DNA of 62,319 nt from Siphonobacter curvatus (GTDB lineage: Bacteria; Bacteroidota; Bacteroidia; Cytophagales; Spirosomataceae), in assembly GCF_002943425.1 (NCBI RefSeq), contig NZ_PTRA01000011.1, positions 549 to 62,867 on the forward strand, given 5' to 3'. Positions 1-62,319 of the stretch are shown in pieces. The position numbers and the translations under genes were made by a program. The notes below the pieces were generated by a model, which saw only the letters and a list, made by a program, of their open reading frames with translations, made no database searches and was not told the DNA's origin. The stretch's first letter is position 1. The number at the start of each line of letters is the position of its first letter.

Positions 1-1
1 A

Positions 2-133
2 TTTTACAAACGACCCTCGGCCAAATGTGAAGTGTCTGCACTCGCACGCAAGTACCTACCCGAAAATCCGGCATTTCTCTACCTTCTCACTCAAGCCCTC
101 TTTGTCGAGGCACAATATATATTAGATAGCTAA
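2..133 (+). CDS. C-terminal end of a protein cut by the window edge
   Basis: An open frame enters from the left edge and stops with TAA at 131-133, leaving 43 residues. The visible end contains 'RKYLPENPAFLYLLTQALF' and finishes in 'YILDS'. It reads like a helical C-terminus. I do not recognise a family. The reading frame is inferred only from its openness and amino-acid plausibility; no start is visible. The hairpin at 262-289 could terminate it. Confidence 0.4.
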   Translation, partial: FYKRPSAKCEVSALARKYLPENPAFLYLLTQALFVEAQYILDS

Positions 134-261
134 GTCAGATAGATGGAAGCCTTTTCAAGGGCAGAATTGGGTGTAAACAGGGCTCTCGGGAGACAAAACA
201 ACCCACCCGTCGAGCAAAAACGACTTAGCTATATAGTCCACTGTGTCTATCAATTATAAGA

Positions 262-289
262 AAGCCTACTCGTTATCACGGGTAGGCTT
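262..289. terminator. Hairpin between convergent genes
   Basis: Arms AAGCCTACTCG (262-272) and CGGGTAGGCTT (279-289) pair with one G-U, with a 6-nt loop. It lies between the gene end at 133 and the convergent gene ending at 312. No strong U-run follows, so termination is plausible but not certain. Confidence 0.5.
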
Positions 290-311
290 CATCATTGGAT
301 GAATAGTCAGA

Positions 312-1031
312 TCAGGGTAATGGTTTTTTAGAGATATAGATGACGCCACGGTGGCCATTGCAGAAGCTTATATTGCCTGGTCCGCCACAAACGGCTGCTG
401 ATCCAGACAAATAGAGCCGTTGCTGTGAATCCATATAAATGCTTTGAAGCTGATGCTTCTGGGGGAGAAGTATTTTTTGTCCCTGTGGGGTTTTAAAGCC
501 CGGCGTCTCCAGATAATAATTCGGGCAGGAGGTGCATACCGCCGTAAGTTCCTGATCAATGCTGTAAACTAGTCCATTGGCAGTTTTAGTTTGATTGCGA
601 GGAACGGCTATGCTTTCATAGGCTCTCCTGCTAAAGCTTTGGGTCCAGGTCTTTCCTCCATCTATGCTTTGGAATTGCGGGTTCACGGCGTACGCAATAC
701 TGTTGAGAGCATATCCCCTTTGAGCCGTAAGTGCATACAGAGTATCTGCAGAAGAAGTAATACCAAACACCCCACTTCCTGGTTTGTAATCGCTTTCCTG
801 CCAGGAATTGCCCCGGTCCTGCGTATAATAGATCTTATAACCCGTAGTGATAAGCAACGTACTGTCAATGTTGCCAAAGACACCCCACACTTCCCGTTCT
901 TCGGGAGCGGTCAGAATCAGCCAGTCTTCCGTTTCACGAGGTTTAAATTCGGGTTCAGGCTCGGCGGGTGCGTTGCGTTTGCAGGCAGAAAAGGTTAGCA
1001 AAAGTAAGCTAAAGAGGTAGAGTCGTTTCAT
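312..1031 (-). CDS. Secreted lipoprotein with Asp-box (BNR-like) repeats
   Basis: A 239-residue lipoprotein. The ATG at 1031 is preferred over an upstream one because it begins exactly at the signal peptide: MKRLY, a hydrophobic stretch, then the lipobox ending TFSACKR. The mature part has two Asp-box-like motifs, 'TQDRGNSWQE' and 'SIDGGKTWTQ', the SxDxGxxW signature of sialidase/BNR propeller blades and of photosystem-assembly-like beta-propellers. The protein is too short for a full sialidase, and no catalytic residues can be assigned. A Cys pair (CTSC) and later Cys residues occur near the C-terminus. Role: probably an outer-membrane-anchored propeller fragment or binding protein; substrate unknown. 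Confidence 0.7.
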   Translation of the reverse strand: MKRLYLFSLLLLTFSACKRNAPAEPEPEFKPRETEDWLILTAPEEREVWGVFGNIDSTLLITTGYKIYYTQDRGNSWQESDYKPGSGVFGITSSADTLYALTAQRGYALNSIAYAVNPQFQSIDGGKTWTQSFSRRAYESIAVPRNQTKTANGLVYSIDQELTAVCTSCPNYYLETPGFKTPQGQKILLPQKHQLQSIYMDSQQRLYLSGSAAVCGGPGNISFCNGHRGVIYISKKPLP

Positions 1032-1175
1032 GAGTAGAGCGGTTGAATGATTCAAGGCCAGAAAGCTACTGCTCAACCTCTAATCAGCCAAGCGGGCTAT
1101 ACGTTAAAAGAAGTTAAGGCCTTATGATGAGCTAGAAACGCAGCTTTTGAAGAGAGTGAAAAATATTTCTTGATT

Positions 1176-1200
1176 TATTTGTATGGTATTCATACAAATA
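1176..1200. promoter_or_regulatory. Palindromic operator upstream of the 71-aa gene
   Basis: Perfect inverted repeat with 10-bp arms, TATTTGTATG and CATACAAATA, around GTATT. The core TTTGTATG-N5-CATACAAA recurs with the same spacing at 1448-1468. The left arm carries a TTTG that could be a -33 element for the -7 box at 1204-1211, so a bound protein would block RNA polymerase. Confidence 0.65.
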
Positions 1201-1203
1201 GCA

Positions 1204-1211
1204 TATCTTTG
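1204..1211 (+). promoter_or_regulatory. -7 box (TATCTTTG) of the 71-aa gene
   Basis: Matches the Bacteroidota TAnnTTTG consensus. A TTTG (1178-1181) lies 22 nt upstream inside the palindrome. The start codon at 1216 would be almost at the transcription start, so the message may be leaderless. Confidence 0.5.
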
Positions 1212-1215
1212 ACAT

Positions 1216-1431
1216 ATGCAAACATTTACAAGTGTTGAGGAGGCCTTCGAATGGTTTCTTGAGAACATCTACAAAAACCTTCCCCCTGATGAAAAGAAAG
1301 GCGAGCTAACTGCAGCCTGGAGAAATTATACACACAAGTTAGGAATCTCTCAAAAGAAGATGGTGTCGATTCTTGAGAGATATGGGTTCAGTATTAACGT
1401 TAGAACCATCGTCACCTATAAACCCGACTAA
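1216..1431 (+). CDS. Small protein (71 aa) of unknown family, candidate element regulator
   Basis: A 71-residue acidic-to-neutral protein starting MQTFTSVEEAFEWFLENI. The second half, 'LGISQKKMVSILERYGFSI', has the spacing of a helix-turn-helix, so a DNA-binding role is plausible, but I do not recognise a named family. It sits between two copies of the same palindrome (1176-1200 and 1448-1468), directly before the recombinase genes, where an autoregulated excisionase- or repressor-like gene is typical. The regulatory role is inference from position and the palindromes. Confidence 0.6.
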   Translation: MQTFTSVEEAFEWFLENIYKNLPPDEKKGELTAAWRNYTHKLGISQKKMVSILERYGFSINVRTIVTYKPD

Positions 1432-1447
1432 TTTTTTTTGACCTGTT

Positions 1448-1468
1448 TTTGTATGAAAATCATACAAA
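1448..1468. promoter_or_regulatory. Second copy of the palindromic operator, upstream of the recombinase
   Basis: Arms TTTGTATGA and TCATACAAA with a 3-nt centre. It shares the TTTGTATG-N5-CATACAAA core with 1178-1198. It begins 17 nt after the stop of the 71-aa gene and ends 24 nt before the recombinase start. Confidence 0.65.
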
Positions 1469-1492
1469 TTAAATCTTAAACAACTTACCATC

Positions 1493-1831
1493 ATGTACAA
1501 CAAATTCCATTTCACGTTTCACCTCCGCACCGACGGTATTGCTGACAAGGGATTTCCCTTCATCTACGCCAAGGTGATGCTCACTGGTACCCGGGTAAAC
1601 CTAGGTTCCATGGGAATCCGTGTTACCAAAGAGAATTGGGACACCCGCTCCCGTCGATTGAAGTCCAGTGATGTTACTTCCATCGCTCATAATGCAAAGC
1701 TGGATACCCTCGAAAGTCAGGTACGCTCGGTTGTATTATATGCTGAATCGCGGCAGGAACGGGTGACCCTGAGCAACTCAAGAGAGCTCTTCGTCCAGCC
1801 TCAGCCCGTCAGTCTGACGTCTTCACGATGA
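1493..1831 (+). CDS. Tyrosine recombinase, N-terminal arm-binding part (split gene)
   Basis: 112 residues matching the N-terminal arm DNA-binding domain of Bacteroidota phage-type integrases: a beta-rich start 'FHFTFHLRTDGIADKGF', then 'YAKVMLTGTRVNLGSMGIRV' and the Trp of 'KENWDTRSRRLKSS'. In typical relatives of about 390-410 aa this domain is continuous with a SAM-like core-binding domain and the catalytic domain. Here the frame ends at TGA 1829-1831, overlapping the ATG of the next ORF (ATGA). Together the two ORFs encode 393 residues, the length of one normal integrase. Either a single-base shift near 1780-1825 broke the gene or the two parts are made by coupled translation. Confidence 0.75.
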   Translation: MYNKFHFTFHLRTDGIADKGFPFIYAKVMLTGTRVNLGSMGIRVTKENWDTRSRRLKSSDVTSIAHNAKLDTLESQVRSVVLYAESRQERVTLSNSRELFVQPQPVSLTSSR

Positions 1832-2673
1832 TAGACAAATACCTGGAATGGTCGGAAAAGTCAACCGAGAAAGGGCATTATGCGGTATTGACTCACAAAA
1901 CCCGCAAGGAAAAGCTTACCCTATTGAAGTATTTCCTGGAAGATGAAAAAAAGACCAAGCTTCTGGTAGAGGAAATTAAACCCGTTATCATGGAGCGGTT
2001 CGTTAACTGGATGCTCTTGAAACGTAATGCCAAAAAGGTCTACGCTCAGAAAAGCCAGCAGTTCATTAAAACCTTCGTGCTATGGTGCTGGCGAAACGGG
2101 CATATCGACATCAACCCGCTCGATAGCTACGCAGTCAAAGTAGATAAGACCCCTAATCTAGAGTACCTTTCCGAGAAAGAGCTTACGCTACTGGCGACAA
2201 TGGAGTTTCCCGTACGCCTGCAAGAAACGGTCGATTGCTATCTGTTTGCCTGTCATACGGGCCTCGCCTACGTAGACATGAAGCTTTTAAAGGAGGCTAG
2301 TATCGTCGAAGAGGGCGGTCGGCAGTATCTGAAAGGATCTCGGGAGAAAACGGACACGAATTACTTCGTTCCCCTATCAAAGGTGGCCAGAAGTATTATT
2401 GAAAAATATGGTAGCGTAGCTAATCTGCCCTTACGCTCTAACAAGGAAGTTAACCGCATGCTCAAGGTGGCTATGGCACAGATTGGGGTTGATCGCCGGA
2501 TCTGGTTCCATACAGGACGCAAGACCTTTGCGATGCGGATGCAAAACCAATTCCTTTTGTCCGACGAGACCACTGCGGCTATGCTGGGCCACAAGTCTAC
2601 GAAGGAGCTCAAAACCTACCGCAACATTACCAAAGAGCGTGTCATGAATGAAGTAGCCAACATTGATTTCTAG
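1828..2673 (+). CDS. Tyrosine recombinase, core-binding and catalytic domains
   Basis: 281 residues. Residues ~1-95 are the SAM-like core-binding domain (MIDKYLEWSE through 'FIKTFVLWCWRNGHIDINPL'); the rest is the catalytic domain. Visible catalytic residues are His228-x-x-Arg231 (FHTGRKTF), His255 (LGHKS) and nucleophile Tyr264 (KTYRNI). The first catalytic Arg, normally in TGLR, is Ala here (HTGLAY, 143-148), as in many Bacteroidota integrases; IntDOT is also known to lack this Arg. The frame extends upstream without a stop to about 1783, which supports an origin by frameshift. It probably mobilised this accessory region. Confidence 0.85.
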   Translation: MIDKYLEWSEKSTEKGHYAVLTHKTRKEKLTLLKYFLEDEKKTKLLVEEIKPVIMERFVNWMLLKRNAKKVYAQKSQQFIKTFVLWCWRNGHIDINPLDSYAVKVDKTPNLEYLSEKELTLLATMEFPVRLQETVDCYLFACHTGLAYVDMKLLKEASIVEEGGRQYLKGSREKTDTNYFVPLSKVARSIIEKYGSVANLPLRSNKEVNRMLKVAMAQIGVDRRIWFHTGRKTFAMRMQNQFLLSDETTAAMLGHKSTKELKTYRNITKERVMNEVANIDF

Positions 2674-2707
2674 TATCTCTTTTCCATTTTACCACTCCAA
2701 ACCACCC

Positions 2708-2980
2708 ATGGCCACGAAAAACGCCTCCCTTTCAGCTGAACAGTCTAAAGCTGCCGAAGTCATCTTCCAGAAAGCAAAGACCATGCGGGAAGACTATGAC
2801 TTTCCTTCCCTGCAGCGCCACCTGAACCGGGCTCATACCTGGTACGCGGCCTCAAACCTGTATGCAAACCTTGAAGACGACGAAAGACAGCATGCAGCCG
2901 AGTATCATCTGGCGGTAATGGATCTAATTGAAATCATCTGCCGACACGTTGAGGACCCAATGACGACTAGTCACGTATAA
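2708..2980 (+). CDS. Small helical protein (90 aa), paralogue of the gene at 3825
   Basis: The ATG at 2708 (MATKNASLS) is chosen because upstream codons of the same frame overlap the integrase end and look non-coding. The protein is mainly helical and charged. It aligns without gaps over about 76 residues with the product of 3825-4124: both begin LS, share Q-x-A-K near position 14-17, Q-x-H-L, Y-x-A, and V-x-x-L-I before a final Asp. No known family recognised. It lies 34 nt after the recombinase and may be co-transcribed with it. Function unknown; likely an accessory protein of the mobile element. Confidence 0.6.
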   Translation: MATKNASLSAEQSKAAEVIFQKAKTMREDYDFPSLQRHLNRAHTWYAASNLYANLEDDERQHAAEYHLAVMDLIEIICRHVEDPMTTSHV

Positions 2981-3090
2981 TACTTCCCGTTCAAAGTAAT
3001 CCATCTCTTTTTCAACGCTTTCCCTCATCACTGCCCTGCGGTGATCCAGGCAAGCTATGCTCTAAACAATTGTAAATCCTCTCTAATACC

Positions 3091-3751
3091 ATGAAAAACC
3101 AAGCTAAAGTATTCCGCTCCATCTGCCCCCGTATCGTCGCTCTCGGTGGCTTACAACAACCCTTCGCTTCATATCACCCGGGCCGTGTAGCTAACAGGCC
3201 ACATCAGCCTTCCAGCCGAGTTCTATGAGAAGTACAAAGACGCCGAGGTCTTTCAAAAGGGAGTGCCCCGGGTAGAGTTTCACCACGCTGAGGGCATGAT
3301 CCATTTGACAGCCGGCGAAGGGGAAGAAGCGGTTTGGGTGGTGGGCCATTTAACGCGGCACCGCATCTTCGATGATCTCAAGCTTTATACTTCCGAGTGG
3401 ATGACCTGCCAAGAAGCCGATGAGTACTTCACTAATCATCAGGAGTACTTCGGCCCCGAGCGGGAAGGCTTTGATCTGGTCTCGGATATGCTCAATCGCA
3501 AGAGCCTATCTGATCAGTATGAGTTTGATGACGTCAAGTTGCACCTGCCGATCTTTAACGAGGTGCCGGTAGACATGAAAAAGGGCTGGCATTTGTGGCT
3601 GGAGATTGAGATCCGGCCCGATCTTAAGGATGTACCCCACGTGCGGTTTATGTCATCTTCTTTTTCGGATACGGCTACCCGTTTGAAGGCCCAGGTGTTC
3701 GCTGAGCAAAAAGAGCGATTAAAAGACCTCGTCTGCATGGACCTCTACTAA
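3091..3751 (+). pseudogene. Frameshifted gene of unknown function (about 219 aa if repaired)
   Basis: The ATG at 3091 opens a frame (MKNQAKVFRSICPRIVALGG) that ends early at 3226-3228. The +1 frame is open from 3191 to 3751 and lacks a natural ATG near its start. Removing one base at 3189 joins them smoothly: HPGRV then LTGHISLPAEFYEKYKD, continuing to 'RVEFHHAEGMIHLTAGEGEE' and the C-terminus VCMDLY. The simplest reading is one gene carrying a one-base insertion, real or a sequencing error. The fragment from the GTG at 3263 (162 aa) would otherwise be the only sizeable product. No family recognised. It sits between two paralogous small genes. Confidence 0.65.
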
Positions 3752-3760
3752 ATCATCAAT

Positions 3761-3795
3761 GATCAGCCTTTTAGGGCTTCTCTAGGAGGCTGATC
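3761..3795 (+). terminator. Hairpin after the frameshifted gene
   Basis: Arms GATCAGCC (3761-3768) and GGCTGATC (3788-3795), followed by TTTCTT, 10 nt after the stop codon. Confidence 0.5.
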
Positions 3796-3824
3796 TTTCT
3801 TAAACCTCATAACTACTTACTTCA

Positions 3825-4124
3825 ATGGAAAACATGCCGCTTAGCCAGCAGGAACAGCAGGACGCTGTCAAAGTCTATCAGATTGCCAAAGCATTTATTA
3901 GTAGTCACGCCTCCCGGGAAGTGCAGGAGCATTTAGGACAGATGTTTGGCTGCTATGTAGCCGCTACCCCTACTGTATACCTTCATGAGGTTTCAGCCCA
4001 TGACGTTGCCCAGACGTTTATGGACGTGAGTCATCTCATCAAGCAGCTTACGGACTGGATCCCGGACCTGCACGCAGAGGATTACAGGGAGATGGGACAG
4101 AGTCAGGTCCAGGCTGCCGCTTAG
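3825..4124 (+). CDS. Small helical protein (99 aa), paralogue of the gene at 2708
   Basis: 99 residues starting MENMPLSQQEQQDAVKVYQ. Residues from LSQQ to WIPD align gap-free with LSAE to HVED of the 90-aa protein at 2708-2980, with shared hydrophobic spacing and matching Q, A-K, Q-x-H-L, Y-x-A, V and L-I positions. The pair is therefore an old duplication. No recognisable domain. It is separated from the frameshifted gene by a hairpin and ends just before a convergent terminator. Confidence 0.6.
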   Translation: MENMPLSQQEQQDAVKVYQIAKAFISSHASREVQEHLGQMFGCYVAATPTVYLHEVSAHDVAQTFMDVSHLIKQLTDWIPDLHAEDYREMGQSQVQAAA

Positions 4125-4147
4125 ATTTTATAGTGGGGAAGTTACCT

Positions 4148-4176
4148 AAACCCGTCTGGCATTGCTGGGCGGGTTT
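4148..4176. terminator. Bidirectional terminator between convergent genes
   Basis: AAACCCG (4148-4154) pairs with CGGGTTT (4170-4176), with further G-U and G-C pairing inside. T-rich on both strands. Lies between the genes ending at 4124 (+) and 4182 (-). Confidence 0.65.
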
Positions 4177-4181
4177 TATGT

Positions 4182-4682
4182 TTAACGGTAGATGTTTCTA
4201 GATCCCCAGGTAGTCTTTGGCATACCACCGGGAAGAATGGTAAAGTGATAATGATCCGTCTCCGCCTGAGGATTGGCTTGCTCTACGGCTTTGATAAAAC
4301 GCTCGAAACGATCATTATAGATGTTGGGTAGTACGCGCACCGATCTGTTTGATTGGTGAGCAGAAGAAGAAGTGTAGACAATCTTCCAATAAGGCACGTT
4401 CTTGTTGTTAGCTGTCTCAGTGAGTCGAATAGCCTGGACGAATGACAAGGGAATCTTCTTGTTCTTTACATAAAAGAAAGTCTCATCAAAGCCAATGTAA
4501 GTGTCGGAGAGAGCATATAGATAACAGGCGATTGCTATAATCAACGGAAATAAGGTAGCATAGGTTTCTATACCTAAAGGCAAAAAGAGTAGTTTAATCA
4601 GAAAAGTACAGATACTAGGAAGGGCGACAAGGAGAGCTGTGAATTTGAAATGCTCTCTAGATCGGTTAAGCCGAAATGGCAT
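4182..4682 (-). CDS. Membrane protein with two TM helices and a PH-like tail
   Basis: 166 residues. Two hydrophobic segments follow a basic N-terminus: 'FTALLVALPSICTFLIKLLF' and 'LFPLIIAIACYLYAL'. The soluble part contains 'YIGFDETFFYVKNKKIPLSF', the pattern of small bacterial PH-like domains attached to two TM helices, then a C-terminal region with 'HYHFTILPGG'. Probably an inner-membrane protein of unknown role. No operon partner; convergent with the paralogue gene to its left. Confidence 0.55.
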   Translation of the reverse strand: MPFRLNRSREHFKFTALLVALPSICTFLIKLLFLPLGIETYATLFPLIIAIACYLYALSDTYIGFDETFFYVKNKKIPLSFVQAIRLTETANNKNVPYWKIVYTSSSAHQSNRSVRVLPNIYNDRFERFIKAVEQANPQAETDHYHFTILPGGMPKTTWGSRNIYR

Positions 4683-4726
4683 AGGTTTGGATCAAAATAG
4701 GTACAACAGCAATACGTCTGGCAAAG

Positions 4727-4954
4727 ATGAGATTCCTAGAAGCCTTTCTATACTATTTTACACCAGTGGCTGTTTCAATGTTAGACTACGCGGTGGATCA
4801 ATCTGGTGAGCGGTTGATCTTTGAATACCCAGGCATTGGCGTAAGCTTCAATATTGTCAGGTATGCGGGTCTATATCTGGTCCGAGTAGACGGTCAGGAA
4901 ATCTTCAACAATCCAGATCCATTAGAAGTCGTGGATTTTATCATGGTCACTTAA
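4727..4954 (+). CDS. Small hypothetical protein (75 aa)
   Basis: 75 residues, ATG start at 4727, divergent from the membrane protein at 4682 with 44 nt between. The N-terminus is hydrophobic (FLEAFLYYFTPVAVSMLDYA), followed by a beta-rich part 'GERLIFEYPGIGVSFNIV'. No family recognised. The free-standing ORF and composition like its neighbours argue that it is real, but this is moderate evidence. Confidence 0.45.
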   Translation: MRFLEAFLYYFTPVAVSMLDYAVDQSGERLIFEYPGIGVSFNIVRYAGLYLVRVDGQEIFNNPDPLEVVDFIMVT

Positions 4955-5012
4955 GTCATCAGCCGACATTAGAAACGGATGCTATATTGCGTTCCCAACT
5001 CTAATAAGACTC

Positions 5013-5870
5013 ATGCGTAAGCCTTCAGCGATTAAGTACTTCACCCTTTCATTACCAATTCTAATCAGCTTACTCGTCTCCTGTGGGAAGGGCAGTAAGC
5101 CAGTCATCACGCCAGAAAGGCCCGATCCAAGCTCGACCACTACTATTCTAGGTTTTCCCTCTCAAAGCACCGAGGAGGCTTCGGTATGGACTGCTGAGCA
5201 GCTTCTCATTAAAAAGGAGTATACGGTGTCTTATCTGTTGCAGAAAGGTATTCCCCGCTGGGTGGGCTGGCACTTGCAAACCTCGGACCTGGGAGACGTA
5301 GACCGTCAGGATGATTTCCGCCTGGATGAAGAGCTGCCCACTACGGCGGTACGCGTTAGGCCTACGGATTATACCGGCTCCGGTTTTGACCGTGGTCACC
5401 TCTGTCCATCGGGTGATCGGACGTCTAGTGTAGCGGCTAACTCGGCTACTTTCTTAATGACGAACATGATTCCGCAGGCTCCTGCTTTAAACCGGGGTGT
5501 CTGGAATGATTTGGAAGAATATTGCCGGACCAAGGTGAAGCTAGGATATGAAGCTTATATCTATGCCGGGGGACATCAGGAGGGCGGGACGGGCTCGAAT
5601 GGAACCGCCAATACGATTGCTAATGGCAAGATCAGCGTTCCTCAGTTTTGCTGGAAGGTAGTCCTCATCATGCCTGAGGGTACGGACGATCTTAAGCGCA
5701 TCGCTAGTGAAAAGGTTGAAGTCATTGCCGTTCTCATTCCGAACAGCCAGGACGTTGCTGGCACCGGGTGGCGGAGGTGGCAACTGACCGTGAGACAGCT
5801 GGAGCAGGTGGCCAAGCTTAACTTCTTTTCGGAGCTACCTCAGGCAGTGCAGGATAAGATTGAGAATTAA
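5013..5870 (+). CDS. DNA/RNA non-specific endonuclease, lipoprotein (NUC1 / EndoG-like)
   Basis: 285 residues. A signal peptide ends in the lipobox 'LISLLVSCGK', so the enzyme is predicted to be lipid-anchored outside the inner membrane. The beta-beta-alpha-metal nuclease core has the DRGH motif (Asp126-Arg-Gly-His129, context 'GFDRGHLCPSGDR'), where His is the general base, and the metal-binding Asn region 'NMIPQAPALNRGVWNDLE'. The family hydrolyses single- and double-stranded DNA and RNA with a divalent metal. Likely roles are nucleic-acid scavenging or degrading extracellular DNA. It stands 33 nt before another lipoprotein gene, perhaps co-transcribed. Confidence 0.88.
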   Translation: MRKPSAIKYFTLSLPILISLLVSCGKGSKPVITPERPDPSSTTTILGFPSQSTEEASVWTAEQLLIKKEYTVSYLLQKGIPRWVGWHLQTSDLGDVDRQDDFRLDEELPTTAVRVRPTDYTGSGFDRGHLCPSGDRTSSVAANSATFLMTNMIPQAPALNRGVWNDLEEYCRTKVKLGYEAYIYAGGHQEGGTGSNGTANTIANGKISVPQFCWKVVLIMPEGTDDLKRIASEKVEVIAVLIPNSQDVAGTGWRRWQLTVRQLEQVAKLNFFSELPQAVQDKIEN

Positions 5871-5903
5871 CCATATACCCATTTTAATAACCTAACCTTT
5901 CCC

Positions 5904-6566
5904 ATGAAGAAAGTATCCCTTCTACTAGTACCCTTTGCCCTTTTCCTTCTTTGGTCATGCAAAAAAGATAAGGAACAACCTGTCTCATTTCCTAAATACT
6001 GGATCGTTAACTCTGTCACCCCTAAAGGTATCTATAGACTTTTCTATGACAATAAGGAGATTACCGATCAGGCAGCAATTAACAAGTTTCTAAGCGACTC
6101 ATCTACCCATTTAAAGGGCCAGTATCTGAACCGGAAAGTCTATATGGAAACGCATCGAGCCCTAGGAGATACAATTTTTACTATGCCCAAAGCAGACTCC
6201 ATGGTTTTAAATAAGTTGGTAAAATATAATGTGTCTCTTCATAACCATACCTATACATTTAAAGGCAAAGAAGTGATTGTGATCAACCCAAACGAAGATG
6301 TTGCGAAATCGTTAAGCTTTTTAAAATATAAGAATATCACGAATGGTTGTGTCCCCAATAAAATTTGTACGGGTCACGAATCATTCATTTCTACAGGCGA
6401 CGATAAAGTAATGCAATTGCCTGTCATAGCCTTCACGCTTAAGTATTCCGAAGGGGTATTCAGTCAAGCTGGAATAAATGCATTTGATGAAACGTTCCCG
6501 CTCAAAATGCCAAAGAGAGATACGTTACTAATTCGAGAATACGTCTATGAACTCAAAGCCAAATAG
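5904..6566 (+). CDS. Hypothetical lipoprotein (220 aa)
   Basis: Starts MKKVSLLLVPFALFLLWSCKK, a clear lipoprotein signal with Cys followed by Lys-Lys-Asp as usual in Bacteroidota. The mature part has 'YWIVNSVTPKGIYRLFYDNK' and a central GCVPNKIC segment; two Cys there may form a disulfide. No catalytic signature seen. It follows the nuclease gene by 33 nt on the same strand, so a two-gene transcript is likely. Function unknown. Confidence 0.65.
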   Translation: MKKVSLLLVPFALFLLWSCKKDKEQPVSFPKYWIVNSVTPKGIYRLFYDNKEITDQAAINKFLSDSSTHLKGQYLNRKVYMETHRALGDTIFTMPKADSMVLNKLVKYNVSLHNHTYTFKGKEVIVINPNEDVAKSLSFLKYKNITNGCVPNKICTGHESFISTGDDKVMQLPVIAFTLKYSEGVFSQAGINAFDETFPLKMPKRDTLLIREYVYELKAK

Positions 6567-6753
6567 GGTCTCCTCAAAATTGAGGGCTCTGATAATGAGG
6601 CGGTTCACCTAAAGGTGAAGGCCCTCGACATCAGGTCAAAACTCTATCAAGCAAGCTCGGCAGTAGTCGGGCTTGTTTTGTTTAGGGAGCACTACGGAGA
6701 TTTTCCGTTATGGGATTATTACAGGACAGACACTGCCTACAATATACGTATGA

Positions 6754-6785
6754 TTGAGGATGTAATGGACTTCCTACTATCTTTG
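6754..6785 (+). promoter_or_regulatory. Promoter of the PQQ-repeat lipoprotein
   Basis: TTG (6754-6756), 21 nt, then TATCTTTG (6778-6785), a good TAnnTTTG -7 box. Predicted start about 6792, 23 nt before the ATG at 6815. Confidence 0.55.
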
Positions 6786-6814
6786 CTTCAACCCGTTGTC
6801 CACTACTGCTCTTT

Positions 6815-8002
6815 ATGAAGTTCTTTTCCGCCGTTTTCTTAGTTATAGCTCTGTGTTGCGCATTCAGTGCCTGTAAAAAAGACAATTCTCCTGTTGAAGT
6901 CGAAGCCGAACCTGCTACCAATCAAACGGTTTTCATGTCTGATTTCGATGGTGGAATTTATGCGTTCAATGCCCAGACCGGAGAAGCCTTGTGGGAAAAA
7001 CATGTTGATAATGCAGTCCGTGATGGTTTTGTGGTCACCAATAAGCTAGCTTATGTGCCTAAGCATGATGATTCCATTGAGGCTTATGACGTGAATACAG
7101 GTGAGATGAAATGGCAGGTGAAGCTGGAGGAAGCCAGTTTCTTTTCAAACAATGTGATCGTTATTGACGGCATCCTCTGTACGAGTGGACATAATTACTT
7201 AATCGGATTGGATGCTACTACGGGTCAGCAAAAGTGGCGAGTCAATTCGTTTTCAGGGGGGAATCTTTACGCGAAGGACGGCATGCTCTATGTGGAATCA
7301 GGCCCCGAGTTAACGGCCATCGAGGCATCCAGCGGCTCTATTAAATGGCGGCTGGCTCATGAGAAGTACCCTCAAGTACCCTATTGGATGGATGAAACCC
7401 TCTACGGGTATGCTACGGTAAGTGAGAGAGACTCTTCCAGCTACCAACATCCCTTTAAGATTCATCCGTTCATTATTTCATTTGATTTAAAGAAAGGAAC
7501 GCTTGCCTTAAACCAAAGAATTCCGGATAAGTATCATCCGGGTCGACTATTTGCTACCTCTCCTGATCGAGTGTTTATTAGTTACGGAGCCACCTCACCG
7601 GGCCGTCTGAGCTCCTGGTCAAAGAAAGGAATGGAACTGATGTGGGATGTACCCATAACGCTAGCTATAGGCTTTCCTAGCCCTTTCTATTCCCAATCCT
7701 ACTTATATACGGGAAATGAACAGGGCATTCTGTATCGAATCAGTGAGAAGTCAGGCGAATTCCAGGAACTATGTCGGCTCCCTGGTAGAATTGGATCGAG
7801 CCCGGTGGTTGCTAACGGTGTAATCTATGTAGGGAGCGGTGATACAGAAACCGTAGTAGAGCAATTGTATGCCATTGAAGAGGCAACTGGTAAAGTCAAG
7901 TGGTCTGTTCCTATCAAAGGGTGGATCGCCAAGGTATCTCCGGTAGTGCTTGATTCCAACGGTAAGATGCATTACTATTCCGCGTCTGCAATGCCAAAAT
8001 GA
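6815..8002 (+). CDS. PQQ-like beta-propeller lipoprotein
   Basis: 395 residues with a lipoprotein signal 'MKFFSAVFLVIALCCAFSAC'. At least five blade motifs of the PQQ/WD-like type repeat A-x-(D/N)-x-x-(T/S)-G-x-x-x-W: 'FNAQTGEALWEK', 'YDVNTGEMKWQV', 'LDATTGQQKWRV', 'IEASSGSIKWRL' and 'IEEATGKVKWSV'. These build a BamB-like propeller used for protein binding or, with cofactor, dehydrogenase activity. No catalytic residues for a dehydrogenase can be assigned, so a binding or scaffold role is more likely. It has its own promoter and no obvious operon partner. Confidence 0.8.
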   Translation: MKFFSAVFLVIALCCAFSACKKDNSPVEVEAEPATNQTVFMSDFDGGIYAFNAQTGEALWEKHVDNAVRDGFVVTNKLAYVPKHDDSIEAYDVNTGEMKWQVKLEEASFFSNNVIVIDGILCTSGHNYLIGLDATTGQQKWRVNSFSGGNLYAKDGMLYVESGPELTAIEASSGSIKWRLAHEKYPQVPYWMDETLYGYATVSERDSSSYQHPFKIHPFIISFDLKKGTLALNQRIPDKYHPGRLFATSPDRVFISYGATSPGRLSSWSKKGMELMWDVPITLAIGFPSPFYSQSYLYTGNEQGILYRISEKSGEFQELCRLPGRIGSSPVVANGVIYVGSGDTETVVEQLYAIEEATGKVKWSVPIKGWIAKVSPVVLDSNGKMHYYSASAMPK

Positions 8003-8450
8003 TAGGATCGAGTGACGCAAGTGCTGAAAGTGACGCTCAAACAAAATCTTTTTTCGTGGAGCTGATGAGGCAGTAGGTCTATACTAAAAGGGTTATTGCC
8101 TGTAAATCAAGCGTGTAACTTTTAAGTGAAATGCTTAATGGTGGGGTGTAGCCAAAATTGGCGACTCCCAGAGTGTCAAAAGTGCCACAAATGCCATACA
8201 CTATTTATGATCGTAGTTTATGGGAATGACAATAATGCCAGGAATGCCAATAGTGTTACACCTTTTGATAGCAAGAGGGAGATAGGTCCTATTCAAACCA
8301 ATATTTTCTGACGTGAGCAATTGCACCAGACGACTTTTGTCAGTTTAGTCGGCACCCCCTTGGCGTATTTTGATGAAATTTCCCGACTCTTCTCCCCTCT
8401 TCCTCTCGTTCGCAGATAAGCCTCTAAAATCGGATGTTATGCAAATAAAG
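8003..8450. other. Non-coding spacer between the PQQ lipoprotein and tRNA-Asn
   Basis: No convincing gene. It contains an imperfect inverted repeat with ACACTATT (8198-8205) and AATAGTGT (8249-8256) and outer TCAAAAG / CTTTTGA stretches, plus several short 'aatgcca' repeats. The short ORF at 8126-8311 has poor composition and is not called. Confidence 0.4.
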
Positions 8451-8483
8451 CAAAAAGCCACTTACGTGTGACCGTAAGTGGCT
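8451..8483 (-). terminator. Terminator of tRNA-Asn
   Basis: Perfect 11-bp stem AGCCACTTACG / CGTAAGTGGCT (8456-8466 with 8473-8483), followed on the minus strand by TTTTTG. It lies 11 nt past the tRNA 3' end. Confidence 0.85.
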
Positions 8484-8493
8484 GACTTTGAAG

Positions 8494-8567
8494 CTCCCGA
8501 AGCTGGGCTCGAACCAGCGACCCTCTGATTAACAGTCAGATGCTCTAACCGACTGAGCTATTCGGGA
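8494..8567 (-). tRNA. tRNA-Asn (anticodon GTT)
   Basis: Cloverleaf on the minus strand: acceptor TCCCGAA pairs with TTCGGGA, anticodon stem CTGAC/GTCAG-like around loop TGTTAAT with anticodon GTT, T-arm GGTTCGAGCCC, discriminator G. CCA is not encoded. Its 3' end faces the accessory region to the left. Confidence 0.92.
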
Positions 8568-8634
8568 CTGCGTTGAAAGCGAGTGCAAAACTAAGGCATC
8601 AAACAGCCGAACGCAAGTATTTTGTGAAAAAAAA

Positions 8635-9036
8635 TTAATTAAATGTTCCGCGAGCGTGTGTATACTGGTCGTATTGCTCCTGGTATTTTCTTCTAAACTC
8701 CAGAGGATCACTGATTCGCGTGAAAACCTGGCGGGTTTCTCCCGTACCGTGAATTGAAACCGTTCCGAAGCCTAGCATCCGTCCCCAGATGCTCTGATCG
8801 ACCTGAATGCTTTCTACTTTGTTCAAGTTTAACTCAATCGTTTCGCGAGAGATGAAACCCGTTTTAATCACCAACCGTTTGTTGGTAATTACAAATTCGT
8901 CGGACGAACGCTTGATCCAGGCTGCGATAGTAAGTGTAAATAACGAAGCCCAGGTAAAGAAAATAGTCCAGTGATAAGTGGTTTCAAACACAACCTGCTC
9001 GTCTTTGATCAGGTGATTGTTTACGTAGCTACCCAT
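8635..9036 (-). CDS. Membrane-anchored bacterial PH-domain protein (bPH2/YdbT-like)
   Basis: 133 residues. A hydrophobic segment 'YHWTIFFTWASLFTLTIAAW' is followed by the bPH2 signature: 'DEFVITNKRLVIKTGFISRE', then 'IELNLNKVESIQVDQSIWGR' and 'LGFGTVSIHGTGE'. These match DUF304/YdbS-YdbT-type domains throughout. The molecular role of such single-domain proteins is not established. It stands alone between tRNA-Asn and rsmG on the same strand, with its own -7 box at 9076-9083. Confidence 0.8.
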   Translation of the reverse strand: MGSYVNNHLIKDEQVVFETTYHWTIFFTWASLFTLTIAAWIKRSSDEFVITNKRLVIKTGFISRETIELNLNKVESIQVDQSIWGRMLGFGTVSIHGTGETRQVFTRISDPLEFRRKYQEQYDQYTHARGTFN

Positions 9037-9075
9037 ACTATTCTGTTGTTTTTTGTAATGAGGATGTTTGCCCTA

Positions 9076-9083
9076 CAAAAGTA
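9076..9083 (-). promoter_or_regulatory. -7 box (TACTTTTG) of the PH-domain gene
   Basis: Minus-strand TAnnTTTG match, about 40 nt upstream of the start codon at 9036. No clear -33 TTTG is visible. Confidence 0.4.
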
Positions 9084-9127
9084 GAGGGGAATGCTTCTGG
9101 TTCAGTACGTTGCCTAAAAATCTAGTG

Positions 9128-9751
9128 CTAGAAAGGTACGTATACGACTTTCTTGGTCTCAAAAAACTCTTCCGTGAAATAATCGGACAGCTCATAGACC
9201 GTCGTTTTCTTTCCCAGTTCCTGAAGTTCCTCGGTTAAGTCTCCCCCTTTCAGGTATAAAATTCCGTTCTTGAGATCGTTAAACTGGTTTTTATGGACTT
9301 TCGTCTTCACCCAGCCGTAGAAAGGCTTTAGTCGTGTTACGGCCCGGCTCACGATAAAATCGTACGCCGCCGCGGGGACCAGTTCCGCCCGTTTTTGCTC
9401 CGCCCGCAGATTGGTCAGTCCAATGGCCTTGGACACTTCTTCTACAACGCGAATTTTCTTGCCAATACTGTCCACCAGATGAAATTGCGAATCGGGGAAC
9501 AGAATCGCTAGCGGAACACCCGGAAAACCGCCTCCCGTGCCTACGTCCAGAATCTCGGTCATGGGCTTGAACGGCATCACCTTCGCAATGCCTAGTGAAT
9601 GTAGAATGTGCCGTTCGTAGAGGTTATCCACATCCTGCCGGGATACCACGTTGATCTGTTCGTTCCAGAACCGATACAATTCACCCAGTTGCCCAAATTG
9701 TTCTTCCTGCCGGGGCGTCAGGTCAGGAAAGTATTTTTTTATGATTTCCAT
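9128..9751 (-). CDS. rsmG: 16S rRNA (guanine527-N7)-methyltransferase RsmG
   Basis: 207 residues from the ATG at 9751 (MEIIKKYFP); an ATG five codons upstream is possible. RsmG methylates N7 of G527 in the 530 loop of 16S rRNA using SAM. Visible signatures: N-terminal 'FWNEQINVVSRQD', 'ERHILHSLGIAKV', SAM-binding 'EILDVGTGGGFPGVPLAILF', 'LVDSIGKKIRVVEEV' and 'DFIVSRAVTRLKPF'. Length fits the family. It precedes no obvious partner gene; the glycosyltransferase upstream is 65 nt away on the same strand. Confidence 0.95.
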   Translation of the reverse strand: MEIIKKYFPDLTPRQEEQFGQLGELYRFWNEQINVVSRQDVDNLYERHILHSLGIAKVMPFKPMTEILDVGTGGGFPGVPLAILFPDSQFHLVDSIGKKIRVVEEVSKAIGLTNLRAEQKRAELVPAAAYDFIVSRAVTRLKPFYGWVKTKVHKNQFNDLKNGILYLKGGDLTEELQELGKKTTVYELSDYFTEEFFETKKVVYVPF

Positions 9752-9816
9752 GAGATTAATAATCAAAATATAGATCGTAAAATGCGTCAGGACTTAGCCT
9801 AAATCCGGCCTTCCGC

Positions 9817-10935
9817 TCATTTCCAGGTAATTTTCTTCTTGAAAAAAGTAGATACAAAGCCCATTCCAAGTAGATACCACGTTAGCAGGCCGTCCATAAC
9901 TGGAATCATACCGGAGCTAAGCCGATTGCCTAGTCTTTGGTTAACCCGGCCCCAAAGGTACCAGACTCCCAGCGTACGCAAAGCAAAGATACCACCCGTC
10001 CAGGCCAGCATTTCGGTATTTCGCTCCCATAGGAAATAAACGAAATTTCCCAGAAACAATACCCAGCAGGCCAGATGGGAGAAAGCCAGTAAACCCAACA
10101 GCAACTGATCCCGTCGTTTGTAGTGCCCGCCTACCGATACATGTCGCCGTTTCTGGTGAAACCACGCCGCCCAGCTCTGCTTGGGAATGGAGTGCGTAAA
10201 ACTGTCGGGATGTAGGCATACGGCTGTGTTGGAAGCCGTGGCCGCTTTGTTGATAAACAGATCATCGTCACCTCCCAGCACGTTCAGAAATCCGTTGAAA
10301 CCCTTATGCTTCAGAAAGAGCGATTTTCGGTACAACAGATTTCGGCCTACCCCCATATACGGATGTCCGGCCAGAGCGAAGGAAACGTATTGCAGAGCCG
10401 TATAAAAGGTTTCAAACTGAATGAACGTATTGAGAAAGCCCGGCTCCTGCTGGTAGGGAGAAAACCCCAGTACAATTTCTTTGTCCGCACGCAGTTGCGA
10501 AACCATATGCTGGATCCACCGTGGGGAGGCTGGACGGCAATCCGCATCCGTTAGTAAAATGATTTCGTGCGTAGCCGCCTGGATGCCCCGCGTAAGGGCG
10601 TATTTCTTCGAAGCAATGTGAGCGGGCGTATGGTCGATATGGATCACCCGCAGGCGTTCGTAAGCCTCACATTCGAGCTTCAGAAACGGAAAGGTCCCAT
10701 CGGCGGACTTGTCGTTGACAATAATGATCTCAAACGTTTCGTACTGCTGGGCATGTAGGATCGGAATCAGTTCCCGTAGATTCTCCAGTTCATTCCAGGC
10801 ACAAACGACCACCGAAACGCCGGGAAGGCTTTCAGAGATAGCATTTGGTATCATATAAAAGGCCGTTTTCGAAAAAATCAGCAGGTAGAGCAACTGAATT
10901 CCAACGGCAATACCCAAAAGAATGAAAGCAATCAC
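9817..10935 (-). CDS. Family 2 glycosyltransferase, membrane-anchored
   Basis: 372 residues. An N-terminal TM helix is followed by a GT-A fold: 'VSVVVCAWNELENL' (nucleotide-binding start), 'FEIIIVNDKSADGT', the DxD-type 'LLTDADCRP', the acceptor-side 'LGGDDDLFINKAA' and 'FHQKRRHVSVGGHYKR', equivalent to the QxxRW motif of processive GT2 enzymes. Two to three C-terminal TM helices include 'LLLGLLAFSHLACWVLFLGN'. It probably transfers a sugar to a lipid or polysaccharide acceptor at the inner membrane; substrate unknown. Divergent from tgt. Confidence 0.85.
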   Translation of the reverse strand: MIAFILLGIAVGIQLLYLLIFSKTAFYMIPNAISESLPGVSVVVCAWNELENLRELIPILHAQQYETFEIIIVNDKSADGTFPFLKLECEAYERLRVIHIDHTPAHIASKKYALTRGIQAATHEIILLTDADCRPASPRWIQHMVSQLRADKEIVLGFSPYQQEPGFLNTFIQFETFYTALQYVSFALAGHPYMGVGRNLLYRKSLFLKHKGFNGFLNVLGGDDDLFINKAATASNTAVCLHPDSFTHSIPKQSWAAWFHQKRRHVSVGGHYKRRDQLLLGLLAFSHLACWVLFLGNFVYFLWERNTEMLAWTGGIFALRTLGVWYLWGRVNQRLGNRLSSGMIPVMDGLLTWYLLGMGFVSTFFKKKITWK

Positions 10936-11019
10936 GGGAGGGTGTCTGTCAAAGCGGCCGCAAAAATAAGCGTTTCTTACGGAATTCGTAAGAAACTAGG
11001 GTGGCCCCCTGATTGTTAG

Positions 11020-11027
11020 TACCTTTG
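11020..11027 (+). promoter_or_regulatory. -7 box (TACCTTTG) of tgt
   Basis: Exact TAnnTTTG match 21 nt before the tgt start codon. No clear -33 element. Confidence 0.45.
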
Positions 11028-11048
11028 CGTTTTTTTAGGAAGAAGCAT

Positions 11049-12176
11049 ATGCAGTTTGAAGTCATAAAACAGGATCAAAAGGCTCGGGCCGGAACGATTC
11101 AGACCGATCACGGTACGATTGAAACCCCGATTTTTATGCCCGTAGGAACGGTGGCGAGTGTAAAGGCGGTGCATCAACGGGAATTGAAGGAAGACATTAA
11201 GGCCCAGATCATTCTGGGAAATACGTACCACCTGTACCTGCGACCCGGCTTGGAGGTACTGGAACAGGCGGGCGGTTTGCATAAATTTAACGGTTGGGAT
11301 CGGCCCATCCTGACGGATTCGGGTGGTTTTCAGGTTTACTCGCTGGCGGGTACGGGACGCAAGATTGACGAAGCGGGTGTGAAATTCAAATCGCACATCG
11401 ACGGTTCTACGCACGTCTTTACGCCCGAAAGCGTTATGGACATTCAGCGGACCATCGGGGCCGATTTCGTGATGGCCTTCGACGAGTGTACGCCCTATCC
11501 CTGCGATTACGGGTACGCCCGCCGCTCAATGGAATTGACGCACCGCTGGCTGCAACGCTGCTGCGATCGCTTCGATACAACGGAGCCCAAATATGGTCAC
11601 TCGCAGGCCCTTTTTCCAATTGTTCAGGGTAGTACGTATCCGGACTTACGACGACAATCGGCGGAGTTTATTGCTTCGCTGGGACGGGAAGGAAATGCCA
11701 TTGGTGGGCTTTCGGTGGGTGAACCCGCCGAGGATATGTACGAAATGACCGACCTGGTTTGCTCCATTCTGCCGCAGGACAAACCCCGCTACCTAATGGG
11801 CGTGGGTACGCCGGCGAACATCCTCGAAAGTATTGCTCTGGGTATCGATATGATGGACTGTGTACTGCCCACTCGCAACGCCCGGCACGGCATTTTGTAC
11901 ACGACGCAGGGAATTATCAACATCAAAAACGAGAAGTGGCGGAAAGATTTTAGCCCCATCGATGAAGGACTGGGTGGATACACCAGCACGTTTTATTCCA
12001 AAGCGTACCTGCGACATTTATTCAAATCCGACGAATTGCTGGGACCACAAATTGCGAGTGTGCATAATCTTACCTTTTATTTGTGGCTGGTGAAAGAAGC
12101 CCGCCTGCAAATCTTAAACGGTACGTATCTGCCCTGGAAAAACCAGATGGTAGAACAGATCATGCGGCGTTTGTAA
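11049..12176 (+). CDS. tgt: tRNA-guanine transglycosylase (queuine/preQ1 insertion)
   Basis: 375 residues from the ATG at 11049 (MQFEVIKQ). TGT swaps guanine at position 34 of GUN-anticodon tRNAs for preQ1 in the queuosine pathway. Motifs: 'GNTYHLYLRPG', 'ILTDSGGFQVYSL' with Asp90, 'GGLSVGEP' and 'DMMDCVLPTRNARHG' with the nucleophilic Asp and tRNA-contact Arg residues. The C-terminal zinc motif CxCxxC of the E. coli and Zymomonas enzymes is replaced by 'DEGLGGYTSTFYSKAYL'; only the later His of 'SVHNLTFYLWL' remains. The rest is intact, so the enzyme is probably active without the usual zinc. Confidence 0.96.
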   Translation: MQFEVIKQDQKARAGTIQTDHGTIETPIFMPVGTVASVKAVHQRELKEDIKAQIILGNTYHLYLRPGLEVLEQAGGLHKFNGWDRPILTDSGGFQVYSLAGTGRKIDEAGVKFKSHIDGSTHVFTPESVMDIQRTIGADFVMAFDECTPYPCDYGYARRSMELTHRWLQRCCDRFDTTEPKYGHSQALFPIVQGSTYPDLRRQSAEFIASLGREGNAIGGLSVGEPAEDMYEMTDLVCSILPQDKPRYLMGVGTPANILESIALGIDMMDCVLPTRNARHGILYTTQGIINIKNEKWRKDFSPIDEGLGGYTSTFYSKAYLRHLFKSDELLGPQIASVHNLTFYLWLVKEARLQILNGTYLPWKNQMVEQIMRRL

Positions 12177-12258
12177 GGGTGAATCTTTTCCCAAAACGAA
12201 ACAGGAAGGATGCATTCATCGTATATCTGCTAACGTCTGCCTCCTTTCTATAAAACGG

Positions 12259-12287
12259 TTGAGCAACGGAATTAACTTCTATTTTTG
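12259..12287 (+). promoter_or_regulatory. Promoter of the OmpA-family gene
   Basis: TTG (12259-12261), 18 nt, TATTTTTG (12280-12287). Predicted start near 12294, leaving a leader of about 54 nt. Confidence 0.5.
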
Positions 12288-12347
12288 CGACGCCTGATGT
12301 TAACTTATCAACCTGGGAATTGTCAGCAATTCCATTAAAATGAGCTT

Positions 12348-13841
12348 ATGAGAAGTATACGCTGTCTGTCTTTAGTCGTACTTACGGGAATGCTAGCCGG
12401 GAACGCCGGAGCTCAAACCGACCCTTACCGTCCCAATGCGTTATACGAAGGTCCAAATAAGCTGAATACGTGGTCCATAAGCGTACGCGGTGGATCGCCC
12501 CAGTTTTACGGAGACTTACGGGAGTACGATTTTTGGCCAGCTCCGCACCCGAAAGAATACCGCCCAGCCTCGGAACGGGGGGCCGTAGGTTTTGGACTGG
12601 ATGTGAATAAACAGCTTTCGCACCTATTTGGAGCCAGTCTGAAGCTCGATGCGGGTAATCTTCGCGGAGCTAAAAGCCGGATTTATAACTCGTATTTCCG
12701 GGCCGAATACTTCCAGACCGCTTTGGTAGGAAACATCAACATGAAAAGCCTGCTGTTTGGTCCCCGCAAACTGAATCGCTGGAAGATTGACCTGCACGCT
12801 GGTTTTGGGGTGTTATGGTTTAAATCTACGGCTTACGAAATCGGAACGGGTCGCATCAAGCGGATGTCGAATATTACGCAGGAAATCGTCGATAGGGATG
12901 GGCCCAACGGACCCTACGCGGGTCTGGACGTATCTCCCAAGAAGCGCTCCAATGCGGTGGTATTTCCCGTTGGACTTGCCATTGCCTACGAACTTTCGCC
13001 CCGATTTGATATTGGTATTGATTTCGTCCTGAATAACGTCAATACGGAAAAACTGGATGCTACCGTTGGGGGCGACAACACCAGTATGTACGATCGGGCG
13101 GGTAATCGCGGAAACATTCAGGATTACAAACGCGGAAATTCCGACCTGGATAAATTCGCCACGCCTTACCTGACGCTGACGTACAAGTTTGGAAAAAATG
13201 CGATCAAGGTAGGTCGTGACAAGGTTTGGGATTCGGCGAAAGGCACTTATAACCTGCGGTACACCGATCCTCGCCTGCTGTATAAGCCGGAGAGAATTCT
13301 TAGCATGTCGGAAATCGATTCGATTGCCAAAGCCAACCGGCCCAAGGACATCGATCCTCGCCTGTTGATCGATTCGGATAATGATGGCGTATCGGATTAC
13401 TTTGACAAACAACCAGATACGCCCGCAGGTAGCATCGTTTCCGGAGCGGGGGTTGCCATTGATTTCGAGCAAATCGTTAACTCACTGACGCCGGGTCAGG
13501 CCTGTCTGGAAATTTTTGCCAACGTGAATTTTGATTCCGACAAGAGCGTCATTCGACCCGAGTATAACGAAATGTTAACGCGTATCGTCGAGCTGCTCAA
13601 TCGGACCAACTGTCGTCTGCAACTGACCGGTCACGCGGATCGTCGCTCTTCAGATCGCCATAACATTACCCTTTCTGAACGTCGGGTACAGGCCGTGAAA
13701 AACTACCTCATCAAAGCAGGGGTAGCGAATCCGAGCCGCATCCTTACCGAAGCGTACGGTGCCTTCAAACCGATTGGAGACAACACCACCAAACAAGGTC
13801 AGGAGAAAAACCGTCGGGTGGAATTACGATTCTTACCCTAA
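12348..13841 (+). CDS. OmpA-family outer-membrane protein with N-terminal beta-barrel
   Basis: 497 residues. The signal peptide ends 'LAGNAGAQTD'. Residues ~30-285 alternate like a beta-barrel and include 'FGASLKLDAGNLRGA'. A calcium-binding thrombospondin-3 type repeat 'DSDNDGVSDYFDKQPDTPAG' links to the C-terminal OmpA/MotB peptidoglycan-binding domain: 'NVNFDSDKSVIRPEYNEML', 'LQLTGHADRRSSDRHN', 'LSERRVQAVKNYLIKAGV' and the final 'KNRRVELRFLP'. It probably tethers the outer membrane to peptidoglycan. The gene ends three bases before a pair of DnaA boxes. Confidence 0.9.
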   Translation: MRSIRCLSLVVLTGMLAGNAGAQTDPYRPNALYEGPNKLNTWSISVRGGSPQFYGDLREYDFWPAPHPKEYRPASERGAVGFGLDVNKQLSHLFGASLKLDAGNLRGAKSRIYNSYFRAEYFQTALVGNINMKSLLFGPRKLNRWKIDLHAGFGVLWFKSTAYEIGTGRIKRMSNITQEIVDRDGPNGPYAGLDVSPKKRSNAVVFPVGLAIAYELSPRFDIGIDFVLNNVNTEKLDATVGGDNTSMYDRAGNRGNIQDYKRGNSDLDKFATPYLTLTYKFGKNAIKVGRDKVWDSAKGTYNLRYTDPRLLYKPERILSMSEIDSIAKANRPKDIDPRLLIDSDNDGVSDYFDKQPDTPAGSIVSGAGVAIDFEQIVNSLTPGQACLEIFANVNFDSDKSVIRPEYNEMLTRIVELLNRTNCRLQLTGHADRRSSDRHNITLSERRVQAVKNYLIKAGVANPSRILTEAYGAFKPIGDNTTKQGQEKNRRVELRFLP

Positions 13842-13843
13842 AA

Positions 13844-13912
13844 GTTATCCACATTACAACTGTGGATAACTGAAAAAAGGAAGCCTTTCGGGCTTCCTTT
13901 TTTTGTGGATAA
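13844..13912. promoter_or_regulatory. Cluster of three perfect DnaA boxes
   Basis: TTATCCACA at 13845-13853 (+) and its reverse complement TGTGGATAA at 13861-13869 and 13904-13912. The first two form an 11-bp perfect inverted repeat around a 7-nt loop. A 9-mer is expected about 0.5 times in a window this size, so three within 68 bp are not chance. It could be an origin-related, DnaA-titrating or DnaA-regulated site. Confidence 0.65.
13873..13903. terminator. Bidirectional terminator between the OmpA gene and serS
   Basis: 13-bp perfect stem: AAAAAAGGAAGCC (13873-13885) with GGCTTCCTTTTTT (13891-13903), 5-nt loop TTTCG. Lies between convergent genes and inside the DnaA-box cluster. Confidence 0.9.
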
Positions 13913-13924
13913 GTATAAACAATA

Positions 13925-15196
13925 CTACTGAATGGTATCGAACCCGCAGTACGGAACCAGTACCTCAGGAATGCGGATGCCTTCCGCAGACTGATTGTTT
14001 TCCAGCAAAGCAGCCAAGATACGTGGCAGAGCCAGAGCAGAGCCGTTCAACGTGTGCAACAATTGAGTCTTTCCATCCACCTTATACCGCAGTTTCAGAC
14101 GATTGGCCTGGTAGTTTTCGAAGTTAGACACAGAGCTACATTCCAGCCAGCGTTGCTGAGCCGCAGACCATACCTCGAAATCGTACGTCAATGCAGAGGT
14201 AAAGCTCATATCACCGCCACACAGGCGAATAATCCGGAAAGGTAAATTCAGCTTCTGTAACAAACCTTTTACGTGTTCCACCATTTCCTCCAGAGCCTGA
14301 TAAGATTCTTCGGGCTTGCGAATCTGTACCAATTCCACTTTGTCGAACTGGTGCAGACGGTTCAGACCGCGTACGTGGGCTCCCCAGCTACCAGCTTCCC
14401 GACGGAAGCAGGGCGTATAGGCCGTGTTTTTAACCGGAAGCTCCTGATCAGCTACAATGGTATCGCGGTAGATGTTCGTAATGGGTACTTCAGCCGTCGG
14501 AATCAGGTACAGATCATCGTCGCTGGCGTAGTACATCTGACCTTCCTTATCGGGTAGCTGTCCCGTACCAAAGCCTGACTCCTTATTGATCAGAATGGGC
14601 GGTTGAATCTCCAGATAACCAGCGTCCGCGGCTTCGTTCAGGAAAAAGTTAATCATGGCCCGTTGCAAACGAGCGGCTTTGCCCTTATACACCGGAAAAC
14701 CAGCTCCGGTGATTTTATTACCCAGCTCGAAATCAATGATGTCGTACTTCTTGATCAGCTCCCAGTGGGGCTGGGCATCATCGGCCAGTACGGGTTGCTC
14801 ACCCCAGGTGTACACTTCTACGTTTTCTTCGGGTGTACGGCCTTCCGGAACGCTTTCGTGAGGTAAGTTGGGCAACTTGACCAGTTCATCCTGTAACACG
14901 GATTCCGCCTGCCGCAGTTGTTCTTCCAGTTCTTTGGAACGGGTTTTCAACAGAGCCGTCTGTGCTTTCGCAGCCTCGGCTTCGTCTTTTTTGCCTTCTT
15001 TCATCAGGCCGCCAATCTGTTTGGCTAGGGCATTGGACTGGGCCAGCGTAGCATCGAGATCGGCCTGCGTTTCGCGGCGTTTCTGATCCAGCGTGAGCAA
15101 CTGCTCAATGGCGGCTTCGGGTTCTTTGAAGTACTTTTTCTTTAAACCGGCAATCGTTACTTCTTTATTTTCCCGGATGAAGTTGAGTTGTAACAT
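13925..15196 (-). CDS. serS: Seryl-tRNA synthetase
   Basis: 423 residues from the ATG at 15196 (MLQLNFIRENKE). Charges tRNA-Ser and tRNA-Sec with serine. The N-terminal antiparallel coiled-coil tRNA arm spans about residues 25-105 (rich in K, E, A, Q). The class II catalytic core has 'LIPTAEVPITNIYRD', motif 2 'FRREAGSWGAHVRGLNRLHQ' and motif 3 'LNGSALALPRILAALLENNQ'. Length is typical. The gene is monocistronic in appearance, with a strong shared terminator downstream. Confidence 0.97.
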   Translation of the reverse strand: MLQLNFIRENKEVTIAGLKKKYFKEPEAAIEQLLTLDQKRRETQADLDATLAQSNALAKQIGGLMKEGKKDEAEAAKAQTALLKTRSKELEEQLRQAESVLQDELVKLPNLPHESVPEGRTPEENVEVYTWGEQPVLADDAQPHWELIKKYDIIDFELGNKITGAGFPVYKGKAARLQRAMINFFLNEAADAGYLEIQPPILINKESGFGTGQLPDKEGQMYYASDDDLYLIPTAEVPITNIYRDTIVADQELPVKNTAYTPCFRREAGSWGAHVRGLNRLHQFDKVELVQIRKPEESYQALEEMVEHVKGLLQKLNLPFRIIRLCGGDMSFTSALTYDFEVWSAAQQRWLECSSVSNFENYQANRLKLRYKVDGKTQLLHTLNGSALALPRILAALLENNQSAEGIRIPEVLVPYCGFDTIQ

Positions 15197-15330
15197 AATC
15201 AAGTCGGCACAGGGCCATTAAAATCGTTTGGAATGACGAACAAAAACAACGCGGATGACACTGAATGCACTAAACGAATCTACGTTTAGGTTCGGCGTCA
15301 TCCGCGGTTGCTGCGTATCGCCTTAAAGGA

Positions 15331-16689
15331 TCAGGGAGCCGTAAAAATACCCTTCATCGCGTCTTCGTAGTGAAAGAGACGCTCATTGAGTACGTTCAAA
15401 GCTTCGTTTTTGTATTTACCATCCACTAAAATGGTAATGTTATGCTCGGAGCCACCGTACGAAATCATCCGGATTGGGATGTTTTTCATGGCTTCGAGTA
15501 CTTTCAGGGCCACGCCTTCTTTGTCAGCCGAGAAATTTCCGACGATACAGATGATCGTCTGGTTGTAATCGTGGTCTTCCAGATCGGCAAACTGCTTCAG
15601 TTCAGCCGTGATTTTCTCCAGGTTTTCTGGGTTATCAATGGTAACCGAGACGGATACTTCCGAAGTAGTTATCATATCCACGGGTGTTTTGTACTTTTCA
15701 AACACCTCGAATACGCGACGCAAAAAGCCGTAGGCATTCAGCATACGCGTCGAATGGATATAGATGGCTGTAATACCATCTTTGGCCGCAATAGCCTTGA
15801 TTTCCCGCTCGCTCGACTTCGTCGCAATCAGCGTACCGAAGGCGGCTGGCTCCATCGTATTCTTCAAGCGTACCGGAACGCCGCGTAATTTGGCGGGCGT
15901 GATGGTACTGGGATGGAGGATTTTGGCACCGAAATACGCCAGTTCTGCGGCTTCTTCAAAGGTCAATTCCCGAATCGGGAACGTCTTCTTTACGATCCGG
16001 GGATCGTTGTTGTGCATGCCATCGATGTCCGTCCAAATCTGAATTTCATCCGCCCGGATGGCTCCACCAATCAGGGAAGCCGTATAATCCGAGCCACCGC
16101 GTTTGAGGTTATCGATTTCACCGCGAGGGTTCCGGCAGATAAAACCCTGGGTAATGATGAGCTGCTTATCAGGATGCTGGTCGAGCATTTGCCCCAGAGC
16201 TTCTTCCGTATGCGAAAGTACGGGCTCGTTATCGGCATCGATCAGCATGAAATCCAGAGCCGGAAAGAGTACTGAGCTTTCTCCCTGCTCCTGCAAATAG
16301 GCTTCGAACATCTGCGTCGAAAGAATTTCTCCCTCGGCCACGAGTTCTTTTTCCTGCTTGAGCGTAAACGGACGAATCGACGTAACCGACTGGATAAACG
16401 AAAATTCTTTTTCCACAATCGCCTGACCGTTGGCTAAGCCTTCGGGCGTTTGGTAGAGTTCCTCAATGAAGGCGTCGTAATGAGCCCGCAGTTCGGCGAT
16501 TTTCTGGGCCAGTTCTTCGTCGTTACCCACTTTGGCCAGTTCTCCCATCGCAAGCAGGGCATTGGTCGAGCCGGATAAAGCGGAGAGAACAACAATTTTT
16601 TTGCCGTTATCGGCTGTAATCAGGTTTCGAATCGAGTGCATCCGTTCGGGTTTCCCGACGGAAGTACCACCAAATTTCCAGACTTGCAT
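15331..16689 (-). CDS. Aspartate kinase (monofunctional, with ACT domains)
   Basis: 452 residues. Catalyses ATP-dependent phosphorylation of aspartate, the first step to Lys, Thr, Met and diaminopimelate. Motifs: N-terminal 'VWKFGGTSVGKPERM', 'ITQGFICRNPRGEIDNLKRG' with the following 'GSDYTASLIG', and 'IWTDIDGMHNNDPR'. Two ACT domains fill about residues 300-452 ('TAIYIHSTRMLNAYGFL', 'NQTIICIVGN') and normally give feedback control by amino acids. No homoserine dehydrogenase domain is fused. The flanking genes are unrelated. Confidence 0.95.
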   Translation of the reverse strand: MQVWKFGGTSVGKPERMHSIRNLITADNGKKIVVLSALSGSTNALLAMGELAKVGNDEELAQKIAELRAHYDAFIEELYQTPEGLANGQAIVEKEFSFIQSVTSIRPFTLKQEKELVAEGEILSTQMFEAYLQEQGESSVLFPALDFMLIDADNEPVLSHTEEALGQMLDQHPDKQLIITQGFICRNPRGEIDNLKRGGSDYTASLIGGAIRADEIQIWTDIDGMHNNDPRIVKKTFPIRELTFEEAAELAYFGAKILHPSTITPAKLRGVPVRLKNTMEPAAFGTLIATKSSEREIKAIAAKDGITAIYIHSTRMLNAYGFLRRVFEVFEKYKTPVDMITTSEVSVSVTIDNPENLEKITAELKQFADLEDHDYNQTIICIVGNFSADKEGVALKVLEAMKNIPIRMISYGGSEHNITILVDGKYKNEALNVLNERLFHYEDAMKGIFTAP

Positions 16690-16842
16690 GAGGTACGTAT
16701 AGTTAAAAAAGGTTTTGTTGTAAAGTTTGAACTGGATTGAAGGCTTACGTAGGTTTGAGGTAGTTTAAAGTTTGAAAGGGTTCAAGGTTTTCAAAGCCTT
16801 GCCAAACGTGAAATCACTGAAACGTTCAAACCTCAGACCCGC

Positions 16843-17325
16843 CTAAAAAGAAACCCCCAGCATTTTAATGGCCGTGATGGCAGCTTCGTCGCCTTTGTTG
16901 CCGTGTACACCACCCGCCCGGTCCAGGGCCTGCTGTTGATTGTTGGGCGTCAGCACACCGAAGATGACGGGTTTGTTGTATTGAATACTTACATTGGTGA
17001 GGCCCTGAGCGACGGCGTGATTGATGTAATCGTTGTGTTTCGTTTCACCCTGAATCACACAACCCAAACAGATTACCGCATCAATGTGCGAGGCCTGAGC
17101 CGCCAAAGCCGCTCCAAAACTGAGTTCGTAGCTACCGGGTACGGTGCGTACGTGGATAAACTCTTCGTTGGCTCCGTAATTGACCAGCGTCTGGTATGCT
17201 CCGTTGAAGAGAGCATTGGTTACTTCACTGTTCCATTCGGCCACCAGAATGGCAAAATGTTTTTCGCTAATATCGGGCAGGTTTTCAGTTGAGAAAACGC
17301 TCAGGTTTTTAAGTTCAGAAGCCAT
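16843..17325 (-). CDS. ribH: 6,7-dimethyl-8-ribityllumazine synthase
   Basis: 160 residues. Condenses the ribitylaminouracil intermediate with dihydroxybutanone phosphate, the penultimate riboflavin step. Motifs: 'FAILVAEWNSEVTNALFNGA', 'VRTVPGSYELSFGAALAA' (substrate pocket), 'AVICLGCVIQGETKHNDYI' with the catalytic His, and 'VIFGVLTPNNQQQALDRAG'. Normal length for the icosahedral subunit. It is separated from the upstream TPR gene by a terminator, and no riboflavin genes or FMN riboswitch are seen beside it. Confidence 0.97.
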   Translation of the reverse strand: MASELKNLSVFSTENLPDISEKHFAILVAEWNSEVTNALFNGAYQTLVNYGANEEFIHVRTVPGSYELSFGAALAAQASHIDAVICLGCVIQGETKHNDYINHAVAQGLTNVSIQYNKPVIFGVLTPNNQQQALDRAGGVHGNKGDEAAITAIKMLGVSF

Positions 17326-17369
17326 TTGTCACAGAAAGAGAAAGTGATACACTAACGATAGACAACAAA

Positions 17370-17401
17370 AAAGGGATGCGACCATATGGCCTCATCCCTT
17401 T
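17370..17401 (-). terminator. Terminator after the TPR gene
   Basis: AAAGGGATG (17370-17378) pairs with CATCCCTTT (17393-17401); on the minus strand the stem is followed by a T-run. It separates the TPR gene from ribH. Confidence 0.7.
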
Positions 17402-17427
17402 CATTTTTAGTGCGATATCGCCCCAAA

Positions 17428-18120
17428 TTACTCGGAAGCCGGCCCTTCTAAGATGGCCTTGTATTTCTTCGCAGTTACATACTCAGCCGATTGAGGGTAG
17501 TTCTCAATAATCTTCGAGTACGAATCGATGGCTTCCTTGTTCTGATTAGCTACTTCGTATGCCGTAGCCAGTTTCAGCAGATACGTCGGGGTAAAGAATT
17601 TGTTCGGCTTGTAATCAGCCGCTTTTTTGTAGTAATCAATGGCGTTTGACGCGTCCTTTTTCTCCAGATACGCATCACCAATCAGAGCATACGCCCGAGC
17701 CTGAATCAGGAGGTCGTTGCTGCTAAAGTCTTTCAATTGCTCAATAGCCTGGTCGTACTTGCCTTGTTTCAGCAGAGCTACACCAGCGTAAAAACTCGCC
17801 AGTTTACCAGCTTTCGTAGAGCCATATTCATCCGCAATGGCCGTCAGTCCCTCTACACCAGGACCGCCTTTCAATGCTTTATTCAAAGAATCTGCTTCAA
17901 ATTCATTGACTGCCGGATACAGGATGGCAGAAGCTTCTGCGTTTTGTGTATCCTGCCAATACTGATAGCCAAAAAATAGCCCGACTGCTGCAATGGCTGC
18001 AGCAATAATGCCGTATACTACTTTCTGATTTTTATCAAAAAAAGACTGGGCTTTTCCGAACTCGCCCGCTAGTCCTTCGGGGCTTTCCAGGAACTCCAAG
18101 CCACTGTTTTTCTTTGCCAT
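17428..18120 (-). CDS. TPR protein with one TM helix (YfgM/ancillary SecYEG-like)
   Basis: 230 residues. A soluble N-terminal ~30 residues precede one TM helix 'VVYGIIAAAIAAVGLFFGYQ', then a periplasmic domain of tetratricopeptide repeats: 'AGVALLKQGKYDQAIEQLKD', 'ALIGDAYLEKKDASNAIDYY' and 'LATAYEVANQNKEAIDSYSK'. The layout (N-in, one helix, TPR) is that of YfgM-type proteins, which associate with the Sec translocon and periplasmic chaperones. Functional equivalence is inference. It has its own strong promoter. Confidence 0.8.
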   Translation of the reverse strand: MAKKNSGLEFLESPEGLAGEFGKAQSFFDKNQKVVYGIIAAAIAAVGLFFGYQYWQDTQNAEASAILYPAVNEFEADSLNKALKGGPGVEGLTAIADEYGSTKAGKLASFYAGVALLKQGKYDQAIEQLKDFSSNDLLIQARAYALIGDAYLEKKDASNAIDYYKKAADYKPNKFFTPTYLLKLATAYEVANQNKEAIDSYSKIIENYPQSAEYVTAKKYKAILEGPASE

Positions 18121-18146
18121 TGTTAGGTGCTATTGAAATTGGAACG

Positions 18147-18177
18147 CAAAAGTAAGCAACCCAGCGGATAGCTCAAA
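18147..18177 (-). promoter_or_regulatory. Promoter of the TPR gene
   Basis: On the minus strand TTTG (18177-18174), 19 nt, TACTTTTG (18154-18147): both elements and the spacing fit the Bacteroidota consensus. Predicted start near 18140, about 20 nt before the ATG. Confidence 0.65.
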
Positions 18178-18235
18178 CGATTACGTCTAAAGATTTAGGC
18201 GTATCTGCAAAATAGTTCCAACAAGATGTAACAGT

Positions 18236-18352
18236 TTAGCGTTTAGTACTTTCTACGCTAGTATTGCCATAAGCCGGGCAATTGTTCTTACGAGCACACG
18301 AGGCCAGCGATACAAGTGTTAGAAGAACCAGCAGGTAAGCGGATTTTTTCAT
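18236..18352 (-). CDS. Tiny lipoprotein (38 aa)
   Basis: The ATG at 18352 starts a lipoprotein signal, MKKSAYLLVLLTLVSLASC, with the lipobox Cys followed by ARKNNCPAYG and a short tail ending ESTKR. Only about 20 residues are mature. Small lipoproteins with a CPAY motif appear to be common in Bacteroidota, but their role is unknown. The longer frame opening at 18535 runs through the arginine decarboxylase C-terminus and is not preferred. Confidence 0.6.
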   Translation of the reverse strand: MKKSAYLLVLLTLVSLASCARKNNCPAYGNTSVESTKR

Positions 18353-18464
18353 GGAATTGGATGCGGATAAATACGTTTGTGAATGCTTAAACCTCAGCAA
18401 GTTACAAATTATTTTGAATAAATACGGCAGGAATCGTTTCCGGGTTTCCTGCCGTATCATTTTC

Positions 18465-19949
18465 CTATTTTTCCTGTTGCTCGACCAGTTCCGGATTTTC
18501 CTGGGCCCGAGCCTGCATTTCAGCGGATTCGGCAATGCCTTCCTTCGGCTTCAAGCCATAGCCCAAAATCTGTAGCATACTTTCGTGCGTTTGCTGGGGA
18601 GCAAACAAACGGCTGGTGATGTTGCCATCTTCGTCCAGGTCTACAATGACGTGTTTGGGGGCTGGAATCAGGCAGTGCTGAATACCGCCGTAGCCACCCA
18701 ATGATTCCTGGTACGCTCCGGTATGGAAAAAGCCGATGTACTGATCCTCTTTGTCAATATCGAAACTAGGTACGTACAAATCTTCCGAATGAGCTTCGGT
18801 GTTATAGAAATCCTGCGAGTCGCAGGTTAATCCCCCGAGGTTCACTTTTTCGTAGGGCGAATCCCAGTTGTTCACCGGCAACATGATGTATTTCTGACCA
18901 ATACCCCATGAATCAGGTAGTTGCGTAATGAAGCTACCGTCAATCATGTACCACAGCTCACGGTCGTTTTGCTGTTTTTTGTCGATGACTTTGTAAATCA
19001 CCGCTCCACTTTCGCCGACGGTATAACTACCAAATTCAGTGAAAATATTCGGAACCGGTACGTTATTCTTGTTACAAATCCACTGAATATTTTCAATGAT
19101 TTCGTCGATCATGGCCTGGTAATCGTACTTAAAGAATACCGAGGTTTGGATGGGTAGTCCACCGCCAATGTCGATCGAGTCCAGGTCGGGACATACCTTT
19201 TTCATCTCGCAGTATTTGAACATAAAGCGAGTCAATTCCGACCAGTAATAGGCGTTATCTTTAATACCGGAATTGATGAAAAAGTGAAGCATTTTTAGCT
19301 TCAGCTTCGGATTAGGCTGGATTTTATCTTTGTACAAATCCATGATATCCGAATACCGGATTCCCAGACGTGACGTATAAAACGAGAAATTGGGTTCTTC
19401 ATCCGTAGCAATCCGAATGGCCAGGTTTACGGCCTCGGTGTGCGTATTTTCGATGTAGTAATCAATTTCTTTCAGGTTATCGAGTACGGGAATACAGTTG
19501 AACCCATCATTGATCAGGTTGGTGATGTATTTTTGGTACTGTGGAAGTTTATAACCGTTACAGATGATGAACGTATTCTTCGTCAGCTTCTCCTGCCGGT
19601 ACAGTTCCCGGATAATGGCGATGTCGTACGCTGAAGAGGTTTCTAAGTGACAGTTATTACTCAGCACTTCTTCCAGAATGAAATGGAAGTGCGAAGATTT
19701 CGTACAATAACAATACGTATAGCTGCCCTTGTAATTGAATTTCTTCATGGCGTTCCGAAACAGCAACCGGGCGTGCTCGATATGCTCTTCGATTTTAGGC
19801 AGGTACGTAAGTTTGAGCGGCGTACCATACTGACGAATAATATCCATCAGCGGGACATTATTGAAGAGTAGCGTGTTCTTCTCGTCCACACCGAATTCCC
19901 GGGTTGGGAATTCAAAGGTTTGCTCAATAAGATCAATGTAGTTTTTCAT
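18465..19949 (-). CDS. speA: Arginine decarboxylase, PLP fold type III (SpeA-like)
   Basis: 494 residues. Decarboxylates arginine to agmatine at the start of polyamine synthesis. The alanine-racemase-like barrel starts with 'PLKLTYLPKIEEHIEHARLL'. PLP-binding Lys84 lies in 'YCYCTKSSHFHF', with 'HLETSSAYDIAIIREL', 'IDIGGGLP' (glycine-rich phosphate site) and 'FTEFGSYTVGESGAVIYKV'. This compact ~490-aa form is shorter than the ~650-aa E. coli SpeA and resembles the version usual in Bacteroidota. Diaminopimelate decarboxylase is a less likely alternative. It follows no partner genes. Confidence 0.85.
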   Translation of the reverse strand: MKNYIDLIEQTFEFPTREFGVDEKNTLLFNNVPLMDIIRQYGTPLKLTYLPKIEEHIEHARLLFRNAMKKFNYKGSYTYCYCTKSSHFHFILEEVLSNNCHLETSSAYDIAIIRELYRQEKLTKNTFIICNGYKLPQYQKYITNLINDGFNCIPVLDNLKEIDYYIENTHTEAVNLAIRIATDEEPNFSFYTSRLGIRYSDIMDLYKDKIQPNPKLKLKMLHFFINSGIKDNAYYWSELTRFMFKYCEMKKVCPDLDSIDIGGGLPIQTSVFFKYDYQAMIDEIIENIQWICNKNNVPVPNIFTEFGSYTVGESGAVIYKVIDKKQQNDRELWYMIDGSFITQLPDSWGIGQKYIMLPVNNWDSPYEKVNLGGLTCDSQDFYNTEAHSEDLYVPSFDIDKEDQYIGFFHTGAYQESLGGYGGIQHCLIPAPKHVIVDLDEDGNITSRLFAPQQTHESMLQILGYGLKPKEGIAESAEMQARAQENPELVEQQEK

Positions 19950-20198
19950 CCTTTGGGACGGAAATACATTTTAAAAGGTGAATTAGATCGAAAAACTTGA
20001 ACTCACGCGGCTTTAAAGACCTACGCCTGCAAAGACCGATTGAAAACAAGCGTGCGAAATTGCACGGAAATTATAACCTTTGCAACCGAAAAACCGTCGC
20101 AATAATTGCAGGCTCGGTCATTTTTTTTGTCCGTGGCCCTAAGATTGGCTTTTCAACGAAAGGAGCCAGGAAAGTAAAATTTTAAAAGCTGATTTTGA

Positions 20199-21590
20199 AT
20201 GACTTTATCCAGTGAAATAACCCCGTCTCAACGCATTCACTTTATTGCGATCGGTGGAGCAGCCATGCACAACCTGGCTCTCGTGTTGCATCAGAAAGGA
20301 ATCCTCGTAACGGGATCGGACGATGAAATTTATGAACCGGCCCAATCGCGTCTGCAACAGGCGGGCCTTTTACCGGATCAGATGGGTTGGTTTCCCGAAA
20401 AAATTACGCCAGAACTCGATGCCGTTATTCTCGGCATGCACGCCCGGGCCGACAATCCCGAGCTATTAAAGGCTCAGGAGCTGGGCATTCGAGTCTACTC
20501 CTACCCAGAGTTTGTCTATCAGCAAAGTTTGAATAAACAACGGGTGGTTATTGCGGGTAGTCACGGAAAAACGACGACTACGGCCATTATTCTGCACGTA
20601 CTGAAGTTTTTCAACCGGAAGTTTGATTATCTGGTAGGAGCCCGGGTAGCGGGGTTTGATACTATGGTCAAACTTTCCGACGACGCTCCGGTGATTGTGA
20701 TTGAGGGCGATGAGTATTTTTCTTCACCCATTGACCGGCAGCCGAAATTCCTGCATTATCATCCCCACATTACCCTGATTTCGGGAATTGCTTGGGACCA
20801 TATCAATGTGTATCCGGAATTTGAGGAATACGTTCGTCAGTTTGAACTGTTGGCCGAAGATTCCCCCAAAGGCGGCATGCTTATCTACGATGATACAGAT
20901 GATGTAATATCGGTCATCTGCAAAAAAGAACGTCCTGATGTACAACCCTTTGGCTATGGCCAACACCCCCACGTAATTCGTGATGGTTTGACGTATCTAC
21001 TTAAACCGAACGGGGAAGAAGTGCCGCTGAAAATCTTCGGTGGGCATAACATGAAAAACTTGAACGGAGCCCGAATCGTACTGGAGAAACTGGGCGTGGA
21101 AGACTTCATGTTCTACGAAGCCATTCAGTCATTCACGGGTGCCGCGAATCGGCTGGAGCGAGTAGGTGAGAACGAGCAGACGGTTATTTTCCGGGATTTT
21201 GCTCACGCTCCGTCTAAACTAGAAGCTACGTCTACAGCGGTGAAAAGTCAGTTTCCCGAACGCAAATTGGTCGCAGTGGTGGAATTACACACGTTCAGTA
21301 GTTTGAATAAGTACTTTTTGCCGCAGTACAAAGGCAAGTTCAATACGCCGGATGTGGCCGCGGTGTACTACAGTCCGCATACGATTGAACACAAAAAACT
21401 GACGCCGATTTCACCCGAAGACATTATTGAAGCCTTTGGAAATCCAGCTCTGAAAGTGTTTACGGACAATCAGGCGTTAAAAGAATTTTTGTTGAGTCAG
21501 CAGTGGAACGAATCTAACTTGCTGCTGATGTCATCCGGTACGTTTGATGGGTTAAATATTCCCGAACTGGTAAAAGAGGTGCTGGGGTAA
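20199..21590 (+). CDS. mpl: UDP-MurNAc:L-Ala-gamma-D-Glu-meso-DAP ligase (murein recycling)
   Basis: 463 residues. Joins recycled murein tripeptide to UDP-MurNAc. Mur ligase architecture: the N-terminal Rossmann domain 'HFIAIGGAAMHNLALVLHQK', the ATP P-loop 'VVIAGSHGKTTTT' with Lys124, 'VIVIEGDEYFSSPIDRQPKF', the Mg-site 'SGIAWDHINVYP' and the C-terminal 'IFRDFAHAPSKL'. DEYFS and the HAPSK-type motif distinguish Mpl from MurC. A free-standing gene ended by a strong terminator. Confidence 0.9.
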   Translation: MTLSSEITPSQRIHFIAIGGAAMHNLALVLHQKGILVTGSDDEIYEPAQSRLQQAGLLPDQMGWFPEKITPELDAVILGMHARADNPELLKAQELGIRVYSYPEFVYQQSLNKQRVVIAGSHGKTTTTAIILHVLKFFNRKFDYLVGARVAGFDTMVKLSDDAPVIVIEGDEYFSSPIDRQPKFLHYHPHITLISGIAWDHINVYPEFEEYVRQFELLAEDSPKGGMLIYDDTDDVISVICKKERPDVQPFGYGQHPHVIRDGLTYLLKPNGEEVPLKIFGGHNMKNLNGARIVLEKLGVEDFMFYEAIQSFTGAANRLERVGENEQTVIFRDFAHAPSKLEATSTAVKSQFPERKLVAVVELHTFSSLNKYFLPQYKGKFNTPDVAAVYYSPHTIEHKKLTPISPEDIIEAFGNPALKVFTDNQALKEFLLSQQWNESNLLLMSSGTFDGLNIPELVKEVLG

Positions 21591-21617
21591 ATTTTTAGCG
21601 AAATTTTTACGTTTGTA

Positions 21618-21647
21618 AAGCGGACGCCAAATGACGTCCGCTTTTTT
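21618..21647 (+). terminator. Terminator of mpl
   Basis: AAGCGGACG (21618-21626) with CGTCCGCTT (21635-21643), followed by TTTTT. The first in-frame ATG of the next gene (21648) lies right after the T-run, which argues for the later ATG at 21660. Confidence 0.85.
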
Positions 21648-21659
21648 ATGCGACTGGAT

Positions 21660-22103
21660 ATGAGAAGGTTACTGATATTATGCGTACTTTTGTGCCTCGT
21701 TTTTCAAAATCAGGCTCAAACCACCCGCCTGACCTCGGGGATTCGGGGACAGGTCATCTGGAAATCTGGTAACCAAATGCCCTCGCCCGACCGGCCGGCA
21801 TCGGCGGCCAAGGGCGTAAAGCGGGAAGTCTGGATTTATCAGCTGACGAATCAGAACCAGGCCGAACAGCAGGAAGGTTTTTACCGGAACATCCGAACCA
21901 AACGGGTCAGGAAAGTAGTTACCGATGCCAGCGGTCGCTTTAAAGTCAAGCTTGCCCCGGGCCGCTACTCGCTGTTTACCAAGGAGCCGCAGGGCTTATG
22001 GGCGAACCTTACGGATGGACAGGGAAATATTTTTCCAGTAACCGTTCGAAAAGGGAAATACGAAGAGATTCAATTTGAAATTAATTACGCAGCCGTTTTT
22101 TAG
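21660..22103 (+). CDS. Secreted protein with carboxypeptidase-regulatory-like fold
   Basis: 147 residues from the ATG at 21660. Signal peptide 'MRRLLILCVLLCLVFQNQAQ'. The mature part has 'GIRGQVIWKSGNQMPSPDRP', then 'VVTDASGRFKVKLAPGRYSL' and 'FPVTVRKGKYEEIQFEINY', the beta-sandwich pattern of CarboxypepD_reg / SpaA-like domains in which a 'TDxxGxFxxxLxPGxY' strand pair is conserved. Probably a periplasmic or surface adhesion-type domain. Similar proteins are common in Bacteroidota; no specific role is known to me. Confidence 0.7.
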   Translation: MRRLLILCVLLCLVFQNQAQTTRLTSGIRGQVIWKSGNQMPSPDRPASAAKGVKREVWIYQLTNQNQAEQQEGFYRNIRTKRVRKVVTDASGRFKVKLAPGRYSLFTKEPQGLWANLTDGQGNIFPVTVRKGKYEEIQFEINYAAVF

Positions 22104-22183
22104 AGTTCAGAAGCAAGAAACCGGAGACAGAAGATGACGGCCTTCGTTCTGGTTTCCGGTTTTAAAGACTTGTTTCCATTCGC

Positions 22184-23491
22184 ATGAAAACCAAGACATT
22201 ACGCAAGAATAAAGTAAACATCGTTACGCTGGGCTGTTCCAAGAACCTGGTTGATTCCGAAAACCTGTTCACGCAGCTCAAGGGTAATGGCTACGCAGTA
22301 GCTCACGAATCCGAGCGGGACGATTCCCAGATTGTAGTGATCAATACCTGCGGCTTCATCGACAATGCCAAGCAGGAATCCATCGATACCATTCTTCGCT
22401 ACGTAGACGCCAAGGCCGAAGGTATGGTGGAGAAAGTGTACGTAACGGGCTGTCTGTCGCAACGGTATAAGGACGAGCTGGAAGTCGAAATTCCGGAAGT
22501 AGACGCTTGGTTTGGCAGTAATGAAATGCCCCGCCTGCTCAAGACGCTGAAGGCCGACTACAAGCACGAACTTGTGGGCGAACGCTTACTGACTACACCC
22601 GCTCATTACGCCTACCTGAAAATTGCGGAAGGTTGCGACCGTCCCTGTAGCTTCTGTGCCATTCCGCTGATGCGGGGCAATCACGTTTCCCGTACAATTG
22701 AAGATCTGGAAACCGAAGTCAAATCGCTGGCTCGGCGGGGTACCAAAGAGCTGATTTTGCTGGCTCAGGACCTGACCTATTACGGTCTGGATATTTACAA
22801 AAAGCGAAACCTGGCCGAGCTGATCGACCGTCTTTCGGACGTTGAAGGCATCGACTGGATTCGCCTGCAATATGCGTACCCTTCTGGTTTCCCGATGGAC
22901 GTGCTCGACGTCATGAACGCCAAGCCTAACATCTGTAAATACCTGGATATGCCCCTGCAAACGGGCTCGACGGAGTTGCTGAAACTGATGCGGCGGGGCA
23001 TTACGCGGGAAAAAACCGAAGAACTCATCCATACCATCCGCGACAAAGTGCCCGGCATTGCCTTGCGTACCACGCTGATTGTGGGCCACCCCGGGGAGAC
23101 GGAAGAACTGTTCGAAGAAACGTACCGCTTTGTGGAGAACACACGCTTCGATCGCTTGGGGGTGTTCCAGTACTCGCACGAAGATCAGACGCACTCGGCA
23201 ACGATGGAAGACAGCGTACCGGCGGAAGAAAAACAGCAACGGGCCGATGACATCATGGAATTACAACAGGGCATTTCCCTGGAGTTGAACCAGGCCAAAA
23301 TCGGTCAGATCTATAAAGTACTGTTTGATCGGAAAGAGGGCGGTTATTTTATTGGACGTACCGAATTCGATTCTCCTGAAGTAGACAACGAAGTACTCGT
23401 CGCTGCTAACCAGTACGTACGTCAGGGTGATTTTGCTCAGGTACGCATTACGTCAGCGGAAGAATTTGATCTTTACGGGGAGTTGGTGTAG
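22184..23491 (+). CDS. rimO: Ribosomal protein S12 (Asp88) methylthiotransferase RimO
   Basis: 435 residues. Radical-SAM enzyme that methylthiolates the beta-carbon of a conserved Asp in ribosomal protein S12. The N-terminal MTTase domain carries the auxiliary cluster cysteines Cys18 (LGCSKNLVDSE), Cys56 (NTCGF) and Cys90 (VTGCLSQRY). The radical-SAM motif is Cys151-Cys155-Cys158 (EGCDRPCSFCAIPLMRG). The C-terminal TRAM domain ends with 'RQGDFAQVRITSAEEFDLYG'. RimO rather than MiaB is favoured by LVDSE and the CSFC context. Confidence 0.95.
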   Translation: MKTKTLRKNKVNIVTLGCSKNLVDSENLFTQLKGNGYAVAHESERDDSQIVVINTCGFIDNAKQESIDTILRYVDAKAEGMVEKVYVTGCLSQRYKDELEVEIPEVDAWFGSNEMPRLLKTLKADYKHELVGERLLTTPAHYAYLKIAEGCDRPCSFCAIPLMRGNHVSRTIEDLETEVKSLARRGTKELILLAQDLTYYGLDIYKKRNLAELIDRLSDVEGIDWIRLQYAYPSGFPMDVLDVMNAKPNICKYLDMPLQTGSTELLKLMRRGITREKTEELIHTIRDKVPGIALRTTLIVGHPGETEELFEETYRFVENTRFDRLGVFQYSHEDQTHSATMEDSVPAEEKQQRADDIMELQQGISLELNQAKIGQIYKVLFDRKEGGYFIGRTEFDSPEVDNEVLVAANQYVRQGDFAQVRITSAEEFDLYGELV

Positions 23492-23796
23492 GGTTTGATT
23501 GGCGTTTAAGGTTTGAGTGAGTCTCAAGTTTGAAAAGGTTTGAATGGGGTTTGAAAACGCCTGTTCAAACCTTTGCTTTTTTGATACGGCTGATGGTTTT
23601 CAACCTTCAGTCAACCGAGCTTAAACAGCCATCAAACTCGAAATCTTTTCAAACGAATCAAACCTGAAACGTCCTCTAATCAGCCTCTGCTCTCCCCCTC
23701 TGACTAAACTTTCACCACCTTTTGAACTAAGCCGTTGGCGAACGAGTTTGTTTGCCAGTCCCGTTTTACGAACTTCGGGCTCCAAATCCCGGTATT
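23492..23796. repeat. Intergenic spacer rich in GTTTGA / TCAAAC motifs
   Basis: Contains about ten copies of GTTTGA or its complement on both orientations between 23495 and 23665. A similar motif-rich stretch lies at 16720-16840. The rimO terminator (23534-23582) is built from two of the copies. No ORF is called. Confidence 0.45.
23534..23582 (+). terminator. Terminator of rimO
   Basis: AAAGGTTTGAA (23534-23544) with TTCAAACCTTT (23564-23574), followed by GCTTTTTT. Confidence 0.6.
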
Positions 23797-25344
23797 ATGC
23801 AGGTTAGCTGTATTCCTTTGGCCCATACGCGGCAGTTTTCTTCGTTATTTCAAGCGTTTATTTCCGGTCAGGAAAATTTAAAACCTCTTTACGGTGAATT
23901 CCCTGATTTAGTAGGATTTAGAAAGCAGATTGAGCAAAAGAAATTCGACGTAAAGAAGCGGCAGACGCTGGTTTCGGTGCTCGAAAAACAATACGCAGAA
24001 CTCGATTCCAAGCCTGATTTTCGGGTTTTACTGGATGAAAAGACATTTACGGTAACCTCTGGTCACCAGTTGAATATTTTTACGGGACCGTTATACGTTA
24101 TTTTCAAGTTAGTAACGGCCATCAATCTGGCCCGGCGACTGAAACAGGAGTTTCCGGAGTATACGTTCGTACCCATGTACTGGATGGCTACGGAAGATCA
24201 CGATTTTGAGGAAATCAATCATTTTCGGCTTTCGGGGAAAACCCATATCTGGCATACGCAACAAAAAGGAGCCGTGGGTCGGATGAATCCCAAGGAGCTG
24301 GCGACTCTGTTCAAGGAAATTCCCGAACGACTGCCCCTCTTTGAGCAAGCATACCTCCAGCATAATACTCTGGCTGACGCGGTCCGCTATTACATCCACG
24401 AATTACTGGGAGCCGAAGGATTAATCTGTATTGATGCGGATGATCGGGAATTGAAAGCCGAATTCCGTCCCGTAATTGAAGATGATCTCTTCAATCATAC
24501 GGCGTTTAAACTCGTTCAGGAAGCTTCTGAAAAACTGGAAGCTCTGGGCTATAAGCAACAGGTCACGCCCCGCGAAATCAACTTCTTTTATTTGAACGAA
24601 GGGATTCGCGAACGTCTGGTGCCGGATGAAAACGGGGTTCGGGTTAATGATACGCGATTGACTTTCAAGCAGGATAAAATTCAGCAATTATTAGATCAGT
24701 CGCCGGAAGTATTTAGTCCGAACGTTATTCTGCGGCCCGTATATCAGGAGGTGATTTTGCCCAATCTGGCGTACCTCGGTGGGCCGGGAGAGTTGGCGTA
24801 CTGGTTGCAACTCAAGCCCGTATTTGATCACTACCAGATTCCCTACCCCATCCTGATGCCGCGTAATTTTGCCATGATTATTAGTCAGGCTACGCAGCGG
24901 CGGATTCAGAATCTGAGCCTGACGCCAGAAGAACTCTTCGAAGATGAAGCAACGTTACGCCGGCAGTACGTAGAAAAACACGCGGCTTACTCCCTAGATA
25001 TTCAGCCAGATCTTCAACAGATGCTGGATGCTCTGGAAGCGATGCGAACAAAAGCCGTACAAGTCAATCCGACGCTGGACGGGCACATCAAAGCGGAAGC
25101 TCAAAAGCTTAGAAACTGGGCCGACCGGTTAGACCGCCGGTTGGTTGCTTCAGAGGCTCAGAAGCAGGAAACGGGGGTACGGCATTTGAGTGAATTGAAA
25201 GCGTATTTGTTTCCGGGCGGCGGTCTACAGGAACGTACGGATAACTTCCTGAATTTTTACCTAGCCAATCCGGCCTTTATCAGCCAACTACTGGATTTGT
25301 TCGATCCGTTCTGTTACGAATTTTATATGCTTACGGAGGCCTAA
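23797..25344 (+). CDS. bshC: Bacillithiol biosynthesis cysteine ligase BshC
   Basis: 515 residues from the ATG at 23797 (MQVSCIPLAHTRQFSSLF), the usual N-terminal pattern; the TTG 45 nt upstream is not preferred. BshC attaches cysteine to GlcN-malate in the last step of bacillithiol synthesis. Signatures: 'FTVTSGHQLNIFTGPLYVIF', 'VPMYWMATEDHDFEEINHF', 'PNLAYLGGPGELAYWLQLK' and 'PILMPRNFAMII'; a coiled-coil region follows (residues ~390-470). It implies a bacillithiol-based thiol pool. BshA/BshB are not in this window. Confidence 0.95.
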   Translation: MQVSCIPLAHTRQFSSLFQAFISGQENLKPLYGEFPDLVGFRKQIEQKKFDVKKRQTLVSVLEKQYAELDSKPDFRVLLDEKTFTVTSGHQLNIFTGPLYVIFKLVTAINLARRLKQEFPEYTFVPMYWMATEDHDFEEINHFRLSGKTHIWHTQQKGAVGRMNPKELATLFKEIPERLPLFEQAYLQHNTLADAVRYYIHELLGAEGLICIDADDRELKAEFRPVIEDDLFNHTAFKLVQEASEKLEALGYKQQVTPREINFFYLNEGIRERLVPDENGVRVNDTRLTFKQDKIQQLLDQSPEVFSPNVILRPVYQEVILPNLAYLGGPGELAYWLQLKPVFDHYQIPYPILMPRNFAMIISQATQRRIQNLSLTPEELFEDEATLRRQYVEKHAAYSLDIQPDLQQMLDALEAMRTKAVQVNPTLDGHIKAEAQKLRNWADRLDRRLVASEAQKQETGVRHLSELKAYLFPGGGLQERTDNFLNFYLANPAFISQLLDLFDPFCYEFYMLTEA

Positions 25345-25366
25345 GCAAGGTTAGGCTAGTAAAAAG

Positions 25367-25400
25367 AACCGCTGATCTGAGTCCATTCAGATCAGCGGTT
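25367..25400. terminator. Bidirectional terminator after bshC
   Basis: 14-bp perfect stem AACCGCTGATCTGA / TCAGATCAGCGGTT with a 6-nt loop, T-runs on both sides. Confidence 0.92.
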
Positions 25401-25697
25401 TTTAGTTTTTGATGGAGCCGCATACCTTGATACCCTGCCTTGCATACGGGGCTATGTATAATTGAACTCCTTCGGGGTTGGGATGTTTGGTTGGAAAGGA
25501 AACGGGTGCCAATGGTTTAAATGTATTTACCCTTTTGGAGCCCTATACTCAGTCTTCCCGTTTTTAGTAACTCACTAACGTTAGCAGGACGTAAACGTTG
25601 GTAGGTACAGCCTACCGGGCTTGCCAGGCCTCTCGCATGGCATCAAGTGGAAAGTAAGGGCAAAAACAGTTTGATCCGCCGCATTGCCCCTACCCGG
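25401..25697. other. Non-coding spacer between bshC and the lipase gene
   Basis: No ORF with convincing composition. A short hairpin GGTAGG-N5-CCTACC lies at 25600-25616. A stretch with 'ACTCCTTCGGGGTT' (25466-25479) and a distal 'CCCTTTTGGAGCCC' resembles the short dispersed repeats of Cytophagales genomes, but only one copy is visible, so this cannot be shown. Confidence 0.3.
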
Positions 25698-26789
25698 TCA
25701 TTTTTTCGGATAGTACGTATCCACTAAAAAGTAATAGGGTGTCAGCAAATGGTGCACGAATACGTTCTTGCCATCTTCGGGAAAACGTTTTCGATACGCA
25801 TCATTCGGTTGCAGGATGATGGGCGAACCAGCCCGCATGTAATTATTCACAGCGGCATAGGTAGGTTGCGGCAGGTTGGGTTTGTACTTCTTCACCTGTG
25901 AATACACCATTTTCCCAAGGGTTTTCCGGAAACGTTTTTCGGCTGTACGCGTCGCTCGGTCCATCCGGTTATAAATGCGTCTCGCAAAAATTCGGATCAA
26001 AAAGGGCTGTTTTTTAAGGGCTGGTTTAACGTCTTTAAACGGGTTGACCGGATTAAAATCCCGGAGCGTCTGAATCGAAAAGGGCGTTTCGGGTACCCAA
26101 TCGGCGGCATTCAACACCGTATGACTCCAGCCATCCCGCGTGAGAAACTCATAATCATAGGCATAATACAGATTACCTGGTTTGGGAGCGGCACTACAGT
26201 ACGTTTTGAAGACCAGATCACCGGGAAGCTCCTGGCGTCGCACCAGATCCGCCAGGTACGAACGGGTCAGGTAAGCCAGTGCCCCACCCTGACTATGACC
26301 CATAATCAGAAATTCGCGGGTGCCCTTGCCGTAAAGTTCCCGTACCTTTTCTACGATGGTCGGAGCCAAATCCGCTAAACCCAGCGTCCAGCCGACGTGT
26401 ACTGTGGCTTTAGAATCCTGGGCCAGTTGATAACGGAATGTTCTCCCGCTACCCAGATCCAGTTCGCCCGTAGCCGGAACCATGGCAGCGTAGAAGTTTT
26501 CAAGCCAGCTGGGGGTCGCCTGTACCGTTCCCCGAATACAAATTACCGCGACGCCGTCCGTGCGTTGCCAAAGTTCCCAGAGGTTTTTGAGTTCGTATTC
26601 AGGACTACGGTAGAGCCGTTTATACTGCGTGGGAATTGGAATCAGGTCGGATTTGGCCGTATCCACCTGCTGCATAAACAGCCCCAGCATGTCACGGTAT
26701 TCGTTGGAATCAAAACCAGCTTTCAAGTGTTGGCTCACACTGTCAGAAAAGCTACAGAGAAGTAGAATAAACAGAACGTAAGGTTTCAT
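25698..26789 (-). CDS. Secreted class 3 lipase-type alpha/beta hydrolase
   Basis: 363 residues with a signal peptide (MKPYVLFILLLCSFSDSVSQ). Lipase class 3 signs: 'VAVICIRGTVQATPSWLENF', the nucleophile elbow 'LIMGHSQGGALAYL' (Ser166), the likely acid Asp230 in 'NAADWVPETPF', and a C-terminal His pair 'NVFVHHLLTPYYFL' that can supply the base. Hydrolyses ester bonds of acylglycerols or related lipids. A basic segment rich in Arg/Lys (residues ~255-300) separates core and C-terminus. Monocistronic and divergent from the PLP enzyme gene. Confidence 0.85.
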   Translation of the reverse strand: MKPYVLFILLLCSFSDSVSQHLKAGFDSNEYRDMLGLFMQQVDTAKSDLIPIPTQYKRLYRSPEYELKNLWELWQRTDGVAVICIRGTVQATPSWLENFYAAMVPATGELDLGSGRTFRYQLAQDSKATVHVGWTLGLADLAPTIVEKVRELYGKGTREFLIMGHSQGGALAYLTRSYLADLVRRQELPGDLVFKTYCSAAPKPGNLYYAYDYEFLTRDGWSHTVLNAADWVPETPFSIQTLRDFNPVNPFKDVKPALKKQPFLIRIFARRIYNRMDRATRTAEKRFRKTLGKMVYSQVKKYKPNLPQPTYAAVNNYMRAGSPIILQPNDAYRKRFPEDGKNVFVHHLLTPYYFLVDTYYPKK

Positions 26790-26959
26790 AAAGGTTGATC
26801 TTAAGAAAGGGTAAGTAAAAAGAATTACCTGATTTCTGAATCGATCTGAAAAAGATTGCTTAACCTCGCAGTCACTTCGCTAGAGAAGGATGCACAAATC
26901 GTTAGCTGAACGTTGGGTCGGCTAACGTACGCTGTGACACGTTTAAAACTTCGATTGTT

Positions 26960-28102
26960 ATGCGTTTTGCCACGAAAGCTATTCATGCGGGCGTTGAACC
27001 GGACCCGTCTACGGGAGCCATCATGACACCTATTTACCAAACTTCCACGTACGTACAGCAGGCTCCGGGGGTGCATAAAGGGTACGAGTACTCCCGAACG
27101 CATAATCCCACCCGAACGGCCCTTCAGAACGCTCTGGCAGCCCTGGAAAATGCTCAACACGGCATTTGCTACGCTTCGGGACTGGCCGCCACGGATGCCT
27201 TACTGAAGCTATTCAAGCCCGGCGATGAAATTGTGGCGACGAACGATTTATACGGAGGAACGTACCGGATTTTTGTACGCGTGTTCGAAGACTTTGGGCT
27301 AAAATTCAAATTCATTGACTTAAGTGACCCGGCCGCCGTTGAAACGGCTTTCACCGAGCAGACCAAAATGCTCTGGCTGGAAACACCGACAAATCCACTG
27401 CTGCGTATTTTAGATATTCGTTCCCTGGCTGCTCAGGCTCGTAGTCGCGGCATTCTTACGGTGGTGGATAATACATTCGCCTCGCCCTACCTGCAAAATC
27501 CGCTGGATCTCGGAGCCGATATTGTCATGCATTCCGTGACGAAATACCTCGGCGGACACTCCGATACCGTGATGGGAGCATTGATGCTCAATGACGATGA
27601 GCTGGCCGCTCGTCTACGATTTATTCAGAATGCCTGCGGAGCCGTACCTGGTCCACAGGATTGTTTTCTGGTATTGCGGGGAATCAAAACGTTACACATT
27701 CGCATGAAACAGCACTGCGAAAACGCCCGGCAGGTAGCGGAGTTTCTAAACAATCATCCGAAGGTTGGCAAGGTGTACTACCCCGGCTTGGCTACGCACC
27801 CGGGTCATGCACTGGCGGCGGAACAGATGCGGGATTTCGGGGGAATGCTCTCCTTCGAACTTAAGGGTGATGATTACGAAGAAGCCGTTCGGGTCATGTC
27901 GAGCTTTAAGGTTTTTTCGCTGGGCGAATCGCTCGGTGGTGTGGAATCGCTCTGTACACACCCAGCGAGCATGACGCACGCTAGTATTCCCAAGTCCGAA
28001 CGCGAAAAGTCAGGGCTCAAGGATACGCTGATTCGGTTAAGCGTAGGAATCGAAGATGTGGAGGATTTGATTGAAGATTTGACGCAGGCAATTGAAAGTT
28101 AA
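26960..28102 (+). CDS. Cystathionine gamma-synthase / gamma-lyase family PLP enzyme
   Basis: 380 residues. Fold-type I Cys/Met-metabolism enzyme with PLP Lys195 in 'HSVTKYLGGHSD'. Other motifs: 'ATKAIHAGVEPDPSTGAIMT', 'YEYSRTHNPTR', 'YASGLAATDA', 'LYGGTYRIF', 'LETPTNPLLRI', 'VDNTFASPYLQNPLDLGAD' and the C-terminal 'SLGESLGGVESL'. Such enzymes make cystathionine from an O-acylhomoserine and cysteine (MetB) or split cystathionine (Cgl). Sequence alone does not separate the two reactions. No met genes flank it. Confidence 0.92.
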   Translation: MRFATKAIHAGVEPDPSTGAIMTPIYQTSTYVQQAPGVHKGYEYSRTHNPTRTALQNALAALENAQHGICYASGLAATDALLKLFKPGDEIVATNDLYGGTYRIFVRVFEDFGLKFKFIDLSDPAAVETAFTEQTKMLWLETPTNPLLRILDIRSLAAQARSRGILTVVDNTFASPYLQNPLDLGADIVMHSVTKYLGGHSDTVMGALMLNDDELAARLRFIQNACGAVPGPQDCFLVLRGIKTLHIRMKQHCENARQVAEFLNNHPKVGKVYYPGLATHPGHALAAEQMRDFGGMLSFELKGDDYEEAVRVMSSFKVFSLGESLGGVESLCTHPASMTHASIPKSEREKSGLKDTLIRLSVGIEDVEDLIEDLTQAIES

Positions 28103-28122
28103 CTCTACTCACGGTCCATAAA

Positions 28123-28154
28123 AAAAGAGCCTCCGGTATTCCGGAGGCTCTTTT
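28123..28154. terminator. Bidirectional terminator between convergent genes
   Basis: 14-bp perfect stem AAAAGAGCCTCCGG / CCGGAGGCTCTTTT around TATT. It ends both the PLP enzyme gene and the first SUS operon. Confidence 0.93.
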
Positions 28155-28166
28155 CATTCTGGTGTA

Positions 28167-28652
28167 CTACGCCGTTAGTCGTACGCGTACCTGTACGGGA
28201 ATAATCGTTTCGCCATTGTCTAGTGTGACTAAGAACATGAAGGCGATTTCACCGTTGGCCGTGACGAGACGAGCATTAGCAGCTGATTTGGATTTAAATT
28301 CAACCAGCGTCGTGGTGAATTTAACCGAAGTTCCATTGCCCGCAATGGGTTGGGCAATGTACGTAGCGGTCGCTACTGAACCCGCGTTAATGCTACTGCT
28401 GCCAGCCGAAACCCGGGTGATTTCCTTGATGGTACGTCCGCTACTTTCTGGGATAGACAGCGTGAACTCAATGGCCGAAGTAGAATCCTTAACGGACTTC
28501 GTGATGTAGGGATTGAATCCGTAGGTAGTCGTACCAGGGAACGTTACGGGTACCGCTGGTCTGTTGTCCTCGTAAAACGTGCCAAAATCATCCTTACAAG
28601 ACGTAAGCAGGATGGGAAAGCACAGGATCATTAAAAGAAATATGTTTTTCAT
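28167..28652 (-). CDS. SUS-locus accessory lipoprotein (161 aa)
   Basis: Lipoprotein signal 'MKNIFLLMILCFPILLTSCK' followed by DDFGTFYED. The mature part is beta-rich ('SAIEFTLSIPESSGRTIKEI', 'ATYIAQPIAGNGTSVKF') in the manner of SusE/F- or DUF1735/DUF4843-type surface lipoproteins that follow susCD genes. It is the third gene of the operon, 24 nt after the SusD gene, so it most likely binds the same nutrient at the cell surface. The exact family is not certain. Confidence 0.65.
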   Translation of the reverse strand: MKNIFLLMILCFPILLTSCKDDFGTFYEDNRPAVPVTFPGTTTYGFNPYITKSVKDSTSAIEFTLSIPESSGRTIKEITRVSAGSSSINAGSVATATYIAQPIAGNGTSVKFTTTLVEFKSKSAANARLVTANGEIAFMFLVTLDNGETIIPVQVRVRLTA

Positions 28653-28676
28653 CTGTGTCGATAATTAGAAGTGTGT

Positions 28677-30149
28677 TTAGTTCACATCCCACCAAACCCG
28701 TACGTTCTGAAGTATGTTGTTCGGGAAATTAGGGTTTCTGGCAATTTCCTGATCAATGTAACGAGCCCGAACCGGACGCGTTCCATCCACGCCAACCGCG
28801 TTCTGGTGCTGAGCTAACGTAGGGTAACCCGTTCTCCGCCAGTCATTCCACTGCTCAAGACCATTGCCGTACAACGAAATATACTTCTGGGTAATGATCT
28901 GTTTGATCTTCTCTTCGTTACTACCCGCTAACGTTACGATCGTAGGGTTCGCCGTGAAATAAGCATTGATGTCCGCGTCAGAAATACCAGCCGATGACAT
29001 AGAAGTCCGAATGCCTTCTTCGTACAGTTTCTGAGCATCGCCTGCCGTGCCTAAGCGGATAGCAGATTCGGCTAAGATGAAGGCACGCTGCCAGTTGGTA
29101 ATTAATCGAACCGGACCTTCTCCGTTTTCACCCGTTACGTACGAGCTGAACATGGAGCGGTTCGCCGCAGCTGGAGGGGTACCGGCAAAACCGTTATCAA
29201 TGGTCACGTAGTTGCCGGTAGGCCGGGTTACGAATAATGGAAGACGGGGGTCTTTCAGCCCTTGCAGCAACGTTACAAACCGGGTACTGATTAACTGATC
29301 CGTACTGAAGGAAGAGTTGTACGTGTAGGTGTAAATCGGACTTTGACTACCTACCTGCGACCCGAAATTCACGGCCAGGTTCTGAGCATTCGTTGTAATG
29401 TAGTTATTGCCTTGAATGACTTCATCAATGATTGATTTCGCCTTCGCGGGCTCTACGCTACTGATTTGCAGAGCAAGCTTCAATAACAAAGTATTACCAG
29501 CTTTTTTCCAGTTAGCGATCGTACCGCCATAAACGATGTCGTCGCTACCAGGCGTGGTGCTACTGGTTTTTTCCAGATCAGCCAACCCTTCTTTCACCAG
29601 ATCAAACAGGCTTTGAATGCCCTTGGCGTTATCGCCCAGATAAATCTCTTTCTGCGTATCCAGTCGAGGCTGCGTATTGGCATCTCCCTGCAGGGCTTGC
29701 GAATACGGAACATCACCCCATACGTCCGTTGCGATAGAAAACGTATACGCTTTCATGATTTTGGCAATGCCAACATAAGCGTTGGAATTGCTCGTCTGGG
29801 CTACTTCGATAAGTTTCTGATAATTGATCAGAGCACCACCGTAGAGTTCAAATCGCCACTGGTTTCCGAAGTCAGATCCATCCGTATTGTAGCGATCCCA
29901 GGTAAAGGGGCTACCGTTGGCTCCGGCCGTTACGCTCATGATCACACTGGCAAAGCGGTTCAGATCATTGGCATTGGAGAACGCAGAACCAGCCAGTCCA
30001 CTGGGTAACAGGGTAGCGGGAGGTACGGTAACCGGGTTATTAGGGTTCTGGTTAATGTCCAGATAATCCGAGCAGGAAGAAAGAGCGACCACCGAGCAGG
30101 CCATCGTTACTCCCTTTATCCATTTTTTATGTATTGCTGAGAACTTCAT
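28677..30149 (-). CDS. SusD/RagB-family surface lipoprotein (SusD-like 2 type)
   Basis: 490 residues. Lipoprotein signal ending 'SVVALSSCSDYLDINQNPNN', the typical start of the SusD-like_2 subgroup. TPR-like helices and a C-terminal 'ISLYGNGLEQWNDWRRTGYP' segment are characteristic. SusD proteins form a lid over the SusC channel and capture the substrate. It lies 12 nt downstream of its SusC partner on the same strand. The substrate is not predictable from sequence. Confidence 0.92.
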   Translation of the reverse strand: MKFSAIHKKWIKGVTMACSVVALSSCSDYLDINQNPNNPVTVPPATLLPSGLAGSAFSNANDLNRFASVIMSVTAGANGSPFTWDRYNTDGSDFGNQWRFELYGGALINYQKLIEVAQTSNSNAYVGIAKIMKAYTFSIATDVWGDVPYSQALQGDANTQPRLDTQKEIYLGDNAKGIQSLFDLVKEGLADLEKTSSTTPGSDDIVYGGTIANWKKAGNTLLLKLALQISSVEPAKAKSIIDEVIQGNNYITTNAQNLAVNFGSQVGSQSPIYTYTYNSSFSTDQLISTRFVTLLQGLKDPRLPLFVTRPTGNYVTIDNGFAGTPPAAANRSMFSSYVTGENGEGPVRLITNWQRAFILAESAIRLGTAGDAQKLYEEGIRTSMSSAGISDADINAYFTANPTIVTLAGSNEEKIKQIITQKYISLYGNGLEQWNDWRRTGYPTLAQHQNAVGVDGTRPVRARYIDQEIARNPNFPNNILQNVRVWWDVN

Positions 30150-30161
30150 CTAAGTACAGAA

Positions 30162-33100
30162 TTAGAATGTTACACGAAGGTTAACTCCATAATTGCGTGT
30201 AGTAGGAATACCGTTCAGGTCTAGACCTTGAATGTTACCGGCTCCTTGCGTATTGATTTCAGGATCGCTGGGGAAACCAGGAGCGTACATCCACAGGTTC
30301 CGGCCACTGACGCCAATGCTGATGTTGCCAAAAGGCGTACGGCTCAACAGCGAGCTGGGAAGGGCGTAGTTCAGAGCAACCTCCCGAAGACGATACGCCG
30401 TTGCATCAAATACGGCTCCTTCGGAAGCTAAACCACCCAGGCTCTGCCAGTAACTTTGAGCGGAGATCTGAATGTTATTCGGACGGGTTGTACCATCCGC
30501 ATTGCGAATAACGCCGGGTAAAATGCGAGGCTGGTTACGGTCAACACCAGTAATTTCCGTCTGGCCGGCATTTCGCATATCTACCTGAGAGAAGGAATAG
30601 ATTTGTCCTCCTTTGTTGACATCCACCAGTGCGGATAACGTAAAACCTTTGTAAGAGAAGTTGTTGGTTAAACCAGCTACCCAGTCTTTCTGCGGATTCG
30701 AGATTACTTGTCCGGCAATACCTGGCATAAATAAGCCCGTATTGGGGTTGATCAGTAATTCACCACTTTCGGTACGGGCATTGGCCGTTCCAATGATTAC
30801 GCCATAAGGATAACCGACTGCAATTGAAGGAGCAATACCGGAGAAACTGTTACCCGTAATATTGGAGTTATTAACACCTTCTGAGATCGCAATCACTTTA
30901 TTACGAATACGCGTGAAGTTCAACAGAACATCCCACTTGAAGGAAGAGGTACGAATGGGCGTAGCCGAAAGCTGTAGCTCAATCCCTTTGTTCTGCATTT
31001 CGCCGATGTTCGTCGTACGAGTGTCATAACCGCTGGCGTTGGAAATCGCTACGTTAAAGATCTGGCTGGTACTTCTGGTATTGAAATACGTGAAATCAAC
31101 GCCCAGACGATTATTGAAAAAGCCTACGTTCAAACCTACTTCAAACGAGTTCACAAACTCAGGCTTTAAGTTCGAAGAACCAATCCGACCATCGGGTTGA
31201 AAACCGGGGAGACTAGTGCCGCCCACGTTCAGAGGGAAGGTTATATCCGCTACGTTGTTACCGAAAGTCGCCGAAGTGAAGAAGGACTGTAAGCGATACG
31301 GATCGGCATCACGACCTACCCGGGCAATGTTTCCTCGCACCTTCAAATAAGAAACCGCATCCGTTTTCACGTTAAATGCTTCAAGCGGCACAAAACTTAA
31401 GGCAGCTGAAGGATAGAAATAGGCATTTTGATTCTTTGGTAACGTAGAAGACTGATCTACCCGGCCCGATAATTCCAGGAACAGATACGATTTGTAATCC
31501 AACGAAAGTTGACCGTAATGACCGACGAGGCGACGTCGGTTGGTCGATGCATAGGAACTGGTAAATACAGAACCTACGCCCACGTTATCAAAACCAGGAA
31601 TCGCCAAGGATTGCGAAACAACCCCTGATTCTCTATACGACCGTTGATTCAGGTTTTGTCCTAATAACAGGTTTGCGTTCAGGCCTTGTACAAACAGATC
31701 ATTTTTCTTGGCGGTGATCAACAGGTCACCGTTTAGCTCCGACCGGAAACGCAGATCTTCATCAATCTGGCCCTGGGGGGCACGGGCAGCTCCTACGCGT
31801 TGAACCTGCTTTCTGTTGTCCGTATACGTATCCGCAGTAACCCGGTAGCTAACGTTTAACCAATTGGTGATGTCGTATCCTACAGAAAGGTTACCGAAAA
31901 CCCGGTCAACGTTGCTGTTAAAGAAAGTATTCTGGATGCTCCACAAGGGGTGATTCTGACCATTCACGAAGTAAAAATCTTCACCCGTGAGGGGATCCAG
32001 ATACGGGGTGTTTACCAGGTCGTAACTTCTGGGAATACGCGTAATCTGCCCAAAGGCACTACCGCCATTACCCATCAGCGTATTTTTCTGAGCCGATTTT
32101 ACGTACGTGATCGTTCCACCCAGTTTAATGCCGTTCTTCAGCTTGCTGTTGCCACCTACCTGTACGCTGTGACGGTCGAAATCACTCTCCCGAACGACCC
32201 CATTCTGAATGGTACTGGAAATCGTAGCGGCGAAGTTGTTGTTCTGATCGCCGCCCGCAATATTCAGGGCGTTCTGGAACATGGTACCCGTTTTATAAAA
32301 ATCCCGGATGTTGTTCGGATAAGCCCGGTAGGGAACCGTTTCTCCCCGGAAGTTCTGTACCGTTTCGAAACCAGGCGTACCAAACGCAGGTCCCCAGGAA
32401 GCCGTATTGTTGTTTACGTAGTTGTTCTGGGTACCCTGTCCGTACTGATTCTGAAACTTAGGCAGATAGGCTACATTTTGCCAGTTTACCGAAGAGTTAA
32501 ACGTAACCTCGGTTTTACCATTTAAGCCTTTTCCGCTTTTCGTGGTAATCACAATTACCCCGGCGGAAGCTCTGGAACCATACAATACCGAAGCAGCAGG
32601 GCCTTTCAGTACGTTAATAGACTCGATACTTTCGGGGCTAATGTCAGAAAGACGGCTAGAAGGTTGCGAGCCGAAAAGCGTATTCTGGGAGTTGTCTACG
32701 TCATTGTTGAAGATGATACCATCCACAACGATGAGCGGCTGGTTACTACCATTGAAGGAAGTAATCCCGCGGATGTTGATGTTCGTAGAAGCACCCGGAG
32801 CTCCCGAAGAACTCGTAATGTTAACCCCGGCTACCTTACCTTGTAGGGTGTTGAGAACGTTGGGCTCTGAACGTTGGGCCAAGGCAGAACCATTTACATT
32901 TTGAGTAGCGTATCCCAGCGAACGCGTATCTCTTTCGATACCCTGAGCGGTGACGACCACTTCGTTCAGCGATTCAACACTCGATTGAAGAACGACATCA
33001 ATCGTCGTTCGGCCATTGATTTCCTCTTCTTTACGACCAAAGCCGACTGCACTGAATACCAGGGTAGTGCCATTCGAAGGTAGGGTTAACCGGTAGGTAC

Positions 33101-33269
33101 CTTTCGCGTCTGTATTGGTTCCGGTGTTACTGCCTTTGACAACAACAGTAACCCCAGGAATGGGTGCTCCATCTTCGGAAGCCGTAACGGTACCCGTTAC
33201 GATGCGATCCTGTGCCTGGGCGATCCACCCGAATAGCATCAGAAAAGTGAAGAATATAAGTTTCTTCAT
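30162..33269 (-). CDS. SusC/RagA-family TonB-linked outer-membrane transporter
   Basis: 1035 residues. Signal peptide 'MKKLIFFTFLMLFGWIAQAQ', then the CarboxypepD_reg-like domain (residues ~22-100, 'IVTGTVTASEDGAPIPGVTV'), the plug domain with 'LNEVVVTAQGIERDTRSLGY', 'SSGAPGASTNINIRGITSFN' and 'INVLKGPAASVLYGSRASAG', and a ~22-strand barrel ending 'TTRNYGVNLRVTF' with a terminal Phe. Moves a large nutrient through the outer membrane with energy from TonB. First gene of the three-gene operon with SusD (12-nt gap) and the accessory lipoprotein. Confidence 0.96.
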   Translation of the reverse strand: MKKLIFFTFLMLFGWIAQAQDRIVTGTVTASEDGAPIPGVTVVVKGSNTGTNTDAKGTYRLTLPSNGTTLVFSAVGFGRKEEEINGRTTIDVVLQSSVESLNEVVVTAQGIERDTRSLGYATQNVNGSALAQRSEPNVLNTLQGKVAGVNITSSSGAPGASTNINIRGITSFNGSNQPLIVVDGIIFNNDVDNSQNTLFGSQPSSRLSDISPESIESINVLKGPAASVLYGSRASAGVIVITTKSGKGLNGKTEVTFNSSVNWQNVAYLPKFQNQYGQGTQNNYVNNNTASWGPAFGTPGFETVQNFRGETVPYRAYPNNIRDFYKTGTMFQNALNIAGGDQNNNFAATISSTIQNGVVRESDFDRHSVQVGGNSKLKNGIKLGGTITYVKSAQKNTLMGNGGSAFGQITRIPRSYDLVNTPYLDPLTGEDFYFVNGQNHPLWSIQNTFFNSNVDRVFGNLSVGYDITNWLNVSYRVTADTYTDNRKQVQRVGAARAPQGQIDEDLRFRSELNGDLLITAKKNDLFVQGLNANLLLGQNLNQRSYRESGVVSQSLAIPGFDNVGVGSVFTSSYASTNRRRLVGHYGQLSLDYKSYLFLELSGRVDQSSTLPKNQNAYFYPSAALSFVPLEAFNVKTDAVSYLKVRGNIARVGRDADPYRLQSFFTSATFGNNVADITFPLNVGGTSLPGFQPDGRIGSSNLKPEFVNSFEVGLNVGFFNNRLGVDFTYFNTRSTSQIFNVAISNASGYDTRTTNIGEMQNKGIELQLSATPIRTSSFKWDVLLNFTRIRNKVIAISEGVNNSNITGNSFSGIAPSIAVGYPYGVIIGTANARTESGELLINPNTGLFMPGIAGQVISNPQKDWVAGLTNNFSYKGFTLSALVDVNKGGQIYSFSQVDMRNAGQTEITGVDRNQPRILPGVIRNADGTTRPNNIQISAQSYWQSLGGLASEGAVFDATAYRLREVALNYALPSSLLSRTPFGNISIGVSGRNLWMYAPGFPSDPEINTQGAGNIQGLDLNGIPTTRNYGVNLRVTF

Positions 33270-33913
33270 GGTTGTGGATGAATTGGTTAAGAAATAAACA
33301 AAAAGAAAAACAAGAGAAGCGGAGCCCTATTTACCCGAGAATCCAGCGAATGCTAGCAGATAAAAAAGGGTGATGAAAGCAGAATCTTTCTCGAAGATGA
33401 AAACGTGTAGTAGTTAGGCATAGCTTGAATAAATGATGAAGTGAGAAATGACTAAATACTTATATTATTGTTTTTGGATGTGAGTTATTGTACTTAAAAA
33501 TCAGCCTTCACGAGGAGGTCGTTTAAAAAGGGGCTACAAAATTAGCTGTTTGCTATATATATCCGAATAAAATTCTGTAAAATATTATTTGCGTAGTTAT
33601 AAGTTGGATAAAAAGGCCAGGGCTGATTTTTTCCAAAATGTCAAAAAATAGCCTTTAAACGCAGAATTTTTGAAAAACTGATGGCTAGATCACCTTAAAA
33701 CAGACTATATTTTAAAATTTTTAAAGAAATTAAATTTTGATACTGCCGAGGTTGTCCAATGTTTCTTGACTTCAGAAATGCATAAAAAAGCAAAAATTGC
33801 TCCTCCAATATGGGTTGAGTATTTAATACTATAAATCAACAATATGCCTGATCTTACGCCTTGGCAGAAAGAATAAGATTCACAGGCAAAAGAAGACGCC
33901 ACTAACAAGAAAA
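33270..33913. other. AT-rich regulatory spacer between the two SUS operons
   Basis: About 640 nt without a convincing gene, markedly more AT-rich than its neighbours. It contains a minus-strand TAATTTTG (33544-33537) that could be the -7 box of the downstream SusC gene, implying a leader of about 260 nt; no good -33 box is seen. The ORF at 33705-33908 is rejected. Confidence 0.4.
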
Positions 33914-33945
33914 AAGGCGGCCTGTTCCGAAGAACAAGCCGCCTT
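33914..33945 (-). terminator. Terminator of the second SUS operon
   Basis: AAGGCGGC-N-TGTTC pairs with GAACA-N-GCCGCCTT around CGAA; the minus strand continues with TTTTTCTTG. It ends 24 nt past the SusD stop. Confidence 0.85.
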
Positions 33946-33968
33946 AATCAAAGGGAATAGGAAGTAAA

Positions 33969-35432
33969 TTAGTTATCCTTCGCCAGCGGGTTCAGGGCTA
34001 ATTCAGAAGATGAAATAGGCCAGATGTATCCATTTTCGGACGAACTTTTCGCGGGCACTGTACCCTTGGCCGGAATGGTTTGTAACAACCGCATCAGATC
34101 ATTGTTGCGTAAGCCTTCACCCAGAAACTCAATTCTTCTTTCGAGCAGAATGGCATCGATAAGCTCTGTAGCTGAGGCAAAACTTGCCGTTGTAAATGTA
34201 GTCGTTGCATCCGAACGGTTGCGAACGGCATTAAGTAGAGCTACCGCCTGCGGATCTACGCTGTTTGTCGTACGCGTGCGGGCTTCGGCTAGGTTCAGCA
34301 GTACTTCGGCGTAACGAATGACCGGTACATAATCCGTATACGGGCTGGGGGCTTTGTACTTCGTCAGCCATCGTTTTCCATTGCTGGTAGTCGCAACAAA
34401 TGAACGTCTGGTGTCACTCGCTTTCCAGTTCGTATTTGCAATAATGCCACTTGGATTAAGCGAATACTCCTGGTTCCCAACTCCACCGTTTGCTGCCGTA
34501 GGTGAAAAATAGTACCCCAATTGGTTTTGCGTTCCTGGATTATCTCCTCCCGTAACCGTCATGGGTAGCGAGAAGATGGATTCCGTGGTGGTATAGTTCG
34601 TGAATACCGTCGTAATGTTCGACTGTAAGGCATGAGCTACACCCGTTGGAGATGTAAACGGAGCGGCGGACGTCACAATCTTATTCGCTTCCGTAACCAC
34701 TTTCGCGTAATCCTGCATGCTTAAATACACCCGGGTTTTCAACGCAATCGCCGTGTTTTTGTGAGCACGGGTTGTATTAGTAGCCGCAGGAGAATACGAA
34801 GCAGGCAAGTTGGCTTCAGCCTCGTTCAAATCAGCTAACACTTGCGTATATACTTCGGCTACCGAACTTCTGGCCAGAGCGGACGATCCCGAGGTCGAGA
34901 TCCCCGTTAAGCGTAAAGGCAAGCCTGGGTTATTCCCTTTATTATCGGCATAAGGACGGGCATAGAACTGCAAAAGGCTGTAGTAACTCAAGGCCCGAAT
35001 CAACTTGGCTTCGGCTAGGTACTGAGCAGCCGTTTCGGCTCCAACCAGAGCACTTCCGCCAGCATTCATACCATCAATAAACAGGTTACACCGGTTAATA
35101 GTCAGGTACGCATAGGACCAGAGGTTCGTAACTGCCGTCGTACTGTTGGTCGCGTTGAGAGCCCATACGTCAGAGCCCGTAATCAGGTTAGACGTTTCGT
35201 TGATAAAGTCTTCCCCCCGAATGTCTCCGTAAATAACGTACCGGCCGCCATAGAAGTTACCTGCCTTCAGGGCTGCGTATAAGGAGAGTAACTGCGTATT
35301 AACCCGGCTGGGCGTACTCAACGATTCGTCAATAGCTACCGACGTTTCGGGTGTAGGGGAAAGATAATCTCTATTGCAGGCACCTAATCCGGTCAGGCAA
35401 AGAATAGAAGCGTATATGAAGTGCTTTTTCAT
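33969..35432 (-). CDS. SusD/RagB-family surface lipoprotein
   Basis: 487 residues. Lipoprotein signal 'MKKHFIYASILCLTGLGACN' followed by RDYLSPTPETS, the classic RagB start. The N-terminal SusD-like region has 'YLTINRCNLFIDGMN' and 'AEAKLIRALSYYSLLQFYAR'; the C-terminal has 'VPVIRYAEVLLNLAEARTRT' and the closing 'ILLERRIEFLGEGLRNNDLM'. Canonical RagB/SusD of normal length. It follows its SusC partner by 21 nt. Substrate unknown. Confidence 0.95.
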   Translation of the reverse strand: MKKHFIYASILCLTGLGACNRDYLSPTPETSVAIDESLSTPSRVNTQLLSLYAALKAGNFYGGRYVIYGDIRGEDFINETSNLITGSDVWALNATNSTTAVTNLWSYAYLTINRCNLFIDGMNAGGSALVGAETAAQYLAEAKLIRALSYYSLLQFYARPYADNKGNNPGLPLRLTGISTSGSSALARSSVAEVYTQVLADLNEAEANLPASYSPAATNTTRAHKNTAIALKTRVYLSMQDYAKVVTEANKIVTSAAPFTSPTGVAHALQSNITTVFTNYTTTESIFSLPMTVTGGDNPGTQNQLGYYFSPTAANGGVGNQEYSLNPSGIIANTNWKASDTRRSFVATTSNGKRWLTKYKAPSPYTDYVPVIRYAEVLLNLAEARTRTTNSVDPQAVALLNAVRNRSDATTTFTTASFASATELIDAILLERRIEFLGEGLRNNDLMRLLQTIPAKGTVPAKSSSENGYIWPISSSELALNPLAKDN

Positions 35433-35453
35433 GAAAGTCTCGTCTGTTGATAA

Positions 35454-38400
35454 TTAAAAACCAGCTTTAAGTCCAATCGTGATGGTACGGGCATTACCCA
35501 CGGTGTTCCGGTCAACGCCCTGACCCGTAGTGCTGTTACCGTTCGAAGATACTTCCGGATCAGGACCAGGATACTTCGTCCAGATGGCCAGATTTTGTCC
35601 GCTGGCGTATACCCGCAGGCTGTTCATTTTTAGTTTCGTGGCCAGTGAAGAAGGCAGCGTATAACCTAAAGTCAGGTTACGTAGTTTCAGGAAGTCACCT
35701 TTGAAGACGTTGATGTCCATGGGCATCGCTGAACCGTTGGATACGTTATCACCGTATACCGGACGGGCGTATTTTTTACCTGCGTCTCCTTCCTGCATCC
35801 AGGCATCGGTCAGAACGTCTGAGTGATTATTCCACCAACGCTGATCGTGCAGACCTGCATTCGTACCGTAGTATACGTTGAAGCCTAACTGATACGTCAG
35901 CATGACACCCAAATCGAAGTTTTTGTACTTGAAGTTGTTATCCCAGCCGCCGTACTGCTTCGGTACTACGTTCGCGTACATTACCCCGTCCGCTGCCTGC
36001 GTAATCGACGTTCCACCGGTTGGGCTTACGTAACGGGTGCGTCCATCGGGAGTAGTCGAGTAATTGAACTGGCCCGAAGGAGCGTAGTACTGATAGTAAA
36101 CTTTGTCTCCCTGCGAGTTCAGGAAAATACGCTTACCCGTAGACGGATCTACGCCTGCTGTACGTACTACCCACAAGTAACCCAGTGAATAGCCGGGAGC
36201 CGTTTGGTTGACCGTTTCAGAGCCACTCGTTCCGGTTTGCAGTACATTGATTCCCGGAGCTAAGGCCGATACTTCGTTTTTATTGAACGTGATGTTAAAG
36301 TTGGAGTTCCACTGGAAGTCCGGCGTATTAATGATACGGGCGTTCAGGGCTACTTCCAGACCTTTGTTGTACATGGCACCTACGTTCAACGGAGGACCTA
36401 CGTTGGGTCCAATGTTTGAACTGGTCGGCAAACCCGTCGAAGGAGCCTGAGCTACGTACAGAATCAAATTGTCAATATCATTCTTGTAATACGCGATTTC
36501 TGCCGTGATACGGTCATTCAGAATACCCAGGTTCAGACCAACGTCGGTTTTCGTACTGGTTTCCCATTTCAGATTCGGGTTTCCTACGCTGTAAAAACCT
36601 AACGTAGCCAGTCCTCCGTAATAACCAGAGGTATACGTTGAATACGGGCTGTAATCACCAATACCACCGATATTACCTACTTTACCGTAGCTACCCCGAA
36701 TCTTGAAGCTGCTGAAAATCCGATCGAGTTTAGCGGCTGACCAGAAGCTCTCCTGCGTAATTTCCCAGCCTGCCGAGGCTCCCCAGAAGGTACCTTTTTT
36801 CTGACCAAGAGCGGAGTATTCGTCCTGACGAAGGTTACCACTCAGATAATATTTCTCTTTGTAGTTGTAAGATAAACGGCCGAAACCTGACAGCAGGTAA
36901 TTTTCACCGTAGGTCAGACCTGCCGTGTTGTTATTCACCCAGCCCGCCTGAAGCTCCGTATACGAAGCATCTGACAGCCCCTGACGGTTCAGACCGAAGC
37001 CCCTTGACGTTGTACGCTGTTGTTCCTGACCAATCAACAGGCTGAAGTTATGCTTGCCAAACGAGCGGTCGTACTGAGCGGTGTTGGTCCACAACCAGGT
37101 TTTGTATTTAGCGTAAATACCGGTGCCGTAGCCATTGTAAGAGTAGCCATCTCCCGTAACCGGAGACCAGAATGTATCATTATCTATCAGCATGTAATCA
37201 ATACCGTAGCTACTTTTCAGCGTCAGTCCTTTCACCGGATTAAACTGAATGTAGGCGTTGGATTGAATGTGGCTGTTTTCGGAGTTCGAACGGTTCAGGT
37301 TGAGCAAAGCAACGGGGTTGTAATACGACAGGTTAGAAATACCGGCGATGTTACCTGCAGAACCAACCGCTGCTCCGTTAATATTGAGGGTACCGTCATT
37401 GTTGTAAGGAGCAATGATCGGAGGCAGTACAATAGCCAGACGTCCTAAACCAGAGGTGTTGAACGCTTCGCCACTGAGGGAACCAGAAGACGTAGCAGCC
37501 AAGTTTCTTTCGTTGGAATAAGAGATTTTACCACCGATCGTAACTACTTTGTTGAGCTTGCTATCGACGTTGAACAACGCATTCAGACGCTCGAAATCGT
37601 TTTTACGGATGATACCCTGTTGGGACGTGTAACCCGTTGAAAAATAGTAGTTTGTGTTTTCACTACCCCCGGATACGTTCAGGTTGTGGCTATGCGACAC
37701 CCCCTGACGGTACACCTGATCCTGCCAACGCGTATCGATTGGGTTTCCGTTCGCGTCGTTCGTTTGGGTATATTTGATTGCAGAGGCCGTGGGGTTGTTG
37801 GCAACCGCTCTCGTTTTGAAATCAATGTATTGCTGGGCATTCAGCATGGAAGGCAGACGATACGTATTATTGAAGCCTACCCATCCATCGTAGTTCACCC
37901 GTACTTTGCCGGATTTACCGCGTTTCGTAGTGACGAATACTACGCCATTGGCAGCCCGGCTTCCGTAAATAGCGGTAGCCGCCGCGTCTTTCGCTACGTC
38001 AATACTTTCAATATCATTAGGGTTGATACTAGCCAGTGGGTTACTGGGAGCATTTGTGGAGCTATAGTCGCCCGTAAACGTAGGGACACCATCCACCACT
38101 ACCAGCGGATAAGAGCTCAACGAAATCGAGTTTGTACCCCGAATCCGGAATACGGGTGGAGCGTTCAATACGCCACTGGGTACTGTAATCTGAACTCCAG
38201 GGGTACGACCTCCAAGTGCTGATTCGAAGCTCTGGTTAGGCAATTGAGCAATTTTCGAACCAGATACGGAGCCAATACTACCCGTTGCATCTCGTTTGGT
38301 TTGTGTACCATAACCAATGACCACCACTTCTGAAAGTTCATTGGAATCCGTGGTCAATTGTACATCAATGACGCTTCTGGAGCTGATGGCAACTTCCTGT

Positions 38401-38645
38401 TTCTGGAAGCCAATGGAGCTGAAAACCAGCGTCGTACCGCTCGATGGGATACTCAGGCGATACTTCCCATTTGCATCCGTAGTCACTCCCTGAGAAGTTC
38501 CTTTCACCGTTACACTTACACCTGGCACAACACTGCCATCGTCAGAAGTAGTGACTACACCAGTCACCACCCGGTCCTGTGCATAGGCCGTCAGGGTTAC
38601 GACGGTTAGCCACAGTACGTTTAGAAAGAGTACAAATCTCTTCAT
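35454..38645 (-). CDS. SusC/RagA-family TonB-linked outer-membrane transporter
   Basis: 1063 residues from the ATG at 38645, which begins the signal peptide 'MKRFVLFLNVLWLTVVTLTA'; the upstream in-frame codon is rejected. CarboxypepD_reg-like domain 'VVTGVVTTSDDGSVVPGVSV', then the plug with 'LSEVVVIGYGTQTKRDATGS' and 'ESIDVAKDAAATAIYGSRAA', and a C-terminal barrel ending 'NARTITIGLKAGF'. First gene of a susCD pair, divergent from the secreted M20 amidohydrolase, which may process the imported compound or its precursor. Confidence 0.96.
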   Translation of the reverse strand: MKRFVLFLNVLWLTVVTLTAYAQDRVVTGVVTTSDDGSVVPGVSVTVKGTSQGVTTDANGKYRLSIPSSGTTLVFSSIGFQKQEVAISSRSVIDVQLTTDSNELSEVVVIGYGTQTKRDATGSIGSVSGSKIAQLPNQSFESALGGRTPGVQITVPSGVLNAPPVFRIRGTNSISLSSYPLVVVDGVPTFTGDYSSTNAPSNPLASINPNDIESIDVAKDAAATAIYGSRAANGVVFVTTKRGKSGKVRVNYDGWVGFNNTYRLPSMLNAQQYIDFKTRAVANNPTASAIKYTQTNDANGNPIDTRWQDQVYRQGVSHSHNLNVSGGSENTNYYFSTGYTSQQGIIRKNDFERLNALFNVDSKLNKVVTIGGKISYSNERNLAATSSGSLSGEAFNTSGLGRLAIVLPPIIAPYNNDGTLNINGAAVGSAGNIAGISNLSYYNPVALLNLNRSNSENSHIQSNAYIQFNPVKGLTLKSSYGIDYMLIDNDTFWSPVTGDGYSYNGYGTGIYAKYKTWLWTNTAQYDRSFGKHNFSLLIGQEQQRTTSRGFGLNRQGLSDASYTELQAGWVNNNTAGLTYGENYLLSGFGRLSYNYKEKYYLSGNLRQDEYSALGQKKGTFWGASAGWEITQESFWSAAKLDRIFSSFKIRGSYGKVGNIGGIGDYSPYSTYTSGYYGGLATLGFYSVGNPNLKWETSTKTDVGLNLGILNDRITAEIAYYKNDIDNLILYVAQAPSTGLPTSSNIGPNVGPPLNVGAMYNKGLEVALNARIINTPDFQWNSNFNITFNKNEVSALAPGINVLQTGTSGSETVNQTAPGYSLGYLWVVRTAGVDPSTGKRIFLNSQGDKVYYQYYAPSGQFNYSTTPDGRTRYVSPTGGTSITQAADGVMYANVVPKQYGGWDNNFKYKNFDLGVMLTYQLGFNVYYGTNAGLHDQRWWNNHSDVLTDAWMQEGDAGKKYARPVYGDNVSNGSAMPMDINVFKGDFLKLRNLTLGYTLPSSLATKLKMNSLRVYASGQNLAIWTKYPGPDPEVSSNGNSTTGQGVDRNTVGNARTITIGLKAGF

Positions 38646-39087
38646 TGTTGTAAAGGAATTGGTTAAGAATAGATAGTGGGTAATCAATTGTTTTCGGGGA
38701 ATCGCCAGAGGGACAACCTAGCTCCTGTCGGTAAGCTTGGAAAATAGAATCCTTGCTCAAGCCGAAGGAGTGCCTGAGTAATACTAAAAGAGCTGACGAC
38801 GATTAGAGGACCAAACAGCCGCGAAGACTCGGCTTTGGTTTAGTATACGTAACGTAAGAGGTAATCATGATGTTGATGAAGTTTTGGTTAAGGAATATTG
38901 CAATGGACTGCAAAAGTATAAGCTTTATTTTGCCAAACAAGAGGAAAGTGTTTTTTTTACTAAAAATCATGTATTTTTTTGTTATAATTCCTGTAAATAC
39001 CTGATTTCATTGGTGAAAAAGCAGGTAAGGCGAAATTATATTTTGTATTCACTGTTGAAATTAAGCGTATTCTGATCGAAGAAAACT
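38646..39087. other. Divergent regulatory region between SusC and the amidohydrolase
   Basis: About 440 nt with no gene. It holds the minus-strand promoter at 38911-38940 and a SusC leader of roughly 260 nt. The part from 38880 to 39070 is AT-rich, as expected for divergent promoters. Confidence 0.5.
38911..38940 (-). promoter_or_regulatory. Promoter of the second SUS operon
   Basis: On the minus strand TTG (38940-38938), 19 nt, TACTTTTG (38918-38911). The predicted transcript starts near 38904, giving a leader of about 260 nt before the SusC ATG. Confidence 0.55.
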
Positions 39088-40407
39088 ATGAAAAATTCTA
39101 TTTTGGCCGCTTTGTTATTGATCTCTTTTGGGAGTCACGGTGCTGTAGATCCCGTTAAGAAACGGATGGACCAGATGGCCAAGGAGATCGAGAAAAAAGT
39201 GATTACTTGGCGTCGGGATTTTCACGAACATCCGGAGCTTGGAAACCGGGAATTCCGTACGTCCGAGAAAATAGCGACTCACCTGAAGGCTCTGGGACTA
39301 GATGTGAAAACGGGCGTTGCCAAGACGGGCGTCGTAGCGATTCTGAAAGGCGGCAAACCCGGCCCGGTCATTGCCTTACGGGCGGATATGGATGGCTTAC
39401 CCGTAACGGAACGTGTAGACGTTCCCTTCGTATCAAAGGTTACGACGGAGTACAACGGCCAGCAAACGGGGGTCATGCACGCCTGCGGTCACGATGGCCA
39501 CGTGGCCATTCTGATGGGCGTAGCCGAAGTACTGGCCGGGGTAAAGAGTGAGGTGAAAGGAACCATCAAATTTATTTTCCAACCCGCCGAAGAAGGAGCT
39601 CCGCAGGGCGAAGAAGGCGGAGCGGCTTTGATGATTAAAGAAGGCGTACTGGAAAATCCTAAAGTAGATGCCATTTTCGGCTTACACCTCAATGCTCAGA
39701 CACCTATTGGGCAGATCAAATACCGGCCCGGCGGTACCATGGCTGCTGTTGATTTCTTCAGTGTAAAAGTAAAAGGGAAACAATCGCACGGAGCGTACCC
39801 CTGGTTAAGTATCGATCCGATTGTAACGGCTTCTCAGATCGTTAACAACCTGCAAACCATCGTTAGTCGTAAATTGGATCTGACCAGCGGAGCAGCTGTG
39901 GTCACGGTCGGGGCCATTCACGGAGGCATTCGGCAGAATATTATTCCCGAAGAAGTGAATATGATGGGAACCATTCGCTACTTGGATGCTCCGATGCAAA
40001 AGGTGATTCATGACAACCTTCGGCAGGTGGCCGAAAAAACGGCCGAAAGTCAGGGAGCCAAAGCGGATGTAAAAATTGATGTCATGTATCCCGTTACCTA
40101 CAATGATCCGACCCTGACGGATCAGATGGTTGGTTCGCTGGAGGAAGTAGCCGGGAAAGACAACGTTCTGCTGACGCCCGCGGTAACCGGAGCCGAAGAT
40201 TTCTCCTTTTTCCAGCAAAAAGTACCCGGACTGTTTTTCTTCCTGGGCGGAGCTCCGCTTAACAAATCCCAGGCTCAAACCGCTCCACACCATACGCCGG
40301 ACTTTTACATTGACGAAGGTGGATTTGAACTCGGCATTCGGGCTTTCTGTCATTTGGTCGTAGACTACGCCGAACAGCACAAGTCGGCTAAAGTCAGCAG
40401 TCGTTAG
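39088..40407 (+). CDS. Secreted M20 amidohydrolase (N-acyl amino acid / IAA-amino acid hydrolase type)
   Basis: 439 residues with a signal peptide (MKNSILAALLLISFGSHGAV), so probably periplasmic. M20D dimetal hydrolase motifs: 'WRRDFHEHPELGNREFRTS', 'ALRADMDGLPVTE', the metal ligands in 'GVMHACGHDGHVAIL', the acid pair in 'FQPAEEGAPQGEEGG', 'FGLHLNAQTPIG', 'KGKQSHGAYPW' (dimerisation domain) and 'TGAEDFSFFQQKVPGLFFFL'. The family cleaves amides such as N-acetyl- or hippuryl-amino acids. Divergent from a susCD operon, which may import its substrate. It overlaps the end of the SDR gene by 4 nt, tail to tail. Confidence 0.92.
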   Translation: MKNSILAALLLISFGSHGAVDPVKKRMDQMAKEIEKKVITWRRDFHEHPELGNREFRTSEKIATHLKALGLDVKTGVAKTGVVAILKGGKPGPVIALRADMDGLPVTERVDVPFVSKVTTEYNGQQTGVMHACGHDGHVAILMGVAEVLAGVKSEVKGTIKFIFQPAEEGAPQGEEGGAALMIKEGVLENPKVDAIFGLHLNAQTPIGQIKYRPGGTMAAVDFFSVKVKGKQSHGAYPWLSIDPIVTASQIVNNLQTIVSRKLDLTSGAAVVTVGAIHGGIRQNIIPEEVNMMGTIRYLDAPMQKVIHDNLRQVAEKTAESQGAKADVKIDVMYPVTYNDPTLTDQMVGSLEEVAGKDNVLLTPAVTGAEDFSFFQQKVPGLFFFLGGAPLNKSQAQTAPHHTPDFYIDEGGFELGIRAFCHLVVDYAEQHKSAKVSSR

Positions 40408-41207
40408 GAGTAAATTTTGTAGTTACGAATCATCAACCACAACAGGCCGGGTGCGTATCGTTTAAGATAAGCCCCGGCTACTTCTTTTAGTCCTCCGATG
40501 TATACTTCCCGTTTTCGGGAGCGGAGGGCTTTTAGGATACGTTTGGCACATACATCGGCGGGGATGCCCCGGGCTTGGTTTTCGTCCATTCGGTTATTGG
40601 CTTCACCACGACCGTTCAGAGCATTAAGTGAAATAGCGGTTTTGATGTAACCCGGACAAATGATGGTTACCCAAAGTCCTTCCCGCCAGACTTCGGCCCG
40701 TAGTGAATCAAAGAAGCCGCGGATGGCGAATTTAGAGGCGGCATAACTCGTCCGCATGGGCGTTGCGACGTACCCGGCAATGCTTGAAATGGGTACAATC
40801 AGGCCACTTTTCTGAGCTAGTAGTGTAGGTAATACCGCTTTGGTGAGAGCAACGACGCCGAAATAATTGACCTCCATCAGCCGACGATCAACATCAATAG
40901 AACTTTCCAGAGCCAGTGACCGCTGACTAATTCCCGCATTCTGTACCAGAACATCGATACGGCCAAAGGTTTGTATGACGTCCTGAACGCAAGCCGTAAA
41001 CGTATCCGGCTGACTCATGTCCATCACCACAATCCGGATGCGGTCGGCGGGCAGGGCCAGCTCCTGAGCTACCCGCTGTAATTCGGTTTCTCGCCGGGCT
41101 GAAAGTACCAGCCGACTCCCCTCGCGGGCGAAGGCATGAGCTAAGGCTTCGCCAATGCCTGAAGAGGCTCCCGTAATCCAGACGACCTGATCCCGAAACG
41201 TTGACAT
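40404..41207 (-). CDS. Short-chain dehydrogenase/reductase (SDR)
   Basis: 267 residues from the ATG at 41207 (MSTFRDQVVWITG). Classical SDR: the NAD(P)-binding 'ITGASSGIGEALAHAF', 'VLVQNAGISQRSLA' (NAG motif), the catalytic Ser of 'IVPISSIAGYVATPMRT' and 'SYAASKFAIRGFFDSLR' (Tyr-xxx-Lys). After the core, 'VTIICPGYIKTAISLNAL' resembles DHRS7-like enzymes. Substrate unknown. It converges on the M20 gene with a 4-nt overlap and no terminator between. Confidence 0.9.
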   Translation of the reverse strand: MSTFRDQVVWITGASSGIGEALAHAFAREGSRLVLSARRETELQRVAQELALPADRIRIVVMDMSQPDTFTACVQDVIQTFGRIDVLVQNAGISQRSLALESSIDVDRRLMEVNYFGVVALTKAVLPTLLAQKSGLIVPISSIAGYVATPMRTSYAASKFAIRGFFDSLRAEVWREGLWVTIICPGYIKTAISLNALNGRGEANNRMDENQARGIPADVCAKRILKALRSRKREVYIGGLKEVAGAYLKRYAPGLLWLMIRNYKIYS

Positions 41208-41254
41208 ACCGTAAAAAAGGTTTGTATGAAAGCGGTAAGTTAGGTACAAAAAAG

Positions 41255-41281
41255 AACCGTCGCTCCAAAGAAGCGACGGTT
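41255..41281 (-). terminator. Terminator downstream of the LytS/LytTR genes
   Basis: 10-bp perfect stem AACCGTCGCT / AGCGACGGTT, followed on the minus strand by CTTTTTTG. It lies about 270 nt past the LytTR stop and just before the SDR gene. The stretch 41282-41552 holds nothing else that I can support. Confidence 0.8.
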
Positions 41282-41552
41282 ACTCTCACCCCAAAACTTA
41301 AACTACCCACAAGGGGATTTCTTTTTCGGCTCTTGCTCGTAGCAGTTGCCGGGCTATGAAAATCAGCGAATAATCGAATTTGAAAAGGGCACGCCCGTAA
41401 GAGGCTGCGGAATCCTAAATCAAATAAAAATCAATCTGAGCGGAAAGCTACTAGCGTAAAAATCGGAAATATACTCCCTTCAATTTTCTGCCGATCAGAT
41501 CGTATAAAAGAGAGATAAGACGAAAACTTTTTCAGTCTTATCAAAAGCGAAC

Positions 41553-42284
41553 TCATTCAACTTTACCCGCATTGATGGCTTTAAATAAGGCCTCTCCGTA
41601 CGATTCACTAATGGGAATATGAACCTGACCAATTTTGATTCGTAGGTTACGAATCGATTCAATTTTATCAAATGCAATGATGAATGATTTATGAACGCGT
41701 AGAAAAGGACCGCTGGGTAACTTTTCTTCCATGGCTTTCATGGTCAACCGCGTAATTACCGGACGACTCTGTCCTTCAAGATAAATTTTCACGTAGTCCT
41801 TTAATCCTTCTACGTAAAGAATATCGGCAATACGGATTTTTACTAACGAATAATCGGCATTGACAAACAGGTATTCCTGAGCGGGAGCGGGCGTAGGCTC
41901 GACTACCGCTGGTGTTTCCTGATGACGTAAATTATGGAGTTCGTACGCTTTATTGACTGCTTTTAAAAAACGTTCAAAAGATACGGGCTTGAGCAAATAA
42001 TCAAGTACATCGAGGTTAAATCCTTCCAAGGCAAACTCTTCGTAAGCCGTTACGAAAATGACCATCGGAGCCTGCGTCATGCTCTGGACAAACTGTACAC
42101 CGCTGATGCCCGGCATCTGAATATCCAGAAATAAGAGATCAATCGGTTGCTGTTGCATCACCTCCTGAGCTTCGAAGGCATTTTTACAACGCTTCACTAA
42201 GTTCAAAAAAGGTACTTTGCGTATGTTATCTTCCAGTAAGTCAAGGGCTAAGGACTCATCGTCAACGGCGAGGCAGTTCATCAT
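41553..42284 (-). CDS. LytTR-family response regulator
   Basis: 243 residues from the ATG at 42284 (MMNCLAVDDES). Receiver domain 1-~120 with the acidic pair at 8-10, the phospho-acceptor Asp54 in 'LLFLDIQMPG', Thr/Ala in 'IFVTAYEEFALEGF' and Lys in 'LLKPVSFERF'. LytTR DNA-binding domain in the last ~100 residues: 'YLFVNADYSLVKIRIADILY', 'LKDYVKIYL' and 'FLRVHKSFIIAFDKIESI'. Partner of the histidine kinase encoded 76 nt upstream. Target genes unknown. Confidence 0.94.
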   Translation of the reverse strand: MMNCLAVDDESLALDLLEDNIRKVPFLNLVKRCKNAFEAQEVMQQQPIDLLFLDIQMPGISGVQFVQSMTQAPMVIFVTAYEEFALEGFNLDVLDYLLKPVSFERFLKAVNKAYELHNLRHQETPAVVEPTPAPAQEYLFVNADYSLVKIRIADILYVEGLKDYVKIYLEGQSRPVITRLTMKAMEEKLPSGPFLRVHKSFIIAFDKIESIRNLRIKIGQVHIPISESYGEALFKAINAGKVE

Positions 42285-42360
42285 GGTTTCGTTTGTTTTG
42301 GGTACACCGCAAAGGTAAATACTTCGATCCACTACTGATTCATTTCGAAAACGAATCCGG

Positions 42361-43443
42361 CTAGTGATTCACGACTTCTTTCCAGGAGCGGTCTTTGAGG
42401 GGATGGTCGTTGGTAAAGTGCAGGGTAAGTTTTACTTCGTACCAATCCGAATTCTCATCAATAACCAATTCATGCGATTCGGGGTACAACAGGCTTAAGC
42501 GGCGTTTCACATTCGGCAAACCAATGCCCGAACTGCCGTCTTTGACTTCCTTAAACCGACGATTTACCTTGTTTCGTACCGTAAAGATCAGCGTATGATC
42601 CTTGGAGTCGAGTGATACTTCAATCACCGGATCACTAATGAGTCCAACTCCGTGTTTAAACGCATTTTCAACGAAGGGAATTAGCAGCATGGGCTCAATT
42701 AGCTGGTGCGTGAGCTGATTATCCGCGTGGAAATGAATCTTTACATCGTTACCAAAACGAATTCGCTGTAAATCGATGTAATTGTTGAGGTACTTGATTT
42801 CTTTTTCTAACGAAACCCGCGAACCATTCGACTCGTAAAGCATATACCGCATCAAATCCGAAAGTTGAATGACTACGGGTTCAACCATATCCGATTTCTT
42901 GCGAGAAAGGGATACGATACTGTTGAGCACGTTAAACATAAAGTGCGGACTAATCTGCGAGCGCAAAAAACTTAATTCAGACTTGAGCCGTTCATTTTCC
43001 AATTCTTTCCGCTCTTGTTGATCCGAGAGATAATCACTCAGTAGCCGATAAATCGTGCTAATGGCTAGGATGAAAAAAACCGGGAAAAGGGTGTAGAAGG
43101 TGATACGGGCGGAAGGAAGTTCGGGAAAGAAAACGTAATTGCGTAAGCTTAGATTAATGGACAGAACTGCCGTTACTGAAAGCAAAATATAGGCGAGGTA
43201 ATACCATACGCCCTGACGCTGTAATACGCGGGGAATGAGAAAATTGGCGTTAATGTAAAACAGCGGAATGGTGAGCATCTGTAATAGAATCACCACCTCA
43301 TCCGGTACCTTTACCTTGGGCGTACCCGGCGGGTTTTGGGGCGAACGAAGCAGAAATGGCAAGGACATAAAAAATGCCCAGAATGCCAGGTGCATCAGCC
43401 CGGTCAACGATTGAGTAAAGGTTTTATTCTTAAATTCTCGCAC
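42361..43443 (-). CDS. LytS/YehU-type sensor histidine kinase
   Basis: 360 residues. Four predicted TM helices in the first ~140 residues ('LMHLAFWAFFMSLPFLL', 'VVILLQMLTIPLFYINANFL', 'GVWYYLAYILLSVTAVLSIN', 'ITFYTLFPVFFILAISTIY'), then a short coiled coil and the His-kinase domain with the phospho-His in 'RSQISPHFMFNVLNSIVSLS'. The ATPase domain has 'LLIPFVENAFKHGVG' (N box) and 'GSSGIGLPNVKRRLSLLYP' (G box). Cognate LytTR regulator follows. No extracytoplasmic sensor domain, so the signal is probably membrane-borne. Confidence 0.93.
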   Translation of the reverse strand: MREFKNKTFTQSLTGLMHLAFWAFFMSLPFLLRSPQNPPGTPKVKVPDEVVILLQMLTIPLFYINANFLIPRVLQRQGVWYYLAYILLSVTAVLSINLSLRNYVFFPELPSARITFYTLFPVFFILAISTIYRLLSDYLSDQQERKELENERLKSELSFLRSQISPHFMFNVLNSIVSLSRKKSDMVEPVVIQLSDLMRYMLYESNGSRVSLEKEIKYLNNYIDLQRIRFGNDVKIHFHADNQLTHQLIEPMLLIPFVENAFKHGVGLISDPVIEVSLDSKDHTLIFTVRNKVNRRFKEVKDGSSGIGLPNVKRRLSLLYPESHELVIDENSDWYEVKLTLHFTNDHPLKDRSWKEVVNH

Positions 43444-43576
43444 AAGTCGTCCGTGTGTTGTTGTACACTAAAGTACGAAAGTACATTTCGTATCAAATTT
43501 CAAAGCGGCGAATATGCTGATTACCGGGATAAAGTTCGCATTTCGAGCGATGTTAAAATAAACCAGTAAAGGCCCT

Positions 43577-44944
43577 TTAGCTCAGGGGTAATCGAACGGT
43601 AAAGGTACTCCCCTGCCCCAGGGTACTTCGGAGGGAAATACTGCCTCCGTGCCACTCGACAATGCGTTGACTTACGGCCAGTCCAATGCCGTATCCACTA
43701 TAAATTAACGCGTTATTGGCTCGGAAAAAAGGTCCGAACACGCGTTCCTGATCTTCAGGGGGTATGCCGATGCCTTTATCTTCAATGTCTATCAGACAAT
43801 GGCTAGCATCACTTCCGATCCGAATGAATGCTTCGTGCGTAGGCGAGTACTTGCAGGCGTTGTCAATCAGATTCGTAAAAAGAGTCTTCAGTAAGGCTTC
43901 ATCACCAGGTACCAGTAGCTCCCGGCGTTCATCGAGTATGGGCTCAAAGACCAGCTTTTGAGCTTTTCGCAAAGAACTGAGTTCGGCATAAATGTCCAGC
44001 AATAATTCAGGAATGGAAATCAGTTTCCGGCGAAGTACCGGGTCCAGCGGACGGGCCAGTTGCAGGAGGCCATTGGTCAGCCCAATGAGACGTTGCGTAT
44101 CCTGAAATAAATCCCGGAGGATCAATCGATATTCTTCCGAGGATAAAGCTTCTTCCAGACCCGACTGAATATCGGTTTTCATGGCCGCCAGGGGCGTTCG
44201 AAGCTCGTGCGAAGCGTGGGATACAAAGCTCTTCTGTTGTTCAAAAGACAGATTAAGCCGGTTGAGCATCTGGTTGAAGTTGATCGCCAGCTGAGCCATT
44301 TCGTCCCGCCCATTGCCTTCCGGAAGACGCTCTTTCAAATTCTGGGCCGTAATCTGCTGAATCTGGGTATTGATCGTGGCGATGGGCCGTAGAAACAAAC
44401 CCGCCAGCAGGCCACTGACAACTACAGTCAATCCTACGCCTACGACCCAGCAGATCATCAGCGTGTTTCGTAGATAAATAAGTTTGCTTTTGCCGAATTT
44501 GTCGTAGGCCGAAGCCATCACGACGTATTCACTGCCCGAAGCTTTCAGACTTGAGGGCAGAGCCAGAGCAATCAGGTCAATTTTAGCCGAACTCTGCTCC
44601 ACCCGCTTTTCCTCGCGTACTTCAGCCAGTAAGGCGGGATCATACTGGGGCGGTTGATCATCCAGACTCGAATACAGTAACCGATTATGCTCGTCGAAAA
44701 CGAGAACCTGTTCTTCGAATAAGGATGTCAGCGAATTCTGATCGATGATTTTCAGCAAATCATTATCGATTTCCTTGACATCCATCAGATAGCGGGCCGT
44801 CGTACGAGCCTTATTTTCCAGCCGGCCCAGAAACTCTTCTTCGCGGTACGAAGCGGAAATCTGATAGATCACGGCCGAAAATAAGGTCAGTAATCCGGCT
44901 ACGACCAGTGAAAACAGCAGAGCCAGTTTGTAGCGAATGAACAT
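43577..44944 (-). CDS. Membrane sensor histidine kinase (HAMP-HisKA-HATPase)
   Basis: 455 residues. TM1 near the N-terminus ('LALLFSLVVAGLLTLFSAVI'), a periplasmic sensor region to ~160, TM2 'VVGVGLTVVVSGLLAGLFL', HAMP, then HisKA with the phospho-His in 'FVSHASHELRTPLAAMKTDI' and HATPase 'LFTNLIDNACKYSP', 'IDIEDKGIGIPPEDQERVFG' and 'YSGYGIGLAVSQRIVEWHGG'. Its start is 2 nt after the stop of the OmpR-type regulator gene, so the two are co-translated partners. The architecture resembles CusS/ArlS-type kinases; the signal is unknown. Confidence 0.94.
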   Translation of the reverse strand: MFIRYKLALLFSLVVAGLLTLFSAVIYQISASYREEEFLGRLENKARTTARYLMDVKEIDNDLLKIIDQNSLTSLFEEQVLVFDEHNRLLYSSLDDQPPQYDPALLAEVREEKRVEQSSAKIDLIALALPSSLKASGSEYVVMASAYDKFGKSKLIYLRNTLMICWVVGVGLTVVVSGLLAGLFLRPIATINTQIQQITAQNLKERLPEGNGRDEMAQLAINFNQMLNRLNLSFEQQKSFVSHASHELRTPLAAMKTDIQSGLEEALSSEEYRLILRDLFQDTQRLIGLTNGLLQLARPLDPVLRRKLISIPELLLDIYAELSSLRKAQKLVFEPILDERRELLVPGDEALLKTLFTNLIDNACKYSPTHEAFIRIGSDASHCLIDIEDKGIGIPPEDQERVFGPFFRANNALIYSGYGIGLAVSQRIVEWHGGSISLRSTLGQGSTFTVRLPLS

Positions 44945-44946
44945 GA

Positions 44947-45642
44947 TTAATACTCGGGCCGGAGAATGTATCCCTGGCTGGGTTTGGTATGAATGAGCTT
45001 GGGTTCGTAGGGACGATCGACTTTCTTCCGCAGGTAGGCAATATACACCTCAACGATGTTGGTACCCGGATCAAAGTTCAGGCCCCAAACTTCTTTCAGC
45101 AGTTCCATTTTGGTGATAAGCTGATTCTGATGCAGCAGCAAGTATTCCAACAACGCGTATTCCTTGGCGGTCAGCTCCAGCTTTTCGCCATCCCGGGTGA
45201 CGGTTTTGCTCAACAGGTTCATTTCCAGATTGGCGATCTGAAGCCGGGTTTGCATCGGAATCTCGTCCATAAACTCATTCCGGCGAAGCAGGGCCAGCAT
45301 ACGGGCGTGGAGTTCACGAATATCGAAGGGCTTCGCCAGGTAATCGTCCGTACCCTGCTCAAAGCCCCGCAGGCGATCTTCTGTATCATCCAGAGCCGTA
45401 AGCATCAGAATGGGTAGTCGCGGGCGTTGCCGACGGAGTTCACCGCAAATGGCATAGCCATCCATACCGGGCAGAACTACATCCAGAATAACAAGATCGT
45501 ACCGCTGGCCCAGGGCCGCCTGTAAGCCGGCCGTGCCGTCAAAAACCGGCGATACTTCATAACCCTTACGGGTGAGCGTTCGCGAAATGCTTTCGGATAA
45601 ACGCTGATCATCTTCGACTAAGAGTATTTGTTTGGCAGACAT
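44947..45642 (-). CDS. OmpR/PhoB-family response regulator
   Basis: 231 residues from the ATG at 45642 (MSAKQILLVEDDQ); an ATG 9 nt upstream is equally possible. Receiver with the acidic pair at 10-12 and phospho-acceptor Asp54 ('DLVILDVVLPGMDG'), 'ILMLTALDD' and 'DYLAKPFDIRELHARM'. Winged-helix domain: 'LTAKEYALLEYLLLHQNQ', 'ITKMELLKEVWGLNFDPGTN' and 'VEVYIAYLRKKVDRPYEPKL'. First gene of a two-gene operon with the kinase; divergent from rnpA. Confidence 0.95.
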   Translation of the reverse strand: MSAKQILLVEDDQRLSESISRTLTRKGYEVSPVFDGTAGLQAALGQRYDLVILDVVLPGMDGYAICGELRRQRPRLPILMLTALDDTEDRLRGFEQGTDDYLAKPFDIRELHARMLALLRRNEFMDEIPMQTRLQIANLEMNLLSKTVTRDGEKLELTAKEYALLEYLLLHQNQLITKMELLKEVWGLNFDPGTNIVEVYIAYLRKKVDRPYEPKLIHTKPSQGYILRPEY

Positions 45643-45701
45643 AGTGGACATCGGTTTGGGGTGCTTCCTTTTTTCTGGAACGGCCTGCGGTACTTTCGCC
45701 G

Positions 45702-45709
45702 TATCTTTG
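45702..45709 (+). promoter_or_regulatory. -7 box (TATCTTTG) upstream of rnpA
   Basis: Exact TAnnTTTG match about 79 nt before the rnpA ATG, in the divergent region shared with the OmpR-type regulator. No clear -33 box. Confidence 0.4.
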
Positions 45710-45787
45710 CCGTTCATTCATTTCCATTCATTCAGAAGAAATCCGAACGCAGGTATCGCGATTGCCTTCTTACTTAGAGCCCGACCC

Positions 45788-46180
45788 ATGGATCAGCGTT
45801 TGAGGAAAACGGAACGATTGAAAAGCAAAAAAATGCTTGATCAGCTGTTTGCCCGGAAAGACAACACGAGTATAGCGGTATTCAGTTATCCGTTGAAAGT
45901 GAATGCCTTGCCGGCTTCCGGTACGGCTCCGCTTCCGCAGATTTTGGTATCCGTATCCAAGCGAAACTTCAAGAAAGCAGTTGATCGAAATCTAATTAAA
46001 CGCCGGATGCGGGAAGCGTATCGCTTGCATAAAGCCCTCATTACGGAGGTCGAATCGGTACCCGTGGCGATTGCTTTTGTGTACGTAGCCAAAGAAATCC
46101 TGCCTTTCGCTGACATCGAGAAAAAGATGAAATTCGTACTCAAACAACTCGGAAAAACCAGTACGCCGACACTTTCCTAA
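45788..46180 (+). CDS. rnpA: Ribonuclease P protein component
   Basis: 130 residues from the ATG at 45788 (MDQRLRKTERLKSKKML); the longer open frame upstream has atypical composition and overlaps the divergent gene. RnpA helps the RNase P RNA trim the 5' leader of pre-tRNAs. Signatures: the start 'RLKSKKMLDQLFA' and the conserved RNR-type motif 'KKAVDRNLIKRRMREAYRLH'. Strongly basic. rpmH is not beside it, unlike the classical rpmH-rnpA order; the S41 protease gene follows 120 nt downstream. Confidence 0.95.
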   Translation: MDQRLRKTERLKSKKMLDQLFARKDNTSIAVFSYPLKVNALPASGTAPLPQILVSVSKRNFKKAVDRNLIKRRMREAYRLHKALITEVESVPVAIAFVYVAKEILPFADIEKKMKFVLKQLGKTSTPTLS

Positions 46181-46300
46181 CTCGAAAAAGGGCTTTATCC
46201 GCCGACGAATTTGCAAATCTCGCCCTTAGATAACCGAAAATTGAAAAAAAATCGCTAAATTGTTCTTAAAAACAGGATTTCATCGCCAGCCCTTATTCGC

Positions 46301-47968
46301 ATGAAACGTACCGCTCTGAAAGTCGGCATTCTTACTACCTGCCTGGTCGGAGGCCTCGGATTGTTTTCCTTCACGGACCCGGGAGAGCGGACCTTCGAGA
46401 TCATGAAGAATCTCGACATCTTCGCTACGTTGTTTAAAGAACTCAATACGTATTATGTAGACGAGGTGAATCCGAATAAAACCATTCGGACGGGCATCGA
46501 CGCGATGCTTAAAAATCTGGATCCCTATACGGTTTATTATCCCGAAGACGATATTGAGGATTATATGACCATGACGACCGGCAAATACAACGGTATCGGC
46601 ATCCTGACGCAGCAACGACAAGGCAGATTTACGGTACTCATGGTGTACGAAGGAACGCCCGCCGAAAAAGCAGGGATTCGCATTGGGGATGAGATTCTGA
46701 AAATTGATGGCCTGGATATTAAAAAGCCCGGCATGAACGTCGATAAGCTGATGAAAGGGCAAACGGGTACGACCGTGAAACTGAGCATCCGGCGATACGG
46801 CCAGCAAAATACCGAGGAAATCAGCGTTGGACGGGATGTGGTGAAAATGACGAATGTCCCCTACTACGGCATGATTGATCAGGAAGTGGGCTACATTGAC
46901 TTGAAAGATTTTACCGGAACGGCTTCCAAGGAAGTACGCCAGGCCTTCACCGATCTCAAAGGAAAAGGAATGAAAAAGGTCATCCTGGACTTGCGGGACA
47001 ATCCGGGTGGGCTACTGAATATGGCGGTCGATATTTCGAATATCTTCGTCAATAAAGATTCTGAAATTGTTAGTACTAAGGGGAAAGTCAGCGAATGGAA
47101 CAAAACCTACACAGCCTTAAATCCACCCATGGATGCCGAAATTCCGCTGGTCGTATTGACGAATAGTCGCAGTGCGTCGGCCGCTGAAATTGTAGCCGGC
47201 GTGATCCAGGATTATGATCGGGGTGTACTGGTCGGGCAGCGAAGCTTTGGGAAAGGTCTGGTACAGATCACGCGTGATTTGAGCTACAACAGCAAGCTAA
47301 AGATCACTACGGCCAAGTACTACATTCCATCGGGCCGCTGTATTCAGGCCATTGATTACGGACACCGGAACCCGGATGGATCGGTGGGGAAAATTCCCGA
47401 CTCCCTGCAAACGGCGTTTAAGACCAAAAAAAGTGGTCGTACCGTGTATGACGGCGGAGGCATTGCTCCCGACGTTACCGTCGATCGCCCGGCTCAGTCC
47501 GCCATTCTGGTGAGTCTTTTGCGGAAAGGATACATTTTTGATTACGCCAATAAATACCGGGCGGATCACCCCAGTATTAAAGACGGCCGTGAGTTCAGCC
47601 TTTCGGATGCGGAGTATCAGGAATTTGTGAAGTGGCTGAGCGACAAGGATTACGATTACACGACCGACGTGGAGCGGAAATTCGAGGAACTGGAAGCGTC
47701 CGCCCGAAAGGAAAAGTACTACGACGTGGTACAGGAGCAGTTGAAGGCTTTGAAAACTAAATTTGCTCACAGCAAAGATTCGGATCTTCTGAAATTTAAA
47801 GATGAAATCCGCTACATGCTGGAACAGGAAGTAATCCTACGGTACTACCTGCAAAAAGGGGTACGCGAACATTCGTTCAGTAAAGATCCTGAAATCCGGG
47901 AATCACTTAAGCTTTTCAAAGACATGAATCGCTACGAGTCTTTACTGAAATCTGGAGCTGGTAAATAA
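46301..47968 (+). CDS. S41-family C-terminal processing protease (CtpA/Tsp-like)
   Basis: 555 residues. A signal or anchor segment 'VGILTTCLVGGLGLFSF' is followed by an N-terminal helical part and a PDZ domain ('GIGILTQQRQGRFTVLMVYE', 'PAEKAGIRIGDEILKIDG', residues ~98-170). The S41 core has 'VILDLRDNPGGLLNMAVDIS', catalytic Ser293 in 'NSRSASAAEIVAG' and Lys318 in 'GQRSFGKGLVQ'. It cleaves proteins at C-termini in the periplasm. The C-terminal ~150 residues form a helical, charged extension. Bacteroidota usually have such a protease downstream of rnpA, as far as I know. Confidence 0.94.
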   Translation: MKRTALKVGILTTCLVGGLGLFSFTDPGERTFEIMKNLDIFATLFKELNTYYVDEVNPNKTIRTGIDAMLKNLDPYTVYYPEDDIEDYMTMTTGKYNGIGILTQQRQGRFTVLMVYEGTPAEKAGIRIGDEILKIDGLDIKKPGMNVDKLMKGQTGTTVKLSIRRYGQQNTEEISVGRDVVKMTNVPYYGMIDQEVGYIDLKDFTGTASKEVRQAFTDLKGKGMKKVILDLRDNPGGLLNMAVDISNIFVNKDSEIVSTKGKVSEWNKTYTALNPPMDAEIPLVVLTNSRSASAAEIVAGVIQDYDRGVLVGQRSFGKGLVQITRDLSYNSKLKITTAKYYIPSGRCIQAIDYGHRNPDGSVGKIPDSLQTAFKTKKSGRTVYDGGGIAPDVTVDRPAQSAILVSLLRKGYIFDYANKYRADHPSIKDGREFSLSDAEYQEFVKWLSDKDYDYTTDVERKFEELEASARKEKYYDVVQEQLKALKTKFAHSKDSDLLKFKDEIRYMLEQEVILRYYLQKGVREHSFSKDPEIRESLKLFKDMNRYESLLKSGAGK

Positions 47969-47987
47969 TCCATGTACCGTGTACATC

Positions 47988-48030
47988 TACCGCAGAAGTT
48001 TGCTCAGGCAATTTCTGCGGTATTTTTTTT
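47988..48030 (+). terminator. Terminator of the S41 protease gene
   Basis: TACCGCAGAA (47988-47997) pairs with TTCTGCGGTA (48013-48022), with an inner TTGC/GCAA, then TTTTTTTT. Clear intrinsic terminator. Confidence 0.9.
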
Positions 48031-48152
48031 CGTATAGTTGGGTGCGTTCAAGGAAAGCTAAAAGGAATGTGTTTATATATTTTAAACATAACCTTATGTA
48101 ATACTATCCAGAGTATATAGATTTGTTAAACCAAGGATCAAAATCATACAAG

Positions 48153-49007
48153 ATGAAGCCATCTTTTGAACATATAGATGCTTTACCTGACAGTTCTTTC
48201 ACCTTTCGCGAGCACGTGCTGAAAGCTTTCGATGCTCCCTATCATTTTCACCCTGAAATTGAGTTAACACTGATTCTTTCGAGTCGGGGGAAACGGTTTG
48301 TGGGCACGAATGTATCAGATTTTGAAGCGGGAGATTTGGTACTGATTGGCCCTAATGTGCCTCATTACTGGAAAAACGAGAACAATACGGACCCCGCTCA
48401 TTCCATCGTTATTCAATTCAAGGAAGAGTTTTTAGGACCTGAATTTTTTAGAAAACCCGAGTTTTTACCGATTGCCCGCTTGTTACAACGGGCCAAATCC
48501 GGTTTACATTTTTACGGTAAAACGGCGGAACGGGTCACTAAGGAAATTCAGTATCTGTTGAAGGATAACCATTTTCACCGCTTGCTGGGCCTGCTGGATT
48601 TGCTACATACCCTGGCCGATAGCCAGGAGGTACATACGCTGGATACCAGCCAGTTTTTTGCCCAATTGCCGAAAACGGACTACGAACGATTGAATAAAAT
48701 TTACGCGTACATGGCCGAGCATTTCCGGCAGGAGATTCGTCTGGAAACCATCTCCGAGCTAATCAATATGACGCCCCAGTCCTTTTGTCGCTATTACAAA
48801 AAAGTTACGAAAAAGACGTTTATCGATTCGCTAAACGAGTACCGCATTCGATACGCCAGTCAGCTCCTGCTTTCGGATGGCGATTTGACGGTTTCGGAAG
48901 TCTGTTTCCAGAGTGGATTTGGGAATATTTCGCATTTTAACCGACAGTTTCGACAGACTACGGGGCTAGCTCCGCTGCAATACCGGCAGGAATTTTTACG
49001 TTCCTGA
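48153..49007 (+). CDS. AraC-family transcriptional regulator with cupin sensor domain
   Basis: 284 residues from the ATG at 48153 (MKPSFEHIDALP). N-terminal cupin (AraC_binding): 'APYHFHPEIELTLILSSRGK', 'GDLVLIGPNVPHYWKN'. C-terminal double HTH: 'ETISELINMTPQSFCRYYKK', 'VTKKTFIDSLNEYRIRYASQ' and 'VSEVCFQSGFGNISHFNRQF' ending 'TGLAPLQYRQEF'. Probably controls carbohydrate or other catabolic genes; its target is not adjacent. The TTG start 30 nt upstream is not preferred. Confidence 0.92.
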   Translation: MKPSFEHIDALPDSSFTFREHVLKAFDAPYHFHPEIELTLILSSRGKRFVGTNVSDFEAGDLVLIGPNVPHYWKNENNTDPAHSIVIQFKEEFLGPEFFRKPEFLPIARLLQRAKSGLHFYGKTAERVTKEIQYLLKDNHFHRLLGLLDLLHTLADSQEVHTLDTSQFFAQLPKTDYERLNKIYAYMAEHFRQEIRLETISELINMTPQSFCRYYKKVTKKTFIDSLNEYRIRYASQLLLSDGDLTVSEVCFQSGFGNISHFNRQFRQTTGLAPLQYRQEFLRS

Positions 49008-49008
49008 T

Positions 49009-49040
49009 TTTGCGAATTCTCGCCAGAGATCGTACCTTTG
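49009..49040 (+). promoter_or_regulatory. Promoter of tRNA-Pro
   Basis: TTTG (49009-49012), 20 nt, TACCTTTG (49033-49040). Matches the consensus and the spacing. Predicted start about 37 nt before the mature tRNA. Confidence 0.65.
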
Positions 49041-49083
49041 CCCTCCGAAATTAGCTAAAACGACAATATTTCGGTCACATCAG

Positions 49084-49156
49084 CGGGATGTGGAGCAGCT
49101 GGTAGCTTGCCACGTTCGGGACGTGGAGGTCGTGGGTTCGAATCCCGCCATCCCGA
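49084..49156 (+). tRNA. tRNA-Pro (anticodon CGG)
   Basis: Acceptor CGGGATG / CATCCCG, anticodon stem CCACG / CGTGG with loop TTCGGGA (anticodon CGG), T-arm 'GTGGGTTCGAATCCCGC', discriminator A. CCA is not encoded. Reads CCG codons. Confidence 0.95.
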
Positions 49157-49160
49157 CTTC

Positions 49161-49198
49161 AAAAGACAAAGTAGCCATCGGTTGCTTTGTCTTTTTTG
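49161..49198 (+). terminator. Terminator of tRNA-Pro
   Basis: AAAAGACAAAG (49161-49171) with CTTTGTCTTTT (49185-49195), followed by a T-run, 5 nt after the tRNA. Confidence 0.88.
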
Positions 49199-49265
49199 TT
49201 AGTGATTTGTAATCAAGGGTTAACCGTTTTAGTCTGGCAAATCGTTTTCTACTAATTCAGTACAT

Positions 49266-49625
49266 TTATTCCTTCACTTTAGAATAATCCGTTATTCCAA
49301 GCTTATTACCAAACGGATCATGGAATTCGACCGCAAACCCAGTCGCTATTTCGAAAGGTTCACTTAGGAAGTGTACTCCTTTTTGCTGGAGTGCCTCATA
49401 TGCCTTTTGAGCATCGTCTACGGTAAACCAGATCGCAGGCCTTGCATTCGGCATACTACTAAGAATGATGGCAGGCTCGTTTTCTCCTACTTTGAAGGCC
49501 GTCATCCCCTTGTCGGAAAAGTCGAACTTCGTTTCAAGTCCTAGTTTCTTTGTGTAGAATTCTTTTGCCTCCTCCAGGTTGTCGGCCGGGAGAAAGAAGT
49601 TATCAAAATCATGGATGAGATTCAT
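49266..49625 (-). CDS. VOC-family (glyoxalase/dioxygenase fold) protein
   Basis: 119 residues. Single VOC beta-alpha-beta-beta-beta repeat pair: 'FFLPADNLEEAKEFYTKKLG', 'GMTAFKVGENEPAIILSSM', 'PAIWFTVDDAQKAYEALQQK' and 'GFAVEFHDPFGNKLGITDYS' with the usual metal-site Glu and FHDPFGN. Glyoxalase, antibiotic-binding or dioxygenase activity cannot be told apart from sequence. It starts 5 nt after a 67-aa winged-helix-like gene on the same strand, so the two form a small operon. Confidence 0.85.
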   Translation of the reverse strand: MNLIHDFDNFFLPADNLEEAKEFYTKKLGLETKFDFSDKGMTAFKVGENEPAIILSSMPNARPAIWFTVDDAQKAYEALQQKGVHFLSEPFEIATGFAVEFHDPFGNKLGITDYSKVKE

Positions 49626-49630
49626 GGTGT

Positions 49631-49834
49631 TCAGGATTTAATGGATGATAAGTCGATACCCAGTTTAGTAAACTCCAGGGTTCCTTTTTCGGTCATAAAA
49701 AAATGCTTATCGCCAGCGTCGTCTTTGGTAAGCCAACCCTCTTTTAGAAACTTTTCCAGTAGAAGCTTACCGAGCTGCCCACCGAGGTGTTCGTAGCAGC
49801 CTTTGGCCAATTTTCGGTCCGATGTTTTCGTCAT
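49631..49834 (-). CDS. Small winged-helix-like protein, likely an ArsR C-terminal remnant
   Basis: 67 residues. 'RKLAKGCYEHLGGQLGKLLL' and 'EKFLKEGWLTK...KHFFMTEKG' match the C-terminal half of certain ArsR-type regulators, in which a CxxHLxGxLG motif follows the HTH and ends with LT-x-x-G. The N-terminal HTH expected in those proteins is absent, and no frame upstream supplies it. Either a decayed regulator or a genuine stand-alone domain. It precedes the VOC gene by 5 nt. Confidence 0.55.
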   Translation of the reverse strand: MTKTSDRKLAKGCYEHLGGQLGKLLLEKFLKEGWLTKDDAGDKHFFMTEKGTLEFTKLGIDLSSIKS

Positions 49835-50039
49835 GAATTTATGCTTTACGGTTGTGGTGAAAGATTACAGAATTCAAGGAGATAAAGTACCCGAATGCTG
49901 CAGGTAGTGAAAGCAAAAGTAGAGATGGTTTTACGAGGATTCCATGACATTCCTCATGCTTGCGAATAAGCTTTGTCGTTCTGAGAAGCCAAGCGTAAAA
50001 GGACGAAGAGAATCAGGTAAGTGGGACTCGGTTTAAGGA

Positions 50040-50088
50040 ATTCCTAACAAAAGAGCCTCTGATTTTCAGAGGCTCTTTTGTTAGGAAT
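50040..50088. terminator. Very long hairpin overlapping the kinase stop codon
   Basis: A perfect 23-bp stem (50040-50062 with 50066-50088) closes on a 3-nt loop. The inner GAGCCTCTGA / TCAGAGGCTC is flanked by AAAA and TTTT, as in a bidirectional terminator. The stop codon of the kinase gene (50081-50083) lies within the stem. Confidence 0.85.
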
Positions 50089-51778
50089 GGAGCGGTAATC
50101 GGAAGGCAAACAAGCTGCCGTATCCTAACCCCTCGCTTTGAGCCCAGATGTTGCCGCCCTGAGCTTCGATGAAATCTTTGGCGATGGCCAGACCCAGGCC
50201 CGTACCCGTTTTGCCCTGGCCATTTGGGATCTGGAAATACCGTTCGAAGATCTTGTTGAGGTACGATGCCTCAATGCCCCGGCCCTGATCGCGTACTGAG
50301 AATTCCGCCCACTGATCCACTTTTCGAATGACGATCTGGACGGTTCCCTGTTCCGGACTGTACCGAATAGCATTGGTAAGAAAATTGACCAGCACCCAGG
50401 CCGTTTTTTCAGGATCCGCCAGTACGGATAAAGGAGTGGTCGGTACCTCAACCGCCAGTTGCACGTGTCGCTGATCCGCCGTACTCCGAACGCTTTCTTG
50501 AGCGAGTGAAAGAATCGTTTCAGCGGAGACGGGAGCAATCTGTAGCTGAATATTGCCCGTTTCTACCTGTGAGAGTTCCAGTAGTTCACCCGTAATCCGC
50601 AGGAGCCGTTGGGCATCACTCTGAATACTCGAGACGAGTTGCTGCTGGTCGTCGTTGAGATCGCCCACCCGCTTGTCCGTGAGCAATTGCAGACTCATCT
50701 TAATGGCCGAAATGGGCGTTTTTAATTCGTGAGATACCGTCGCAATAAAGTTGGTTTTCGCCTGATCGAGATCGTGAAAGCGAGTAACGTTCCGGAGTAC
50801 AATGACTTCGCCAATCTGCGTATCGCCGTTTTTAACGGGTTGCGTTTCGCGACTGAAATAACCCTCCTGCCCTTCCGTGACGATTTTCAGTTCATCGCGG
50901 TCACCCTGCAACAGCGTACGGAGTAAATCATTCCGTACGGCTACGTCGGGGGCGTATTTGCCTACCAAATCAGATTCTTTCATACCCAGCAGCGAAAGTC
51001 CCAGCGGGTTTACAAACAAAATCGTCCGTTTCTCATCCAGACCAATGATGGCTTCTGGCATGGAGGCGATCACCGTTTCCACGCGTCGCTTCTCGAACTG
51101 AATTTTCGCCAGATTACTGTTTTCCCATTGGTCGAGTTTCTGGGCCATGGTATTGAAGGCGGCGGCGAGTTCGCCAAATTCGTCATCCGAACGAAAGCCC
51201 AGCCGGGTCGCGTAATTACGGGCGGCAACCTCCTTGATTTTTCCGGTTAGTTCCCGAATCGGATTGGCAATGAAGGAAGGAAAGTTAATGGCAAACGAAA
51301 ACGTCACCAGAAGGCAGAACGTAGCAATACAACTGAGCAGCAACAGAGCGGTATCGGCCGTCTGGCGGGCCGTTTGGCTTTTACGAAAAATAGCCTGTCG
51401 GTTCAGTTCGGAGATTCGGTGCAAGGGTTCGCGTAAGCTTTTCAAGGGAAAAAACTGGCTCGTATCCCGTTGCCATTGCGTATAGCCCAATCGAAGCTGA
51501 TGGGTAAGGTTCCGCTCGCCTACTTCGGTTACGTTTTGTTCCTGTTTTCGCAAAGCCGTTTCAAATTCCTGCATATCGGTTACGCGTAAGCGGTCTTCGC
51601 GGCCATCAATGAAGCTGGTCATCTGCTCTACGTAGCTAAGGGATTCGTAATTGGCTTTAAGAATGTCCTGAGAATCCTGAGCCAGCTCCCGTAAGAAATA
51701 CAGGCCGAGTCCACCCAGCAGGGAACTGACCAGAAACAAAAACCATAATCCCAGCGAAAGCTTTGCCTTCAGTTTCAT
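50081..51778 (-). CDS. Sensor histidine kinase of the Kdp locus (HAMP-PAS-HisKA-HATPase)
   Basis: 565 residues. TM1 'LSLGLWFLFLVSSLLGGLGL', a periplasmic helical region, TM2 around 145-165 ('CIATFCLLVTFSFAINF'), HAMP (~170-225, 'FGELAAAFNTMAQKLDQWE'), a PAS domain ('ASMPEAIIGLDEKRTILFVN'), HisKA with the phospho-His in 'IATVSHELKTPISAIKMSLQ' and HATPase 'WVLVNFLTNAIRYSPEQG', 'GQGKTGTGLGLAIAKDFIEA'. It overlaps the KdpD N-terminal gene by ATGA, so this is the kinase half of a split KdpD; the 4-TM domain of E. coli KdpD is not seen. Likely partner: the sigma-54 activator at 60712-62040 (inference). Confidence 0.9.
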   Translation of the reverse strand: MKLKAKLSLGLWFLFLVSSLLGGLGLYFLRELAQDSQDILKANYESLSYVEQMTSFIDGREDRLRVTDMQEFETALRKQEQNVTEVGERNLTHQLRLGYTQWQRDTSQFFPLKSLREPLHRISELNRQAIFRKSQTARQTADTALLLLSCIATFCLLVTFSFAINFPSFIANPIRELTGKIKEVAARNYATRLGFRSDDEFGELAAAFNTMAQKLDQWENSNLAKIQFEKRRVETVIASMPEAIIGLDEKRTILFVNPLGLSLLGMKESDLVGKYAPDVAVRNDLLRTLLQGDRDELKIVTEGQEGYFSRETQPVKNGDTQIGEVIVLRNVTRFHDLDQAKTNFIATVSHELKTPISAIKMSLQLLTDKRVGDLNDDQQQLVSSIQSDAQRLLRITGELLELSQVETGNIQLQIAPVSAETILSLAQESVRSTADQRHVQLAVEVPTTPLSVLADPEKTAWVLVNFLTNAIRYSPEQGTVQIVIRKVDQWAEFSVRDQGRGIEASYLNKIFERYFQIPNGQGKTGTGLGLAIAKDFIEAQGGNIWAQSEGLGYGSLFAFRLPLHS

Positions 51779-52884
51779 GATAAAATGATCAAATCAATGT
51801 CCGACTCGCTCAGTTGTTTGAGCAGTCGGCCGAATATATTAGTACGCCAGATCACCTGCAGTAAGCTCAGGTGCGGTTTGCCGATGCATACCGTCGTAAT
51901 CTGGTGTTTTTCGGCAGTCGTTGTAATGGCCTGGGCAATATCGTCTTCGTGCAACTGAATGACTTCGGCTCCCAGTTCGGTTGCAAGTTTGAAGTTATTA
52001 ATCAGATGACGTTGCAAGGCCAGGGAAATATTATTCTGATTTTCCTTCGGTGTATGCACGTACAACAGCACCCATTGGGCATTGTAGTACGAAGCCAGTC
52101 GGGCCGTTTTGCGGATAATCCGGCGGGCGGTGTCTGCCGAGGAGCTAATACAGGCCATAAACCGCTCAGGTTCGGCGGTACCAGGAAGTTCTTTCTGAAT
52201 TTTTCGTTCGACCTGCGTGGCTACTTCCCGCAGGGCCAGTTCGCGAAGCTGAAGTATTTTCTCGGACTGAAAAAAGTTACGCAAAGCCTGCTGAACCTTG
52301 TCCCGATGGTAGATTTTCCCTTCCTGCAAACGGGCAATGAGTTCGTCCGCTGTGAGGTCAATGTTGACGACTTCGTCAGCCAGTCTCAACACGTGGTCGG
52401 GAATTCGTTCGGTAATGGGTACGCCCGAAATGCGTTCGACGTCTTCATTCAGACTTTCCAGGTGCTGAATGTTGACGGCGGAAATGACACTAATGCCCTG
52501 GTCCAGAATTTCAAGGACGTCCTGCCAGCGTTTTTCGTTTTTGCTGCCGGGGATATTGGTATGAGCCAGTTCATCGACCAGTACTACTTCGGGATGGACG
52601 GCCAGTACCGTCGCCAAATCCATCTCCTCCAGTTCCTTTCCTTTATAAAATACCTTCCGGCGGGCCAGCATCGGAAGCCCCGTTACCAGGGCTTCCGTTT
52701 CGGCTCTTCCGTGGGTTTCGACAAATGCAATCTGAATGTCTACGCCGTTGCGGTGCAGAGTATGGGCTTCCTGTAACATCCGGTAGGTTTTGCCCACGCC
52801 CGCACTCATCCCGATATAAACTTTAAACTTTCCCCGCCGGGATTGCTGAAGGAGTTCCAGAAAATGGCGGGTGGAATTTTCCAT
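51775..52884 (-). CDS. kdpD: KdpD N-terminal sensor protein (KdpD + USP domains, no kinase)
   Basis: 369 residues, the cytoplasmic N-terminal half of KdpD as a separate protein. The KdpD domain has Walker A 'VYIGMSAGVGKTYRMLQEAH', 'IQIAFVETHGRAETEALVTG' and Walker B 'EVVLVDELAHTNIPGSKNEK'. The universal-stress domain follows from ~245. In S. aureus KdpD this domain binds c-di-AMP through an SxS-FTAxY signature; here the second part reads WVLLYV, so it does not match. The stop overlaps the kinase start by 4 nt (ATGA), so equimolar synthesis and complex formation are likely. Confidence 0.93.
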   Translation of the reverse strand: MENSTRHFLELLQQSRRGKFKVYIGMSAGVGKTYRMLQEAHTLHRNGVDIQIAFVETHGRAETEALVTGLPMLARRKVFYKGKELEEMDLATVLAVHPEVVLVDELAHTNIPGSKNEKRWQDVLEILDQGISVISAVNIQHLESLNEDVERISGVPITERIPDHVLRLADEVVNIDLTADELIARLQEGKIYHRDKVQQALRNFFQSEKILQLRELALREVATQVERKIQKELPGTAEPERFMACISSSADTARRIIRKTARLASYYNAQWVLLYVHTPKENQNNISLALQRHLINNFKLATELGAEVIQLHEDDIAQAITTTAEKHQITTVCIGKPHLSLLQVIWRTNIFGRLLKQLSESDIDLIILS

Positions 52885-53019
52885 GATCGTATGGATGAAA
52901 AGGATTAAAAATTGTCATTTTTTTCTGAGGGAAAGCAAGTTCTTCCCTCGGAAAAGTAATTAGCTTTCCATGGATACACCTTCCGAAAATGTCAGAGCTT
53001 TCGGGAGGCTCAAAAGCTA
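52885..53019 (-). terminator. Spacer with two hairpins between the porin gene and kdpD
   Basis: One hairpin pairs TTTTC-T-GAGGGAA with TTCCCTC-G-GAAAA (about 52921-52956) and is T-rich downstream on the minus strand. The other pairs CCTTCCGAAA with TTTCGGGAGG (about 52979-53008). They probably attenuate read-through from kdpFABC-porin into the sensor genes. Confidence 0.5.
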
Positions 53020-54078
53020 CTAAAACGCAATCGAAATCGACGTTTTAATACTGGTACTCTGATTCGTATAGCCCCCGTTTTTCTGGAATACGTTTTCCGA
53101 ACTGCTCAACTGGCGAGCTTCCAGCCGAGCCAGTACCTGATCCGAAATTCGGTAATCAGCGTTCAGCGAATATCCGTATACCTGAAACGGAGCGGGCGAA
53201 GCAATGATCACGCCTTTTTTATCTTCATAATACTCAAAGCGAGCGGCCAGAGCGAAGCGATCCGTCGCCGCAAACCGCAGAATCCCCACGGGGGAGTACC
53301 AAAAGTTGTAATCGCTGGAGCCTTTCGATGCTTGCTCCCAGCCGCTGTCAAATCCGGCAATCAAACCCCATTTGGAACTCAGCTGGAAAATGCCGTAGAA
53401 ATTGTGGAAATACCGCATCTGCCGGGTCGAGTCGGGCTTGTCGTTCCCGATAAAGCTGCTGGAATTAAGCGTTACCCGGTCGGAAGGTTTGTACTGCACT
53501 TGCCAGCCCAGGGCGGGCGTCTGGTTGCCATCCACCCGCCGGATTCGCTGCCATCCGTTCAGGACTAAGGCGGATAGTGACCACTGGCCCGTGGCGTAGG
53601 AAAGTTTGGCTCCGGTTTCGTAGTAGGGCGAGTTTTCGGCCAGTAAACTACGGCTCAGCGTCCAGTTGTCTTTACCAATGGCACTTTCAAAGCCAATGTG
53701 CGAAGGCATGATCCCGGCATCCAGCCAAAGGTCTTTCGCCAGTTTTACGCCCACATTCGCTTCAAACACATGACGCAAAAGCTCGGGTTCGGCCGCCAGG
53801 TTATACTGGGCGTAGGTACCCGCCATCAAAGCCAGGTTGCCCCGAACGCGGTCGGTCTGGTAAGCGGCTTTGATAAAACCCAAGTTCAAATTGAATTCAT
53901 TATGACGATTGTGATTATACAGAAAGCCATCGCTAAGGTGATTGGCGGGACGGTTGAAATCGTAATTATAGTATACTTCGGCGTAGCCACTGATGGTCAA
54001 TGCTTTCTTGGAGTCCGACTGGGCCTGAACGGTCAGGGCGGTGGCACTAAGTACGAAAGCAGTAAGAAGAGTTTTCAT
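53020..54078 (-). CDS. Porin, BBP2/OmpL-like beta-barrel, in the Kdp locus
   Basis: 352 residues from the ATG at 54078, which starts the signal peptide 'MKTLLTAFVLSATALTVQAQ'; the upstream open frame is not used. The mature protein alternates polar and hydrophobic residues across about 16 strands ('ISGYAEVYYNYDFNRPANHL', 'VRGNLALMAGTYAQYNLAAE', 'WLDAGIMPSHIGFESAIG') and ends in Phe (TSIKTSISIAF). This matches the putative beta-barrel porin-2 family. It lies between kdpC and kdpD on the same strand and probably opens an outer-membrane route for potassium (inference). Confidence 0.85.
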   Translation of the reverse strand: MKTLLTAFVLSATALTVQAQSDSKKALTISGYAEVYYNYDFNRPANHLSDGFLYNHNRHNEFNLNLGFIKAAYQTDRVRGNLALMAGTYAQYNLAAEPELLRHVFEANVGVKLAKDLWLDAGIMPSHIGFESAIGKDNWTLSRSLLAENSPYYETGAKLSYATGQWSLSALVLNGWQRIRRVDGNQTPALGWQVQYKPSDRVTLNSSSFIGNDKPDSTRQMRYFHNFYGIFQLSSKWGLIAGFDSGWEQASKGSSDYNFWYSPVGILRFAATDRFALAARFEYYEDKKGVIIASPAPFQVYGYSLNADYRISDQVLARLEARQLSSSENVFQKNGGYTNQSTSIKTSISIAF

Positions 54079-54211
54079 AGGTACTGGAAAGGGAGTGAAA
54101 GAAAAATTCGATGTCTGGTCTGCGTTTTCCCCGCATGGCACACGGGGCTATTGAGATTGAACGCATTAACCATCGTATCAAAGGGTTTGTACCAGACACC
54201 AGGAAAAGAAA

Positions 54212-54757
54212 TTAAAGGGCTGCGTTGAGTTGAAGTACGTTCACCGTTTCGACACCCCCGATTAGTGAACGCTGCGTATGGGTTTTAACCAGTTGCTGGA
54301 GTTTTTCCTCGGAAATCTGCCGAAGCCGGGCAATGCGGGGAATCTGTACTAAGGCTCCCGGTACGCTGATGTCAGGGTCGAGGCCGGAACCCGAAGCCGT
54401 AACCAGATCGGCAGGAATATCGGCTTTCTTTACGCCGGGATTATGAACCAGAAAGGTGTCGATGCGAGCCTGTACATCTTTCAAATAGTCGGGGTTAGAC
54501 GGGCCTTTGTTCGAACCGGCGGAACTGGCGGCATTGTATCCGGCCGCCGACGGACGGCCCTGAAAGTAATCATCCTGCGTAAAAGACTGACCGATTAAGG
54601 CCGCTCCTACGACTTTGCCTTTATGCTCGACCCAAGCTACGTTACCCTTCGTCGGACTTAGTTGAGCAATGCCCCAAACGAGGGCGGGATAAACGATACA
54701 GAAAAAGAGAATCGTGAGTATAGTCAGCTTGAGGGCTGGGAAAAGATGAGATTTCAT
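54212..54757 (-). CDS. kdpC: Potassium-transporting ATPase subunit C
   Basis: 181 residues from the ATG at 54757 (MKSHLFPALKLTILTILFF). One N-terminal TM helix, then the conserved periplasmic part: 'LIGQSFTQDDYFQGRPSAAG', 'NAASSAGSNKGPSNPDYLKD', 'PADLVTASGSGLDPDISVPG' and 'ALVQIPRIARLRQISEEKLQ'. KdpC stabilises the KdpFABC complex. It is separated from kdpB by 337 nt, unlike the tight spacing usual for kdpABC. Confidence 0.97.
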   Translation of the reverse strand: MKSHLFPALKLTILTILFFCIVYPALVWGIAQLSPTKGNVAWVEHKGKVVGAALIGQSFTQDDYFQGRPSAAGYNAASSAGSNKGPSNPDYLKDVQARIDTFLVHNPGVKKADIPADLVTASGSGLDPDISVPGALVQIPRIARLRQISEEKLQQLVKTHTQRSLIGGVETVNVLQLNAAL

Positions 54758-55094
54758 GGTTTTACTTTTATAATGATCCATTTAATAAATACTAGGGCTT
54801 CCCGTATTGCAGAGTCACTGTTTCGTCCCGCAAACACGGCTGGTTATTTAGTCCGTATCGCGAACGCCGCTCACTTCCTCTTGCTCTAGGCCACCGCATT
54901 GCCGAGGAAGTAGGCGACTTATCGCGATAGGACGGGATGCGGTTTTATTGCGTCCATGCAGAAATCGGCTAATTCCAAGCAACAACTATCAATAAATGCT
55001 CGAAGATGCTCACGGGCTAGTCATTGGCTGTTTCTAAAGGATGAGGTTCGGCTAGGTAAATCGCTTGCCTCCCCAACCATCCACTCAACTTCTA
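54758..55094 (-). other. Non-coding gap inside the kdp operon with an imperfect inverted repeat
   Basis: 337 nt without a convincing ORF between kdpB and kdpC. An imperfect inverted repeat spans 54851-54933: the arms share GTCC, TATCGCGA and ACTTCCTC in the same order around a 23-nt centre, and the right arm contains the palindrome TATCGCGATA. It may be a mobile remnant or an RNA element in the operon transcript. Confidence 0.5.
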
Positions 55095-57143
55095 TTAGAA
55101 AAACAGTGATACGCCCAGATCTATCAGTTTGATGCCGATGAAGGGGATGACCACCCCACCCAGACCGTAAATAAACAGGTTGCGGCGAAGCAGAGCACTG
55201 GCTCCGATGGGTTTGTATGCTACGCCTTTCAGAGCCAACGGAATCAGCATGGGAATGATGATGGCGTTGAAAATAACCGCCGAAAGAATGGCCGATTCAG
55301 GACTGTGTAACCGCATAATATTCAAACTCTGCAAGCCCGGAATACTGAGAATGAACAGAGCTGGTACGATGGCGAAATACTTGGCGACGTCGTTAGCAAT
55401 GGAAAAAGTCGTGAGGGTACCGCGAGTCATCAGTAACTGTTTTCCGATTTCCACGATCTCAATCAGCTTCGTCGGATCATTGTCCAGATCGACCATGTTT
55501 CCCGCCTCTTTGGCGGCCTGCGTACCTGAGTTCATAGCTACGCCTACGTCAGCCTGAGCCAGAGCCGGGGCGTCGTTGGTACCGTCACCCATCATGGCGA
55601 CGAGCTTGCCGTTCGCCTGCTCGGTCCGAATGTACTGCATTTTATCTTCGGGCTTGGCCTCGGCGATGAAGTCATCGACCCCCGCTTTTTTCGCGATGTA
55701 CTCCGCCGTCAGGGGGTTGTCACCCGTTACCATTACGGTTTTTACGCCCATTTTCCGTAAACGTTCAAAACGTTCCTGCATACCGGGCTTGATGATGTCC
55801 TGTAATTCAATCACGCCCTGTACCTCATCATTTTGAGCAACTACCAGGGGCGTACCTCCATTTTTCGAGATCGCTTTCACTCGATCTGCAATCTCCGCCG
55901 GCACCGTATTCCCCTGCCGAATCACCTGATTACGGATGGAATCCTGGGCTCCTTTCCGAATCCGAACGCCCGAAGGAAGATTGACACCCGAAGAACGGGT
56001 TTCCGCCGTAAAGCGAATCAGTTCCACACCCGCGGGCAGACTCGCCTTGATTCCCTGCTGCTGGGCCAGCTCCACAATGGATTTTCCTTCCGGCGTTTCG
56101 TCGGCCAGCGAGGACAAAAGGGCGGTTTCTACGAAATCATTTTCCGCTACTCCATTCGCGGGCCAGAAGTGCGTCGCCCGACGGTTACCCAGCGTAATCG
56201 TACCCGTTTTATCGAGTAGTAGCGTATCGACGTCGCCGGCGGTTTCCACGGCTTTTCCTGATTTAGTAATCACGTTCGCCCGCAGGGCCCGATCCATACC
56301 GGCAATACCAATGGCTGAAAGCAAACCGCCAATCGTGGTCGGAATCAGACAAACGAAGAGCGAAATGAAGGCCGCAATGGGAATGGGTGTGTTCGCGTAG
56401 TCGGCAAAAGGCTTCAGAGTAATACACACGATGACGAAGACCAGCGTGAAACCCGCTAGTAAAATCGTCAGGGCAATTTCGTTCGGGGTCTTCTGGCGAG
56501 AAGCTCCTTCGACGAGGGCAATCATTTTATCCAGAAAACTCTCGCCGGGTTCGGTCGTGACCAGTACTTTGATCTGATCAGAAAGCACTTTTGTACCCCC
56601 CGTGACGCTCGAACGGTCGCCACCCGCTTCCCGGATGACCGGGGCCGATTCGCCCGTAATGGCCGACTCGTCGATGGTCGCAATCCCTTCAATAATTTCG
56701 CCGTCGGAAGGAATGATGTCACCGGTTTCGCAGATAAAGACGTCTCCTTTGCGAAGTTGCGAAGACGGTACGGTTTTGATCTCGCCCACGTACATCTCAC
56801 CAATGGGTTGTACCAGTCGGGCGGGTGTTTCTTCGCGGGTTTTGCGTAAGCTATCGGCCTGAGCTTTGCCACGGGCTTCGGCCAGAGCTTCGGCGAAGTT
56901 GGCAAAAAGCAGGGTCAGCAACAGCACGATGAAAACAATCAGGTTATAGGCCAGCGAACCCTGGCTTTGATCGCCCGTTGCCACGATGTACACCGTAACG
57001 AGCAACATAACGATCGTACCCAGCTCCACGGTAAACATCACCGGGTTACGAAATTGACTACGGGGATTCAGCTTCACAAAAGCTTCCCGAATGGCCGTCT
57101 GCACCAACGCAGGTTCAAACAGCCGGGTGGATTTAGTACTCAC
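55095..57143 (-). CDS. kdpB: Potassium-transporting P-type ATPase subunit B
   Basis: 682 residues, the ATP-hydrolysing subunit of KdpFABC. P-type ATPase motifs: '[15 protein letters not shown]' (actuator TGES, 163-166), the phosphorylated Asp311 in '[15 protein letters not shown]', '[20 protein letters not shown]' and 'KGAQDS' (nucleotide-binding), and '[20 protein letters not shown]' with '[20 protein letters not shown]'. TM segments at ~38-85 and ~225-290 and at the C-terminus. Full length, no defects seen. It follows kdpA by 81 nt. Confidence 0.98.
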
Positions 57144-57224
57144 GTTGAGTTATGTTTGGAGTTCTGGGTTTTGAGTTTTGCGTGCGGGAGTAACCCTCAA
57201 CACTAAACTCAGAACCCTAAACGG

Positions 57225-58964
57225 TTAGATAGAGAAGTATTCAGCCAGCGGACCCAGGGCCAGGGCCGGGAAGAAGGCCAGAGCGGCAAGGATAACGATG
57301 ACCGCAAAGACCATGATGCCAAACGTGCCCGTGTCGGTACGCAACGTTCCCGCCGATTCCGGAATGTATTTCTTTGAAGCCAGCAGACCCGCAATCGCTA
57401 CCGGACCAATGATGGGCAGAAAGCGACTAAAGATCAGACAGATACCCGTAGTAATATTCCAGAATGGATTGTTATCGCCCAACCCCTCAAAACCGGAACC
57501 GTTGTTGGCTGACGAAGACGTGTATTCGTACAGCATTTCCGAGAATCCGTGGAAACCGGGGTTATTCAGCCAGGCCGTCGCCGTATTGGGTTGACCTTCG
57601 GCATTGACATACCACCAGCCCATGTTCACATCGCCCGCCGCCAGGTAGCTCGCAATCGCTGTACCGGCCATAATCAGTAAAGGGTGTAGAAGGGCTACAA
57701 TCATGGCAATTTTCATCTCTCGCCCTTCGACTTTCTTACCCATGAATTCGGGCGTACGGCCTACCATCAAGCCTGAAATGAATACCGCGAGAATAATGAA
57801 GATGTAAAAGTTGAGAATACCGACCCCGCAACCGCCATAGAAGGCGTTGGTCATCATGCTCAGCAGCTCAGCCATGCCGGATAAGGGCATGGTACTGTCG
57901 TGCATGGCGTTGACGGAACCCGTAGAAATGACGGTCGTGATGATGCTCCAGTACGCCGAGGCGACCGAGCCAAAACGAACCTCCTTGCCTTCCATGCTGC
58001 CGCCAGGCTGGCTGATGCCCAACTGAGCGATGGCGGGGTTTCCCTGTACTTCACTCCATACCGCCGGAGCCAGTAAGGCCAGAAAACCGACGGTCATCAC
58101 GCCGAATACCATGTAGCTGAATTTCCGGTTACGGATGTAGTAACCCAGGGCAAAAATCATCCCCAGCGGAATGATCGTTTGAGCGAGCAATTCCACGATC
58201 ATCGTGAAATAACTGGGGTTTTCGAGTGGGTGAGCGGAGTTCACTCCGAAATAACCACCCCCATTCGTACCGATGTGTTTGATGGCGATCATGGCCGCCG
58301 CCGGTCCCTGTGACACCTGTACGCTATCGCCCTGCATGGATACGTACGAAGCCTTGCCTTCCAGATTCATTGGTGTACCGTTGAAGACCAACGTCACAGC
58401 GACGATCAGCGAGAGGGGAAGCAGCACGCGGGTACAGGATTTCAGAAAGAAATCGTAGAAGTTGCCGAGCTGCGTCGTCTGTTTATCGCGAATGGCTTTA
58501 AACACAATCACGGCCGCTGCCATGCCCGTACCGGCGGATACGAATTGCAGGAAATTCAGACAGAAAATCTGCGTGAAGTACGAAACACCCGTTTCTCCGG
58601 AGTAGTGTTGGAGGTTACAGTTGACGAGGAAGCTAATGGCCGTATTAAATGCCAGATCGGGCGTCATGTCGGGGTTTCCGTCGGGATTCCAGGGTAGCCA
58701 GCTTTGATTCGTCAGGACGAACATCGCCCAGAGGAACCAGACGAGGTTGATCGTCAGTAACGCTTTCAAATGCTCTTTCCAGGTCATTTCCCGGAGGGTA
58801 TCAATACCAGAAATCCGCAGAAACAACCGTTCGAGGGGACCGAGTACCGGATCAAGCAAAGTCCGCTCTCCGGCGTAAACGCGGGCCATATAGCGGCCCA
58901 GGGGTATCGAAAGGGCAATCGTGATTCCAAAAATCAGAGCGATGCCCAGTAGTTCAGTAGTCAT
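57225..58964 (-). CDS. kdpA: Potassium-transporting ATPase subunit A
   Basis: 579 residues, the K+-selective channel-like subunit of KdpFABC, with about ten TM helices. Four degenerate selectivity-filter loops are visible, including 'SFLVNCNLQHYSGETG', 'GTNGGGYFGVNSAHPLENPS', 'GGCGVGILN' and 'SSANNGSGFEGLGDNNPFWN'. The N-terminal 'ALSIPLGRYMARVYAGERTL' is standard. Starts 3 nt after the kdpF stop. Ends 'FFPALALGPLAEYF' as in the family. Confidence 0.98.
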   Translation of the reverse strand: MTTELLGIALIFGITIALSIPLGRYMARVYAGERTLLDPVLGPLERLFLRISGIDTLREMTWKEHLKALLTINLVWFLWAMFVLTNQSWLPWNPDGNPDMTPDLAFNTAISFLVNCNLQHYSGETGVSYFTQIFCLNFLQFVSAGTGMAAAVIVFKAIRDKQTTQLGNFYDFFLKSCTRVLLPLSLIVAVTLVFNGTPMNLEGKASYVSMQGDSVQVSQGPAAAMIAIKHIGTNGGGYFGVNSAHPLENPSYFTMIVELLAQTIIPLGMIFALGYYIRNRKFSYMVFGVMTVGFLALLAPAVWSEVQGNPAIAQLGISQPGGSMEGKEVRFGSVASAYWSIITTVISTGSVNAMHDSTMPLSGMAELLSMMTNAFYGGCGVGILNFYIFIILAVFISGLMVGRTPEFMGKKVEGREMKIAMIVALLHPLLIMAGTAIASYLAAGDVNMGWWYVNAEGQPNTATAWLNNPGFHGFSEMLYEYTSSSANNGSGFEGLGDNNPFWNITTGICLIFSRFLPIIGPVAIAGLLASKKYIPESAGTLRTDTGTFGIMVFAVIVILAALAFFPALALGPLAEYFSI

Positions 58965-58967
58965 ACG

Positions 58968-59048
58968 TTAAAAATTTTCGGGCTTGAGCAGTACGTAAAT
59001 CATGTACGCGAAAACCAGAAGGGCTAAAACAAAGAGAGCGAGAAACAT
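58968..59048 (-). CDS. kdpF: KdpF, 26-aa membrane subunit of KdpFABC
   Basis: ATG at 59048 (CAT at 59046-59048) and TAA at 58968-58970. The peptide is one TM helix, MFLALFVLALLVFAYMIYVL, and ends in LKPENF, matching the KdpF hallmark of a short helix followed by LxKPExF. KdpF stabilises the complex at the interface with KdpA. It stops 3 nt before kdpA and starts 5 nt after the stop of the 28-aa ORF, so translation is coupled. Confidence 0.9.
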   Translation of the reverse strand: MFLALFVLALLVFAYMIYVLLKPENF

Positions 59049-59053
59049 GGCTT

Positions 59054-59140
59054 TCAGATTTTTTCGAAAAAGTCGACGGATTTGAAAAAGAGCCAGAAGC
59101 ACACCAGCCCGAGCAGTAACCAAAGAATCGTGAATAGCAT
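59054..59140 (-). CDS. 28-aa single-TM peptide at the head of the kdp operon
   Basis: ATG at 59140, TGA at 59054-59056. The sequence begins MLFTILWLLLGLVCFWLFFK and ends SVDFFEKI: one hydrophobic helix with a short charged tail. It sits 5 nt before kdpF and directly behind the sigma-54-type promoter, so it is the first gene of the operon. I know no named family. It could be a second KdpF-like stabilising subunit or a regulator of the complex; both ideas are inference. Coding nature is supported by tight spacing and a clean TM pattern, not by homology. Confidence 0.6.
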   Translation of the reverse strand: MLFTILWLLLGLVCFWLFFKSVDFFEKI

Positions 59141-59170
59141 GAGGAAGAAATGTTAGTCTGTTGTCTACTA

Positions 59171-59187
59171 TTCAAGGCGTATGCCAG
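59171..59187 (-). promoter_or_regulatory. Sigma-54 (-24/-12) promoter of the kdp operon
   Basis: On the minus strand CTGGCA (59187-59182), 6 nt, TTGAA (59175-59171). The sigma-54 consensus is YTGGCACG-N4-TTGCW. The -24 element is perfect; the -12 element has A for C in TTGC. The predicted start near 59160 leaves a 20-nt leader before the 28-aa ORF. Confidence 0.55.
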
Positions 59188-59259
59188 GGAGTGGTTGTTG
59201 ATTGTTAGGGGTTGGTTGTTAGGATATTACGGATAAAATGAATTGATGGGAAATGAAAA

Positions 59260-59302
59260 ACCCTTCCAAAATGAAAGGGTCGTTTTTTCATTTTGGAAGG
59301 GT
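59260..59302. promoter_or_regulatory. Large dyad in the divergent kdp region (enhancer or leader hairpin)
   Basis: Perfect 17-bp arms, ACCCTTCCAAAATGAAA (59260-59276) and TTTCATTTTGGAAGGGT (59286-59302), 9-nt centre. AAGGGT also occurs at 59275-59280, so the half-site is present three times, with copies at 59275 and 59297 in the same orientation 22 bp apart. Centre about 120 bp upstream of the predicted kdp start, where sigma-54 activators bind. The minus strand has a short T-run after the stem, so a leader terminator is the alternative. Confidence 0.6.
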
Positions 59303-59447
59303 AAAAAATTATTAGCTGAACGATGACTTTATAGAAAACAGCCGCTGCTCTTGGGAGTTGTACTGTCGCAATCGTCCCTTTCAAAGACGCATTAAGCCCC
59401 CGCCTGCAAGCCATTCATCCACGTACTTTGTCAAAAAAAACAGAAGC

Positions 59448-60020
59448 ATGAGAAAGCTGAAAATACAGGTACAAATGACCCTTGATGGTTACATCGCCGG
59501 ACCCAATGGTGAAATGGACTGGATGACTTTACCCTGGACTCCGGACCTAGAAGCCTACGTGGGCGAGATTACTCAACCCGTCGATACCATTCTTTTGAGC
59601 CGAAAACTCGCCGAAGGATTCATTCCTTACTGGGCATCGATAGCGAGTCAGGCGGATCACCCGGAAGTGGCAGCCGGACAAAAGTTTACGGAAACACCCA
59701 AAGTAGTTTTTAGCCGGACCCTAGCGGAATCAGCCTGGGAAAGCACGGTACTGGCTCGGGATTTAATCCAGGAAGTTAGCCACCTGAAACAACAGACGGG
59801 CGGCGATCTCATCGCGTACGGCGGAGCTACGTTTGTATCCTCTCTGATTCAGCATGGCCTTATCGACGAATACCATTTGCTGATTAATCCGGTAGCAATC
59901 GGGCAGGGAATGCCCATTTTTCGGGAGCTTACGCAGTACCAACAGCTGGATTTAGTTCAAACCCGAGCGTTTGCGTGTGGCATTGTACTGATGCAGTATG
60001 TGAACAAACGGGAAGGTTAA
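59448..60020 (+). CDS. Dihydrofolate reductase-like (RibD C-terminal domain) protein
   Basis: 190 residues from the ATG at 59448 (MRKLKIQVQMTLDGYIAG). The DHFR/RibD-C fold is shown by 'QVQMTLDGYIAGPNGEMDWM', 'TILLSRKLAEGFIPYW', 'PKVVFSRTLAESAWES' and 'LIAYGGATFVSSLIQHGLID' with 'EYHLLINPVAIGQGMPIFRE'. Stand-alone proteins of this family (YyaP/YwjB-like) are reductases of uncertain substrate. Divergent from the kdp operon; no functional link is evident. Confidence 0.88.
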   Translation: MRKLKIQVQMTLDGYIAGPNGEMDWMTLPWTPDLEAYVGEITQPVDTILLSRKLAEGFIPYWASIASQADHPEVAAGQKFTETPKVVFSRTLAESAWESTVLARDLIQEVSHLKQQTGGDLIAYGGATFVSSLIQHGLIDEYHLLINPVAIGQGMPIFRELTQYQQLDLVQTRAFACGIVLMQYVNKREG

Positions 60021-60191
60021 GGGAAAAGCTTTCAGTGCTGGGTTTCGAACGTAACCTTGAAACCTAGCAACGAATCTTTTGGATGTCTTCTACTAACGGT
60101 TAGTTACTGGTTTAACGTTTAGTGGCTATAATCGTAAGACCTTCTAGCTGTGGGGAAGTAGCATCTTTGATCTGATAGTTGTTGGGCAACG

Positions 60192-60599
60192 CTAGCCACC
60201 CCAAGGATTGAAGGTTTTTTTTTGATAAAGCGTATCGTTCTGAATTTTGCCCTGGTAGTCTTTATCCGTTCGATAGGCACCCGACCATTTATAACCGCTA
60301 CTGGTCTTTTCTAGGCCATGGAAATTTTCTGCTACCGTCTGCCCCAGATTTCCTGGCCGATTGACGGTTGTTATTAAGCTAATTGAGTCGGTTTTGGTAC
60401 GATACGGTTCGATATAGAATGCTCCGGCTTCGATTTTATTAATGCTTGGGCTGTAGTAAAGCGTGTCGCCATTCAACACATACAGTTGTACATCATAGAT
60501 ACCCATCGGCAAAGCTTCTATGCCTTCAAAGGGATCTGAACTGGATTTACAACTCCATACGCTGAGGATTCCTAACCAACAAAAAACTAGCTTTTTCAT
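60192..60599 (-). CDS. Hypothetical lipoprotein (135 aa)
   Basis: Signal 'MKKLVFCWLGILSVWSCKSS' with a lipobox Cys. The mature part has beta-type segments 'LPMGIYDVQLYVLNGDTLYY' and 'GLEKTSSGYKWSGAYRTDK'. No known domain. It is the gene after the sigma-54 activator on the same strand, 112 nt downstream of that gene's stop... in transcription order it follows the activator, so a shared transcript is possible. Confidence 0.6.
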   Translation of the reverse strand: MKKLVFCWLGILSVWSCKSSSDPFEGIEALPMGIYDVQLYVLNGDTLYYSPSINKIEAGAFYIEPYRTKTDSISLITTVNRPGNLGQTVAENFHGLEKTSSGYKWSGAYRTDKDYQGKIQNDTLYQKKTFNPWGG

Positions 60600-60711
60600 A
60601 GGGTTGAATGGTTGCCTCTGTAAAGTATCAGTTCTGTTTTATAGCTACCTGTTTAACAACCGTTCCAACGGGTTGTTTCTGGAGAATTGCGGCTCAGCCT
60701 AATCCTTGACA

Positions 60712-62040
60712 TTACCCCAGATGATATTCTTCAATTTTACGATACAGCGTGGTTAGCCCAATACCCAATAGACGGGCGGCTTCCGTTTTATTACCCTGCG
60801 TGTGCTGGAGTACCTTACGAATGTGACGTTGCTCAACGGCGGAAAGTTCGAAAGAATCCAGAGGGGTACTTTCCCGGAACGGCAGACTATCGGCTCGTAA
60901 GATGCCATCCTCGGTCAGAATCAGAGCCCGTTCGATGACGTTGCGTAGTTCCCGGATATTACCCGGCCAGGCATGCTGGCTCAGTTGCTGCAAAAAGGCC
61001 GGGTCGATGCTTCGAAACGGAATGCGGAGTCGCTCGGAAAGCGTACGAGCCAGACCCTGAGCCAGTAAGGGTAAATCGTCGAGACGTTCGCGTAAGGACG
61101 GGAGTTCAATCTGAAAAACGGACAAACGATAGTATAAGTCGGCTCTAAAATGCCCTTCCTGACTTTCTTTCAATAAATCACGATTCGTAGCGGCGATGAT
61201 GCGTACGTTTACCTGCGTCGGTTTCGTATCACCCACGCGAATGAATTCATGACTTTCGAGTACGCGAAGTAATTTAGCCTGTAGATCCAGCGATAACTCA
61301 CCAATTTCATCCAGAAAAAGCGTACCGTGATTGGCTTCTTCAAACAAACCCTTTTTGTCTTTCAAGGCTCCAGTAAACGCTCCGGCCCGGTGACCAAACA
61401 ACTCGCTTTCCAGCAATTCACGGGAGAACGCTCCGCAGTTGATAGCTAGAAAAGTTTTGGTTCGACGATTACTTTCCCGATGGATCGCTTGCGAAAAAAG
61501 CTCCTTGCCCGTACCCGTTTCTCCGATCAACAACACCGTCGTGTCGGTATGAGCGACTTTCCGAGCCAGATCTTTGGCCCGAAGAATGGCGGGCGACTGT
61601 CCCTGAATCTGATCCAGTGCGTACAGGTTGCCAGCAACCTGTTGTTCCAGTTCCCGAATCCTGAACTGCAAGCGGGCTTTTTCGGCGGCCTTGGCTACCA
61701 GCGTCATGATTTTATCATTATCATCCCCTTTTACCAGATAGTCGAAAGCCCCGTTTTTCATGGCCGTCACGCTATCCGGAATGGTACCGTAAGCTGTCAG
61801 TAGCAATACTTCCATACAAGGATAGCGTTGCTTGATTTTCTGTACCGTATCCACACCGTTGCCGTCGGGCAGACGAACGTCCATGAGCACTACTTCAATG
61901 TCACTATTTTCTTCGAGTACCTTTAATCCGGAACGAATGTTCTCGGCTTCCAGAACCTGATACTGTTCAAGCTTCAGCAGGCGGGCTAGCAAACTGCGTA
62001 AGCGGGTTTCATCGTCAATGATGAGAATTTTATTTTCCAT
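60712..62040 (-). CDS. Sigma-54-dependent response regulator (NtrC family)
   Basis: 442 residues. Receiver domain 1-~120 with phospho-acceptor Asp54 ('VVLMDVRLPDGNG'). AAA+ domain with Walker A 'LLIGETGTGKELFSQAIH', the sigma-54 contact loop GAFTGA (220-225, 'FGHRAGAFTGALKDKKG'), Walker B 'GTLFLDEIGELSLDLQAKLL' and 'ATNRDL'. Fis-type HTH at the C-terminus ('HTQGNKTEAARLLGIGLTTL'). It activates sigma-54 promoters when phosphorylated. The only other sigma-54 signal seen in the window is upstream of kdp, and no kdpE is present, so the Kdp kinase is a candidate partner (inference). Confidence 0.96.
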   Translation of the reverse strand: MENKILIIDDETRLRSLLARLLKLEQYQVLEAENIRSGLKVLEENSDIEVVLMDVRLPDGNGVDTVQKIKQRYPCMEVLLLTAYGTIPDSVTAMKNGAFDYLVKGDDNDKIMTLVAKAAEKARLQFRIRELEQQVAGNLYALDQIQGQSPAILRAKDLARKVAHTDTTVLLIGETGTGKELFSQAIHRESNRRTKTFLAINCGAFSRELLESELFGHRAGAFTGALKDKKGLFEEANHGTLFLDEIGELSLDLQAKLLRVLESHEFIRVGDTKPTQVNVRIIAATNRDLLKESQEGHFRADLYYRLSVFQIELPSLRERLDDLPLLAQGLARTLSERLRIPFRSIDPAFLQQLSQHAWPGNIRELRNVIERALILTEDGILRADSLPFRESTPLDSFELSAVEQRHIRKVLQHTQGNKTEAARLLGIGLTTLYRKIEEYHLG

Positions 62041-62121
62041 GAACGGAAGACGTATAATCGGCTGGAAAGATACAGGGTTCGGCGATAGCCCTGATGAAGG
62101 CAGGAAAGAAAATGCATATAG

Positions 62122-62165
62122 AAACGAAAAATCCCGGGACTAGAAAGGCCCGGGATTTTTCGTTT
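62122..62165 (-). terminator. Terminator of the OmpA/MotB-type gene
   Basis: 17-bp perfect stem AAACGAAAAATCCCGGG (62122-62138) with CCCGGGATTTTTCGTTT (62149-62165) around a 10-nt loop. It separates the gene at the right edge from the sigma-54 regulator. Confidence 0.9.
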
Positions 62166-62182
62166 ACTCAAAACCTTATGAC

Positions 62183-62319
62183 TTATTTAGCCTGATCTTG
62201 TTGAGGGGTCAGGAGTTGGAAGAACTCATCCAGACGAGGCGTGAGAATGATCTCCGTTCTGCGGTTAACCTTCCGTCCCGCCGAGCTCTTGTTGGAATCC
62301 TTGGGCTCGTACTCACCCT
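62183..62319 (-). CDS. C-terminal end of an OmpA/MotB-domain protein, cut by the window edge
   Basis: The visible 44 residues end an OmpA-type peptidoglycan-binding domain: 'GRKVNRRTEIILTPRLDEFF' followed by QLLTPQQDQAK. The NRR-x-E-I-x-L-(T/S)-P motif is the last helix-strand of OmpA/MotB domains; 'ILTPxLDE' is typical of Bacteroidota homologues. The upstream part lies outside the window, so barrel or anchor domains cannot be seen. Confidence 0.8.
   Translation of the reverse strand, partial: GEYEPKDSNKSSAGRKVNRRTEIILTPRLDEFFQLLTPQQDQAK

Follow-up and report, generated by a model that had tools for sequence, protein, structure and literature searches.

Candidate sigma-54 control of kdp by an NtrC-type regulator in Siphonobacter curvatus and related Bacteroidota

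The kdp locus and its genes

The window, which is the whole stretch of 62,319 nucleotides that was analysed, carries on its minus strand the genes for an NtrC-type response regulator and a small protein (60599-60192), followed by a micro-ORF, kdpF, kdpA, kdpB, kdpC and the genes for a porin, a short KdpD and a histidine kinase, in this order (Table 1). A RibD-like gene on the plus strand lies between the small protein gene and the micro-ORF. No OmpR-type gene was found in the kdp operon of the window, in agreement with the sequence-only reading of this DNA, which had reported that the locus lacks an OmpR-type kdpE.

Table 1. Coordinates of the genes and putative regulatory features at the kdp locus. 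Bit scores of the two enhancer-like sites come from a matrix trained outside the window's family.
Feature	Position	Strand	Basis
NtrC-type response regulator, proposed kdp activator	60712..62040	-	Pfam; orthologs in 87 of 150 family genomes
Distal enhancer-like site CCCTTCCAAAATGAAAAAA, imperfect palindrome	59283..59301	-	18.5 bits (17-mer 59284-59300); genome search match with two mismatches
Proximal enhancer-like palindrome CCCTTTCATTTTGGAAGGG	59261..59279	-	22.2 bits (17-mer 59262-59278); genome match with zero mismatches
Candidate sigma-54-type -24/-12 promoter, CTGGCAT-N5-TTGAA	59171..59187	-	predicted start near 59160
Conserved 28-aa micro-ORF, family not named	59054..59140	-	similar ORF by pattern in 76 of 106 loci; Pfam match only below cut-off
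kdpF	58968..59048	-	PF09604, 21.8 bits against a cut-off of 21.2
kdpA	57225..58964	-	profile matches
kdpB	55095..57143	-	TGES motif, residues 163-166
kdpC	54212..54781	-	Pfam
BBP2 outer-membrane porin, between kdpC and kdpD	53020..54141	-	PF07642; relative in 75 of 81 family loci
Short KdpD, proposed KdpB serine kinase	51775..52884	-	KdpD domain PF02702; without histidine kinase domain
HAMP-PAS histidine kinase, proposed regulator partner	50081..51778	-	HAMP-PAS-HisKA-HATPase; SHELKTP H-box

The regulator had been read from the letters as a sigma-54 response regulator with a GAFTGA motif, and the Pfam search bears this out with a receiver domain (PF00072), a sigma-54 AAA+ domain (PF00158), a lid and a Fis-type HTH (PF02954), in addition to an exact GAFTGA. 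The motif is exact in 77 of 87 regulators, and six of the remaining ten carry GSFTGA or GAYTGA. The regulator of one related locus (L106; loci and genomes are cited by our L and G handles) has GAFTSA, and no form matched by the search patterns was found in those of L054 and L147. An activator with GAFTSA is also present at L121 (family f18), which has a divergent kdp layout, a mid-length KdpD and no operator of the kind described below.

A split KdpD sensor had been proposed downstream of kdpC. Only its first part can be retained, as a KdpD of 369 aa with a Walker A motif of the G-X5-GKT form (GMSAGVGKT) at residue 25, and a porin gene intervenes after kdpC. The second protein is not derived from KdpD; it is a HAMP-PAS kinase with no match to the KdpD membrane domain DUF4118, and it resembles KdpD in its catalytic part only. 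Instead of a KdpD combining membrane and kinase domains, the locus has a short KdpD and a separate kinase. The best match of the short KdpD in the library was the NCBIfam model NF038185 (KdpD-like non-kinase potassium sensor), at 354.9 bits and below the cut-off of 550 bits.

Micro-ORFs of 27-28 aa, ending in FFEKI or similar, precede kdpF in many related loci, and their products could be an extra pump subunit or a regulator. The BBP2 porin also accompanies kdp in 14 of 40 loci of other families, and L064, L144 and L164 have a second, diverged kdpA-like gene behind kdpC. Two rpoN genes, each encoding all three sigma-54 domains, are present in the organism's own genome (G000, C1:3064694 and C3:222096), and rpoN was found in 148 of 150 family genomes. 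A few of these have three or four copies. The second rpoN of the organism (C3:222096) adjoins an activator and lies near a kinase with an NtrB-like H-box.

The region upstream of kdp

The site that had been read as CTGGCA-N6-TTGAA ahead of the kdp micro-ORF is present (CTGGCATACGCCTTGAA, minus strand) and occurs only once in the window. The looser pattern TGGCAY-N5-TTG likewise has this single match, with a shuffled mean of 1.0 over both strands. Thirty bases separate the site from the first micro-ORF (ATG at 59140). It has GG at -24, spaced 12 bp from the G of the -12 element. The GC dinucleotide at -12 is missing, as the window reads TTGA, in line with the departure from TTGC noted in the sequence-only reading. 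The site scored 14.1 with a hand-written sigma-54 matrix (p 0.005, the minimum attainable from 200 shuffles). A literature search found no sigma-54 consensus for Bacteroidetes.

Farther upstream of the candidate promoter on the minus strand, TTACCCTTCCAAAATGAAAAAACGACCCTTTCATTTTGGAAGGGTTTTTC contains three ACCCTT/AAGGGT half-sites, which fall in the interval 59302-59260. They had been described as one 17-bp dyad with three half-sites. The half-sites stand, and they resolve into two palindromic sites, the distal one imperfect, instead of a single dyad. The sites are 22 bp apart from centre to centre, and the nearer centre is located 85 bp upstream of the -24 element. A search of the 6.4-Mb genome with the consensus gave a single perfect match, at the proximal palindrome; the distal one differs from the consensus by two mismatches. 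When up to two mismatches were allowed, the consensus had 13 matches, fewer than the 24 of a reversed control pattern.

Conservation across related genomes

The association of the regulator with kdp was examined in 150 genomes of the window's family, with an E-value of 1e-105 or better defining a regulator ortholog. KdpA was found in 88 and the regulator in 87 of them; both were present in 85, KdpA only in three (G004, G109, G137), the regulator only in two (G033, G128) and neither in 60 (p 1.5e-35, a statistic that ignores relatedness). Among these exceptions, the KdpA match of G137 is a fragment and the G033 regulator lies at a contig end, while about 1 kb behind the G128 regulator shows neither operator nor kdp, and G004 has kdp with the operator and no regulator that could be found. 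Outside the family but within the same class or order, KdpA exceeds the cut-off in 42 genomes, all of which carry a regulator ortholog, and two further orthologs occur without KdpA; the KdpA match of G190 was below the cut-off and was dropped. In a sample of 395 genomes of the phylum, the regulator scores among the matches listed fall into two groups, of at least 618 bits (64 genomes) and of at most 527 bits. KdpA was not found in nine of the 64 genomes with a regulator ortholog (G160, G165, G186, G221, G265, G372, G397, G433 and G511), and the regulator can therefore have other roles. The orthologs in such genomes suggest other targets or a loss of kdp.

A total of 121 kdp loci were compared, 81 from the family, in which 88 genomes have a KdpA match (the organism's own included), and 40 from other families of the phylum, in which 108 genomes have one. 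A regulator had to score more than 600 bits in the fetched stretch, and an OmpR-type KdpE had to lie within 11.5 kb of kdpA. The NtrC-type regulator was present in 83 loci, KdpE in 11, both in none and neither in 27 within the fetched stretch. A short KdpD is encoded in 22 of these 27 loci, with the regulator elsewhere in the genome for 20 of the 22. In L043 the regulator is spread over two open frames next to kdp, and the edge of the fetched stretch truncates it in L111. A full-length KdpD paired with KdpE was found in 10 of the 121 loci and never together with the NtrC-type regulator. A KdpE elsewhere in the organism's genome, which would have spoken against the circuit proposed in the sequence-only reading, was rejected: none of the 15 OmpR-type regulators found in this genome groups with the 11 KdpE proteins from the phylum, and a branch (100/99) separates the two sets.

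One family genome with kdp, G109 (locus L162), differs in all of these parts. Neither a regulator ortholog nor the operator and promoter-like element were found in it. Directly upstream of kdp it encodes a kinase with DUF4118 and, placed within the KdpE clade (100/99), an OmpR-type regulator; its kdp kinase ends at 410 aa, without the ATPase domain. Although it is one genome, the joint absence of these parts and the presence of KdpE instead give a strong hint of a natural swap.

Motif discovery without a prior pattern in 69 non-redundant family upstream regions returned the palindrome sCyTwyCAwwwTGrwArGrTy as the strongest motif (log-likelihood 687, with two shuffled sets reaching 103 and 91), and the same palindrome was obtained from 26 regions of other families (176 versus 73 and 75). 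Matrices were trained on one of the two sets and applied to the other, with the shuffled 95th percentile as threshold. By these cross-trained matrices, the palindrome is present in 99 of 105 loci of the short-KdpD/NtrC-type kind and in none of 14 other loci, not counting L040, which is on a cut contig, and counting L162 (0.8 bits) apart. The six loci below the threshold are L055, L097, L098, L099, L112 and L153, although in L112 a strong operator pair lies at a greater distance, 1.1 kb ahead of kdpA. Of the 103 site-bearing loci, 90 have another site no more than 40 bp away, nearly always at 19-23 bp, against a chance rate of 2.3%. In 2.05 Mb of these loci, 122 of 143 strong sites lie less than 1 kb upstream of kdpA, as scored with a matrix partly trained on the same regions. 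The site was also found upstream of kdp in Paraprevotella clara, Mucilaginibacter gilvus, Elizabethkingia miricola and a Mucilaginibacter MAG. In the named-genome scan, kdpA lies near the regulator in four of 80 loci among the matches listed, all four from Bacteroidota, and was not found near it in the other 76, some of which are short. L108 has a second operator-like pair, located 7106 and 7126 bases downstream of where kdpA starts and some 1.4 kb ahead of kdpD; this would fit a regulated promoter of their own for kdpD and the kinase in this genome.

For the promoter element, motif discovery in the 69 family regions yielded GG-N8-TTGRCAT after the palindrome (log-likelihood 353). The element was not recovered from the 26-region set of other families, in which the second motif was regulator coding sequence and the promoter search matched the micro-ORF and other unrelated sequence, so these regions were inspected by eye. 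In the interval between operator and first ORF, the sigma-54 matrix gave p<0.05 for 46 of 94 loci, while 48 fell short (combined p 1.4e-36), compared with one of 15 other loci, a set that includes the site-bearing genus mate L040. Since this matrix was hand-written, the family-set motif and the pattern counts between operator and first ORF are given more weight: TGGCAY occurs in 71 of 95 loci (9.3 shuffled), GG-N8-TTGGC in 40 of 95 (shuffled mean 0.94) and TGGCAY-N5-YTGV in seven of 95 (0.26 shuffled).

The site, whose lack of conservation would have spoken against the sequence-only reading, is conserved in relatives, in lineage-specific forms and with one weak genus mate. The TTGAA form of the window recurs in the genus mates L038 (a near-copy), L039 and L040 and in L074 of another genus, TTGA also occurs in L134 and L115, and the genus mate L037 has a weaker form, ATGGCATGTGCCTTTCT. 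Canonical -24/-12 sites were found at the same place in some other families, such as GTGGCATCCGGATTGCA in L099 and TTGGCATTGCTTTTGCA in L129, and GC at -12 is also seen in L111, L101 and L133. The -12 element is non-canonical in the window (TTGA) and mostly TTGG in the family. The original -24 reading fits the window's genus, L074 and some other families. TTGGCA as the -24 element of all relatives was rejected, because many family loci have an exactly spaced GG upstream of it, and it therefore reads better as -12 there. The conserved TTGGCA of the family seems to serve as the -12 and not the -24 element, and the window's genus would then use a promoter shifted by about 12 bp.

Proposed control of kdp, alternatives and significance

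The comparison ties the regulator to kdp and supports a conserved pair of operator-like sites, an element resembling a promoter, the absence of KdpE and, in G109 with its KdpE, the joint absence of these parts. We consider it probable (roughly 0.86), from these sequence comparisons, that kdp is controlled by sigma-54 and the NtrC-type regulator through the two palindromes and the -24/-12 promoter; such a switch would be the simplest reading. Transcription of kdp would depend on RNA polymerase with sigma-54. At low potassium, the presumed signal, the HAMP-PAS kinase at the operon end would be activated and would phosphorylate the regulator, which would bind the two palindromes (consensus CCYTWYCA-WWW-TGRWARGG, about two helical turns apart). 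With the nearer palindrome centred about 110 bp upstream of the start, looping would open the promoter, and the transcript would cover the micro-ORF, kdpFABC, the porin, the short KdpD and the kinase. The short KdpD would form a separate, post-translational arm, probably inhibiting KdpB by serine phosphorylation at high potassium; judging from work on short KdpD (PMC11018627), it is likelier to be a KdpB serine kinase than a member of the transcription circuit. The circuit of the sequence-only reading is supported in part: the comparison speaks for the regulator tied to kdp, the enhancer-like pair, the sigma-54-type promoter and the lack of KdpE, and not for treating both downstream proteins as halves of KdpD.

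The non-canonical -12 element, together with the weak matrix scores of about half of the loci, the regulator orthologs in genomes without KdpA and the few regulators deviating from GAFTGA, could also point to a housekeeping-type Bacteroidetes promoter for kdp, with the NtrC-type neighbour controlling something else or working without sigma-54. This is very improbable, since TAnnTTTG, the housekeeping -7 element of the phylum, was not found in the window's kdp upstream region and is rarer than chance upstream of kdp (2 of 95 loci versus 8.4 expected), while most regulators have an exact GAFTGA and some other families have canonical -24/-12 sites at the same place. That the palindromes are an intrinsic terminator only is hardly credible and was rejected, as the site is kept in 40 of 42 loci with the regulator not within 1 kb, 26 of 41 examined loci of this kind lack a T-run, and no site was found in the 14 other kdp loci or in G109. 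Moreover, base identity is conserved across families beyond pairing, usually in two phased copies. A T-run does follow the best palindrome in 47 of 62 loci in which no more than 1 kb separates the end of the regulator gene from kdpA, compared with 15 of the 41 examined loci with the regulator farther away, and the operator may thus double as the terminator of an adjacent regulator gene.

The SHELKTP H-box, present in 90 of 102 kdp kinases, is one which we take to be of the PhoR/WalK type; kinases of this type are usually paired with OmpR-type regulators, and an NtrC-type partner would be unusual. A kinase near another activator in the same genome has AHEVRNP, unlike SHELKTP. The regulator could accordingly control kdp with another kinase as partner, with the HAMP-PAS kinase serving a different regulator. 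We regard this as unlikely, because 76 of 77 family loci (the remaining one on a cut contig) and all 26 others have the kinase behind the short KdpD, and because G109, without the regulator, has a kdp kinase without the ATPase domain. These two observations are also the reason for pairing kinase and regulator in the proposed sigma-54 switch.

With its KdpD and KdpE, the Kdp pump is a textbook example of two-component control. The window would share with the E. coli type a two-component control of the adjoining kdp operon and differs from it in having neither a full-length KdpD nor an OmpR-type KdpE. The background assumed in the sequence-only reading, control by KdpE at sigma-70-type promoters, was incomplete. 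In Desulfovibrio vulgaris, the NtrC-type regulator DVU3334 with GAFTGA targets kdpFABC and is listed among sigma-54 regulons (PMC3333781, PMC4641369), so that control of kdp through sigma-54 has a precedent. Compared by description, DVU3334-DVU3339 resemble the window in this regulator and in having the K+ sensor/Usp part and the kinase as separate proteins, whereas the regulator lies inside the kdp operon and two more regulators target it. Orthologs are described there, among the genomes compared, only for D. vulgaris Miyazaki and Syntrophobacter fumaroxidans.

The short KdpD resembles the serine kinase of PMC11018627 in lacking a kinase domain, in its Walker A motif, which that work found to be essential for KdpB phosphorylation, and in the TGES of KdpB. 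The same work counts Bacteroidota among the phyla with mainly short KdpD. For KdpD without the kinase part, which it describes mostly from species lacking KdpE, it suggests a solely post-translational role, whereas the present analysis proposes a transcriptional module in such species. Deinococcus radiodurans, as described in the available part of PMC5716572, likewise has the KdpD N-part apart from the kinase and a dedicated response regulator, which differs in being 23.9% identical to E. coli KdpE and is presented there with no mention of sigma-54. No report of sigma-54 or NtrC control of kdp in Bacteroidota was found in searches of open-licence PMC papers, and the word kdp is absent from the main text of PMC12316311. 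The spread in Bacteroidia, the operator and the non-canonical -12 element appear to be new.

For Bacteroidia as a rule, we see slightly better than even odds that one orthologous sigma-54 switch controls kdp, with a PhoR/WalK-type kinase, a phased operator pair doubling as terminator when adjacent to the regulator gene and a -12 element that is often TTGR. The lack of KdpE would then mean that control was replaced and not lost. A transcriptional circuit is thereby proposed for a large group of species with a short KdpD, with operator and promoter predicted at base level. Sigma-54 promoters of Bacteroidota may also have -12 elements that deviate from the usual consensus, and this would have consequences for predicting them genome-wide.
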